Below are positions 1-64,000 of a DNA stretch of 64,000 nt, piece by piece. A program made the position numbers and the translations under genes. The DNA is from Neofusicoccum parvum (Eukaryota; Ascomycota; Dothideomycetes; Botryosphaeriales; Botryosphaeriaceae): assembly GCA_020912385.1 (NCBI GenBank), contig CP087216.1:806001-870000 (forward strand), read 5' to 3'. The notes under the pieces are model-generated. The model saw nothing but the letters and a program-made list of their open reading frames with translations. It did no database searches and was not told where the DNA came from. Within the stretch, counting starts at the first letter, position 1; the number at the start of each line of letters is the position of its first letter.

Positions 1-1407
1 CGGGTGCATCTGGGCACCAATCACTGCAACTCCATTAGCACTACACGTGCGCGGATGGTGCGAGAGGGCCGATTCCAGCCCTCGCCAGCTTACCAAGGCC
101 CATCACCCGAGCGAGTCGCCGCGCCGGGCCACGTCGTAGCCCACCACCGTGCGCCGTCGCCATCGTCGTGTCAGCGGTCGGCGAGCACTCAAAATTTCGG
201 GCAGGGGGCGACGGGAATTCCAGGCTTAGCGTCAGCCCAGGCGCGGCGCGGGCTTCGTCAGGGCGAAGACGCGCGCAGAGCCGCATTACGACACGCAGCA
301 GCCGCCGGAACGGGCTCAGAGAGGGGCGGGCGCCGGCCTGGTTGGCCAGCTCGTCCGCCACGCCTGCCCAGTCGCAGACAGACGCGGACGCCGTCGTGGG
401 AAGTCAGCCGAGCGGACCCTGAGCAACAGAAAGCGCTGCTCGCCCTTAGCTGCCGCACTTCAGCCCGTGGCGTCCCAGCCGGTTCCTGCGTCCGCCGAGG
501 CAGCAACGGCGGCGGCGCTCTGTGCGACGGCGGCCAGCGTGGCCCAAGGGCTTCTGCGCGCGTGCGGGTCTGAGACACGCCGACACGCGCTGCTCCGAGG
601 TTGTTTCGACGCCCTTCGCTCTGCCCTCACCGTCCGCCTGCTTCCGTAATCGCCTGGCCGGACTCTCCGCTTAACGAGCAAGACAAGTTTCCCATCTCCC
701 TCCGATCTCGCGGCTCGTCAGCCCGGAAAACAAGCCCGCGGATGACCAACCAAGACCCGCCGCATGGCGGACGTCGGCGACCAGAAAACTCCCTTCGAAT
801 CCCGCGGCGCTGGCCTCACTCTTCGTGGTGCTCTGATGGCGAGACCTCTGGACAACGTCCCTCTGATCGGCCCTTCTCGACGCCAAGTTGCGGAGAAGCG
901 ACAGGGGGCCGGCGGCTTCCTGATCATTCCGACCCACCTGCTTATGAAAGGCGCCGGGTCCATTGGCCGTTCTCGTCGGCAGCGATTCGTACCCCGAGAT
1001 GTACCGATCTGTGATGTCGCGTCGTGGCATTAATGTTCGACCCACACGCAAGGTCGGTGTGGAAAGGATTGCAACAAGTCCACACGTGGGCAGTTGAAAC
1101 ATTCGTCCAGACGCAAACGTGCAGTTCAAAATTTACCAAATCCCTCTGGATGAAGGCCTCTCCTGCCCATAACGTATGCGTGTGTTGCAATATTTCCCGA
1201 ACTTTCCTCGTGCAGCCTCGTAGACAATACCAATCAAGAACGTCGAACATCGTGATAGCTGTTTGAAGACTTTTCCCTGTTTCATTGCGCCTGAGAATTC
1301 TGTCCGGTCCCTGCATCTACATGTATCGTTCGCGCGTCTCCAAGATATCACAGTACACTTTTTCAATCACACCACCACCACCGCAAGTTTGCCTTCCATC
1401 GTGCCGT
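1..1407. other. Non-coding left flank
   Basis: No coding region can be supported here. The open frames are GC-rich, low in complexity, overlap on both strands and show no recognisable domain. The only structured element I see is a foldback repeat at about 1069-1190, listed separately. The last part (about 1200-1407) should include the 3' UTR of the aconitase gene, whose stop codon lies at 1408-1410 on the minus strand. Confidence 0.6.
1069..1190. repeat. MITE-like foldback element, copy 1
   Basis: This is a non-coding element of about 122 bp. It begins TTGCAACAAGTCCACACGTG and ends with an imperfect inverted copy, ATGCGTGTGTTGCAA. Internal blocks such as GGCAGTTGAAACATTCGTCC near the left end are mirrored by GGATGAAGGCC...CTGCCCA near the right end, so the whole unit can fold into one hairpin. 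It is related to the element at about 7988-8114. No transposase lies inside and no clear target-site duplication is visible. A non-autonomous DNA transposon (MITE) is the best reading; the family was not recognised. Confidence 0.6.
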
Positions 1408-3999
1408 TTAGTCTGACAGCTCCGCCTGCCTGGTGATCTCCTCCTGGCTCTCCCTGCCCGCCCGAGCCAATAGGTTCAACGCGCTGCCCGCGAGGATAAA
1501 ACCGCACTGGTCCTTGCTCAGCGTGTGCTTGGTGCCGATGACCTTCTCCTCGCCGTTCCTCTTCTTCAGCCTGAGCTTGACCTCGCCCTTGCCACCCGCC
1601 TTGAGCACCTCGTACAGACCCTCCGTGCTGATCTCGTCGCACGCGTCGATCAGGTCGTAGTCGGTCTCATTCAGGAACGTGAGCGGGACGACTCCCTGCT
1701 TCTTGAGGTTGGTCTCGTGGATGCGGGCGAAGCTCTTGGCCAGGAGGACGCGACCACCCAGGTATCTGGGCTGCAGGGCCGCGTGTTCTCTGGCGCTGCC
1801 TTCGCCGTAGTTGTGTTCGGCGACGACGAGCCACTCGAGACCCTGGTCCTTCCAGCGCTTGGCGAGCTCCGGGATGCCGCACGAGCTGCCGTCCATGTCG
1901 TATGCCGTGTTGGTCTCGCCGGTTGCGGCGTTGACGGCGCCAATGAGCGTGTTCTCGGCAATGTTAGGTAGGTGGCCCTTGTACTTGAGCCACGGGCCGG
2001 CCGCGCTGATCGTATCGGTGGTGCACTGACCCTTGACCTTGTACAGGACACGGAGGCCGGAGAGATCGGAGTCGGGGAAGGGGGCGAAAGGCTCAAGAAG
2101 GGCAAGACGCGAGGACTTCGGGTCGACCTTGACCTCAACGCTCGCGTCCGGCTTGCCTGGAGTGGGCAGGAAGTCGGGGTTGCCAATTTCGAAACCGGCA
2201 GATGGCAGGTCCTGGCCCTTGGGCGGAGAGAACTTGAAGGGAGTGCCGGAGGGTGTCGGGATAGAGTCGGTCATGGGGTTGAAGGTAGTGCTACCGGCGT
2301 AGCTGAGAGCGGTAACTAGTTCCGGAGAGGCAAGGAAGTTCATTGTTGCCCTGTTGCCGTCGTTTCTTGCGGGGAAGTTACGGTTGTAGCTGGTGAAGAT
2401 GGCATTTGCCTCACCCTTCTTGACTTCATCAGTACGCTTCCATTGACCGATGCACGGACTAGGGTTTGGTTAGTTCCTGTATTTCACAAATGATTTGGAA
2501 ATTGCGGTGCACTTACCCACAAGCGTTAGCCAGGACAACACCGCCAGCAGAAGAGAAGGTATCCAGAGTCTCGTCTCTCTCGAGAGTTGCCCTGATCTGC
2601 TCGCTACCGGGTGTGATGAAGAAGTCCGCCTTGGGCGTCAAGCCAGCTGCCTTGGCCTGCTTGACAAGCTCCTCGGCACGGGTCATGTCCTGGTAACTGG
2701 AGTTGGTGCAGCTACCAATGAGACCAGCGCCAAAAGTCTTGGGCCAGCCCTTCTCCTCCACGGTGTTCTTGAACTGGCTGAGGGGCGTCGAGAGATCCGG
2801 GGTGAACGGTCCGTTGATGTGGGGCTCGAGCTCCGAGAGATTGATAGTAATAACCTGGTCATACTCGGCACCGGTATCGCGGCGAAGCAGGTTCTGTTGT
2901 TCAGGAGAAGACGCAATCGTGCTGGCAGCGTTGGCAACCGCCTCGCGGTAGGTGGCGCTGAGGTAGGGTACGTGTCCAGAGGAGAAGGGGAACAGAGAAG
3001 TCGTGGCACCAACTTCGGCGCCCATGTTGCAGATCGTAGCCATACCAGTGCAGCTGAGAGTCTCGACACCCGGGCCGAAGTACTCGATAATGAAGCCGGT
3101 ACCACCACGCACGGTGAGCTTACCAGCAAGAGTCAAAATGACGTCCTTGGGGCTGGCCCAGCCGCTAAGCTCTCCCTCCAGCTTGACACCCAGAATCTTC
3201 GGGGCCTTCAGCTCCCATGGCGCGTCGACAAGAGCGTCCACGGCATCCGCACCACCAACACCAATGGCAATGGCACCAAGGCCACCCGCGTTGGGAGTGT
3301 GGCTGTCCGTTCCCAGCATCATCAGACCCGGCGCACTGTAGTTCTCCAAGACCGTCTGGTGAATGATACCCGCGCCCGGCGGCCAGAACTCGATCCCGTA
3401 CTTCTTGGCCGCGCTCTCGAGAAAGTCGAAGACCTCCTTGTTGCCCTGGATGGACCGCGGCAAGTCGGTGTCCGCACCCTTCTCGCCAACGATCATGTGG
3501 TCGCAGTGGATGCTCGCGGGCACGGCCGTGGTGGGCAGGCCGCACGACATGAACTGCAGCAGGGCCATCTGCGCCGAGGCGTCCTGCATGGCCACCCGGT
3601 CGGGCTTGAGCTTGAGGTTGGCGGCGCCGCGGACATCCCTGCCGTTGTTCGTGCCCGTCAGGAGCGACTCCTCCGGGTTGTCGAGATGCGAGTAGAGGAT
3701 CTTCTCGGCGAGGGTGAGCTTGCGCTCCGAGCCCAGCACGCGGCGGACCTCGGACAGCCGCTTGAGCAGCTTCGGGTAGGGAGGCGTGCGCGAGGCAACG
3801 TCGAAGTTCGGCGGCGGCGTGGGCGCCTGGGCGGTGGCCAGGTGCCGTCTGCTCTGCAGCAGCGGACGAAGCGGCGCGCTGGCCGATGACTGGTGGTGCG
3901 TCAGAGCGGTCGCGACGGTTGGCGGCCAGCAGCGGCGATGGGGGTCGGATTTACCTTGGCTTGGGCGATGCGGGCAGTCCTGAGGGCCTGCGCCCGCAT
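1408..3999 (-). CDS. ACO2: Mitochondrial aconitase, Aco2 type (homocitrate dehydratase/aconitate hydratase)
   Basis: Three exons (3999-3955, 3889-2517, 2458-1408) encode 822 residues; introns are 65 and 58 nt with GT..AG ends. The short first exon gives a basic, Arg/Ala/Ser-rich N-terminus typical of a mitochondrial presequence. The start is chosen because the upstream extension is a different frame without family similarity. [4Fe-4S] ligands are visible in GSCTNSS (about residue 407) and NACGPCIG (about 470-475), and the catalytic Ser motif GEGSAREH is near residue 692. Throughout, the sequence resembles yeast Aco2 more than Aco1, for example in the central [13 protein letters not shown] block and the AYDMDG segment. 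In this family the enzyme dehydrates homocitrate in lysine biosynthesis and has some aconitase activity in the mitochondrial matrix. Assignment to the Aco2 branch is from recalled similarity. Confidence 0.93.
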
Positions 4000-4304
4000 G
4001 GTAATTGCCTGGCCTGCCATTGGGAGCTGGGAGCGCGAGCAGCGGTGCGGGCGATGGCGGCCAAAAATTCACGATGGGCGAGCGAAAGCGGAGGCGGCCA
4101 GACAAATTGCGACATCGCCATTGGCAGATCGCCACCCCGGTCCGGAGTCCGGGGCCTGGGGTGCACACGCGACAGCACAGTGCACGGCACGCGCTCAAGG
4201 GTATCAATTGGCATCTCTATTTTGCATTGCCATCTCGTCTCGTCTCAATGCTCGTCAAACGTGTTGAAACAGTCACCGGCGCCTTCCCGCCCATCTAGCG
4301 CCGT
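4000..4304. other. Intergenic, tandem minus-strand genes
   Basis: This 305-bp spacer separates the MetRS stop codon from the aconitase start codon. Both genes are on the minus strand, so it must hold the MetRS 3' end and the aconitase promoter. I see no TATA box and no other feature. Confidence 0.5.
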
Positions 4305-6380
4305 CTACGAAGTGTGCACATCCGCCTTCTCCATGGCCTCCGTCACCTTCTCGATGGCCGGATCCGCCTCCTGCTTCTTTTCTGCCGACTCGACGCTGCC
4401 CGTTGCAGCTGCAGCCTTCTTCGCCGCCTTCTTCGCCTTCTCCTTCTCCTTTTGCGCCTTCTTGGCTGCCCTCTTCTCAGCCTCAAGCCTCTTGGCCTTC
4501 TGCGCCTCCTCGCCGCCGTATGCCTCTCTCCACTCCTGCTCCTTCTCAGGCTTGATCTGGGTGAAGAGATATCCCGCCTTGCCGATCTTGTGGCCAGGCT
4601 TGATTGCACCCGGAGTCCACTTCTCGGGGATCTCGGGGACGGTGTCGACGTTCAGCTGCTGGAAAATACCCAAGATGGGCTCGCCCTTGTCAGTGACACC
4701 GCCGCGTGCCGTGGCAGGCAAGTATGGCTCGATAAGGCTGGCGAGGAGGTGAATGTGGTTCAATGCCATGCCAACAACAGCGGCGCATCGCTCCGGCTCC
4801 TCAGAGAAGAGTCTGTTGTCCAGCTTGTTGTCTTGCAGCAGCTTGTTGCCGAGGGCCGAAACATGCAGCGCCGAAGCAAGACCTGCCTTCAACTTGACAT
4901 TCTCGAGGTGAGTGGTATAAATCTTCAGAAGCTCGTTAACGGCATCCTCGTGGCTCTTGAGGTACTCGTCCGTGTACTTGGTGTAGTCGGGCACAACTGA
5001 AGGTACATGTCAGCATTTTCATCTTACTTGCACAACACTGCGAGATGACTCACCGGAGTCGAACTTGGCGGCAACGAATTTGATGACGCGATTCACGAAG
5101 TTGCCGAGGTTCTTCAGCAGGTCGTTGTTGTTGGAGTCGATGAAGTCCTTCCACTTGAACTCGGAATCACTGGTCTCGGGCCGCCTCGAGAGCAGGTAGT
5201 ATCTCCACACGTCAGAGGGAATGCCGGTGTCCTTGGCGTTGTTGCCGAACACACCAACACCCTTGGACTTGGAGAACTTGGTGTCCTCGTAGTTGAGGTA
5301 TTCTGTCGTGGACAGATGATGGATTTTCGTCCAGTTGTCGCGGGTACCGAGCTGCGAGCCGGGGAAAATGATGGTGTGGAACTGGACGTTGTCCTTGCCC
5401 ATGAACTGGTAGAGCTGGACGTTATCCGGGTTCTTCCACCACTTCTCCCACTCGTCGGTGTAGGTGGCGGTGATGGAGACGTAGCCGATACATGCGTCAA
5501 ACCACACATACATGACCTTGTCCTCGTAGCCGGGAAGCGGAACGGCGGTACCCCATTTCAGGTCGCGGGTGATCCCACGAGGCTTCAGGCCCTTGTCGAT
5601 CCACGACTGGGTGATCTGAATGCAATTGGCGGACCACTTGCCATCGGTACTAGCCTCCTTGAACCACTCGACAATCTGATCCTTCAATGCGTCCAGCCGA
5701 ATGTAGACATGCTTTGTCTCTCGCTTTACCGGAGAGGCGCCGTCCAACTTGCAGCGAGGGTTGATCAGGAAGCCGGTGGCCTTGGCCTCACCGACAGGCT
5801 CGGGCTCGTCGGAAGAGGCGGCCGTCTTTGCCTCAGGCTCGGGCTCGAGCGGGTCGAGAAGGTTGCCGCACTTATCGCACTGGTCGCCGCGTGCGCCAGG
5901 ATCGCCGCAAATGCTGCACTCGCCCTCGACGAAGCGGTCGGCAAGGAAAGACCCGTGCTTTTCGCAGTATGGCTGGACGGTGGTCTTCTCCTCCAAGTAT
6001 CCGTGCTTGTGGAGCTTCAGAAAAATGTCTTGAGCGATATCGGTCTGCTGCTGGGTGGGCGTGCGGCCGAACTTGTCAAAGCCGATGTTGAACCACTTGT
6101 ACACGTCGGCATGGATCTTGTGGTACTTGTCGCACAGCTCCTGCGGAGTGAGGCCCTCGTCGATGGCCTTGGTCTCGGTGGCGGTGCCGTACTCGTCGGA
6201 GCCGCAAATGTAGAGGGTCGGGTAGCCGCGTGCCTTGCAGTACCGCGAGTAGACGTCGGCGGACAGGACGGAGCCGATGATGTTGCCCAGATGGGGGATG
6301 TTGTTGACGTAGGGCAGGGCGCTTGTGATCAGGATATTTCGCTTGCCCTCCTGCGGCAAGATGGGCTGGGAGGCGGCCAT
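4305..6380 (-). CDS. MES1: Methionyl-tRNA synthetase, cytosolic
   Basis: Two exons (6380-5054, 4996-4305; intron 57 nt) encode 672 residues. The enzyme charges tRNA-Met with methionine using ATP. The class I signature HLGN lies at residues 30-33 and the KFSKSKG (KMSKS) loop near residue 368. A Cys cluster at about 140-172 fits the zinc knuckle of the connective-peptide domain; an acidic insert follows it. The anticodon-binding helical domain follows the intron. The C-terminus is a Lys/Ala/Glu-rich helical tail of about 70 residues, which may bind tRNA, instead of a conventional appended domain. There is no mitochondrial presequence and no N-terminal GST-like domain as in yeast Mes1, so the protein is shorter than yeast Mes1 (about 750 residues). 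The assignment is secure from the motifs; cytosolic location is inferred. Confidence 0.95.
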
Positions 6381-7005
6381 GGTGGGCTGTGTGGATCGTG
6401 TGGTGTGTGCAGAGACGGGCTCAAAAGCCGACAGAGAGTTGACTCAATGCATCCCCGCGGCTCTGACGCGAACCAGCCCCGCACTAGTCCCGAAACGTGC
6501 AAGCACGCAAAGCTCCCCTACTCCGGTCCACCCGCTTGCCTTCTGATTGAATTCGCTCATGGGCACTTGAAGCATTTATCTGGATGGATTTGTTATTGCC
6601 ATATCTTCTCATGATGTGTAGATATACCATGCAGTGCTAACAGTGCCGTCGAGCATACCGTAAAGACATCACGCTGAGTCTGCGTGCAAGAACAGTTTCA
6701 CTAAGCCTCACCGAAAGTATTCATTACTCAATATACTCGACGGAGCTAGATATAGGAGGTATGGGAGAAGATAAAACTACGTATTCTCTGATTCAGCCCG
6801 CGTTCAACGCGAAACTGAATTACTGTTTAAGTCTTTAAAGCCGTAATATCCTTATATCATCATAACGACGCGAGAAATTAGAAGGAAAAGATTCCATCAC
6901 TAGAGAGAGGCCACATCCTTCTCTTGCGCCCATCTCCTAACAGAGAAACCCCCCTCTTTTTCTGTCTCTTCAGCCTGGGACGACCGTTCTCATGAATCTT
7001 CGGGC
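6381..7005. other. Intergenic, AT-rich centre
   Basis: This spacer lies upstream of the MetRS start and downstream of the alanine-rich gene stop. The stretch from about 6560 to 6900 is clearly more AT-rich than its surroundings. I see no coding frame and no repeat. Confidence 0.5.
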
Positions 7006-9329
7006 TTAAGCCGTGAAGAACTTCTTGATGAACTTCATCGCAGCGGGAGCAACGCCCTCGGCGGGGGCAGCTTCAGCAATTCCAGCCTCAGCACCGGCAT
7101 CGGAGCCCTTGCTCTTACCCTCACCCTTTCCCTTGCCTTTGCCCTTATCGTCGTTGTTATCGCCGCCCGCATTAAGAACAATGACAACGTCGGCGCCGCC
7201 GTTGCCGCCGTCGTTTTGCTTCTGAGCTTCCGCGAGCTGGGCCTTGAGTTCCTCGACCTGCTTGGCCTGTTCAAGAGCTAGATCTTCGGCAGCCTTCTGG
7301 GCGTCCTGCGCGGCCTTGACTTGCTCGGCCGCTTGTGCTTCGGCTTGAGCCTTTGCATCGGCTTCGGCGGCGGCAGCGTCGGCGGCGGCCTGAGCTTCCT
7401 GTGCCTTCGCATCCGCAGCCGCCTGTTCTTCGGCAGCTTGAGCCTGCTCGGCAGCGGCAGCATCATCCGCTGCTTGCTGCTCTGCTGCAGCCTTCGTACA
7501 GTTAGTAACAAAAGTAGTGGGTTTGGATATGCCCGTCACATACCTTGGCCTCCTCAGCGGCCTTCGCATCAGCGACAGCCTGGTCGTAAGCAGCGGCCAT
7601 GGCTTCGGCCTGGGCCTTTGCGTCCTCAGCAGCCTTCATAGGTCAGTAACTGAGTCCACGGCTATAGATCAGTGCATGAAATACCTTGGCATCCGCAGCT
7701 GCCTGGTCCTCAGCAGCCTTAGCCTGCTCTGCCATCTGCTGCTCGGCAGCAGCCGTATCGGCGGCCGGCGTCTCAGCAGCGGCAGCAGGAGTCTCAGCAG
7801 CAGCAGCAGCAGCAGCGGGTGTCTCCACAGCAGCGGGAGTGGCCTTTAAACAATTAGCAACTAGCGGTGAGCTTTGGGAAACATCAGGACTTACAGCAGC
7901 ATCGGCGGCGGCGGGAGTCTCAGCAGCAGCCTTTTGAACAGTTAGTAAGGAACTACGATCTTGGAATACAAAGCAGGTTCTCAAAATGTTGCAACACGTG
8001 CATGTGCTCGTAGGCAGTTGAAGAATTCGTCCGGATACAAACGTGCAAGTAAAGCAGCGCCAAACTTATCCGGATGAATGCTTCAACTGCCCATGTGTGT
8101 ACTTGTTGCAACACTTCGCAAGCTAAACAAGTAAATTGGAGAGCTTACCGCGGCATCGGCGGCAGCAGGAGTCTCAGCAGCAGCCTTTTGAACAATTAGT
8201 GACAACTTGTAGGCTTTGGACGAGTCAAAACTTACCGCAGCATCAGCAGCAGCCGGAGTTTCAGCAGCAGCCTTTTGAACAATTAGTGACAACTTGTAGG
8301 CTTTGGACGAGTCAAAACTTACCGCAGCATCAGCAGCAGCCGGAGTTTCAGCAGCAGCCTTCAAGAAATTATCAGTAAAAGACTGTTGAGGTTCGGATGA
8401 ATCAAGAACTCACCGCAGCGTCGGCGGCCGCAGGCGTCTCTGCGGCGGCAGCCTCATGCTCAGCTGCAGCTTGCTGTAGAAGTATCAGCATCAAAATCAG
8501 CAAGTTTTAACATATCTAGAGACATACCTCGGCAGCTACTGCATCTTGCTGGGCCTGCGCTTCCTCTTGAGCCTTCGAATTGTTAGCAACGAATCAAGAA
8601 TTTGGACATCCCAGAGACAAACTTTTGCGTCCGCAGCAGCTTGTTCTTCGGCCTGCTTCTGCTGCTCTGCGGCCGCAGCATCCTGAGCTGCCTGTGCTTC
8701 TTCCTGAGCCTTCAGACAATCAGTATGTAATTCGGGTATTTATGTGCATCAATTACACACCTTTGCATCGGCGGCTGCCTGATCATCCTGGGCCTTTATA
8801 ATATGATCAGTGATGAGCTGCGAGGTGGAATTGATAGAAGAAACATACAGCTGCGTCGGCTGGTGCGGCTTCAGCTTCAGCAGGCGGTGCGGCGGCCTCT
8901 TCTCCCTTGGCCTTTGTAGAAATCTTCAGTGACCGGTCTTCGGTTTGTACTAGCAATTTCTTACCTTTTCGTCGGCTGGCGCAGCCTCAGCCTCTGCGGG
9001 AGCAGCCTCTGCCTCTGCAGGAGCAGCCTCTGCCTCTGCAGGAGCAGCTTCGGCTGGCGGCGCGGCCTCCGCCTCGGCCTTTGAATAGTCAGTGACAAGC
9101 TACAGGATTGGAAGAACTTGGAACACACCTTTGCAGCTTCAGCAGGCGGAGCAGCAGCCGCCTCATCCTCCTTCTTAGCAGCCTCGGCGGGAGGGGCCTG
9201 ACCAGCAGCCTCTTGCGCGGCAGCCGGAGCCGCCACAGCGCCCGCCTCGGCGCCAGCCGAGCTGGGGATGGCTGCGCCAGAAACGAGGGCGGCGGCGAGG
9301 AGAAGATTAGTAGCAGTTGAGAAGCGCAT
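7006..9329 (-). CDS. Secreted alanine/glutamate-rich repeat protein with 14 exons
   Basis: I do not recognise this protein. Exons (minus strand) are 9329-9129, 9078-8965, 8911-8849, 8793-8761, 8709-8623, 8572-8528, 8473-8414, 8358-8323, 8271-8236, 8184-8149, 7930-7895, 7843-7685, 7633-7544 and 7491-7006. They give 493 residues. All 13 introns are phase 0, and 12 of them are 50-55 nt. The intron at 8148-7931 is 218 nt and contains a MITE-like element. The N-terminus (MRFSTATNLLLAAALVSGAA) is a good signal peptide. The body is Ala, Glu, Gln and Pro repeats; four 12-residue exons read AAAETPAAADAA. Much of the body should be helical or coiled coil. The C-terminal exon ends in a Gly/Lys/Asp-rich segment. 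The start is fixed by the signal peptide and by a TATA-like box 118 bp upstream. A cell-surface or secreted structural protein is plausible, but function is unknown. Confidence 0.75.
7988..8114. repeat. MITE-like foldback element, copy 2, inside an intron
   Basis: This 127-bp element has inverted ends of about 48 bp: TGTTGCAACACGTGCATGTG on the left and, inverted, TGTTGCAACAAGTACACACA on the right. GGCAGTTGAAGAATTCGTCC is mirrored by GGATGAATGCTTCAACTGCC. It shares these blocks with the element at 1069-1190. It lies wholly within the 218-nt intron of the alanine-rich gene and leaves the splice sites intact. No clear target-site duplication is visible. Confidence 0.7.
8186..8359 (-). repeat. 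Perfect 87-bp tandem duplication of exon plus intron
   Basis: Bases 8186-8272 and 8273-8359 are identical over 87 bp. Each unit holds one 36-nt exon (12 codons, AAAETPAAADAA) and one 51-nt intron with donor GTAAGT, branch-like CACTAAT and acceptor AAAAG. The two neighbouring 12-codon exons are diverged versions of the same unit. Confidence 0.9.
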
Positions 9330-9446
9330 TTTGGACGATAAAAGAGCGTCGAGGCCAGAGAAGAAGAAAAAAGAGTGAGGAAAACTGATTGTCGTCACAG
9401 ACGTTCGTTAGTTTTCTGACTCCTGTTCGAGTGGTGGAGAAGGCAT

Positions 9447-9453
9447 CTTATAT
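9447..9453 (-). promoter_or_regulatory. TATA-like box of the alanine-rich gene
   Basis: The minus strand reads CATATAAG 118 bp upstream of the start codon at 9329. The position suits a core promoter with a short leader. It supports the chosen start, but is seen by eye only. Confidence 0.45.
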
Positions 9454-12330
9454 GCATGCTGCAAACGATGGCCATAATACCAAGCTTCCCGGGGTATTGA
9501 GATGTTGGACGCAACCGCAATGGTGACACGCCGCGCCCGATCGGAGGGCTACCTTGCGGTCCTCAGCCTCTCCATGAACGAGAAGCTGTCCGGGTGTAAG
9601 AGAAGACAGCGCCGCATGAAAGGGCCAAGAAAGGATCACCTCATGGCGACCGCAGCAAAATGGAGGAAGTGGACGAATGGGCGGCCGGGGCGGCTAAGAC
9701 GCTGGCGGTTTGCGGGCGCCTGATTGGGGCGCGGGGCGGCGGCAGCCAAGCGCCAAAGTCTTGGCCGGCGGAATCTTAAAACTGCTGGGCCTCCGCACTC
9801 GGGCCTCGCCAACCCCACAGTGCTGCACTCAGTGGTCCCTCGGGCGTCCGCGGGCGTGCCTGGCGTGCCCCCGACCGGCCAGCGCGCGGCTCTCGGCTCG
9901 CCGCTGGGTCCACCTGCTGTGGCGGCTCCCTCACGATGTGACGTGCCCAGCCATGCGGGTAGCGGCAGGCGAGACGCGTGCAGTTTGGTCGATGTGCAGG
10001 CGCCCCGCCGGCGAGTCCCAGAGGAGCCAGGATCTTCCGTGGCGCGACAGATGTGTGCTAACCTGTTGTTTAACTGCACTGCACGACGGCTTGTCGCGTG
10101 CACATCTCTGTCACAGTCTTTGCTTTTAAGAGGCTGCCGTCTTTGCCGTCTTGCGCCTCATCAGGCTCACTCTACGACAGCTCTGCCCCAAGACCGCTCA
10201 TCCTCGCCGTAAAGGGAACTGCAAACCCGGACCGGGGATGCGCTATAACAGGAATAAGCTTAAAACTCTGGCCGGCTGTGGGAACGCCACGCCAGAGCTC
10301 AACCGCCAACCCCGGGCCGGCCTGCCTCTCTTGGTGCAATGTCCTTCTGTCAGGCATCTGAAATAGGTGAGACTCAGACGTCACACCTTTCTGCGTACCT
10401 GTATCAGCCCGGCGAGTTTTAGAAGCAGACGTTCCTGGAAGGCTTGACTGCTGCTTTTGACAGCGCGCCAGTCTCCACTGCCACCACGACTCTCCACAAC
10501 AGCGAAACCCTTGCGTTCTTGTTGTTCTCAAACTGTTCAAAATTAAAGGATGCCATGCTGAAGGATGCTGCCACGTTCTGTGTCCTCAAATGCAGGCAAA
10601 CGACGTCCGACGTTCCAACACAACCGCGCGCGAGGGACGGATGATCGTCCTCGGCGGGTTTCCCATTGTGTTAAACTCGAGAATCAGATTCGATCTCTCG
10701 CTGAGGGGCGATATTTTGAGAAGGCGGCTCAAACGCCTACCGCAGAAAATGGGGTGGCGTTGGCAAAAGCCGCGGACCCGCACTTTCCGGCTTGGCCAGA
10801 GGTGGACCAGGCATCAGAATTCAGCAGCCATCCTTGCTCTCGCTCATGGCTTCCACGACCGCCGCGCAGGCAAATATTCTCCCTCAACGACACACGTTCG
10901 GTCCAGACCGAGGTTTGCTGTGTCGATGCATCACTCGCTATTTTCTTGGAGTCGAACGAGAAATTAAGGTTGTTCCTCTACCTTCTTTCCTTCCTCGCTC
11001 CTGTACCCCGCCCACTGCGGCATCTCATCTGCAGCTCCTTAATCTACTAGTCTCGCGCCGTCCCGAGTTGCGGGAAAGGTGCCCTATTCTCTGATTCTCT
11101 GGATTCTTTGCCGCATTCTTGCACAGCCTCCCTGCGCCGCGTGTCCACCTTTCCCCTCCAACGCAAGCACCATCCCTCTCTGGACGCAGCCACATGGCAT
11201 TCACACAGACACCCAAGCATTGCTTTCGGAAATCTGATACACTGCAACCCATAACACGGACCACCGGCTGCACAACGTGCACTCTCCCGCAGCACTGCGA
11301 CTGAATGACTAACCAACCAGCTCACGTGGCGCCGAGGCAAGAAAACGAGCTGGAATATGCAGACTTTGCGCCCTCACGCTTCACCGGCCAGAAGCACCGC
11401 TAGGCGCCCCGAAAAACACCGAGGCATCCCTTCTCTTGACTCTACTTCGCACTGTCGTTTGGCGTGCACAACAAATAGATGAGCGAGCGCATCTGGCACC
11501 TCCGCCAGTGCAACCGCATCTGACCACCACAGACGCAATGACTCCTGAAGCACTTCCGTCACCACCGTCCTGCAGCGGGGCTAGCTCTTTCCCGACCTTT
11601 CCGTCTGTGCCGCCACCCGCGCTCCTTCTCGACGCGGCCCCTCAGGGGCGAGCGCGACGCTAGAGGCACCGCACTCCGCGCGGCCCCGCTCCGCTCCCGT
11701 CGCCCCAGACTACCTGCGCGCCCCGCGCGGCGTCAAGCCTGCCCGATGATTAAAGGAGCACGTCGTCCTGGCCGGAAGATGCGGTGCCGTGGTGCAGCTG
11801 GTTGCTGCGCCACCGGCTACGACGCGCCCCCGCTCGTGATGGCGGTGGTGGAGTCGGGCCTTTGTTGGGATGGGGAGTGCTGTAGCAAGAAGATGCGTCT
11901 GTGAGGCGTTGAAGCATCTGCCCGGATGAGTTTGCCGTTTTGATTTCTGCGCTTGTCCGTTGGGAACTTGGGATGAGCTCCTCATCAGCCTTATAGTCTA
12001 CTTTGCCTTTCGTGGACAGAAGTGTAGTAAGTGTGTTATATGGTGCCTATCTGCCTGTTGGGTAATCTTTACGTGCAGGCCGCTGCATTATGGTACATCA
12101 AGGCGTGTACTTGGCTCTAATACACAATTGGAAACTTACTAGGCCAAGTTTGAGCTCAAGAGAGTGATACAATAACACTATACAAATGAGATAAAACTAA
12201 ATATTACTTACGTCCACTAATTGATTGACTAGATTGACAAATATTTTATCATGACCTCTTAACCTAATGTATATAAGCCTGTCGGCAAACCTATACCTTC
12301 ACCTAAGGGCAGCCTGCTGCACGCTGAGTG

Positions 12331-12410
12331 CGGTCAGGCGCCTATGGTGCGGTGACGTTGAGTTGGAACGTGTGTCTCTGACCGTTCGAGTCCCGAGGGC
12401 CGAATGCAAC
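12331..12410 (+). other. tRNA-like promoter remnant (possible SINE head)
   Basis: CGTTCGAGTCC at 12383-12393 matches an RNA polymerase III B box at nearly every position, and TGGTGCGGTGA about 40 bp upstream is a loose A box. The arms do not fold into a proper tRNA cloverleaf with a paired acceptor stem. A SINE or decayed tRNA is possible; chance is also possible. Confidence 0.25.
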
Positions 12411-13110
12411 GACCACCTCGCTAAAGGGATCTAGTGGATGGGGGAAAGATTACCGAAAGGGAGAAGCCGAGTTCTTGGAGTGCTAGTTTGTGCAGTGCGG
12501 ACTCGTCCAATCAATTCGAATAAGTTAAATGAGCACGCCATCCAGGACACTGAATGGGTGTTGAAGAGGCGCCGCGGTCTAACTCTGTTACCTGACCAGC
12601 AGCCAAAGGGAATGATCTCAGGCTAGGAGTTTGACACAAAGGGATGATTTCAGTAACAGAGAACTATGTTACTTGCTGATACAGTCAGTGTATCTTGCTA
12701 TTATGTGAAGTCTCAGCCGTGGAAGTGGCAGGAGACATTTTTCTTCCTCTCTACACCGGTCACTTGCACAAAGAGTTTTATGAAGTAAACTTGATGGCAT
12801 TCATACGTAAGAAGACAGCTGAGATTCCGAGGACAACACAACAATGGTTGACCTTCCCGAACTGTTATTTTATATTCGGCTATCATCTAAGGAGCGAATC
12901 ATCCATCCAATGAACTTCTTTTCTACACGCCATCTGCAACGTGATGGAGAATCAGAGTATAGGTATCCTTCGGGCGTCACCAGAATAGGGTCTCAGGAAG
13001 GATCTATTATGGCTTTCATTAGTATGACTCCCGAGATAGAGGCTGGTAGCGGGACTCATGCTGGAAATCCTTACCTTAGATGTGCGCGCATCTCATCAGA
13101 CGAGACGAAC

Positions 13111-13827
13111 TCAGTTCGCAAGAGCGTCACGCTTCACCGTCTTGTGCGGGGGGCTGGCATCCCTCTTGACGGTCTTATGAGGCGGGCTCGCGTCCCTCTT
13201 GACGGTCTTGTGAGGCGGGCTAGCGTCCCTCTTCACCGTCTTGTGGGGAGGGCTGGCATCTCTCTTGATGGTCTTGTGGGGAGGGCTCGCCTCACGCTTC
13301 ACCGTCTTGTGAGGAGGGCTTGCCTCACGCTTGATGGTCTTGTGGGGCGGGCTGGGATCCGCCTCCCTCTTGACGGTCTTGTGAGGAGGGCTAGGATCCG
13401 CCTCCCTCTTGACGGTCTTGTGGGGAGGGCTGGCATCCCTCTTGACAGTCTTGTGAGGAGGACTGGCCTCACGCTTGACAGTCTTGTGAGGGGGACTGGC
13501 CTCACGCTTGGCAGTCTTGTGAGGGGGACTGGCCTCGCGCTTGATGGTCTTATGGGGCGGGCTTGCCTCACGCTTGACGGTCTTGTGAGGAGGGCTCGGG
13601 TCGGCTTCGCGCTTGACGGTCTTGTGAGGCGGGCTGGCTTCGCGCTTGATGGTCTTGTGTGGCGGGCTGCGCTTCTTCCAGGGCGCAAGGTTCTCAGCCT
13701 GGACAGCCACCGGCTCGGGCAGAGCATCCCGGGCGAGAAGGCCAGGCTCGGGGGCAATGGGTGGGATGGCCGCTGCGGATGCGGTGGCGGCCAAGATGGC
13801 GCTGGCGATGATGGCGGTGAACTTCAT
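13111..13827 (-). CDS. Kex2-processed repeat peptide precursor (KEP)
   Basis: A single exon encodes 238 residues. Residues 1-19 (MKFTAIIASAILAATASAA) form a signal peptide. After a pro-region of about 30 residues come 16 repeats ending in PPHKT(V/I/A)KR. Units read EASPPHKTV, DASPPHKTV or EADPSPPHKTV, each closed by Lys-Arg. This layout matches precursors cut by the Golgi protease Kex2, with Kex1 trimming KR and a Ste13-type dipeptidyl peptidase removing EA, DA or EA-DP. The predicted product is SPPHKTV/I; its Ser-Pro-Pro start should block further dipeptidyl cleavage. There is no Tyr in the core and no UstY-type oxidase nearby, unlike ustiloxin-type peptides. It does not look like a Cys/Trp-containing mating pheromone. 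Cleavage is inferred; the role (signal peptide, wall protein or effector) is unknown. Confidence 0.85.
   Translation of the reverse strand: MKFTAIIASAILAATASAAAIPPIAPEPGLLARDALPEPVAVQAENLAPWKKRSPPHKTIKREASPPHKTVKREADPSPPHKTVKREASPPHKTIKREASPPHKTAKREASPPHKTVKREASPPHKTVKRDASPPHKTVKREADPSPPHKTVKREADPSPPHKTIKREASPPHKTVKREASPPHKTIKRDASPPHKTVKRDASPPHKTVKRDASPPHKTVKRDASPPHKTVKRDALAN
13135..13670 (-). repeat. In-frame minisatellite encoding 16 peptide repeats
   Basis: Tandem units of mostly 33 bp, with three 39-bp units carrying an extra Asp-Pro pair, run through the coding sequence. Units vary at Glu/Asp and Val/Ile/Ala codons, so the array is old enough to have diverged. The four most C-terminal complete units share the DASPPHKTV protein sequence. 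Confidence 0.85.
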
Positions 13828-14966
13828 GGCGTTGATGAGGCCTTCAGAGTGGTTTGCAGATGACTGAGAAGTGAAGATGAAGCTGCTTGAGTCCGTTGTT
13901 CGGGGCTATGAGTGCTCTGCGCCTGTTCGTTTTATACTTGTCTGGCTGCACCCTTATCTCGAGCTCCCCGCAAGGACTGGGCCTCAGCTGATGATGTTCT
14001 CACCGATAGCCGCTCTCGCGACGCTCCACACACTGCCGGCTGGCTTGGTTCCATCCCGAATGCTCACCTGCGACACGAGGGAAGGCACGAGAGCGGTTAC
14101 CAAATGCGGTTACTGCGTCATGCAGTGGATGGCGGAGCGCCCGTGCGGATGCAAGCCGAAAACGGCCCCCATCGCGGCTGGATCCGCCACCGGCCTCTCT
14201 CAATCCTCTTCCTGCCTCTTTCGAATCGGCTACCAACTCACACACGTTGGTGTGGATCCTTTGGCGACTCAGTAGGAGCATGTCGGACGATACACTGCGT
14301 GTGCAAATATAGCACACGGGAACACAACCGCGGGCACTCTTGAGCGGCATGCGGCTTCACCGAGAACCGCCACGCTTCTCTCAAGATTGTCTGGCTTGCT
14401 GTAGCAACCAATCACCAAAGCGCTGCCAGTGTAAGCTGACGGGCCAGCGCGCCGTAGAACACGGACTGCGGTTGACAGTCACTTGCTGTGGGCCCCAGAT
14501 GGAGTGGCCCCTGGATGGAGCGGGCGGAGCATTGACCACGGTGTGGGGGCCGAACCAACAACAAGCTGCCAATTATCCCGGTGAAAAGGCTTGTCCAGCT
14601 CAAGCTGACCCACTGTTTCCATTCTGGGTATGACGACGCGGACAAGCCGTTTCGTGGCGTTATACAAGTTGCTTAATCGACAGGGTTGTGCGGACCGAAC
14701 CCATCCGCCGTGGACGTGATTTCGCGGGACAAGCACCTTTGTGGCGCTTTACAGGTCATCCGAAGGATTGCGCTTCACCGGTAGAATGCCGCGCTCACTT
14801 CGACACGACATCGCGTAATGCTGAGTGCGTATTGCACTTTACTCTCGGCCTGTCCGCGATACGAGTTCCTCGAACATCAGCGGAATCGGAAACGCAGCTT
14901 TATATCCGTCGGCTTTGATTCCTGCTCCTGACGAGCCGGTCTTCCTGAGTTTGACGTGCGAAGCAC
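13828..14966. other. Divergent promoter region between repeat-peptide and kinase genes
   Basis: This 1.1-kb spacer is shared by two genes transcribed away from each other. It contains the TATA box at 13930-13936 and a weaker TTTATATC about 65 bp before the kinase start. I see no coding frame that can be supported. Confidence 0.5.
13930..13936 (-). promoter_or_regulatory. TATA box of the repeat-peptide gene
   Basis: TATAAAA on the minus strand lies 103 bp upstream of the start codon at 13827. Together with the signal peptide it supports the start chosen. Confidence 0.55.
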
Positions 14967-15995
14967 ATGGCAATGGCGAAGTCTACGCTCAAGCTACTGC
15001 TTCCCCCAATCTTCATTTCGAGCCAGATAGCTCTCGCGTCCGCCGTCCCATGGCAATGCGCCCCCGGCGCATATAGCCTCCACAACTTCTATCCCAATGT
15101 CACGCACGGCACCCCAGATCCCGAAAAGGCCAACATTGGCGAAGGAAGCAGTGGCCGGGTCTTCGTCGATTTATCGGCTTCCCCCCGCGCAATCAAGCAC
15201 TTCATCCCCGAGTCGTCCGAAAGAGAGCTCGCTCTCCAAGAACAGTCCATCTACCACGAGTACTGGCTCGGACACGCCATGGACCACCCGAACATCGCTC
15301 GGTCACATGAGCTGTGGCATGAGGATGATGAATGGTACATGAGCATGGAACTCATCCCCTTCTCCCTGCTGGATCTGTTGGACTACGACGCCTACAACGA
15401 CGAGCCCTGGTCTTTCCTCTCGATGTCATGCTTGTTTTGGCAGATGCTGAACGCCGTCGCGCACGTCCACTCACTCGGCGTCGCGCACCGAGACCTCAAA
15501 GTGGAGAACTTCATGATCTCCCATGATGGCACGGTCAAGCTTATTGACTTTGGGAGCGCCTCGGTGTTCCGGGATCCCGTAACCGGCCACCATGTCCACC
15601 ACATGGAGAACAGGGTCGGCACTCTCATCACAATGCCGCCCGAGGCTGAGTCTGAGGAGTTTATTGATCTGGAGGCTGCAGATGTATGGGCTTTGGGGGT
15701 GATGTTTGTCAGGCTGTGGCTGGGAGTCTACCCCTGGCAGGAAGCGACGTTGGAAGATGCGGCGTTTGCAGAATATGTGAGAGAGTTGAATGAGGAAACT
15801 GGCGCTTGTGATTCGAGCATGGAAGACGATGACGTGTCCGGCGACACATTGATTTGTTCACTGCCGGACAGCGTGAGACCAGTGGTTGGTGGAATGCTTG
15901 CGCTGGACCCGGAGAAACGCATGGCGATTGATACCATCTTCACAAGTGCTTGGATGCAATTTGTCAGGAATGAAGTAGACGACTTTGGTAGATAG
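14967..15995 (+). CDS. Protein kinase with N-terminal signal peptide (predicted secretory-pathway kinase)
   Basis: A single exon encodes 342 residues. Residues 1-27 form a signal peptide: basic start, hydrophobic core LLLPPIFISSQIALA, and ASA before a likely cut site. The kinase fold follows with every key motif intact: GEGSSGRV at 58-65, Lys77 in AIK, HRDLKVEN at 174-181, DFG at 194-196, an APE-like PPE at 224-226, Asp239 in DVWALG, and Arg318. It therefore should be catalytically active. The HRDLKVEN and DFGSA region resembles fungal Npr/Hal-type Ser/Thr kinases, but those are cytosolic and much longer. An N-glycosylation site (NVT) lies at 44-46. The start at 14967 gives the signal peptide; no in-frame alternative upstream is needed. 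It is divergent from the repeat-peptide gene and convergent with the PKS gene. Substrate is unknown. Confidence 0.8.
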   Translation: MAMAKSTLKLLLPPIFISSQIALASAVPWQCAPGAYSLHNFYPNVTHGTPDPEKANIGEGSSGRVFVDLSASPRAIKHFIPESSERELALQEQSIYHEYWLGHAMDHPNIARSHELWHEDDEWYMSMELIPFSLLDLLDYDAYNDEPWSFLSMSCLFWQMLNAVAHVHSLGVAHRDLKVENFMISHDGTVKLIDFGSASVFRDPVTGHHVHHMENRVGTLITMPPEAESEEFIDLEAADVWALGVMFVRLWLGVYPWQEATLEDAAFAEYVRELNEETGACDSSMEDDDVSGDTLICSLPDSVRPVVGGMLALDPEKRMAIDTIFTSAWMQFVRNEVDDFGR

Positions 15996-16213
15996 CTTAT
16001 CACTGAGGTCTCAGGCTGAAAAAAAAAGTGAGACTCGAATATATTTGTGTCCGGAACAATGCGCCTTTAGCTTCCTATGTGTGAGAATTGAGGAGCACAT
16101 ACGCCATTGTTGCATTTCTTCACGTGCTAATCACGTAGCACTGACGACATTGCTCCTCATATCATCCCTGACATCAGTCAAGCCTGATGAACCTGAAAAC
16201 ACGATGCTGTTCG

Positions 16214-19200
16214 TTACTTCTCAAATATAACCCCGGATTTCTCCAAAATCTGGCTCGACAAGTCGAGCAGACCCTCGACATGGAAGAGATCGGTCATTCT
16301 GAGCCTGGTGCGGAAGTCGGTCGCAACCCAGTTCATCAGCTCCATCATAGTGAGACTATCAAGACCAAGCTCGGCGGTGCTATTCGTGGCGCGTACGTCC
16401 TCGATGGGCACAAGCAGCAGCGCCGCCACCTTCTTGGTCACGGCCTCGAGGACAAGGTTGAGCGCCGCCTGCTTGTCGACGGCTCGGCGCAGCTCCGTGA
16501 ACAGTGAAGTCTCACCGCTGTCACCATTTGTCATGAATTGTTGTTCTTGCGCCTGGTTTTGCCCTGATGAAGATCCTGATCCCCTCAGACTCAGATTTGT
16601 CAGCCGTGCGTCGTCTGTGCTTGGCTGTATCTTTGCGTTGCTGCTGTCGCCGCCGAAGCCGATACCCATGATGCAGTTAGCTCCCACTTTGCCGTTGATT
16701 GCGGTAGTCAAGAGGGCAATCACGTCCGCTGCCGTCACAAACTCGCCCTCCAGGCCTCCGATACGGCGTAGTTGGGTCAGGTCAGCGCGTTCGGCGAGGT
16801 ATCCAGCATCAAGGACAAAACCCAAGGCAAGTGAGGTGGCGGGCAGGCCCTTTTGGACGCGGAATTGAGCAAGCCCGTCGAGATAGGTGTTGGCTGCCGA
16901 GTAGCCGATATGGCCTGGCATCCCGAGCACGCCGGCGGTGGAGGAGAATATGATGAAGAAGTCCAGGTCGGGGGCGTTGGTGAGTGCGCAGTGTAGGTTC
17001 CATGCACCGGTGATCTTGGACTCACTTGCGGATTTGAAGTCCTCGTAGGTGGTATTTTCGAATGGGGCACCCTGCGAGCCGAATCATCAGATAAACGAAC
17101 CTGACCAAACAGTAGGGATCATGTTTGTCACTAACCTTAGTTGAGACCATAGCGGCGTGGATAACACCATGGATTGGTCCGCCACTATTAGCGCACTCAT
17201 GAATTACTGAGTCTACCTGCGACTTGTTGGAGACGTCGCAGGCTTTGACTGCAACACGCGCTCCTGCTTCTTGGACGCGTTGGATCAACTTCTCGACCTC
17301 GTCGTTGACCTTCGTGCCTCGAGATAGTAAGAATATGTTGCGCGCTCCTAGCCCAACCATCCACTCGGTAATGATTCGACCTAAGCCTCCTGTGCCACCA
17401 ACGATGATGTAACAGCCATCAGGATGAAGTACAGGGGTGGCAGGTTTTGACGCCGTAGCCTGTACCGAGATCAGTGATGAAAAACAGAGGAGAAGTGTGC
17501 TTGAGGAAAACAAGAAACCTGAAAGCTGGGGGAACGGTTGAATACCTGGAATGTGTCGCCTTCCTTGTTGATGACTACGTTCTTGGCTGTGACGGTGCCG
17601 GATGACAGGCCACGGAGGGCGCTCGGCAGCTGAGAGAAGGGAATCACGGATAGTGTCGATGAGTCTGGACCGATGCGTTTCGATGCAACAAGCTCCATGA
17701 CACGGGACCATATGTCAGCCATGAGACGTGGCCGGCCTGCAGCAACGGCATCAATGGCAGCGTAGGCAAAAGAGCAGTTGCCGCGGGCGCCGATGGGAGG
17801 CATTGTCAACGTCCCTTTGGTGTCGCCAACCTGCACGAAGCGGCCGAACGGCGCGAGAAACTGCCATGCGGTCTGAACGAATTCGACATCGCCGGGAAGA
17901 GTGTTGACGACCAGGTCGACGTCTTGCGGGGTTTGGTCGTCGCGCGAGGTGAAGACCTCGGCGCCCACAGCGGCGGCGACTTGCACAACGGCCTGCCCAA
18001 GGCTTCCGTGGGCGTGCACGAGCACACGCTCGCCTTGGCGAAGGCGACCCTCTTCGACGGCAGCATAGTAGGCCTGAGTGAAGTCGGCGGGCAGCGCGGC
18101 GGCGACATCCAAGGACATGTCGTCGGGTATCTTGGCGGCGCTGGACGCGCGACACCGCGCAAACGAGCCGAACGCGTCGGCCGACAGACAACACACCCGC
18201 CCGCCGACAGCCAGTCCCTCCACCTCAGCGCCTATGCGTGTCACGGTGCCGCTACACTCGGTGCCCAGCTGGCATCCCGATGCGAGACTCGTCGCCGCTC
18301 TGGCGTCCTTCATCGTGACGCCCGTGGCCGCCACTCGGACCTCGATCTCGCTGTCTTGAAGCTCTCCAAGGTCGTCCGCATCATCCAGGTACAGCGTCTC
18401 GGGCGCACCCGGCCTCGCCATCACTAGCTTTGCGCGTCTTGCAGGATCGACACGCTGCTCAGATGGACCGCAGACTCCGGTGGCGGCGTGGCAGGCGCGC
18501 ATCACCGGCTCGTTGTCGACCAGCCGCGGCACCAACAGCATCCCATCCTCCTCCAGGTATTCCATGTCGGTCCTGCCACCACTGCTGCTGCCAATCCGTG
18601 CCGCCACTTCAGCCACCAGCGAAGCCTGCCCCTCGGCATCCTCTTCGTCGTCCTCATCCGGGTCCAGGTCCAGCGTGGCAACCTTCGTCCCCAGCTCGTA
18701 CCGCAGCGTCCTGGCGAACCCAGCGACAATGCTTCCATCCGGATTAGTCGCCTTCTTTTGCGCCCCCTTTGTTACCCACACTGCTTCGTCTGCTGTCAAC
18801 AACACCCGCTTCAGCTTCTCGAACTCGCTATTATCTGCCCTGGCCAGAAGTGAGCTGTCCAGCTCACATACCACCACCCCGCATCTGTTCTCAGGCTCAG
18901 CCTGTGCCAGAGTACATACTGACACGGCCAATTTCGCTCTGGCCATCTGATCTTTCACCTCGAACGCGAAGTCTTCCGTCCTGGGGTCGTTGTACACGAT
19001 GAGCCAGGGCTGACTGCTGCTTCCGGCTCTTGTGAACGCGTCCGCCAGCTGCCACGTCACCTTGTAGCAGCCACTCGTCGGTTCAGGCCATCTCACTGCC
19101 CCTGAGTTGGCAACGCTCATCTTGAGTCCATCCAACTCGATGCATGACTGCTCTCCTCCGCCGTGCCCCAGGCCAACGATGGTGAAGTCCGCGGGCACAG

Positions 19201-22200
19201 ACGCCGTCGAACCCGTCGAACCCGTCGATGCGACAATGTTCAGACGGTCGCCTGGTTTTCCAGGTATACGGCAGCTGACGTACATTTCCCTGACTGCCGT
19301 AGGAGCCCAAATATTATCTGGACCTCTCTGGGGTTCGGCGACCAGCAGAGGGCCAACGCATTGGAAGAGACTGTCTAGCGTAGTCGGATGCACCGCCAGC
19401 TCCGTCTCATACTGGTATGGCATTATCGCTCGCGTGTCCGAGACGCTTATCTCACCTGCCGCCTGCCCGTTGCCGTATCGGAGATTAAGCACGTTCTGGA
19501 ACGTCGGTCCGCGCTGGGGGGATACCCTGGCCCACTCCTGGTAGAACTTGCTTCTGTCTACAACGCGTTGGCACTCTTTGCTAACCTTCTCGAACCGTGC
19601 CGAAACGCCATTGCTGCTCTGGTGCCCCTTGCGGACGCCGACGAATCCGCAGCAGTGGTGAACCCAACCCTTCGTGTTGCTGTCCCAGGTCGAAATCTCG
19701 AACTCGTCCCAAGTCCCCGACATGGGCCGCAGCTTGGTCGCCATGTCGCATCGGACGCCTTCCTCCAGCACCAATGGCTCCAAAGCTCGCACCTCGCGGA
19801 GCAAGAAACCATCGAAGTCCACTCGCCGCGAAGTGGCGAGCTCTGCGGCAGCCTCAACTGCCGTGCTGATGAAGCCCGCGAAGGGGAATACGGCCGACTG
19901 AAGCCGATAGTCGCGGAGCCACGGCAGATCTTCCATTCGAAGAACGTTCTTCCACGTTGTCTCGCCGCCACTTAGTCCCTCCAATGGGCGACCGAGTAGG
20001 TCGTGGCGCACGAATTCTCCGCGCAGGCTCTCGTCAATCAGCCGCGAGTCGAGCCAGTACCTGGACCGAGACCAAGGGTATGGGCTTAGACCTTCAACCA
20101 GCCGAGGTGCTGTTTCGGTGGTTCCATCTGTCGCAGCGGGGAAGTTGACTTCACCAAACTTCAAGGCGACGCCCATGCTGTAAAGCTTTCCCGCCAGCTC
20201 AAGACTGGTACGCCGAGCATCCTTGCCACGCTCCAACATAGAAAAGAGTAGCGTTTGTTCAATCTGGACCGACTTCAGAATCTGCTTGGTTGGTCCCAGC
20301 AGTGTAGTCCGTGGTCCAATCTCCACGAAAGCATCCGGAGGGCTGTCCTTCGATAGCAGATCAAGTACGCCCTGTGAAAATCTGACAGGATACCTGGCAC
20401 TACTTGCCCAGTAAGACGGTTTAACCTTCGTACCGCTAATTTTACGGCCGTACATGGTTGAGTAAAACGCGGCCCTGTGGTTCTCCTTCGGCTGAGGCTC
20501 CAAGCCCTCGAGGTTCTTGTACAATTCCAGCACATGCTCCAGGAAAGGAGAATGGTAGGGAACATCGACATCAAGCCTCTTGTGCAAGATACGCTTTTCT
20601 CGCATGAGCACCTCGAGTTCTGCTAGCCCCGCCTCATCACCCGAGGCTGTGATCGACTTGGGCGAATTCTCACAGGCTACCACGACGGTTCCTGCCTTCA
20701 CTGCACTAAGAAGCGGCGATATCTCGTCGGCCCCCGCCATAATGGCTATCATGCCGCCCCTCAGGTCTGGCTGCTCTGTCCGGAGGGCTGCTGTAAACTG
20801 GCCACGGTAATATGCGGCGCGCGTCGCGCTCTCGAGAGACAGGATGCCGGCAGCAAAGGCGGCCGCGATCTCGCCGCTAGAGTGGCCCACGACGGCACAG
20901 GGCTCGACGCCCCACGACCTGAGCAAGACTACCAGGGCAATCTGCAGCGCGGTAGTGGCCGGCTGGCTGATTTCGGGCTGGTCGATGCGCGACTCGGCCC
21001 CGGCCGTGAACATCTGCTCCGCCAGCACGAAGTCCGCCCCGAGCTTCTCCAGGATCGCATCCGTCTCCCGGATCGCCTGGGCGAAGACGGGGTACCGGTA
21101 GAAGAGCTCGCGGCCCATGCCGAACCATTGGGAGCCTTGGCCGGGGAAAATGAAGGCTAGCCTCGGACTCCGCTGTCCGCACCTCACGCCGCCGCTGCTG
21201 GGCAGGGCTGTCGCGAGCTCCGATGTCGACGAGGCTACCCCCGCTGTTCTCCAAGATAGGTGCGACCGGCGCTGGCCGAGCGTGTAGGCTAGATCGCGAG
21301 CTGAGATTTGGTCGCTGCTCTGCAGGAACTGCACCAGTTGCTCTTTTCTTGCCGTGAAAGCGGCCTCGTCGTTTGCTGATAGCGCAAAGAGGAACGGGTT
21401 CGTAGTAGTGTCATCTTTGCTACCGTTATGCTCAACGAGCAGAGTGGGTTTGTTGGTAGGCGCCTGCTCCAGCACGCAGTGGGCGTTGGTGCCGCCGAAG
21501 CCGAAGTTGTTGACTGCTGCGTAGCGCTTTCCTTGTGGCCACGGAATCGAATTTACCGGAACCTTTTTGAGTCGGGCTTGGTCAGTAGATGGCTTTGGTA
21601 GTCGAAAAAGGAAAGTGGGTTAAAAAGGTAAGAATGAATGTAATATGGCTCAGTACCTCCATATTGCGGCTACGCAGCGGCGCCTTCTCGTTTTCTTGCT
21701 CGAACCCGACAGTCGGCGGCACGATACCTTTCTCCAACATCAGGGCGACTTTGATAACTGAAGGTATGCCACTGGCGGACTCCAGGTGGCCCACGTTCGA
21801 CTTGACCGATCCAAGAAGCAGCGGATTTTCGGCCGTCCGTCCGTTGCCAAAGACAGTGTGTATTGCTGATAGCTCCACAGGGTCTCCAACTCGCGTTCCG
21901 GGTGCGTGCGCCTCCACAAAGCCAACTTCCTCTGGTGATATGCTGGCCCGCGCGTACACCTGTTGCATCAGTTTTGCCTGGGAGGCCTCACTGGGTGTTG
22001 TGTAGCTAAGCTTTTGGCCGTCGTGATTCACACCAACGTCGGCAAGCACGCAGTGGATGCGGTCGTTGTCCCGCAACGCCTGATGTAGTGGCTTCAACAC
22101 CAGGCACCCGGCCCCTTCACCACGTGCGTAGCCCGAATCTGCCGCCTGGTCAAAGGCGGCAATCTTTCCCGAGGGATTCAACATCCTACATTCCGTTTGT

Positions 22201-23055
22201 AAGTCAGCATCGACCATCGCACCATGTTTCCTATCTGGGCAAATGCCTCCTCTTTTTTCCTCTGCTTAGAATCCTGGACGTACATCAAGTTTGACAGCAA
22301 CATCCACCTCCACGGTGTCAGATTCAGTGCGCAGCCCGCCACAATACACACCTCCGTCTCTCCAGACCGCAAGCTCTGCGCCGCCTGATGCATAGCCGAC
22401 AACGTAGACGAGCACGCCGTCTCGACCGTAACGCTAGGCCCCTTCAGGTCGAAGTGGTAGGAGATGCCGTTGGACAGCATGCAGGCGTTGCCCAGCGCGG
22501 CGCTCATGGGCGTGCTGCTGTGCACGTCGTTCATCTGCCCGAACGTGTAGTCGCACATGTTGTTCGTGGCGAAGACGCCGACATCCCGGCCCGCGATCTG
22601 CTCCTTCGGGATGCCAGCGTCCTCCAGCGCCTCGAAGGCGCATTCGAGCAGCAGCCTGTGCTGCGGACCCTGCACACGCTCGTCAGCACGCCTCTCCCAC
22701 CCTCTCTCCCCCCAGCACGAAGGACCGTCGACGAGGGCGTTTTTACCGTCGCAGCCGCCTCGGTCGCCCCCATCTTGAAGAAGCCCGCGTCGAACGTCGA
22801 CACGTCCTGGTCGACGAAGTAGCCGTGCCGCGTGTTGATGCAGTCCTTGCGGTCCGGGTTCGGGTGGTAGAAGGTGGCCGGGTTGAACCGGTCGGCGGGG
22901 AACTCTGTCCGTCCGTCGCGCGAGGACACCATCATGTCCCAGAAGTCGGGCAGGGAGGAGACCGCGCCGGGCATGCGGCAGGACATGCCTACGATGGCGA
23001 TGGGCGCGGGTGTGGGTGTGGGGGGAGGGGGCTCCTCCGCATTGATGCCGGGCAT
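16214..23055 (-). CDS. Highly reducing polyketide synthase (KS-AT-DH-ER-KR-ACP)
   Basis: Six exons (23055-22747, 22669-22284, 22185-21657, 21592-17546, 17459-17136, 17071-16214) encode 2150 residues. The KS (about 18-450) has active Cys in VETACSS and both His (EAHAPGT, KSNVGHLE). The AT (from about 550) has PGQGSQW and GHSSGE. The DH (about 935-1240) has the His of HDLLG and the Asp of TLDSLFQ. No C-methyltransferase domain is visible before the ER (about 1465-1755). The ER has a nucleotide loop HAHGSLGQ and is about 30 residues shorter than usual after GAEVF. The KR (about 1770-1960) has GGTGGLG and the Tyr of GYSAANTY. The ACP Ser is in LGLDSL (about 2104). There is no release domain, as is usual for this class. 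It should make a reduced, unmethylated chain; the product is unknown. It is divergent from a P450. Confidence 0.92.
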
Positions 23056-23992
23056 TTTGGAGGGAGTGGCGCTGGGAGGACTGGGATGGTGGTCGGATTA
23101 GGGCAGGCTAAGGATAGTGGTGTAAGGGAGGTATGAGCAAGGTGCGTAAATTCTGCTGCGAGGGTCTCCGAAGCTATTCACAGGCGCTTTTCTGGAGAGC
23201 TCTCCACACTCTTGGATCTTATATCTTCGAATAAGACCTCACGCTGCTCGAGCGCATTGGCAACACATCCCCCATTCTGGACACTTGTGACCATCAGGCC
23301 ATCTTACTCGCGTCGTACCCCATACGTGAAGATGGGTACCCCGAAAACAATGTTCGCGGGTTTACTCGCAGTCCTCTCGTTTACACACAGCTTTTGTGGA
23401 GCCCCAGCATTGAGATCTCCGCAATTCTTGGTGGGGCCCCAGGGTCTTGGCGGCTTCGCCCAAGTCGGGCGTCCAGTGCACGACTCGAGAGGACCTTGTT
23501 GTTTGGCTGCGGAGGACAGTGCCTGACTTCTGGGGAAAATACGAGGAAGGAGAGCCCGGGATTCTTTGGGTTTTGGTAGGTTTGCCGATAGGGTCGGGAG
23601 GATGATCTGACGTCAAAGTACGGCAACAACCGCAGCGGGACGGGAAAGAGCGTAAGGCGTACGGGAAGCCTTATAATTGGGCGTGACGACAAGGTCCCTT
23701 CTGCATGATTTGAAACTGCCCAAGGCGCCGTGCGAAAGATTTTCTGCCCAGAAATCCGAACACAGCAGGAGTAGGCATTGTCAGACTACGACAAGGCCGG
23801 ATCGCCGCGCGGAGCCCCGACGATGCGCTCAGGACCAGCGGCAAGACGGCTAGGATCTATACGATGGAGCGGTGTGATAAGAGCCCGGTGTCCAATCCGG
23901 GGCCGTGAGAAACTCTGTCCCGTTGCTTAGGTGAGTGAAGGCTCTTGGTCTCATCACAAGAACAGCAACTTCCAACAACACCCCAATCAGCC
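23056..23992. other. Shared divergent promoter of PKS and P450
   Basis: This 937-bp spacer lies between two head-to-head biosynthetic genes, an arrangement that often means shared regulation. A TTATAT motif lies near 23219 on the PKS side. I see no palindrome that I could assign to a known cluster regulator. Confidence 0.5.
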
Positions 23993-25748
23993 ATGGCCAT
24001 AGACGTTCCTCTTCCCATCTTGCTTTTTCTGCTTTCCGTGCCCGAGGCTCTTCTCGTGAAATATCTGGCTCCAGAGCAGACTGTCCAATCCGTATCATTC
24101 ACCTTAATCATCCCTGTCTTGTTCGGGTTGAACTTCTCCGTCTGGGTCTTTTGGAACGTATTCATATATCCATTTTTCTTTAGCCCTCTACGGCATCTCC
24201 CGGAGCCCAAGGTTTGCCACTCACTGCACTCGGCCAGGGCAAAATTCTGATTGGTTGTAGAGCGGATATCCTCACTACGCGCGGTGGCTGGTTCTTACCG
24301 ACAAGTTCCTCGCAACAGAGTACCTCAGGTGGATCAAAGAGGTTCCCAACAATGGCCTTATCAGATACCGCGGCCTCTTCAACGCCGAGACCCTCATTCC
24401 AACGGACACACAAGCACATGCAGACATCTTGGTGCACCGCACCTATGACTTCGCCAAGCCAGAAAAGCTGAGAACTTTCCTCCGCCGCTTCATAGGCGAT
24501 GGCTTGATCAACATCGAAGGTGATGAGCACAAGTTCCAGCGTAAGGTCATGGCGCCGTCATTTAGCTTCCGCCAAATAAAAGAGCTCTATCCTACCTTCT
24601 GGGCAAAGTCCCTGGAGCTTACCCAAAGGATTGCGGCTGAACTTCCGGACAGTCCGGAGTATGATGCTGAGACCGGCGAGGGCATCATCGATATCGCCCA
24701 CTGGTCAACGAAGGTTACTCTCGATATCATTGGCCGCGCTGGTTTGGGGTGTGATTTCAATTCACTGAAGAACCACGATGACCCACTGGTGGCACTTTAT
24801 GACGAGATATTGGAGCCGACGACAGAAAAGAAGTTTCTCTGCCTGCTGTACCTGTACTTCCCCGACTGGCTTCTCAGACTCGTGCCTTGGGAAGCCAACC
24901 GCCGTCTGAACCTCAACACCGACCGACTGCGGGAAGCGAGTTTGAACTTGATGAAGGAAAAGAAGCAAGCATTCAAGAACAACGGCGACGAGCAAAAGGA
25001 CATCCTCTCCGGCCTCCTCCGCACCAACCTCTTCAGCGACAAACAGCTCGTCGACCAACTTCTCACCATCCTCGCCGCCGGGTAAGGCCCCTCCCTTCTC
25101 ACTCCCCCCTCCCCAACTAACAACACCTTCCACAGCCACGAATCAACCGCTACAACCTTCACCTGGGCCACATACCTCCTCGCCCTCCACCCCGTCGCCC
25201 AATCCCGCCTCCGCGCCGAAATCCGCAACGCCCACCTCCCGTCCCCCACGGACATCACCGCCGACGACCTCTCCGCCACGCTCGAATCCCTGCCCTACCT
25301 CAACGCCGTGTGCAACGAAGTGTCGCGCCTCTACCCAGCCGTGCCGATCGTGGCCCGCGTGGCCGTGCGCGCCACCACCGTCGCCGGCGCCGCCGTCCCC
25401 GCCGGCACCATCCTCAACCTCGTGCCCTGGGCCGCCAACCGCAACCCCGCGCTCTGGGGCGCCGACGCCGGCGCCTTCGCGCCCGAGCGGTGGCTGGACG
25501 CAGTAGATGGGCGGGTGAACAACGAGGGTGGCGCGCGCAGCAACTACGCGCAGATGACGTTCTTCCACGGGCCAAGGAGCTGCGTGGGCCAGCGCTTCTC
25601 GATGGCAGAGCTGAGGTGTCTGATTGCGGCGTTCGCGGGGGGGTGCGAGTGGCGGTTGGGGATGCGGGAGGAGGAGGTCGTGCCCGGTGGGTTCGTGACG
25701 GTGAAGCCGAAGGGGGGGATGAGGTTGAGGGTTAGGGTGGTGGGGTAA
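23993..25748 (+). CDS. Cytochrome P450 monooxygenase
   Basis: Three exons (23993-24211, 24261-25081, 25136-25748; introns 49 and 54 nt) encode 550 residues. A hydrophobic N-terminus of about 65 residues should anchor it in the ER membrane, followed by a Pro-rich hinge (LRHLPEPK). The I-helix oxygen motif AGHEST lies at about 345-350, the ExxR motif NEVSRL at about 407, and the heme-binding loop FHGPRSCVG near 490-498 with the ligand Cys. All signatures are intact. The family was not identified. Its position head-to-head with the PKS suggests that it oxidises the polyketide, which is inference. The 3' third is much more GC-rich than the 5' part. Confidence 0.92.
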
Positions 25749-26301
25749 GGGGGCTCGGTGGTGCTTTGGGGTGGGAGATAGGTCGGCTTCGAGGTAGGCT
25801 GCGAGTACGTTGTGGAGCGGCTGCGTAGGCAGGCATTTGTGGTCACATGCCAATTTTTTTCTCATCATCACATGGCTTTGGGCCTATGAACAATCAACAC
25901 ATGCAAACAAGAGTAAAGGGTCTAGCTTCTAGAATTCAATGATGACACTTATTTAATATTGTTAGAAGTTCTTGAGATGCCAATTCAATACACTTACAGT
26001 GCAATCAGCCCCGCCGCCCGCCCTTAGGGTCCTGAGTGGCCTCAAGCACAGGACGCGCCAAGTTGGCTAGGAACCTGCTTAATGCCACTCGGACTGATAA
26101 ATGCTCTGGAAATTTACGTAGACTATATTCGCTCTCGCATTAAGCACTCTTGAACGTTCCATGTGATCATCTCTTCGCACGAGAGGAGCTAGGATGTATT
26201 GTCGTTATACACATCATACTGCGATGGACTGATGATTAGATCTGGCTTGCTTACCATCATCAGTCAGTGACTGGTTCCTATGATGAGTCAAGCCTCCTCC
26301 T
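25749..26301. other. Intergenic
   Basis: This spacer lies downstream of the P450. The part after about 25850 is AT-rich compared with the gene. No gene, TIR or tRNA is apparent. Confidence 0.45.
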
Positions 26302-26723
26302 TTGGCCTATAGTCCTGCCGTAAATGCTTGTGGAAGATCACAGCCGTACGAAGGTCGGTGGTCTACTCACAATGTAGAAGAACTTGGTGCGATTCGCGTC
26401 TTAGTCTGTGGAAATACCGGAGTCGGCAAGTCTATACTCATAAACAAAGTGTTTGGCGTCCCACTCGTAAGCTCAATCTCGAAAGGCCGAATGTTGAATA
26501 GAGCTGACATCGCATACAGACCGAAGAGTCACACCGAGCCAGAGGCGAACACAATGTAAGAGACGAGATTACGTATGAGGGCAGTAAGGACTTGATCGTA
26601 CACGACTCGGGAGGGTTCGAAGCTGGGGCCAGCGACGAGATGGATGCGATCAAAGAATTACTGTGTCGTCATCGCTTCAAGCACACTCGTGTCACAGATC
26701 ACGGAAGCAGTGTTAGATTTTAA
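26302..26723 (+). pseudogene. Truncated, frameshifted P-loop GTPase domain
   Basis: The region encodes VLVCGNTGVGKSILINKVFG, a Walker A motif in the style of fungal G-domain (AIG1/dynamin-like) proteins. Near 26555 the frame ends in a stop (TAA). The expected continuation, VRDEITYEGSKDLIVHDSGG with the switch-like DSGG, is present in the next frame from about 26556. That frame runs to a stop at 26721, far short of a complete protein. One frameshift plus missing C-terminal parts indicate a gene remnant. A spliced short gene is less likely because no good intron fits. Confidence 0.65.
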
Positions 26724-26946
26724 GTGAGTTGTATTAAGCGTTGTAAAAAGTACCAACGCCCTCAGAAGTTCCCGTTCCGCATGTGGCAACGAAAGGATAG
26801 CCCGTCGAAACTCCCAAGAGAATTTCCCATTGCCAGAATCCCAAGCCAGCTTGAGCTTTGCCTTCCTGGACATGTTGCTCAATCCAAACACTGACCTTCA
26901 GCCTTCATCAGAAGCTTCGATAGCAATCTCGTGGCATATCCCCAGC

Positions 26947-27912
26947 TCAGTTCTTCTTGCGGTCATCAAACTGGTCGTCATCAAAGTCATCAAACCCACC
27001 ACGTCCACCCTGCCTACGTCCACCCTGACCAAACCCCTGAGGACCGAAACCCCGACCCTGGCCAAGGCCCTGCGGAGCACCGAAGCGACCAGCACCGCCA
27101 CCGCGCTGGAAATCATCGACGTCGTCATCAAAATCGTCGACGCCATCATCCCCACGACGCATCTTCCTGCCACCGAACAGGCCGCCCACCTCGCGCAGCC
27201 CATCCTGGAACGCGTCCTCAGCACCGTCGCCGGCGTCGCCGAGCGCATCAGAGACGTCAAAGCGCTTGCGGACGGGCGCGCCGCGGCCGCCCTGGCGCCG
27301 GCCCTGGTTCTGGCGCCACTGCCTCTCGCGCTCGCGCTCCAGCTGGTCGTCCTGGGCGTCGCGGAGGTCGTCGAGCCGATCGTCCGCGCGCTCGCGGGCG
27401 TCGTCCTCGCGCTCGCGGGCGCGCTCGGCGGGGCTGTCGTCCTCGTCGTCGTCGTTGTCGCGCTTCTTCAGGCTGCCGCGCACGCGGATGGCGCGCTTGA
27501 CGGGCGGGCGGCCCTGGCGCTCGCGCTCGCGCTCGAGCCTGTCCTCCTGGGCGTCGCGCAGGTCGTCTTGCCGCTCGCGGGCGCGCTCTGCGGGGGTGTC
27601 GTCGTCGTCGAAGTCGTCGTCGTCGTGGTCGAGGCGCTGCTTCAGGCTGTTGCGCACGCGGATCTTGCGGTCGTCGAACAGGTCGTCGTCGTCGAAGTCA
27701 TCGAAACCGCCGCCGCCGCCACCCCGACCACCCTGGCCGAAGCTGGAGAGGCCGAAGTCGTCGTTGTTGCCGCCCGGCCGGAAGCCGCCTGGGGCGTTGG
27801 TGAGGCCGTTGCTGCCGGGCTGCGGGAAGCGCTGGTCTCCGCCGGGTGGGAGGGCGGCGCCCTGGACGAGGGCGGTGGCGAGGAGGATGTTGGTGGTGGT
27901 GGTAAAGCGCAT
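26947..27912 (-). CDS. Secreted Asp/Arg/Gly-rich repeat protein
   Basis: A single exon encodes 321 residues with no recognised domain. The N-terminus MRFTTTTNILLATALVQGAA is a clear signal peptide and is nearly the same as that of the alanine-rich protein at 7006-9329. A Gly/Phe/Gln-rich part follows, then a charged region with two copies of a unit of roughly 60 residues. Each copy has RVR.SLK, an Asp run, PAERARER and LERERERQ. The C-terminal part repeats QGFGQGGR and GGFDDFDDD. Several dibasic sites (VKR, KKR, RKR) could be cut by Kex2. The start is set by the signal peptide; a TATATAA box lies about 200 bp upstream. Low-complexity, partly disordered secreted protein; function unknown. Confidence 0.7.
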   Translation of the reverse strand: MRFTTTTNILLATALVQGAALPPGGDQRFPQPGSNGLTNAPGGFRPGGNNDDFGLSSFGQGGRGGGGGGFDDFDDDDLFDDRKIRVRNSLKQRLDHDDDDFDDDDTPAERARERQDDLRDAQEDRLERERERQGRPPVKRAIRVRGSLKKRDNDDDEDDSPAERAREREDDARERADDRLDDLRDAQDDQLERERERQWRQNQGRRQGGRGAPVRKRFDVSDALGDAGDGAEDAFQDGLREVGGLFGGRKMRRGDDGVDDFDDDVDDFQRGGGAGRFGAPQGLGQGRGFGPQGFGQGGRRQGGRGGFDDFDDDQFDDRKKN

Positions 27913-29618
27913 GGTGGATGTGTGTGTCGGTGATTATTCGGTAAGTGGAAGCCAAACGCTACGGACTTGAGGATAAAGGTTAAGTGTGTTGAGCTTGTGG
28001 GTAGTTTGTACTTGTAGTTGCTTGATGTTCTTGAAGGTTGGATGAGAAGAGAGGATGATGTGAATTGACTTGATGCTCAGGAACACTTCGAAGCTGTTAA
28101 CGAGTGGGCTTATATACCTGACTTTCACCACCTCTCGAATCTATTCCTGGATCAATTCATCGCCATACAGAGGTCAACGGCCTCCCACGTTGACCATGTC
28201 CACGTCCCCGCGGCGGTGATCGGATCGAGGCTGTGAACGGGGCGCCCACCACTACGACGACGCCCAACGTGATTTTGCGAATCATGGACAGAAGGGTGAA
28301 TTCATCACCAGGCGGGGCTTAGCTACAGGTCGGCCGTTAGAGAATGTCTCTGAAGATCTCTGTAGGTACCTGTGAGGGTGTTCCCAGAACAGGTCGACGG
28401 CAAGTCCACAAACAAGACGAGATGATGGCATGTGGGGAGAGCCAAGCGTGGCTTGCGGGTGATCCACTGCCCTGATTGCGGGGCGCACTTACATAATTAA
28501 ACTCTCCGTACGCGTCCGCGCCAAGCGGGAAACACCTTGGCTGACCAATTCGCAGGCTGGCTGTTTCGTTCGGCGATCTTGGGACTGACGCTGCCCGCTC
28601 TGGGCTGGGCTGTGGCGGGTCTCTTGGCTCTCCGCCCACATGGCGTAATCGCCAGACATCGCGTTTCATAGCTGGGGAAGCTTAACGTGGGCAGGGCTAC
28701 TCCGGACAGCAAATAGGCAGCGGCCTTCGCTTACGTCTATTCCGCTTCCGGCAATTTGAATGTCGCATTAGTCTGCACGTAGGCTAGTGGCTGTAGGTGG
28801 TGATTTAAATTTGGCTCAGGCGGTGCTGAAGCCTATTGTGATTTGCTGCGCCATATTCGCATGAAGTCCCGAAACTAACTTCAGGGACAGACAGATCTGC
28901 ACGTGAGTCTTGCCCGTTATGAGAGTCCGATCCGGCGAGAATGATCTCAGGACATTGCTGTTTCAGGAGAACGCAAATCCTCTGGAACCTTTGCCGGACA
29001 ATGCCGTACATGTACGCCTGCATCGTCGTTTCCTGCGAACATGAAACTTCCGAGACCTTTCAACTACTGCGTACTCTCGTATCTCGCTTTACTCCGTCAA
29101 GCGTTGTTTGTGTCGTAATATCTGCCCAGGATGTGGAAGGGGGAGAATACGAGGTGGCATTGTTCATATATTTTACTCCACGGCTTTGCCTAACATGCCT
29201 TCCATAAGACCTAGAAGCTCAAAGCTGAGCTCCCCAATCAATTGATTGACCGAAGTAGCCGTGAAACAAAAACGAGAAACAAGAAACGATGCCACTTCTC
29301 ATGAGAATAGGGTTGTCGATCTTGAATGCTGAAGCAGAACGCCAGAGGTAAACATCATTAAAGGGAGTGAGCAATAAAGGCTTGATCCAACGCCGAACAA
29401 CGTACCTTGGTAACATGTGAATTCGCTTTTATGTCCCTGATCTATTAGGCTCTTCCGGATTGTGAATATTCTCACTGGTAGCGCCTGTCATGTCGCATAG
29501 ATGCCAGTGCACGCCGGCTGCCAGAACATTGCTCTATTCTCTATCCTCATTACTCTCATGATAGTCTCTCTATCCCATCTACAGGCCCTCGCGGTATCTT
29601 CTAACTGGAAACAAGAAA
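27913..29618. other. Intergenic
   Basis: About 1.7 kb. The left 300 bp is the promoter and leader of the Asp/Arg/Gly-rich gene. The right end holds the 3' UTR of the hydroxyacid dehydrogenase. I see no supported gene between them. Confidence 0.5.
28110..28116 (-). promoter_or_regulatory. TATA box of the Asp/Arg/Gly-rich gene
   Basis: TATATAA on the minus strand lies 198 bp upstream of the start codon at 27912. This implies a leader of roughly 160-170 nt if it is used. Confidence 0.45.
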
Positions 29619-31087
29619 TTACAAACGCGCCTTTGGGAAAGCGCGCGACTTCGGCGACCATTTCGCGTAGGGGTGGTCGATCGTCGAGGGTATCAAATGA
29701 TCTACTTCCAACGTGTTCACGAAGCCCGGATGCACCTGGCTCAAGTCCGTTATTCCGAGCATCTTCATCGACGTCTCCAACTCGTCCCGCATCACTGTGA
29801 ATCGAGCCTAGTTAGTGACCATTCAACCCGCAAGGAATACGTGAAGGGAACTCACCATCAATGAAATGCTCCACACCCTCGCGCCCGTAGTTTAGTGCGT
29901 ACAAGAAGTGCCTGCCCATCCCCACCGCCGTCGCGCCCAGACACAGGCACTTCAGGATATCCGTGCCGCGCCTAACGCCGCCGTCGACGTACACCTCCAG
30001 CTTCTCAAACACCTCGGGCGCGCACTTCTGCAGCTCCAGGAGGATCAGCACAGCGGGCGGCGAGGTGTCCAAGCTCCTGCCGCCGTGGTTGCTCAACACG
30101 ATGCCCTGCACGCCCGCCTCGGCAGCGAGCCGCGCGTCGGCGGCGCCCTGGATGCCCTTCAGCACGATGGGCAGGTCCGTCACGCTGCGCAGCCACCGCA
30201 GGTCGTCCCACGTGAGGCTCGCGTCGATGTAGCTGCCCATGATGCGGCCGAGGCCGCCGCCCTTCTTGTCGTTGAGGGCCTTGGCGCCCGTCATTGGCGC
30301 CGAGATGGACTCGTCGGCGCGCACGCGCTCGTCGGCCTCGCGCTTGCCCGGGACGGGCGCGTCGACGGTGACGAAGATCGCCTTGATGCCCCTCGGCAGC
30401 GAGGCCAGCAGCCGCTCCGACGCGCGGCGGTCGCGGTTGACGTACAGCTGGAAGAAGAACGGGTGGTCCGGCGGGGCGCACGGCAGGATTTGGTCGACGG
30501 GGTAGGACGCGTTAGTCGAGATCTAGTAGCCGGTTAGTCGTGCTGCTCCTGCGTCGCCGTACGCTGCCCCGAGCCCGCCGTGGGGCGGGCTGTGGTGATT
30601 CATCGATGCTGCGCCGGGGGGAGGGTCTCCAACTCACTGTCTGCGCCACGCCCCTGCTCCCGCAGGCCGCCGCCATCGCCTTCTCGCCCTCCGGGTGCAC
30701 CAGTCTCGCCATGGCGGCCGGGCTCACGAACAGCGGCACCTGCACGTCGCAGCCCAGGATGCGGGTGCGGGTGTTTACGCTGCTCACGTCCTTGAGCACG
30801 CGCGGCCGCCACCATATCCGCTCGAAGTTGCTCTTGTTCGCGTCGCGCGTGATCTCGTCCGTCGCGGCGCTCGAGTAGAACGCCCACGTCTTCTGCGCCA
30901 GCGTCCGCGACGCCACCGACTCGAAGTCGTACGAGTTGAGCAGCGTGTCCAGCGGCGGCTTCTCGTGCAGCTGCAGCTCCGCCGTCGCGGTGGGCGGCGG
31001 CTTGGCGCTGGGTGGGTGTGAGGGTGTGATGTTGAGCTGCGCCTCCAGATCCTCTATCCGGTACGGCAGTTGCTTTGGGTCGGCCAT
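29619..31087 (-). CDS. FMN-dependent 2-hydroxyacid dehydrogenase (lactate dehydrogenase/oxidase-like, without cytochrome b5)
   Basis: Three exons (31087-30638, 30522-29856, 29794-29619; introns 115 and 61 nt) encode 430 residues. The FMN-binding TIM barrel is complete: WAFYSSAATDE near the start, the FFQLYVNRDR substrate strand, the catalytic Lys in VLKGIQ (about 270) and the base His in NHGGRSLD (about 294), then the phosphate-binding VYVDGGVRRG. The N-terminus begins with the linker that in flavocytochrome b2 follows cytochrome b5 (RIEDLEAQ, KPPLDTLLNSYDFE), but the heme domain is absent. No mitochondrial presequence or peroxisomal SKL is seen. It probably oxidises lactate or a similar 2-hydroxyacid with an acceptor other than cytochrome c. 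Substrate is not determined. Confidence 0.88.
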
Positions 31088-31802
31088 GGTGGAAGCGTGA
31101 GAGTCAATGGCGAGAGCAGAAGAGAGGGAGAGAACAGAAGGCGCGTGGAGAGCTCAATGGGATTTTTACTAAAGTCTACAGGGGACCAGGCGGTTAAGAA
31201 GAAGCTGCAGGAGCTCACCAGAAGCTCTCATTGCCGGAAAATTAATTCCGTCACGACAGCTCCTCCACGAGGCTCAAGCCATGGGCATCGTCAGGCCGGC
31301 TGGGGAATGGTGTGGATCGCATGGAGGCGGGTGACGTCGGCGACCGGCGTCTGCGCGCATTGCGGGGAGGCGGAGGGCCGCGCTTCGGCTGCATCGGTGA
31401 GAAGACCGGCCGACCTTTCCGATGTCGGCAATCGGGATTCTATTCCCAATGTGGATCTGTACCCTGCCCTGTATCGCCAGCCTTCAACGTCGACTCGTGC
31501 TTGTTCATCGGGATTCTAGAGCTCTCAGTCATAAGAAGGGCCTGGGCTGCTGTGCCCAGTCTTCGAGTTCTTCCACGAAACAGAAGCCGTCAATCCTGCC
31601 AGTGCGCTGCAATGATCGCTGTTCATTCTGTCTATCGCGATAGTATACGCAAGCATCAGCCTGCTATTATGTTGTTGAACTTTTGGGCTTTCTGTCCATC
31701 CAATATGAGACTTCCTCACTGTGGGGCATGTTGAAGCCTTGCTCCTTCCAACCACCACCCTTTTTCTCACCAACCCCCTTTTCCCAATTTCCATTCCAAT
31801 TT
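31088..31802. other. Intergenic, tandem minus-strand genes
   Basis: This 715-bp spacer contains the promoter of the hydroxyacid dehydrogenase and the 3' UTR of the cytidylyltransferase gene. A pyrimidine-rich tract runs at about 31735-31830. I see no gene. Confidence 0.5.
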
Positions 31803-33406
31803 CTACGACCGCCTCTCCCTCTCAGCCTCACGCTCGGCCTCCTTGGCCCTGGCCTCCTTTTCCATTTCCTCTCTACGCTTGATTGCCTCTTCGCCAGCAC
31901 CCTTCACGCCCTTCTTCCGTTGCCGCTCTTCATACAACGCACGACTGGCCATGATGCGGTCAACGATCTCGCCAGCGTTGACATGCTGGAACTCGTGTGC
32001 AGGAACCTCCCGGAAGATATTAAGCGTCTTTGCGTCCACGTAGGGGTCCTCGACAGACGGCATGAAAGCGGTGGGTCCGTGGTACACTGTGTCCGGTGTA
32101 CCGTAGGGAAGCGAATTGAGGAAGGCAGGGGTAGGCGTGAAGGGAGCGGAGAAGACAACGGCGTTGATGTACTGTTGTTTAGTGTGATCAGTAGGTTGCA
32201 TCTACCAGCTGAAGCTCAGAACATACCTTGCACTGCAAAACGCAGAGGCCGCGCTCGAATATGTTCATGATGGGGTAGTTGATGCCCTTCCAGTGGTTGA
32301 TGACCTCGTCATCATGGACACCAGCAACCACGTAGACAGGACTGTAGTCCGCACCGCTTTCGGTGATACGCTGCTGTACTGCCTCAGAGGAATACCAATC
32401 ACGCTTCTTGCCCTCCTCTTCCTCGAGGATAGCAACCTGACGCAGGAACTCGATATGGCCGGAAGAGAAGAGGTCGAAGCCGCCATCAACGTAGACAATG
32501 CGCTGCCCCTTGCGAGGAGCAGTACCGGCGACCATCTTGGTACACTTCCCAGTGCCATTGGCCGCACTAGGCTCTGCAGCCTTGTCCTGCTCTCCGTGCC
32601 ACACCCACACTTCACTGCCGGGAGCCAGACCAGATGCGTCAGTCGCATATGCCCTGATTCTCTCCTTCATCTCCGCTCCCGTTCTCTTCCTCTCCTCTTC
32701 GCTCCCGCTGCCCTCCTCGCCGGCCAGGACTTTCTCCAAGTTCTTGATGAAGTGGCCCTTGGTGCACAGGAGCATGCGGCCGACCAGGTCGGTTGTGGAA
32801 ATGCCAGGCGTGCGCTTCACGATCTTGAAGCGGCCAGCGGCCTTCACGAAGCGATAGCAGTCCTCGCCCGAAGCGTCTGAGGTGATGTCGTCGCCGTGGA
32901 CGACATACTTGCAGCCATAGTGCGAGATCCACGGCAGCGAGGTCACGTACGGGGCGTGGGGGATCGACTTGGTGGCCCAGCGACAGGCGTCTACGGCAGC
33001 AGTGCTGGACTCGGCGTCAGCAGAGCGGCGGCTGCGGGAGACAAGTTCGGACAGACCGTTCCTTTAGGGTCATGACCGTGGGGCCCTTGTTCTCGAGGAT
33101 GGCCTCGTCCGAGTGTACGCCGACGAGCAGCTCGGTGCCCAGCTGGCGGGCCTGCAGCATGGCGCCGGCATGGCCTAGAGCGAATTGAGGGTTACTGAGG
33201 GCGCGCACAGCGGCCGCGGCGGGAGGGCGCACCGTGATGGCTGAAGTCGAAGCAGCCGTCTATCCAAATGCGATCCTCACCAATGGGCACGTCATCCTGC
33301 GGGTCGACGGGCCACTGGCCGGGCTGGGGAACGTGTTCGGCTGTTTCAGACTACTCGAGAGTCAGCGCGGGGTGCGAGGAGCAACGGCATCGTGGCGCAC
33401 ACTCAT
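31803..33406 (-). CDS. ECT1: Ethanolamine-phosphate cytidylyltransferase
   Basis: Five exons (33406-33403, 33340-33233, 33174-33057, 33004-32227, 32171-31803) encode 458 residues. It makes CDP-ethanolamine from CTP and phosphoethanolamine in the Kennedy pathway. The first exon is only ATGA; without it the conserved EDRIWIDGCFDFSHHG region has an upstream stop and no ATG, and with it the N-terminus reads MTEHVPQPGQWPVD. The catalytic HxGH motif (HHGHAG) is at about 36-39, formed across an intron. The second cytidylyltransferase repeat (about 245-390) has FDLFSSGH, so the first His of HxGH is Ser; only the first site may be catalytic. The C-terminus is a charged coiled coil. The third intron has a GTCTGT donor, less usual but still GT. 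Confidence 0.93.
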
Positions 33407-34146
33407 GGCGATGTTTGAGACGGCGGTCGTGAGCTTAGGAGGTCCCACGGTTCGAGGACGGAGCTGGCCAGCGGTGGCGGCTAGCCCTGCGAGGCCCAGC
33501 ACAGCGCGAGGGGCAGCGCGGGGCTCGCAGCCGTCGCTCAGGGACCAGGGGCCGCGGCCGCGCAGCCGAGAAAATGATGCAACAAAGCCCCAGCTGCGCC
33601 CGCTCTCCCCAGCAGCACTGCGCGCCGCGGCCCAGATGCCGCGTCGGGGGCGCGCGCATGGCCGCGGGACCCATCGTGCCACCCACGCCGTGTCTGCGCC
33701 CGTGTTTCGCGGTGGTGCTCCAGCGACTCGCTGCGCGCTGCCGTCGCGCTCGGCCGCTCTCTCGGCCGCCTGGGACCAGGCTGCTAGGCCAGCCTGTGCC
33801 AGCTCTCAACTCTGCCCTGACGCGCCACCGTTGCGACTCGCCCGGTGCCACCGCATGACTCGGCGGGCGCGGGCCTCTGGCACGTCCGCCGCCCTCAATG
33901 CCTCGACGATCATATCGCGCGCGAACAGCTGTGCAATTTGCGCGCACATCATTCATCAGCGGATTCGCTCGCTGCCAAACATGTCCCACTGCGACTCCGA
34001 ATCCGCTTGCCAGCCCTGGACGCCGCGCTCGTAGTGACGGCAGACGATTCGCGGCACGCAGCGCGACTGTCGGCGCCTCACGATTGGCTTAGGCGCGCTT
34101 CCCTCACCACAGCCTCTCCCGTCCCTGACCCCTGGGCCTGGGCATC
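33407..34146. other. Divergent promoter region, GC-rich
   Basis: This 740-bp spacer lies between ECT1 (minus strand) and the gene starting at 34147 (plus strand). It is GC-rich, has long spurious open frames on both strands and shows no TATA box, as is common for housekeeping promoters. Confidence 0.5.
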
Positions 34147-35651
34147 ATGGTCTCCTCCTCCACCGCGCCGACCTCAACCACGGGCGCGTCCTCGTTCCTG
34201 CCGCGCAAACCGTCGCTCTTCCGCCGCGACAGATCGCGCAACAAAGACGGCGCCGACCTGCCTCCCCGCAGCAGCACGCCCCAGCCCACGCGATCGGTGA
34301 CGCCCGTCCCGCCCATCGACGAGTCAGAGGCTGTTTCGAGCAGCTCGCCGTCACATCGTAAAACGCATTCCTCGCGGCACAGCTTCGCCTCCTCCGTCGC
34401 AGACTTCGGCTCTAGCCTGCGCAGGTCTGCCTCCCTGCGCTCCTCGTCGTCGAATTCCGCCAAGGAGCAGCCTCTCTCGTCTTCCCTGGCCCACGCCACC
34501 ATCTCGCCCGAAAAGCCTACCTTCCCCCCCAATGCCTCGTCCAAGCACACCCTCTCGCTCGCTACTTTCACGCGCGGTCGCCAGAAGTCCCACGACGCCA
34601 GTGCAGGAGTAGGCCCACTGCCCGAAGCCCCCAAAACACCTTTCGGAATGACCAGCAGCGTCCCCGCCACGCACCAGCTGTGGGCGTCCCGGCCCTCGGG
34701 CACCGCGCACTCGAACATGAACTTTGGCCAGAGCAGCGGGCCTCTGGGTGCGCCCGCGAACATCCCCTCGGTCCCGCCGACTACCGGCGGCCACAACCCG
34801 CACGCCGTCTTCCAGCACATCCACGACATGTCCTCAAAGCGCATATCCACACTGGACTACCTCCGAAAAGCGTGAGTCTTGGCCCATCCATGTCCGCGCG
34901 CCGCTTGCTGACCGCCATCTGCAGACACGACGGGCGAGTGTACTGGTTCAACACGCTCCTCTTCAGCAAGTCCGACCTGAACAAGCTCCCATATTTCTCG
35001 CCGCGCAACCTTTCCAAGCGCGCGACAAACTATCTGCTCCTCGGCTTCTCTCTGCCAACCATCCTTGACCTCAATTCGAACAGCGCCGCCGACTACCTTC
35101 GTGCCCTCAACGCCCTCCTCATTGAATTCGAGACGTATCAATCAATCCATCCGCCCGATGGCAGCATGCCAAGCAGCCTGAGCCGCGGTCGCGTGGCGGG
35201 CATGTTCAAGAGGGCGACGCACGCCGCATCCGGGGCAGCGAAGGGCCGGCGACAGAGTTCAGCCACGGAGATCGGATTCCCGGAACTCAGCGACACGGGA
35301 TCGACGAGCACGCCCATGATGGTGCCGAGCGCCGAGCACAGCGATCACCTGCTCCCCGGCGAGGAATACACGCATCTCATGACGCCGCACCTGCCCTTCG
35401 AGCCGGACTTCTTCGAGACGTTCTCGACGCTGTGCGACGTCCTGATCGACTGCTACACGAAGGTCATGAGCCTGGTGAACGGCCCGGAAACGTGCGGCCC
35501 CGGGGTTGGCGAGCTGTTTGCGAAGGCGGATGCGCGTGTGCGGAAGATCATCGTGGCGGGCGTGGTCCGGGAGTTTGAAGACGCCAGTCGTTCCGGCGTG
35601 AAACAGGAGGTTGCAGGCGTCGGCAAGGTGGTTCTGGGTGGGCTGATGTAA
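34147..35651 (+). CDS. Conserved ascomycete protein of unknown function
   Basis: Two exons (34147-34871, 34925-35651; intron 53 nt) encode 483 residues. The first about 215 residues are Ser/Pro/Thr-rich and probably disordered, with basic clusters that could be phosphorylated. A structured part begins around VFQHIHDMSSKRISTLDYLRKA just before the intron and continues with HDGRVYWFNTLLFSKSDL and the hydrophobic NYLLLGFSLPTILDL. After a Ser-rich insert comes a C-terminal helical region (FEPDFFETFSTLCDVLIDCY). I recognise this as the pattern of a conserved fungal protein but know no function. There is no signal peptide or obvious transmembrane segment. The intron splits the Ala codon in KAHDG. 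Confidence 0.82.
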
Positions 35652-36521
35652 ATCGGCGAATATACCCGGGCTTAAGTCCACATTTCGATTTCGCAGGAGG
35701 AGGGCGTTTTTTCGAGGTAAGAAGCGGGTCTCATGGAACGGGCCGGCCGGCATTGGGCAGGCATGACTGCACGACCATGGCATAGCATTGGGTGGCATCT
35801 AACGCCTTTTCTTTGGATATATGGATACAGGAGGTGGGTGGAGAGCACATGATACCTTCCGCTGCGGATTGAGCAGACGGAATCTGGAGGAGGCTGGGTT
35901 GACGGGGTTCGGTTGGTCTTGTGTTTTACTGCATCATATACCACACTCGGTTTTTTTGTTCGACTGCAGCACTGGGAAGCGGAGGTGCGGTTAGTGCGCA
36001 AGTTCTAATAGGGCAGAGTTGCTCCGGCCGGTGGTAGGTGGTGAGTTTATGGAAGCTTAAGTGGGTCGGAGTTACTGGGCATGGGAAAGGATAAGGCGGG
36101 ACAAGAGTGCGACATATATACCTAATAGTAATAACAGGAAATCTAGCAACAGAAGCAGGCGTCTAGGAGACGACAGTGAAGGGTCAACGTCCAATGGCAG
36201 ACGCCGCAGCTCCAGGCCGACGCAGACCGACACCAAGAGGAAGCCGTCGCGGCGCCGGATCGGGGATGGGCGGACGTGCCACTGCATGCATGGCAAGGGC
36301 CGATCCGGGGAGGCGGCAGCCGGCGGTCAAGCCAGCCGACCGAGGCGCGGCGCGGTGGTGACGACATGAGCTTGAGCTTAACGCTCCACGTCGAACGAGC
36401 TTTGTCCTACCGTAGCTGATAAAGCTTGCATGGTCCCCGTCGCCGTCAACCTTGCGGCCCAGAACGAATTCCCCGCTCTCCCTCCTCCCGCTAGCATCTC
36501 GGCTCGCGCAGGCCCAGCAGG
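35652..36521. other. Intergenic
   Basis: This 870-bp spacer runs between two plus-strand genes. It should hold the 3' UTR of the upstream gene and the promoter of the 5-alpha-reductase-like gene. I see no other feature. Confidence 0.45.
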
Positions 36522-37739
36522 ATGGCGATAATTCAGAATTTGCTCCCGCCGTCGCGCGAGAACTGGGAGCTCATCAACCAAGCTTGGCAGCTCTTCCCCG
36601 TGGTACGCACGCGTGCACCCCGCGTCTTTTGAGCCCATCCGGACGCTTCCGTGAGCGCAGACGCGTTGCGGGAGGACGTCGCTCTGCTCTCTCGCCAGTC
36701 ACCCCGCCGCACCTGCACACAGTTCCAGACACCCGCCTCTGCCTCTTCCCCGCACGCGTCTCAGTCATGACTGACACGGTGAAAACAGTTTGCAGCCGTC
36801 CAATGGTTCACCGACTGGTACCCGCAGGGCAAAACATCGTCGGACTCGCGCTGGAACTTACCGGGCAAGTGGGCGTGGTTTTTCATGGAGATACCCGGGT
36901 TCATCACCCTGCTGTACATCATGACGAGCCTGCCGAAAGAGCTTGGCCTGACCGAGCCGCTGCCTTGGGGCAACTGGACGATGGCTGGGATGTTTGTGAG
37001 TGCTCTCTCTCCTTACCCCGCCGGCACCTCCAATAGCTCCTTGCCTTTCTCCCACCGTTCCCTGGTCGTTGTCCTACACGACAGACGTCACCCGCCGCCG
37101 CCCCCAGCCTCGAGAACCGACAAAAGCAAAGCCCGACCGACTGACACGCGGCACACACAGACGATCCACTACCTCTACCGCGCGATCCTCGCCCCGCTCT
37201 TCCTCAACCCCAGCATGTCGCCCATCCACCCGCTCGTCGCCTTCTTCGCCGCCTGCTGGCAGCTGACCAACGCGACCTGCATCGGCGGCTGGCTGGGCGG
37301 CCACGGCCCGCGCACGCCGCACGACTGGGCCGGCCACCTCTACTACATGGAGATCGGCCTGGTCGTCTGGGGCTGGGGCCTGCTCGCCAACATGTACCAC
37401 GACGACGACCTGCGCGAGATCCGCCGCGCCGCCGCGAGGCGCCAGCACAAGGAGGCCGAGAAGACGGGGGTGAAGGTCGAGGGCGTCGACAAGGTGTACA
37501 TGATCCCGAAGAACGGGCTGTTCAGGTGGGTGCTGTACGCGCATTATCTGTGCGAGTGGATCGAGTGGACGGGGTTCTGGATGGTGGGCGGCTGGGCCTG
37601 CACGCCTGCGAGGAGCTTCGTGCTGAATGAGATTTCGACCATGCTGCCGAGGGCGGTGCAGGGGAAGAGGTGGTACGTCGAGAAGTTCGGGAAGGACAAG
37701 GTAGGGAACAGGAAGGCGGTTATTCCGGGGCTGATTTGA
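36522..37739 (+). CDS. 3-oxo-5-alpha-steroid 4-dehydrogenase-like membrane reductase (DET2/SRD5A family)
   Basis: Three exons (36522-36602, 36789-36995, 37161-37739; introns 186 and 165 nt) encode 288 residues. The second intron is a multiple of three with no stop, so unspliced RNA would still read through. Family features are DSRWNLPGKWAW, the strongly conserved HYLYRAILAPL after the second intron, and the C-terminal NADPH-binding block KVYMIPKNGLFRW..HYLCEWIEW..GGW, ending in FGK-type residues. Several hydrophobic helices place it in the ER membrane. The family reduces the 4,5 double bond of 3-oxo steroids or related enones with NADPH; the fungal substrate is not known. The start is inferred from MAIIQNLLPPSRENW, which fits the family. 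Confidence 0.88.
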
Positions 37740-38101
37740 GATGCCCGCTACGAAGGGTTGAGCGCTGCTTTTCCTGGTTGTGGAGCGTATAGCGTGTGAC
37801 AGATATCCAGGAATGCCGGTGACAGTGGAATAATAATGTATAATCCAGTATATGTATAAGGGAACCCGTAGGAGAACCAGCGCCCTCCCGGCCCATCCAG
37901 TCTATAGTGTTGTTGAAGGGACATTATTTCGTGCAGCGTCCATCCACCTTGAGCAATCTCTCCAAGAACCATACACTCCAGCGAAGAACAAGGGTATCAT
38001 CAACAACAACCGCCTCGCTCTTCCCACCTCACCCACCCCTTTCAAGACCATCATTATACTCCCCCTTTTTTCTCTCCCATCCCAATTTCCCCCCTTCGCC
38101 A
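37740..38101. other. Intergenic between convergent genes
   Basis: This 362-bp spacer joins the 3' ends of the reductase gene and the MIC12 gene. A pyrimidine-rich tract near 38020-38100 is the only visible bias. Confidence 0.5.
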
Positions 38102-38558
38102 TCAATTCCCACCACCGCTTTTCCTCACCCGCTCCCACACCCCCCACACCGCGCCCTCCACCTGCCGGCCCACCTCCCTCCAATCCGTCTCCTGCGCCCT
38201 GCGCACCGCGCGCTCCACCTCCGCGTTCCACCGGTCCTTGGCGATGCCGCCGATGCCCTCGGTCCGCACCCGCAGCGACGGCGGCGTGTACGCGCGGTCC
38301 GGGTCGTAGATCTGCTTGAGCGTGTGCGACGACTGGCGCAGCGAGAGCGACTGCTGCAGGCGGTTGCGCTGGTGGACCAGGGACGAGAGGTAGAGCGCCG
38401 ACGAGGTGAGCGTGAGGCCGCCGAGCTGCGTGGTGGGGGGTGGAGGGTCAGCTGGGGTCGTTTGGCAGGGCGAGGGGCTGGTGGTGCGCGGTGGGGAGAT
38501 GAAGGGGGCGTAGGGGGCCGGTGGTGGGCGGACGTACGAAGCCGGCTGTGAAGCCCAT
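38102..38558 (-). CDS. MIC12: MICOS complex subunit Mic12 (Aim5)
   Basis: Two exons (38558-38538, 38425-38102; intron 112 nt) encode 114 residues. The first exon has only seven codons (MGFTAGF). The joined N-terminus, MGFTAGFLGGLTLTSSALYL, is a short transmembrane helix of the type found in fungal Mic12/Aim5. It is followed by VHQRNRLQQSLSLRQ and a C-terminal amphipathic region with KDRWNAEVERAVRRAQ. Mic12 sits in the mitochondrial inner membrane and helps hold cristae junctions as part of MICOS. The length matches the family. The start is fixed because only this exon joins in frame to the membrane helix. Confidence 0.85.
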
Positions 38559-39029
38559 GGTGTGCGGTTTGAGCGGGGGAGTGCTGCCGCGGAGTGCAGG
38601 AGCTCTGGTGCTTTGTTGCTTGCGCGCGGAGGTGTTTCGTCGCAGGGATGGCGGGCTGCGGCGTGAGGTGCTGCGTGCTTGGTGGGTGTGCGCGGGGAGG
38701 AGCAAGGCGGCGCGTGTCGGGAGAGCTGGTCGGCGGTAACGCGACGGCGACGGTTCGCGAAGCTTGGAGCTTCTGGGCAGGAGGTCGAGGATGGCGGCGA
38801 GGAAAGGCTGCGAGATTGATTAGAGCTCCGAGCACGGCGGCGATAGAGAGAGAGATTATCGGCGGAGCACGAGCACGAGCGCGCGAGCTAGCTGTTCTCC
38901 CGAGGCTCAGCCGAACGGGCTTCGTGGAGCCGCCGGTGGGCGTCGGCCGTCTTCTCATCCACGCTCGCGCCCAGTCTTTCGTTCTCTGGCTTGGCGATCG
39001 TTCAATTGAGTGGCTCACTGCGGGCAGTC
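38559..39029. other. Divergent promoter region
   Basis: This 471-bp spacer lies between MIC12 (minus strand) and ALG10 (plus strand). It is GC-rich without a TATA box. I see nothing else in it. Confidence 0.5.
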
Positions 39030-41076
39030 ATGGATCCTTCCGCCAGCTTCAAGGTCCTGGCCCTAGGCTTCACCCTGCTCCTCATTCCGTCTTGGGAATG
39101 GCTCTCGAAAACTTCTGCAGCTGTGCCGCTTCCGTACCTTGTGAGTACTTTGGGAAATGACACCTCGGCGGCAGAGTCAATCGCTCATGCATCTGTCAGG
39201 ACGAGGTCTTCCACGTTGGCCAGGCCCAGGTCTACTGCGCCGGAAATTTCACTCATTGGGATTCCAAGATCACCACTCCTCCGGGACTGTATGTGGAAAC
39301 AGGAAATGCTTGCCGGCTTTTGTACTGACTTACCTGAAGATACCTCCTTTCCTATCTGGTCTTTCGAGTTACCGGGCGTTGCGACATCTATGTGCTTCGC
39401 GCTCTGAACTGCTCGCTCGCTCTCTTCATTGCTCAAGTCTCGTTCTCCATTCTCGCTAGGCTATACGGTCTTCTCAAGCAGAAAAGCTCTGCTGAAGTTA
39501 CTGCTTCATCCGACGCGAGACAAGCAGTCCTCTTCACCAATGCTGTGCATACCGCTCTCAACATCTGTCTCTTCCCGCCGCTCTTCTTCTTTTTTGGACT
39601 TTACTATACTGATGTCCCGTCAACCTTCTTCGTGCTGTTGAGCTATTTCTACGCTTTGAAGGCACAGCAGAAAGAGGGAAAGAACATGAAGTTCTCGTCT
39701 GTCATCAACACGGTCGTGCTTGGAGTGGCCGCTCTTTTCTTCAGGCAAACGAACATTTTCTGGGTCGCCATCTTCCCCGCCGGCCTCGCTGTGGTTCAGG
39801 CACTCAAGAAATCAGCCCATCCTACGCCCGAGGATGCCAAGGAGGATACCTTCGGGGACGTCCTTCGTAACAGTCTGATGTACATGTCTGTCTATGACAG
39901 GCCAGTGCGCTACGCCTCTATTGAAGGTAATGATTCTTTTTGACTACCAAGGCTCGGAAAAAGATGCTGATTCCAGATTCAGACTACCTCAAAATGGTCA
40001 TTTCTCTCGCCGTTGCGGCTCTACGGAACCCAGTAACTGTCATCTATTCAGTCGCCCCATACGCAGTCCTTGTCGGCATTTTCGGAGGATTCGTTTTCTG
40101 GAATGGCGGAGTAGTTCTCGGTATTATTTCATCCCACCAGACTCCCCACCGAACAGCCCGCTAACCCACTCCACCAGGTGACAAATCCAACCACGTCGCC
40201 ACAATACACACTCCCCAAATGCTCTACATCTGGCCCTACATCACTTTCTTCTCCTTCCCCATCCTTCTCCCCAACATCCTCTCCACCGCCCTCTCCCTCT
40301 TCCCATCCCACATCATCCCTGCCCAGCTCCACACTTTCGTCAAACCTGGCCAGAAGCACCTCCTACCCCGCATCTGGGTTCTTGCTGCCTGTACCCTCCT
40401 TGCTACCGCTGCCGTCCACTTCAACACCATTATCCACCCCTTCACCCTCGCCGACAACCGTCACTACGTCTTCTACGTCTTCCGTATCCTGCGTCTGCAC
40501 CCCGCCATCAAATACCTCGCCGCACCCGTCTACGTCCTCAGTGGCTGGGCCGTCATCCAAGCGCTAGGCTCCTCATCAAGGTTAACCATCGCGGAGAGGA
40601 TCAAGGCCGTCCCCGCGGCCCCAGAAACTAAGGACGAAGACAAGAGCGAGGAGAAGGAAGAAGGGAAGGAGTCAAAACCGGAGCTTCCAGAGGGTGTCAA
40701 GAACGAGGACCTGGTTGAAGAGGGCTGCCAGGCCAGCTTCGTGCTGGTGTGGTTGGCCACTACGACGCTGAATCTGATCACGGCGCCGCTGGTCGAGCCG
40801 CGGTATTTCATCGTGCCGTGGGTGATGTGGAGGCTGCATTTCCCAATCAACGCGTCGGGTAAGGATGTCGTTCTGGGGAAGTCTGGGGCCGAGAAGGAGA
40901 AGGCGGAGGAGGAGCGGAAGAAGGATGGAAAGGGAGAAGACTATGGGCACAATAAGAGCTTGTGGGTGGAGACGGCGTGGTTTTTGGCGGTCAACGTGGT
41001 GACGGGGTATATTTTTCTGAACTGGGGGTTCTTGTGGCCGCAAGAGCCGGGGAAGCTGCAGAGGTTTATGTGGTAG
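39030..41076 (+). CDS. ALG10: Dolichyl-P-glucose alpha-1,2-glucosyltransferase (Alg10/Die2)
   Basis: Five exons (39030-39140, 39200-39288, 39340-39926, 39977-40120, 40178-41076; introns 50-59 nt) encode 609 residues. Alg10 adds the last, alpha-1,2-linked glucose to the lipid-linked N-glycan precursor in the ER. Family features are the [12 protein letters not shown] loop with its acidic residues right after the first membrane helix, [27 protein letters not shown], and [13 protein letters not shown]. Many hydrophobic helices span the length. A Lys/Glu-rich loop near the C-terminus is low in complexity. The first helix and start ([14 protein letters not shown]) are consistent with the family. 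A LINE is inserted 10 bp after the stop codon, so the native 3' UTR has been displaced. Confidence 0.93.
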
Positions 41077-41086
41077 AGGGTTTTGC

Positions 41087-41098
41087 CAAAAGTATATA
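41087..41098 (+). repeat. LINE target-site duplication, left copy
   Basis: CAAAAGTATATA, 10 bp after the ALG10 stop codon. The same 12 bases occur at 46241-46252 at the other end of the LINE. Confidence 0.8.
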
Positions 41099-42599
41099 TA
41101 GATAGATAGATAAATTCATTTTTCTTCCCGATATAGCTCCCTTTCGGGTCCATGCGGGGTAGGCTATCTGCGATATTTTACATGAGAGGGAAAACCTGGT
41201 CTCCTAGGTGAAAAACCCCTCCTTTCTTCTTGGGTTGGTTGCCCTTCTTATTCCGTTTTTCCTGCTTACCGGTAGAAGCTACTATAGCAGCCTTATATTA
41301 GCTAGGTGTTAACCTTAGCTCTCTCTTTCTCCCATGTCCTGGTGCTGGTCCTCCTGGTTAAGATCCTGGTTCTCCTGGTAGTTCTCCTAGTGGACCTCCT
41401 TAGCCTCCTAGTCCATCTCTCTTGCCAGACTAAATTGGTTTAGCAGCCCTAGGTGTAGAAACCACTTTGTTGCTGCTTGGACCCCTTTCTTTGTTGACAG
41501 AAGGGTGTGGTAGTCTGTAGTTTCTGCTAGTTGTAGCATCTGTGCTCTGCCTTCTTGGAAGTGTGGGCAGAACAGGAGGATGTGCTTTGGTGTTTGTCTA
41601 TGCTAGCTATATGGGCAGGCTGGGCTGGGGTGGCCTGGTACCTTGCGCCTGGAGAGAAAGTCTTCAAGGCTAATGTATTCAGTGCGCAGCAGGGTGAGGA
41701 GAGTGCTTTGTGGTTTGGTGAGTTCACTGTGGAGCTGCCTGATTTTTGGATTCCAGGATGCGCCCTGGGCTACTGGCTTGTTTCTCCTCTCCTATCTAGT
41801 TTGCTTTGTCCACCTCTCCTTCCATAGCTCTCTGATTGCCGTACGAAGCCTGGTTTGCTCTGGGAATTTTTGACTTGCAGGGGGGCAGCTGCTGAGGAGG
41901 GAGTCTAGTTTTCTCCCTAGTAGTGTTCTCCTAGATGGGCCAGAAGCTCCCTTGGCATTCAGTGTAGCCCTAGTAATCATCTTGATGTCCCTGCATGTGT
42001 TCTCAACTATTATGGCTACCGGTCCCTTTTTGCTTCTGATTGTATGTGCCAGTGTAAGCTCATCCAAGTGGAGTGAGAGGGGGGCAATCCCAGTCTCATA
42101 CTCTAGTATTTGGGTGGGTGTTGACTTGTATGCTTCAGAGATGGCACGCAGGCACTGGCTTTAGATTTTTTCCAGGGGTTTAGCTGCTGTCTTTCTTGCT
42201 CCTAGGGTCCCTTCTGGGGAGTGCTACACCCCACAGCCATAGGTGAGAACTGGTCTTACTACTGCAGTATAGATGTGGCGTGCCTTTGTAAAGGAGGCTC
42301 CCTAGGTAGATGCTGCAAGTCTGGAGAGAGAGGTGCATTGCCTTGTTGCCTTAGTAGTAGTCTCCCTGATATGGGGTCCCCACCTAAGCTTGCTGTCTAC
42401 ATGGATGCCAAGTATCTTAATCTGTAGTTCAGGGTTGCCCTCAAAGCCGGGGATTTGAATCCTGGCCTTCATGTTGAATCTTTGTGGCCTTCTGGTGAAG
42501 TGAATAAGGTGGTACTTATCTAGGGAGAATGCAGAGCCATGGGTGGCTGCCCACTACTCACAAGTATTGTTGGCCTCCTCTAGTGCTCTGCAGTTTTGT

Positions 42600-44683
42600 T
42601 CTGTTGACCTACTGAAGGTAAGAATATTAGTATCATCTACGAAGCCTAAGGGGAAGGTGCTTCCCCTTTTTAGCTCCGTAAGGAGGTTGGAGGCAAAGTA
42701 GAGGTAGAGGATTGGTGAGAGCGAGGATCCCTAGGGGATCCCAGTAGGGGTTGAGATCTGTGGGCTGATATAGCCGCTAAAGGAGAGCTGAGTGAACCTG
42801 TCCTATAGGAAGGAGTGTGTGAATCTTTCTACCCAGCTTAGTAGCCTTGCTGCTCTCATGTTGTAGAGGAGCCGCTTATAGGAGACATGGTCATAGGCTC
42901 CTGAGATGTCCAAGCTGAGCACTGAGGCTATAAGGCCTAGATCCTGTGCCCAGATAGTGTGTATCTGTTTAGTAAGGAGTTCGAGAGTTATGGCTGCTGA
43001 TCTATTCCTTCTAGCTCTCATCTGGAAGTCTGGGAGTAGTCTGTGTGTCTCAGTTGCCTAGGAGATTCTATCTGCTACAATCCTCTCAAGCAGTTTCCCC
43101 AGCGTGTTAATTAGTGCGATTGGTCTGAAGGACTTAGCCTTAGTGTAGTCGTCCCTTTGTGGCTTTCTGAGTACTATAGTGATGGAGCACTTGAACTGTC
43201 TAGGGTGATAGGAGAGTACTAGGCACTGTTGGAATAACCTTATAATGGGTTTGCTTAGTACCTGGGCGCACTGCTGTAGGATCCTGTTGATAATCCTGTC
43301 TGGCCTAGGAGCTTTGTCTGGGGAGAGCCTCTTAATAGTGTATAGGACCTGCTCCTCGGTAAGGTCCTGTGGTATTTCTACTGGTGCTGGGTATGTAAAT
43401 CCAGCTAGGTCTGAGAGGTTGGCATCCTTTGGAGTGGGGAAAAACTGGTTCCTGATGATTTCTGTCTTGGACAGGGTATCATAGTGTAACTGCCCATCTG
43501 AGTCCCTTAGGGGGGGAAACTGGGGTGGAGCTGGTGGCTCTAGTGCCCTTGTTCTTGCCCACTTTAATAGCTTCCAGACTGCGCTTGAATCTGAGGTGAT
43601 ATTAGCTACCATTGTGCGCCATGCCTTAGTCCTATCCTTTCTGATTTGCCTCTTTTTACTGTTGGCTATAGTCTAGTAGGTGATCCAGTCCTCCTCTCTT
43701 CCTGTAGTAGTCCACTTCCTCCTAGCACCTCTGGCTTGTTGAACTAGTATGGAGCTTTCCTTTGTCCACTGCATAGAAGCCCAGGGTGATGGCCTTGTAG
43801 TAGGGATAGTATCTCGGATGGTGTCTTGGATGATCTTCTAGAGCTGTTCAGTAAAGTGGTTTAAGTTCTCTACTGTTGCTAATGGGAGGCCCTCTAGGCC
43901 TTGGATCCTGAGCTGGAGCGTCCTGTTGACCTTTTCCCAGTCCGCTTTCTTCCACTGAGGTCTAGGGGGTGGTTGGGTTACTAGGGTGGGGGCGGTGTCA
44001 AACGTGGTGAGGATGAGTAGGTGGTCAGAGGAGGATTCAAGCTCTAGGGGGATTCTACAATGTAAGATTCTCTCTTCCAGCCAGTGAGAGGTGAAGATAA
44101 GGTCTAAGGTGCTTTTACTATTCTTAGTTCTTCTGGTAATAGTTCCCCTGGGTAGCGTAAGGTTGAGGTTGGCTGTTGTAGCTATTCCAATCAGGCTGTC
44201 TGCAAGGCTGTGGTGTGTGGGAGAGGTGATGCCTCCCTAGAGGGGGTGATGTAGGTTGAAGTCTCCGAGGAGGATATGTTCTCCTTGCCTGCTAAGGGCT
44301 CCTGGAAGGAGGGAGAGCGTTTCTAGGGAGGTGCTGGTGTAGGAGAGTGGTACTGGGTTGTAGTAGTTATGTATATGGATGCTACGTGACTTGGTGATAA
44401 TAGTGAGGGTAATGAGGTCCGAGGAGTGTATAGTTTCCTACTATGATTCTGGAGCCAGAGCCTTGCTTATAAGGAAGTAGGTTCTCGCCTCGCCCTCCTA
44501 GGGGAAGACTATATGGTAAGCTAGGTGTCTTGCTGTGGTTTTGATCTTTGGATTCCTCCAGGGTTCCTGGAGAGCTAGGATGTGGTGGGTTTTTGGGTCT
44601 AGCTCCTTGAAGAGGGGAAGCATAACTTTATCCTTGCTCTTATTTACGTTGTACTGTAGGATAGAGAGTGTATTTGTCTCCAT
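42600..44683 (-). pseudogene. LINE ORF2 (endonuclease and reverse transcriptase), disrupted
   Basis: The frame starts at 44683 with SILQYNVNKSKDKV and LALQEPW, the opening of an apurinic-type endonuclease, and is then broken by repeated TAG codons. The longest readable reverse transcriptase pieces are 43612-43058 (KAPRPDRIINRIL, RPIALINTLGKLLE) and 43021-42803 (SLDISGAYDHV). FVDD follows near 42635. The pieces are collinear and mostly in one frame, so stop codons rather than large deletions inactivate it. Sequence further toward 41100 should carry the C-terminal region, where I could not define a domain. Confidence 0.8.
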
Positions 44684-45114
44684 TATTGGGTTTTATTCAT
44701 TACTATGTCAGGCTACGTGGGGTTGGGTGTGCTATCTTAAGTAGTAGGAGTGGTTTCCCTAGGGTTTCCTCCATCCGCATGTTAGGAGCTGCGTAGTCCA
44801 AAGCTAGTGAAGGTTAGCTGACTAGGTGGAGGGGGTCTGCTAAGGTCCCTTGGCCTGCCTGGGCCTCTCTTAGGCTCCTCCTCCCTTGGTCTCTTTCTAG
44901 ACTTTGCAAGGGTCCAGCCTTCCTATGCCTACTGTTGAGTAGCCTGGGGCCTCTCTCTATATCCTCCTGGGTTTGTAAGCCGGGCCTGAGTAGCCCTGGT
45001 CTGGTTTGCCTTGCGGGTGGGGCAGGAGTTACTCTATACAGTGTGCTTTTAGTTGTAGTTAGCACACTGGGTTTCCTCCTTGTTATAGTCTCTGGTGTTA
45101 TAACTGCTAGCACA

Positions 45115-46017
45115 CTAGCCATACCTAGGCTCCTTCCTACAGTGCTTTGCTATGTGTCCATAGGCCTGGCAGTTGTAGCACTGGGTAACTGTAAACGCAG
45201 GGCTATAAAACTCTGCAGTATGGAGGGAGAAGTTATAGAGCACTCCCTTTTTAATAAGCTGGTTGGCTGCCTCTGGGTTAGTGGTGCTAAGGATTACTGC
45301 TAAGTGTGTCTTCCCTTTAGGTTGCTTCTTCTTTAGCCAGGCCAGCTTGGCGATCTGCAGGTTAGGGTGTAGTGTCCTATTCTGCTCCTGGAGGGTGCTG
45401 GCAGCCTGTGGCTCAGCAGGATCAATTCCCTTGAGGGGGACATTGTGTACTAGGACTGAGTACAGCTGCTGATTTGGTCGGATCTCCTGGCCTAGCCCAG
45501 CTATCCACTCCTGGTCTCCGAGTAGGTCTGCCCTGGTTTGTGTATCAGGCACAAAGATCCTAATATCCCCACTGGGGAGCTTCCTTGCAGCAAGAACCTT
45601 CTTACAGGCAGGATTCTTGCCCGCCTGGATTGTCTGGACAATGGCCTGGTTTGAGAGTAGGGCAACAGCCTCCCTAGTGGCTGGTTCAGAGAGGTGCAGG
45701 GTGAGTTCAGTGGTGATGGGGGGTGTAGAGGCTTTTAGGGGGGACCGGGCTACAATCTGTGACCATTTAGGTATAGCAGGCTGTAGTGGCTGGTGTACTG
45801 CCTTCTTCACCTGCCTGATCTCATCCAGGATGTCCTTGAGGTCTGGTTCCTTGGCCTCGGCCCTTTGGATAGTAGTAGTGTAGTCCTGGAAGATTGTCTT
45901 GGCAATCCTGAAAAAATTTTCCAGTTGGGGAGAGAGAGCTGGAAGGTCACCACCTAGCGTCTGTAAGGCTTGGTTGAGGTTGTCTAGTGTCTTGATGGCT
46001 CTATTGATGTATTCCAC
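45115..46017 (-). CDS. LINE ORF1 (gag-like, zinc knuckle)
   Basis: An intact frame encodes 300 residues. The N-terminal half is helical and Gln/Leu-rich, followed by a Pro-rich stretch with KWSQIVARSP. The C-terminus has one CCHC zinc knuckle, CYNCQAYGHIAKHC, as in gag-like proteins of fungal LINEs that bind the element RNA. The frame ends at 45115, shortly after the knuckle. Some LINE ORF1 proteins carry more than one knuckle, so this one may be truncated by a point mutation. Confidence 0.8.
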   Translation of the reverse strand: MEYINRAIKTLDNLNQALQTLGGDLPALSPQLENFFRIAKTIFQDYTTTIQRAEAKEPDLKDILDEIRQVKKAVHQPLQPAIPKWSQIVARSPLKASTPPITTELTLHLSEPATREAVALLSNQAIVQTIQAGKNPACKKVLAARKLPSGDIRIFVPDTQTRADLLGDQEWIAGLGQEIRPNQQLYSVLVHNVPLKGIDPAEPQAASTLQEQNRTLHPNLQIAKLAWLKKKQPKGKTHLAVILSTTNPEAANQLIKKGVLYNFSLHTAEFYSPAFTVTQCYNCQAYGHIAKHCRKEPRYG

Positions 46018-46240
46018 ACTGGTTTGAGGTCCTCCATTAGTCTTAGGAAGGTGTTGTGGGTGATTATTGGGGGTGGTCTAGGAGAGGTTTCCTCCCCCTT
46101 CCTGGTCCTCTCCTTCCACCACGGCGCTGCTGCAGCTATTAGGAGTGCTGCTATAAGGTTTGTGAGGTCTAGGAGAGTTCCTAGGGCCCTCTCCTATTGC
46201 CGTAGCTTGAGGTTGATTTTTTGGTGAGGTTATGTTTTTT

Positions 46241-46252
46241 CAAAAGTATATA
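46241..46252 (+). repeat. LINE target-site duplication, right copy
   Basis: CAAAAGTATATA, identical to 41087-41098. Its last two bases (TA) are also the target duplication of the pogo-type element that follows. Confidence 0.8.
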
Positions 46253-46294
46253 ACGTGTCGGATAAGCGAGTGCAACAGACAAGCGAGTGCAACA
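46253..46294 (+). repeat. Terminal inverted repeat, left
   Basis: Begins ACGTGTCGGATAAGCGAGTG. It has an internal direct repeat of GCGAGTGCAACA and is mirrored at 48059-48100. Confidence 0.9.
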
Positions 46295-46826
46295 CTTTTA
46301 CAACTTAAACCAATCTAATTGCGAATAACTCCCCAACGCCTTTTAAAATCAACTACCTATAGTAACTATACTATTCTATAGCATTTCCCATATGCTTTTA
46401 GCACGTGCGAGAATTATGTCCAGTCTCGCTGTATTTCCTGCATCGCTGTTGCTTTGCTGTAGTCCTACCTGATCGCGTACCACTCTGACGCGTTTCCCGT
46501 AAAATTTGCTGATTAACAGCAGCTTTGTCAATTAAATCCTGCCTATCCTGAACCGTGAGAGCCCCTTGCTGTTGAATTCGCTTTTTTTGCCGCTTCTTGC
46601 GTCGTGTTGCGGCCTCATTTGCCTTTTAAAGATTCGCGACTTCGGCTTGCAAAAGAATAGCCGAATGCGCCATCATCTGAGCCCCTTTAGCAAGTTGATT
46701 TAGCGCATCGTTAATTTGTATTGGTGAGCTATCTTGATGCCTTGCGATCCGGCTTCTGATGAGCTCAGTCTGAGATGCCAATTCAGTTGGGTTGTGTGGT
46801 GTTTGAGGGTCCCAAGTTGCAGCCTC

Positions 46827-48020
46827 TGCTTAGGGGGGTGTTGGCTTCCGAAGCTTAACATCGAGCCTGGAAATCACAGCCTCTGGATCGAGTGGAACCA
46901 ATCCTGCGCCTCGGAATCCACCTGTAATGTTTTGCTTTGTGATTACGGCTTCGAATGCCGCTTTAAATGTAGGTAGAAACTCAAGCTTTATGATGTAGTT
47001 AATGTGGGATCGCATTAGCTCTTTAACCTGCTTTCCATACGCCTTCTTAAGAGGCGCAAAACAGCCTACATCAAGTAGCTGAAGAAGGTGAGATGAATGT
47101 GCAGGCATATAAAGCGTAACGATTTTGTGCTCCTGGTAAAACGCGTCGAAATCAGCCGAATGGTGGCTCCCATGGCCATTAAGGACTAGAAGTCGCCATG
47201 CTCTAGTTGTACGCTCCTTAGTGTGCTTTTTAAAGTGTTGCAGCCACTATAGACCGAGCTCGTTTATCGTCCAGCCATTTTCGCTTAATGCGATAGTCTA
47301 ATCGCGTGGAATATCATCGCTGTACCAAGCAGAGAGGTGGTGTTGGCCCTTAAAGATTATGAATGGCGGAATCGCCCAGCCCTTAGTATTAACTCCCTGG
47401 ATCACCGTAGCCCACTCACGGTTGCCTGGTTAAACTGATTTAGGTCGGGCACGTCGTTCAGATGCTGTAACAACTACTCCGGCTGTAATTATACCCATAA
47501 GGAAGCTAGCTTCGTCGAAGTTGTACATGTCTGCATTTACAATCCCATACTTCGTAATAGTGTTTCGGACGAGCTCGAACCACTACGTGAGAAGCTCTAG
47601 GTCTTCGCATTTCGCTCTTTGGTAGTCGTACGTGCGGTTCAGTCGTGTTTTCAGCTCGGGAGTCCGGTTCACAAAGTTGGAGGCCCATTTAACACCAACC
47701 GTGCCTCCAGCGCGATCAGCAAGCAGTTTATTGGCCATATCTTCAACAGCGCTTAAGCGGGGCGGAAATCCTCGTGAATCCAGGTCAAGAATATGTTGGA
47801 CAATAATAGATTCTTCAAGTGGGTTAAGTTTTCGAGAGTTTGGTGTGCAATCGCGTCGTAAATGCGTGCCGTTCATTCGTCTGGCGAGCGTACTATAGTG
47901 GATGGAATACGCTTGCGCAGCTGCTCGAATGCTCCGAAATTGGCCTTGGTTGAATGATTGGATAGCAAGGTTTATTCTTGCTTCATGATCAAGTGGTGGA
48001 ACATCGCTTGGTTGAGGCAT
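46827..48020 (-). pseudogene. pogo-type transposase with broken DDE domain
   Basis: The frame opens at 48020 (MPQPSDVPPLDHEARINLAI) with a psq-type helix-turn-helix, then a CENP-B-type DNA-binding region up to about 47600. A TAG stop follows at 47583 (after LELLT), and the DDE part continues in the same reading direction: YNFDEASF carries the first Asp, near 47510. The second acidic motif reads VLNGHGSH (about 47190), where this family has Asp in place of Asn. The third Asp is in LLDVGCF near 47070. A further TAA lies near 47430. Stops and the Asp to Asn change all fit C to T transitions at CpA on one strand or the other. Confidence 0.85.
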
Positions 48021-48058
48021 GGTAGTTTGTTGATGGTTGACGCGTTACGACGCGTGCG

Positions 48059-48100
48059 TGTTGCACTCGCTTGTCTGTTGCACTCGCTTATCCGATACGT
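48059..48100 (-). repeat. Terminal inverted repeat, right
   Basis: Ends CGCTTATCCGATACGT, the inverse of the left repeat apart from one transition. It is followed by TA. Confidence 0.9.
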
Positions 48101-50674
48101 TATACACTATCAGAACTTACACAGGACATGAACGAGGCCGTAAAATTGCTCGTAAAAGGGAGTGCGTGTCTCAAACTCAAACTTCCCTCGCTCATGAGGT
48201 GTTGAAGTATCTACCTGAACATCGCCGTCGTCGCTATCGTGACCGTCCTTCTTTACTTGGTTCCAATGAAGTGGCCAAAGCCTCGCTCCCCTGCATTTTC
48301 AGGAAGACGTCGGACAAACGAGCGCCACCGTTGAAGTCAAAAATATTGGAACATCGAGGAAATGGACCATATTCACTTGCTCCGCCGTCACCACCATCAT
48401 CGCTGTCAACTCTGTCTCATCTCCATCGGCCCATTCATTGTTCCAATCATGGATGTCTCTTTGCGAATCCCCCAAGAGGTGGGAAATAATGTGTATATTC
48501 TCTTCGTCCAAATCCCAAATTTTGTTCCGCAGAAGCCACACTTTTGAATGGTAACGAACAGCCTACCAAGGACCGCTCCCGCAACGTCTGCCAACGTAGC
48601 CCGGGCACACCACACTTACCGTGGGCCTTAACGTAACCACCGATCTTTTCGACTTGTATGAAGAGTCTTGAAGCACGATTGAGCTGTCCTGGCGTTTGTT
48701 GATCAATCCGAAGGGGCAGAAGCACGCTTTCGCAGAAAGAGGATTAGCCCAGGCCGTTCCACATGATCGGGAGATGATTTGATATACTCACCTGAGGGGT
48801 AATCTGTGATTGAAGCCCGATTTGGGCAAGATAGGTCTATCGGTTACTGCATCCTCACATTCGGATGATCGCTTCGCCACTCATAGTGAAAGCTCATTAA
48901 AGTCACAATATGTCACGGAAGGATTTGATATAAAGTAGTCTTGCTCCTCAGTGCAAACCTCTTTCCGCTCAATGTCACTATCACGTATCAACGTCTCATC
49001 AGCGCTAGCAATTGACTTTTCGGTCTCATCCGATCTTGAGTTCCTCGACAGGGATCCCCTCTCCTACACCTCTATAAGAGACTACTAAATGCGGTGATAG
49101 CCCGAAGACACTACCTCCCATATCCAGTTCGGCACTCCGTCTCGGAGTCTGCTCGGGGTTTCGCAGCGCTGCTCTGCCACTTTCAGGGCCAAAAAGCTCA
49201 CGAGGCTCGTCTCTGTCCCCACTCGAGGGCATTCAAAGACACTGGCTATTTTCTTTCCTACCCTCCCAAACTCCTCAACATGTCATGATCCTCGTCATCG
49301 CGTTCGGAGAGACTGCTTCACCGCCACGAACCACCCACGGTAACGGATCCGGCACCTCACAACTCCGGCCGCAGCTCCGCACAGTTCACGCGGCAGCGGA
49401 TGGGCGAGCCAGAGAGCGTCGAGACACGAGCTCCGCTTGTAATCCTCAAGGCCTGATGGATATAGCAGACTGATAAGACCCTGGGACCGTTTGAACTCTA
49501 AATTCTGTTGTACTGCTCGAGCACGCGAATGAGAGCGGTTTCCGCCTCAGGTGTGCCTGGCTGGGCCTTATAGAACAGCCGTGTTAAGGGAAAGCTTAAA
49601 CCCCACTGATGTAAAACGGTCGGACGGGGAGCGGCACATCCGGTATCTGAGGGGCTAGCTTACCGCTGCACATCCCGGACGTAAGCTGAAGCATGCCTGC
49701 CTCAGCACGTGTGACCCCGGCCGAACCTATGTTCCTTTGGTTCGTGGCTGGGAGAGATGTTTCAACCGAGTATGGGATTTGTCACGACCATTTTACCCGA
49801 GTATACTGTCTGAGCCGTGAGGTCTGCAATGTGAGTAGTTACTGGGCAGCTTTCAGTGGTTCACAGTGTCTCGGCGCGGGATCAAAAATGTTCAGACCAT
49901 TGCCCTCGCTGTTATAGGCGAGGGCGTTTCAGTATTTACTACGTTCTGGCCATTAAGCTCAACAGCGGGCTCAACATTAGTGCCACGGCTGAACGACGAG
50001 AAAACGAGGGAAGAAAGCAAGCGCCCCCAGCGGCTGACTCCGGCCATATGCTTTTCCGTATCAGAAATCAAGCAAGAACACCGTGCCGTGTACTCCGTCT
50101 CTCTTTTCCTCGCCTTTTCCCTCCGTCTTCTGTTTCGTCGAAAGAACGCAAAAAGAAGAACAAGAAGTGAATGGGTGCCACCTCGCCGAATGAACGAACA
50201 CTTTCCAAGACCGAAAAGCAAAAAGTATCGAAAAGAACAGGAAGTGGTTGGCGAGGAACACCCAGGTAAAAAGAAACACAGAAAATGAACCGTAAGCCAG
50301 CACCTGTCCCCTCCGCCACGTATATCTAGCCGCATGAGATCCCGTAACCGGCATGAACAGAGATCTCATCCCTTAACCCGTCCGTTCTGTAGAAGCGAAA
50401 AAGCGCTAAAGAGGTATCAAGTACAGAAAGTAGAAAAACAAATCGTAAGCAACTGCTGCTGCGTAGAAACATAGGAAAAGGTCGTGAAGCCCCATGTGAT
50501 ATACAGACCTCCTAAGCTCCGGGGTTGTGAGCACGAGGATAGAAGAGGAAAAAGGGAAAAAGGAAACAGCTGGAAAACTCCGAAATGCGCCGCCGATGAC
50601 CAATGCGATGCCATAACACCCGGTAAAAACATGAAATGATGAAACGGAGACCATGTTCATGATGCAAGGCATCA
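48101..50674. other. Intergenic; starts with displaced ALG10 3' flank
   Basis: If the LINE and pogo insertions are removed, the sequence from 48103 joins the ALG10 3' flank at 41098, so the first few hundred bases are probably the ancestral ALG10 3' UTR. The right end (about 50400-50674) should be the 3' UTR of the RasGEF gene. No gene is supported between them; short frames at 48299-48725 lack domains. Confidence 0.5.
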
Positions 50675-53600
50675 TCACAAACTTCCCCGGTGCGCCGTCG
50701 AGTTGTTTTCCGACGATGATTTGAATGTGGACAGAGCGTTCAAGAAGTCGAATCTCTCCCTCGTGCTGCTTCCACTCGCATCTCTGAAACCCTTCACACT
50801 CTCGTTGTCCGTGATTGGGCTGGACTGCTTCGTCTCCCTAGGCTCCAGCAGTAGTGACCGACGGTAGTAGCTCTGTACGTTGCTCTGATCGCTGTCACGA
50901 ACGCGCTCAATCTGTGATTGCATCCAGTCTTGCATCTCGGGGACAGGGGCGAGGGGGTATGCGACCTGGAAGCGCTGCAGCTGACCAATGATCTTGGCCG
51001 TGCGCATGTGCTTGTCAAAGTTGATGACGCTAATGCCCGATTCCGTGTTGCCGTCACCCGGTAGCTGGCGTGTAGTCTGATTGCCGACGTCGACAAAGGT
51101 CAAATCCGTCAGGTAGATACCGACGAAAGGAATGCAAGGAGCAACGTGGTTCTCAAGACGCTTGCGCAGAACCGCATAGTTGCGCCCAACATTGACGATC
51201 CCCCGAAGCTCCTCAAGGCGCGCTTTTGTCTTTGATGAGACGGCTTCCCACGTCCGCTTCAGGCGCATGACCATGGAGGAGTTAAGGGAACAGATAATGG
51301 CCATGAGCGAGTCGTAATTGTTGAGCTCCAGGCATTTGGCTGCGATCTTGACCCACTGCTTAATGACGACAGCACGCTTCTTGGGGTCCTCCAGTTGGAG
51401 AATGGTGTCAGCCACAAGATTGGCGAGATCGGTCGAGAGCTTGGACATGGCGCGGACGTTCACAGCCCTTCCAGTCTTCTTGGTCCATTCGGATGCGAGA
51501 AGTTCCTCGGGCTGGATTGCGCAGAAAAGCTTGGACTCGATGAGCGTAAACTGCCTCGCCATTTCAAGCGGATCAAAGTCGAGAACGCTCAGCGCAGCTG
51601 CTCCATTGCGGGCGTTCCTCAAGGCGTTCATCTGGCTCTTGGTAATGACCGGGTTGGGCACGTTGGGGTCCAGGGCAGAGTAAACCGTCGCGGATGTGTT
51701 CGTCTTCCCGTGCGAGGACATCAAGCGAGGGGTCGGCGTTCCCGCTCTTACCTGGCTAACCTTGGTAACCAACTCCGCAAGGCGCTTTCCAGCAGAAGGA
51801 AGGGCAGTCCTCAATTTTCCAGTCGCGAAGGTCAAGATGAGACCGAGAGCCTCAGCATCAGTCTCTGCCTGCCAGTGACTCTCCAACCAACCCTTGAAGA
51901 CGTTGTGAACGCGCAGGCGAACAGGCACGGCGATTCCGTTGCTTTCCTCGACATAGTTGAAGCGATCGATCAGGCACTGAGCGAGCTCAACGGGAGTGGT
52001 AAAGAGGCGGAACGTGAGGTAGAACGTAGTTACGAACATCGCATCCGGAGTTGCTTCGTGGGTAGTGAGCTGCTCAACCAGGGCAGGTAGGGAACCGCCG
52101 GCAATCTGACCGTCCTTGTAGATAAGCTCATGTGCATACGTCTTCTCAAGCATTTGTGCCTCAACGCCATAAGCATCCTCGCTGGCTGTCGATGGTAGCT
52201 CGGAAACGCTGGGATAGCTGTTGGTCATGGCATCGGCCTTGGGGCTGGAGGGCACCTCGTCGGGGGTGGTAGCCCGCGTAGAAGTGTGCGATATAATGCT
52301 GGCGGCATCTCCGCGTAGGCTGTTGGGGTAGGTACTAGTCGAGTCCGAGGCGTTGACGCTGTCCGTGCCGACATTGTTACCAGCGAAACGGAAGTTGGCG
52401 CTGTTCGTGCTAGGAGAATTGTCTGCAGTACTACCTGAGGGAGGGGGGAGGTGAGGAATGGGGAGTTTTGCCAAAGATCGCAGGGAGTCCTTGGAGGAGC
52501 GGAAAGAGGAGACAGTAGGGCTCTGGAGGTTCGTAGCCTGTGCGTCGGCGATAGGAGAGGGAAGGGAAACAGGCGGTTCAGGGAGAGGTTTCTCGTCAAG
52601 TGAAGGAGCACTTGCGTCCTTTGGAGGCGCCGGTAAGGGCTTGCTGTCATTCTCCTGCGAGGCGCGTTCGTTGGTCGCGGTTGAAACACTGGTGAGGTCA
52701 AGGCTCTCGAAAATCGTATCGGAGAGTCCAGGTCCTGTGTGTTCAAACTCAAAATCGCCAATTCTCTCGATGACGACCTTGGCCTTCGTCACACAATCGC
52801 CAGCGGCGCGGACACAGTTGGTGGCAGCGATGACGATTTCCTTGCCCTGTGCAGGCACGAACTCCTCCTCGCTGTGGGCCTCGGCGTGGGCAAACATGTC
52901 TTTCGTTGCTTGCACGAGCTCAGACAACTTCTCATGCATCGCGTCCCTTGCTTGAGAAAGAGGTTCCGAGCGTCGAGCGTCGCGTTCCCATACCTCCTCG
53001 ACAACGCTCAGAAGTTGGCGACACGCAAAGACAGATTGTTGGGTTGTGGAGAGGAGCTCAGTCGAGGAGCGTGACTGGAGGTGTAACCCAATGAACGAGC
53101 CAATTGAGCCCAAGAACGAGTCTTGCGCGGCGGAAAGTCGTTCCGATGCAAGGTTGTATCTGCGTTGACCGCTCACCTGACTAGTGTACGACGCTCGATG
53201 AGAGATGGAAACACGCTTGGACGGAATGGATTTTGTAGGGGACAGTGCCGGCAACGACTGCATTGCTGCTGGGTCCGGGACGTTTGTATTGGTGCGAGGG
53301 GTGCTGATGTTGCTCAGGTCGAGCTGTTCGTCGTTCGTTGTCGCCGTATCTGTCGGTGACACAACAGTGACGTTCTCGGGTGGCTCCGTTGCATTTTCCT
53401 CGGCTGCATGCGACTGCTCAACGTTGCTCTCGGGAGCATCATGCGGAGGGGTAGGCGGCCTCTCTGCATCCTCCAGGGCGGTCTCGAGATGCAGCTGCAC
53501 CTGAGGCTGCGTCTCTTGGGCAAAAATGTCGAGAAAGCGAACGGCTCGGGTGACGACTTTGAATGCTTTCAAAACAAGTTCGTCGAGGAGATCGTAGATC

Positions 53601-54659
53601 GGCACGTCCGGGTGGTCGCCCTGGGATACGACCTGTTGCAAGTGTTTTGCCGTTTTGACCAACGACGAAAGATCCCCTAGAAGACCTTTCCGCATCCGCC
53701 GTATGCCGATGTGTGCTTGTACATTCTGCGATTCCCTTGTCAAACAATCGGATTTTTCCTGTGGCAAAATTAGCGCACGTTCCTGATTCGACCGGGCATT
53801 TTGCCCAGCCAGGAAACAGATAGGTTTTGTGGAGACTAACCAGGAGAACGCGAACACCAGCAATCATTGATCTGACATAATCCTGTTTTGCGAATACCAT
53901 CGGGTTGCCGTTCTCTCCGCTCCTCACAAGGTCCCAAAGGTGGGTGAGCGCACTGAGAAGACTGCTGATGGATGGGTGATCGTAGGGTTCACAATAGTTT
54001 GTGGGGAGCCATCCGCGAGATCCTGAGCCCAGAAGAGTTCCATCCGCCCAGCCATTGGGATGTATTGAGTGGACGAGGATGACGTCTCCCTGGTTGATGG
54101 ATACTGTTACTGAGCTTTCGTCTCCAACGGAATTGATGGTAGTTGCGGGGTGAAAGTGGTAGAAAGCACGAAGGTAATTGGGAAAAGACTCTGGTTCTGC
54201 GGAGGGCACTTCGGCTTCCAGGTTGGCGCGGGGCGTCAGCGGCGGCGACATCTGGGACTGCGACCTGGCGGAACCTGTTGTCCGCCGGCTTTGCGGCGAC
54301 GACTGAACACTCCGGGCGCCATCGTTGTTCCATGTTGTCGAGGGTTTCTTTTTGATGGTGAGTGGCGCAACCAACGCGCTCGAGCGGTCCATGCCCTCTC
54401 TGAGCGTGAGGTCGGACATCTTGGAGTCCTTCTTTGCGTGCTTGGCCTCCCGCCTGCGAGTATTCTTGGAGCCGGACTCGTCCAGCAGAATACTTGACAT
54501 GGACAGCGAGGACAGTAACATAAAGGCAGAGTGCGCCGCGGCGTTACGAGCGGGCCAGCATCGAGTGGGCCGCGGGGCGGGTTGCGCAGATGAATTGGCG
54601 GGATCAGGCGCAATTGAGAGACCGGGGCCGTGGAGGTTGGCGTGGCGAGGTGGCGACAA
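50675..54659 (-). CDS. CDC25: Ras guanine-nucleotide exchange factor with SH3 domain (Cdc25 type)
   Basis: Two exons (54659-53841, 53758-50675; intron 82 nt) encode 1300 residues. An SH3 domain lies at about 158-230 (YLRAFYHFHP..GWADGTLLGSGSRGWLPTNYCEPY). A helical region follows, then a long Ser/Pro-rich linker. The RasGEF N domain begins near 815 (GGSLPALVEQLTTHEATPD), and the catalytic Cdc25-homology domain at about 1000-1230 (DPLEMARQFTLIESKLF, NNYDSLMAIICSLNSSMV, VPFVGIYLTDL-like CIPFVGIYLTDLTF). It would activate Ras by GDP release, upstream of cAMP and morphogenesis. The SH3 plus C-terminal GEF layout matches yeast Cdc25. The start at 54659 is the first Met; a later Met at about residue 47 is possible. 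Confidence 0.92.
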
Positions 54660-55893
54660 TGGAGCCGTGTGCTGTCATGTTGTCAGTGCTGTGTTGTTGT
54701 TGTGGCGGCTGCTGGCCGTGGGTGGGTGAGGAATGCGCCTACCCAACAGTGAGAGAAACTTCTGAAGAATGCAGCTATGCGCTCCTGACAACGGGAAGAC
54801 ACATTACCACAAGCTCCTCAAAGATGCTTGCCACCAAAACCAGGAAAACGGGTCGAAGCTTGTCTCAGCAGGCCTGGGAGTCTTGTCTTAACTGAAGCTC
54901 GCAGCTCGTGTGAGGCGGAGCGGGTCTGCGCGACGGCCGGGGCCCGGAGACGTGTACGGCGCTGGGCGTGACCGCGCGGGCGGATCAATAGTCCTTCGCA
55001 GCTGCGACGCGACTTGGAGGTGGAATGTTCGTCTGACGCATGCGCCTCGGGGCGGTTTCCAGACACGAAGGGTTTCTGCTGCGCGGCGATCCAGACGGGG
55101 GCAGACCAGGACTGAGGCGGCGGGACGGTCCTCGGCGCGCGCAAATGGTGTTGCAATGGTGCAAGGTGGAGGGGAGCTTTAATGGCTCTGCGGGCGACGC
55201 AAGGGTCCGGGGGCTTCAACGCCCAAGGGCCGGGCAGTCAGGGCAGTCAAGGGCGCAGCGACGTTGGAGCGGCGTCTTCGCCTCGAATCCCCGTCAGCCC
55301 ACTTTTCCGCCGTCGAGGAATTGGCACAGGCGATCCGATATAGCAGGAGTGATATTGGGAACCGGCAGGCGCGCGGGCATCCCTCGCCTTTGAACGCCGA
55401 CCAGGGTGGGAACGGCGCGCGTGCTCGGGCACCCCCAGCCTGCGTTTACGGGACCCTGGCCACCCTGTCGAAGCCGCGGGCTAGCCTGCTGCGCTGTGGC
55501 GCATATTAAGCATCCATATCGGCGGCCTCAGAGGCGACCGTCCGAGCGCCCGGTTGGTCCTGGGGCCTTGGAGGCCAGCCGCCGCGCTGCCGCAGGCCCT
55601 GCGCGCCGGCCATGCGCGTGCGCGTACGAGCGGTGCGGCCGGCGGCCGCCTCGACGGCCAAGCGCCAGCGCCTGCGCCTGCGGCTCCGGGGTGCATCGCA
55701 ATCGGCGGGGAGCAGCAGCGGGCCTGCCGGCGCGGGCACTGCAGAGTCGTGGGCGTGGGCACTGAGTCAGCCAGACGACCTCTCGCAAATAGGCCCACGC
55801 CTGCGCGCTCGGCTGCGCTAGGCCGAAAGGGCAGCGGCGTCACAGCCGCCCGTCGGACGCGCCCCTCGTCACAGTGCGTGCCTGCATGCACCG

Positions 55894-55922
55894 GCGTGCA
55901 GCGTGCAGCGTGCAGCGTGCAG
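55894..55922 (+). repeat. Short tandem repeat (7 bp x 4)
   Basis: GCGTGCA is repeated about four times without interruption in the RasGEF upstream region. No function is suggested. Confidence 0.7.
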
Positions 55923-58900
55923 ACGACAGCACTGCTGCGCTGCCGCCAGCACGCCCTCGAGCGCAGCGCGGCCGTGAGTCGCAGCGGCCGCTCCCCCGCG
56001 GAGCACAGGCTCGTCCGCCGGCCCCGGCCCACGTCGGGTCGGCCATGCGCGCGGCGCCGGCATCCGCCAGCGAGCAAAGGGGCACTGTGGCACTGTGCGG
56101 GCGTGGGAGCGCACACGGAGGTTTTCTGAGACGGAGCGGCGTCATTTCGCAGCGCCCGCCCATTCAGAGATCGTCCGCCACGGCGGTCCTTTTGGGCGAC
56201 GCCAAGACGAGCATGCAGCGGCGCTGTTCCCCGCGAGTCGTCACCGCGCGTGAGCAGTGGCTGCCGTTGCAGGCCTCGCTTCCTCATCAGCATCGCGTCC
56301 GCGCACCCAGCACCCAATTTCCATCGCGCCCCTTTGCCTGCCTTCGAGCCCGCCGCGGCCTGACCAGCAGCCTCACGGCCTAACGCCCACGGCCTGGATC
56401 CGCGTCCAGAGACATCGCGGGATGCGACCTCCCTTAGCTGCTTTCGGCAGTGATGCACTCCGTCCTCTCCACCCGCACACGCCAGCCGGCTGGGCCACCT
56501 CCAGAGGTTTCCGTCGTCAAGCTTCCGTGCCGGTTCCCACCAACCTGGCCCAGCTCGTCCTATCACGCACGCCGGACGGCGCTGCGGACCAAGGCAGCCA
56601 GTGCGCAGTCGAAACGCGGAGCCAGAATTCTGTCTGCCGCTGTGACGGCGACGACATTCACCATGCGCGCCTCTCTCACAGTGACCGGCGGTGATGCCGC
56701 AAACGAGCGCTGTCCGCCGTGAGGCGCGTCGGAGGGCAGGCGGCACCTGGGAACGACCGCCTTGCTTTTTGCATGCCCGCTCAGCTCACCATTGCAAATC
56801 GCCATCAATGCTCAATTGTCGCTCAGCTTGGTGGAGACACCGGTCGAGGGCCTTGCCAAAGCGAGCTCCACTCTGGACTTGACCCGGGATGCCTGAGTCG
56901 ATCACCTAGGGGTGGCGATGTCGGCGGCCATCGACACGACCGCAGAGACGAGTGAGAGACCGGCCATTTTGCAACTCCACATTTAGTCACAGCTGAGCGA
57001 GCTTTCCCGTGGAAGTCCGCCAACAGTCATTGGAGGTGAATCTCTGCCAGTCACTGCCGCCGCGGCCCGGAGCGATGACACATTTCGGGATTGCGCCAGC
57101 CGTCATTTGTCAAGAAGAGCTGTGAATAATGTTTGAGAAGTTGGCCGTCCGCTCTAGTTGACGGCCTGTCTCGTCTGTGCCGCGCTTCGTTGACGTCTGG
57201 ATTGCCAAGGCAAAACTCGAAGGTGCACGTCTAGATCTTTGCTAGCGGACGGTTGTGACGAAACCCGGAGCCTGCATTGGTGAGTTCGCAATCCGTTTTG
57301 ACTCTGTTGATCTTCGTCTCCGCCGGCATAGTCACCCACACCCGGGACCTGCATAATCATGATCCCTCTGTGTTCCATTGCCACAGTTGTCCCGGCATTC
57401 TTCAAGCAAAGAGCACGAGGCGCGGGTCGTCGCTTTCCCGGATACGGACATGACGATGCGGGGTTATGGGGTGGAGAGACGATGCTCAAGCCTTAATGCG
57501 TCCTGCACTATCGTGATTGACTTCAAGGAGCACCCCTGACCCGGGACCTGTTATCAGATGCTGAGCAGCGGCAGTCCTCAAGCAGTCAGCCTCGGCTTGC
57601 CATAGCAAAATTGTACCAAGCTCGATCAGCGCTCTCGGGAATCGCAGCGCACAACCGCCGGGATTGAGCATCTGAACCTTAAGTTTTCTGAACCTTAAAG
57701 AGTTTTGAGTTTGTAACGGGCCACTGCCTACGCCAGAAAGCGGAAAAACAATCCTTCGCACCTTGTTGAGCACCTGTGATTCCGCTCCGCCTCCCGAACC
57801 CGCACTGAGCACAAGCTGTGCCGGCGTGTTGTCCGGTACTTGGCTGATCGTCATATCGCGTCCGTTGCTCAGACCGCCGCGCACACCTTTCTCTTTACAA
57901 ATCCTGTCCGTCATTGCTCCCTTGCATCATACCGGACGGGAAGGTGCTTAAAGCACAACCATGCCGGCTTCCGGAGAGCGATAATCCTCGTAGGAGCTCA
58001 TGGGCGCACGTGGCACCCATGCAAGTCATTCTCACATTATCATCATCAGCGTTATAACAACACCGGCAGAGGCGCGATCATCAATTTGCCGGCCAATAGT
58101 TCAGAATGCGCTACCGAGTGTCTTGCGATTCTCTGGTACTACCGTTGAATCGTGCGCACGCCGTCGATTGCTAGCTACGCCAGTGGGGAAATTGTGTGGC
58201 CGACGAGTTGCCTGGCGTGCCTGAGCTAGCCTCTCAGGAGAAGGAGATCGTCGGCCAGCTATGCGAGGTTGCATCGAGGTCGAGGCCGCCGGGAGAGCTG
58301 CCTTCGACGTTTCCTGACAACGAACATCAGCATGCAAGCCCGCAACGCTCTCGGTCAGAGTGACTTTCAGCCCTGCGGCATTCAAGGCTAGGCTTCACGC
58401 CTGTCAAGACGGGGAAGGACTTCCGATGCAGCTAAATCAGCCTTGCTCGTCATGGCCATGCGCCATACACAACCGCCAGCATAAAAGCCACTCCCCTAAA
58501 TCCGACACTCAGTGGTGACCACCTCGACATCCGATCAAAGCCTTTAAGAAATCCGGCGCAAGCTTACCGCATGTGACTATCTCTCCGTAAGGCGTCATGG
58601 AGGTGTCGATAGTACTGATGGCGCCGTGCTCCCCGGTTTTGCAAGTGTCGCACTTCCAATTTCTGCCTGAACTCCACACTAAGTACTTGAAAGCTCCCAC
58701 GTGGGTGCATTGATCAGCGACTCAGAGGCCCCGCCTCCATGGCGCAATGGCAGCAATCGAACAATTGCGCCCGTAGCACGCCGAACTCGGTCACTCACAG
58801 TGCAGCCGACGCGCCATGCGACAGCGCGAACTACTGGACGTGGTCCACGAGACTCTGTCGCACTGACTCGGAGACTGCTCGTCTCTCTGTCGACCGCGGA

Positions 58901-61900
58901 TCTTGGACTCTTCTGCCTGGTGCCTTTTTAGGCCCAATACTTGTCTAGGTATCCCCGGGCTTTCCGCGCTTTCCGTTTAACGTTATCCGCTGCTGCGATT
59001 AGTGATGTCTCTTCAACATGCGCTTTGCTGATGGAATCATTCGTCGTCACGTTGATGGCTCCGGGCCGATGGCCTCGAAAGCTCGATGGCAGCCAGCCAA
59101 GCGGGCGGAGACGGGGTAAGCACGACGGTTCACGCCGAACAATCCCCAACGATTTGCCCGAAGTGCCTGGCAATCGGTGTTCGCCGCCTTACTCGCGTCA
59201 CCACACACTCCACCACGGCGCCAAAATGGTGATGCCCCACCAGCCGACTCGCCAACGATGCGGCTCCAACAACCGTTTTCTTCTGCACCCAGGGTCTCGG
59301 CGCCGGAACGGACGGTGATCATTGATTGTGTGGAGAACGTCTTCTTCTCCATTAAATTTCCGCTTCTTCCTGCCCAATCTTCGTCCTTCGGTCCGCATGC
59401 CGGCTTTACCTGCGCTGCAGCTCGGCCCTACCATCACGTGCAGTGTCCCGAGGCCGCTCCCTGGGTCTTTCCTGTTGACCATGCGGTCTAAGCAACAGAT
59501 GATCTGGCATCTCCTAGACAGCGATCGGAAGCTCGCCGAGAAAAGGATCGAAGTTTAACCTTATGAGCCGCAAAACCTCGTCATCGGTGAATATCTTCCA
59601 CACGACGCGACACCTGACACGACGAGATTGACCAGCCAGGAGAAACTTGAGAGAGGTTTCGCCGTTCACCCAGGGGCAGCCAACGATCGTCCACCGAATG
59701 ACCGGCGCCACACTTGTGCAATGCCGTATCGATTAGCGAGAACCAGCAATCTTGCGTCCTCAACCACTGCTCACTTCGCACGGCCATCAACTTCCAGGGC
59801 TCCTTCCGCGACGATGATGCCCGTCGGAGTATATTGCTCGAGGTTTCCAGACCAACAGCGGCCGGGACAAGCGATTGGCCGCGGGCAAATCCCTCGTGGG
59901 AGACCAAGCTTCGAGGAGCCCGAACACCCGATGCATTCCCCACGAATCGCTATCGCTTGCACAATCGGGGAGGTGTCCCGTGTCAAAGGCGGTCGGAGAG
60001 CGAAGCAGTTCGGTCCTGTTTTCCCGCGCTTTTACGGGCGTACAGCGCGATCCGCGCTTGTGCGCGCTCCGTGGACCAGTCGAGCGCCGGTGTGTTCGTT
60101 TCATGAAACAACACACAGCTACGGCTGCGAGCAGGGCTGAGGTTTGGCAGCGCCCGTTGCCACCGTTGCACAGCCGCTATAGTTTGGCTCTTAAGGGTGG
60201 CCTTCATATCTAATCGAGCGCAAGGAACGGGGAGCGACGGGAGTACATTTGCCGCCGCGCGGCGGGGCGGGGACAGGGCCTAGACGTGAACGGCGTTAAT
60301 GTGCACGAGATCTATACGCAGTAGGATTGCACCGGTCGTATTCGGCTGGCCCCGATATCTGAGATACGTGTACCTGGATGCCAGTCTTATTCAACAAACA
60401 GATAGGTACGACTAATATCTCCACCGCCAAGGCAGATGCCGCGAGCGCGACGCGTGACAGCATGCGTAAGCATCTGTACAAGACAGAGGCAAGGTGAGCA
60501 GGGAACCCTTCGTAAGCTGACCAACTGCCGCGTATCTCGGGATGCCTGACAACCGGCCCCCAGGCAGCAGCTGTGCCACCAACCAGCGGCCGTGGAGGTC
60601 GTATTTCTTTGTTGCCCGCGACCCAAGCATCGGGGTCAATCAATACTCAGCTATTTGGATTTCGCACGCGGATTTTTCTTTGGGCCAGCGCCATTGGATC
60701 GAGGTCTCAGCTCCACGTGGGGAAAGCTAGGCGGGAAGCGCCCACGAGAATTGGAAGCTCTCCACTGGGGAAGGCCGGCTCCCAATCCGACGGCACTACC
60801 AGCAACACCTGCACTTCCGTCCCGAAGAAGACCCAGGTCACGATGGCCGCCACGATGCCATGGCGGCCCATTTTCGTGGCAGCTGTGAAGTTGTCACTTC
60901 TGCGGTGAGGCGCATGGCGGCTACGAAAATGAAGATCTCCTGCTGGCGCGACCGCGACCAATAGGAATATCCAGCGTCGGAGGCTGACAACCGTCACGCA
61001 CACTCTGTGATACGGCTCCACTGACCGGTGAAGGGAGAAAACACAGCACATGGGCATCGAAAATACTTTCGCGTCCCAGAATTGTGGAAAGCAAGCGCCG
61101 GCGAAGCTCTTGTTTCCTGTCGGCAAATGCGCCAAAGCAAAATTCGAAAGTCTGACGAAACTCTGCAGCAGCATCTCGCGCGCCCACGGCAGAGACGGTG
61201 TTGACATGCGGACACGTGCGAGACACATGCAGCGGGGCGATCCGAATGTCTCTTTTGGGGAAGTAGTAAGTACATGAGACCAATAACACGCCCATTATTC
61301 AGCCTATTGCGTCCCGTCTCTGCTATAGCTGCACGGGGGTATTTGCCGTTTTCTTATACATACATAAGTTCAAGCATTCGCCTACTTATTGTCTTAGATG
61401 GCCCTGGCAAGTCTCTGCTGTGTTCCATGTCTCCGCCACCTTTTCCTTCTTCACGGACGCTCAATGACTCTCTGTAACCGAGACCGCACCCCTTAAGACT
61501 AGATCATATCCTGCTCCCGATGGCTACACTTGTGCAGGCTAATGCACTCAACATACGACGCCTCGCTTCGCGGTACCCTGTCGGAAGCTGAGCAGCTGAG
61601 CAGCTGAACGACGATCGTATTCTCGATTGCATACTTATCGCCTCGCGACCGCTACTCAGTAAGTAAAGTGACGCTATGCGCAGCCTCCACGAGCTAGACC
61701 AACCCGTCAATGCACAACCCCTCGCATCCCTCCCACTTTCCCGTCCTTCCGCCCGTTCAGCTAACGGTCTTTCCGCGCCACTCCGGACTCAATCTGAAAC
61801 GCGCAAACCCCCAAGGAGCCAGCTGCGATCCGAGAGAGGGGACCAGAGGAAGATCATCGCACCCGGGACAGAGGAATTGGCGAAGAGTGCTCCGTACTCC

Positions 61901-62926
61901 ATTTGATGAAGTACCTGCGTCGATGGGGATCCAAATCCATGGTTACCGGCATGCGACCTGTACCTCTGACGGGCATATCGAACCCAGACACTCTTCGCTC
62001 CCGTTGCCCGCAGCATCGCCAAGCGATTCTTTTTCGTCTTCAGCGTCTTTTTTTCAGCTCTTCAGCCAGGCTCCCCGCATGAAGGAACCAAAATCCACAT
62101 CCCATACTTCCCCGCCGCCCGACGTCGCCGCCGTCGTCACCGTATATGCAAGCCCCAGCCAGGCCCCCGTCTCCCTCCGTCTACGCTATCTACCCGATGG
62201 GGTATGCCGTGCCGCGTACAGCAGGGACCCGAACTCTTTTCATCCTTCACAAGCCAGGCCAGAGATATGACGACTCACTCACGAGTGGCTCAACCCATCC
62301 TGGACTGACTCCGTGAAGATAGAAGGAAAATGAAAATTTTCAATGCCCTTCTTCTACCCATGTCCACATGGCGTTATCGTGGCGACGAAGGCAGAGAGCA
62401 CCGACGTCAGGGAGGAGTCCCGGAGCGGGCTTTCCAGGAATAGCCACCCGATGCTCTCGACCTTTTGCACAGGCACGACTTGGCGTCTGGTACAGAGCCC
62501 TCGTCGTTCAGAGCAACGTCAGAACCAAAATATATTACCCACGGACTCTCAATCTCAGCCTCCTATTATTGCCTTCCCTCTTTCACTGCCCACATCGGGG
62601 AAGAAAAAAGAAAGAAAAAAGCAAAGCCACCGAACCCCAGGAAATCTTCTGGAACGCGGTGGCTCCCACGCCGTCGCGGACACTTCCTTCGTCTTCCCCC
62701 TTCCCCTTCCCGCCCGGAAAGCGAAAGGAAACGGAAGAGAAATCACCCAACGTTCTGGCATGCCCGCCATGCCGCCATCTTCCCACGCCAGCACTGCCCT
62801 TTCGGGCCTCGTGGTGCGGCGGCGGCGTGCGCGCGCGGCGGCCTGCGGAACCAAGTGACCGCAGCTAACGCCGCGACGGCCGACCCGGGCAGCCGCCCCT
62901 TTCGCATTCATCTATCCGAGAACAGA

Positions 62927-62966
62927 GGGGGGGGGGGGGGGCGGCGGCGGTGGCGGCGGCGGCGGT
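62927..62966 (+). repeat. G15 run followed by GGC/GGT repeats
   Basis: Fifteen consecutive G are followed by a run of mostly GGC triplets to about 62966. The stretch could form G-quadruplex structure and is also a site where assembly errors are likely. Confidence 0.75.
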
Positions 62967-64000
62967 CCCCAAACCACGGGACGCGTCCTGCCCAGCACTC
63001 CCTTCTCCCTCTTGGAGAGTGATTTCTGGACGGCGGGCTGGCGTCGTTGGGGGACGGCGTTTTTGGTTCGGGCGTCAACCCGACGACGCCACGCGCGGTG
63101 GTTAGTGTGGACGCTAGACGGCAGCGGACGCGACACGGCCAAGAGGAGCCGTCGCTTTTTTTTTTGCTCGAGCTGCGCTCCACATCCAGCCACGCCTATC
63201 CTGTTCCTGGGCTACGTCCTGTCTGCGAGGTGGGTTGCGCGTACCGCTGCTCCGGGACCGAACGATCGACGCCCCGTACATATTAAAAGCCTCCGGCACG
63301 GTGGGAAGGGCCCAAGCAAAAGAAAATAAAAAGGCATCCACGGCTCTGTGAGATTGGAGGGGCCGGCTTGGCGTCGGTGCTCGTTGGAGTTTTCGATCTC
63401 GCAACTTTTGCCCTTCGAATTGTTCTTACGGCGGAGGTGATGGTTGGAAGGCGCGGGAGAGAAGGAAAGGAGATGGGCGGGCGCGTGACGGCAATGGGCA
63501 TGGAAGCTCAGGGAGGCAGACGAAAGCCGGCAGATACGGGCGTTTGTCTTTTTAATCAAATGTGGCCAATAGCGGATGAGAGATTAAATTCTATGAGTCT
63601 ATTCTTGGCGTACGATTCAATTGAGGCAAAGCTTGTGTGTATGTGTGTACTGTACATGACATGATGTGATGTGATCCGATCTGCTCAGATGCCGCTGCAG
63701 GATTCCCACATCGGTGCTAGGTGGACCTCGGGCCATGGCAAACTGGTGAGCTGAGGAGTGAAAAGGTATCCCCACCGACGCTTGCGATGCACAGACGACT
63801 GCGCGGCGGGAGTCCGCGTCGTCGGTAGTCGTCATTGCCGTAGAGACGGCTGGCTGTGGGCAGTAGCCTGGGGGCCTGAGCGCGGCGCCGCCTTCACGAT
63901 GGTGCGAAAGCAAGTGGTGACTTGTCGTATGCAGCTCCGTAAATCCGGATCGTTGATTTGTGCAAGATATTTGGGGCCGAGTGTCGTCTCCTGGAACTTA

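Follow-up and report, generated by a model that had tools for sequence, protein, structure and literature searches.

A sixteen-unit SPPHKT precursor in Neofusicoccum parvum, a probable source of Kex2-released extracellular peptides

Results

A sixteen-unit precursor gene in the window

The window, by which we mean the whole 64,000-nucleotide stretch of DNA that was analysed, comes from Neofusicoccum parvum, a plant pathogen (PMC9456026), and contains a gene for a precursor of SPPHKT peptides whose parts are collected in Table 1. An earlier note on this DNA had described a sixteen-unit precursor here, and the intact minus-strand frame, in which we count sixteen SPPHKT-x-KR units, bears this out. 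The N-terminus of the precursor is hydrophobic, as judged by a hydropathy scan. KR directly follows the core in 16 of the 16 units, as that note had said, and position x is mostly V (11 units), otherwise I (4 units) or A (1 unit). The note had further placed a spacer made of X-Ala or X-Pro pairs in every unit; this is true of 15 of the 16, where the spacer is EA (7 units), DA (5), or EADP (3), and untrue of the first, which has no spacer and stands directly after WKKR. The letters agree with the note that the core lacks Tyr, Cys, and Trp.

Table 1. Parts of the SPPHKT precursor gene, in positions of the window
Feature	Positions	Strand	Basis or remark
KEP gene, 238-residue precursor of SPPHKT(V/I/A) peptides	13111..13827	-	one intact open frame, ATG at 13827 to stop
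N-terminus resembling a signal peptide, residues 1-18 with approximate end	13774..13827	-	hydropathy scan and leader alignment with P0001
Pro-region, ends WKKR; border with signal peptide approximate	13669..13773	-	
Array of 16 SPPHKT-x-KR units and 15 EA/DA/EADP spacers	13129..13668	-	
DALAN, the C-terminal tail that follows the last KR, with the stop codon	13111..13128	-	
TATA-like box TATAAA	13931..13936	-	first base 109 bases upstream of ATG

As a DNA repeat, the array is seen by TRF at a period of 33 (15.8 copies) and at a period of 243 (2.0 copies). Two other long frames lie over it, one of 339 residues in antisense (12844-13863) and one of 152 residues on the same strand (13299-13757), presumably because the unit lengths are multiples of three. 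When the 44 Mb genome (43,992,428 bases in 18 contigs) was searched with the pattern PPHKTxKR, all 16 matches fell in this gene and the reversed control pattern gave 0, and a protein search of the genome likewise led to this one place only. Pfam held no usable match to the precursor, the single match being to TP1 with an E value of 0.13, under its cut-off; solved structures gave no match; and the pheromone-response-like element TGAAAC was not found in 400 bases of the promoter.

Neighboring genes and repeats

The divergent neighbor of the precursor gene, at 14967-15995 on the plus strand, is 99% identical to a Neofusicoccum parvum kinase-like protein and appears to be an intact protein kinase with HRDLKVEN and DFG motifs. 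Its N-terminus is hydrophobic, and after it come PWQC and four Cys; these Cys do not vary across 12 aligned sequences, namely the window copy, its near-identical counterpart from N. parvum, and 10 more taken from the 126 found. Going by these letters, the N-terminus and the Cys look as if the kinase might work in the secretory pathway or outside the cell. Bipolaris and Decorospora are among the named organisms with close relatives of this kinase.

Further along, at 16217-23097 on the minus strand, lies a reducing polyketide synthase in pieces, its KS, AT, DH, ER-like, KR, and ACP domains spread over several frames. We considered a biosynthetic cluster on account of this nearby synthase and set the idea aside, as nothing links the polyketide synthase to the SPPHKT peptide. 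The window also holds possible LINE-like remains in separate frames (43061-46077, minus strand), of which an endonuclease piece scored above its cut-off and a zinc knuckle and a reverse-transcriptase start scored below theirs, and the stretch from 41 to 46 kb has a TpA/ApT ratio of 1.3 to 1.7, as RIP might leave. At 46833-48044 (minus strand), a piece of a DDE_1 transposase lies with a DNA-binding piece of the Tc5/Psq type, perhaps from a pogo/Fot1-like DNA transposon. There is an 87-base tandem repeat at 8144-8361 (2.5 copies, 96% matches) with CAG-rich arrays close by at 7759-7834, and a perfect 7-base tandem repeat of GCGTGCA at 55894-55922 (4.1 copies).

The array is under selection as coding sequence

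All 16 SPPHKT units are distinct as DNA, yet they encode only 3 peptides. Over the 120 pairs of 9-codon units in the coding frame, pS is 0.561, pN is 0.053, and dN/dS is 0.053, with a dS between units of about 1.0, and these values are to be read with the caution that the pairs are not independent and that dS is no clock here, because units of an array exchange sequence. The pN/pS ratio is 0.09 in the coding frame, compared with 0.35, 0.97, 3.24, 8.19, and 45.47 when the identical letters are read in the other five frames, and from this we conclude that the array is selected coding sequence. Pairwise differences among the units number 111, 15, and 417 at the first, second, and third codon positions, and those at the first position are confined to two codons, namely the Arg codon, with synonymous CGN/AGR switches, and the V/I/A position. 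The Arg of KR is unchanged while its codon varies among CGT, AGG, CGC, and AGA.

If the precursor were a pseudogene or a frame left open by chance in repetitive DNA, one could point to the multiple-of-three repeat unit, which keeps several frames open, and to the two long frames that overlap the array, but the gap in pN/pS between the coding frame and the others, the TATA-like box, and the similar leader of the relative described below all speak against such an origin, which we find scarcely credible. The SPPHKT precursor is real, well-formed, single-copy, and selected.

A metagenomic relative keeps the KR sites

P0001 is a metagenomic relative of 135 residues, encoded on a 948-base JGI metagenome contig, and contains four SPPHKTIKR units with KREA spacers and then SPLHKTV at its end. 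The earlier note had made conservation of the KR sites in homologues a test of its reading, and in this one relative KR stands after 4 of the 4 SPPHKT cores. Its first unit is also unspaced, but it is preceded by a single Arg (LAVR) and not by KR. The leaders of the two proteins align without gaps over 33 residues with a score of 54, which was reached by 0 of 500 shuffles; since signal peptides share composition, we take this likeness as support and not as proof.

Fungal walls contain secreted tandem-repeat proteins, and the whole repeat protein might on this ground be the functional unit, for example in the cell wall, with its KR sites incidental. The presence of KR after every SPPHKT core in both proteins, and spacers that suit Ste13-type removal, argue against this, and we hold it to be very unlikely.

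In the protein databases, where one search scored the best 7992 candidates, P0001 was the one relative with the SPPHKT core, and wider conservation therefore rests on the published survey discussed below. P0002 from Boothiomyces (E value of 8.3e-7, 42% identity over 56%) has spacers of the KREAE type as well, but its cores differ and it was not assigned to the SPPHKT family; P0003, with an E value of 1.0, was set aside as also outside it. Pattern matches on bacterial or archaeal contigs (39) and on viral contigs (2) were confirmed by tblastn in 0 cases.

The SPPHKT core is already in print

A full-text literature search for SPPHKT had a sole match, Le Marquer et al. 2019 (PMC6339444), whose main text names SPPHKT as one of the newly reported KEP cores conserved in the Pezizomycotina; of the 11 other full-text matches to PPHKT, ten were, by title, on HKT transporters or salt or salt-stress topics, and one was on flax fibre. 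The survey, as its main text describes, retained peptides found in at least 4 species and beyond one genus. The earlier note had called this an undescribed family, and that claim falls: the precursor is of a known kind, with its core motif already printed in the main text of PMC6339444. The likeness to the SPPHKT-type KEPs of that survey, judged from the main-text core alone, lies in an identical core and in a repeat precursor of the Kex2 type that is predicted to be secreted, and no difference was seen. Neofusicoccum is not named in the main text of PMC6339444, 'SPPH' is absent from the main texts of Umemura 2020 (PMC7329392) and of a Trichoderma RiPP paper (PMC7099791), and a full-text literature search for Neofusicoccum and KEX2 together gave no match.

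A separate, probable alpha-pheromone precursor in the same genome

The ascomycete alpha-pheromone precursors, such as yeast alpha-factor and ppg1, resemble the SPPHKT precursor in having a signal-like leader, multi-copy KR-separated units, and X-Ala/X-Pro spacers. We built the pattern WCxxxG[QE]xC from known pheromone sequences, and it has 20 matches in the genome, compared with 8 for the reversed control, with 5 of the 20 lying within 300 bases on contig C16. The frame there carries five copies of WCRWKGQPCSK and is a canonical-looking, ppg1-like alpha-pheromone precursor, in which X-Ala/X-Pro pairs can account for the entire spacer from KR to core in 5 of 5 cases. We infer from these letters that this is probably a working alpha-pheromone gene. 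Further Cys-pair stretches lie near KR at the alpha-pheromone locus (L066, 1853-2740, minus strand of C16), namely FCGWRGNCAV, CNEPGEACYQV, and one with CGDNAEC. The leaders of the C16 and SPPHKT precursors aligned with a score of 33, for which there was no shuffle control, and they were not taken as related. Ste2 has one match in the genome, at 1.1e-92, with one stop codon within the matched stretch, where an intron is possible.

Could the SPPHKT peptide be another mating pheromone of the alpha type, one that Ste2 or a paralogue would read? Its precursor shares the architecture and spacers of alpha-pheromone precursors as the main text of PMC6339444 presents them, with Ste13-type spacers after KR in 15 of 16 units, and a Ste2 match is present. 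But the core is not of the two-Cys type and has neither the Cys nor the Trp of WCRWKGQPCSK, the five-copy precursor on C16 already fits the mating role, and the only Ste2 match has an internal stop codon, so that a second mating pheromone seems to us quite improbable. The main text of PMC6339444 does describe an alpha-pheromone core of another kind in the Pleosporales, without the two-Cys WCxxxG[QE]xC-like type. With a separate precursor on C16, the SPPHKT precursor is probably not that of the mating alpha-pheromone, and the earlier note, which had argued against a canonical mating pheromone, was most likely right. The alpha-pheromone processing route appears to serve the SPPHKT precursor as well. 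Pheromone-like processing signs on a non-pheromone peptide have a parallel in the main text of PMC6339444, where Ste13 signatures are given for KEPs from Basidiomycota and from Rhizophagus irregularis that do not count as alpha-pheromones in the usual meaning of the term; the basidiomycete KEPs belong to a different fungal phylum and are likened to the SPPHKT precursor by their processing signs.

The listed UstYa matches lie far from the precursor gene

Dikaritin precursors, of the ustiloxin and phomopsin kind, are also multi-copy and Kex2-type, as the main text of PMC6339444 states for ustiloxin, and the genome has at least 23 UstYa matches, so one might suppose that the SPPHKT product is a modified cyclic RiPP of that kind. 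Among the UstYa matches listed, however, 0 fall in the window and, on contig C11, which carries the gene, the closest one lies at a distance of about 730 kb; the core, moreover, has no Tyr. The lack of a listed UstYa near the gene makes a dikaritin unlikely, and we rate this reading as extremely improbable, in agreement with the earlier note.

Candidate enzymes for the proposed processing route

Two marks of a KEP are found here, repeated near-identical peptides at dibasic sites (all 16) and a Kex2 homologue in the same organism. The genome has one convertase P-domain match; of the solved structures it is yeast Kexin that its frame resembles most (7.8e-175), and this frame has a hydrophobic segment near its C-terminus. 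It also has two genes for DPP4/Ste13-family aminopeptidases; the first, 909 residues long in an intact frame and hydrophobic in a segment at its N-terminus, we take to be a Ste13/DapB-type enzyme, and the second is in two frames with a signal-like start. S10 carboxypeptidases gave 38 matches, of which many are pieces that belong to one gene, and a Kex1 was not singled out.

Discussion

Secretion, cleavage, trimming, and a signaling role of the SPPHKT peptides are what we infer from these parts. The precursor would enter the secretory pathway, where a Kex2-type protease would cleave after each Lys-Arg, a Kex1-type carboxypeptidase would remove the Lys-Arg, and a Ste13/DPP-type aminopeptidase would take off EA, DA, or EA-DP, giving linear SPPHKTV and SPPHKTI in many copies and one SPPHKTA. 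The calculated [M+H]+ values are 765.425 for SPPHKTV and 779.441 for SPPHKTI and, with the spacer still in place, 965.505 for EASPPHKTV and 951.489 for DASPPHKTV. Ste13-type dipeptidyl peptidases are not known to cut before Pro, and hence trimming would end at Ser-Pro-Pro. The first unit starts at Ser without a spacer both here and in P0001, which suggests that Ser is the mature N-terminus, and spacers of 0, 2, or 4 residues beside a constant core are as expected if the spacers are discarded. The peptides would then signal outside the cell, from hypha to hypha or to the plant, apart from the alpha mating pheromone.

In our view the SPPHKT precursor is likely a KEP that releases linear SPPHKTV and SPPHKTI to signal outside the cell, either to the fungus itself or to its host, as read from the sequence. 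These peptides are short, basic, and polar, properties that would favor a diffusible signal over a surfactant or a structural peptide. A signaling role is not assured, given that KEP knockouts in a mushroom were reported to have no phenotype in axenic culture (PMC9769878). We regard as rather doubtful the wider proposal that SPPHKTV/I is a second, non-mating signal of pheromone style, which would use the full Kex2/Kex1/Ste13 route, have its own fungal or plant receptor, and be kept across distant Pezizomycotina. A bolder addition to that proposal is that the neighboring kinase would be co-expressed with the precursor and would phosphorylate Ser or Thr of the peptide.

The core has stayed constant over 16 copies despite wide synonymous divergence and is published in the Pezizomycotina, and a function is therefore likely. 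The locus gives exact predicted peptide products and a single-gene target, and since a probable alpha-pheromone gene is identified in the same genome, pheromone and non-pheromone roles would be separable by experiment.
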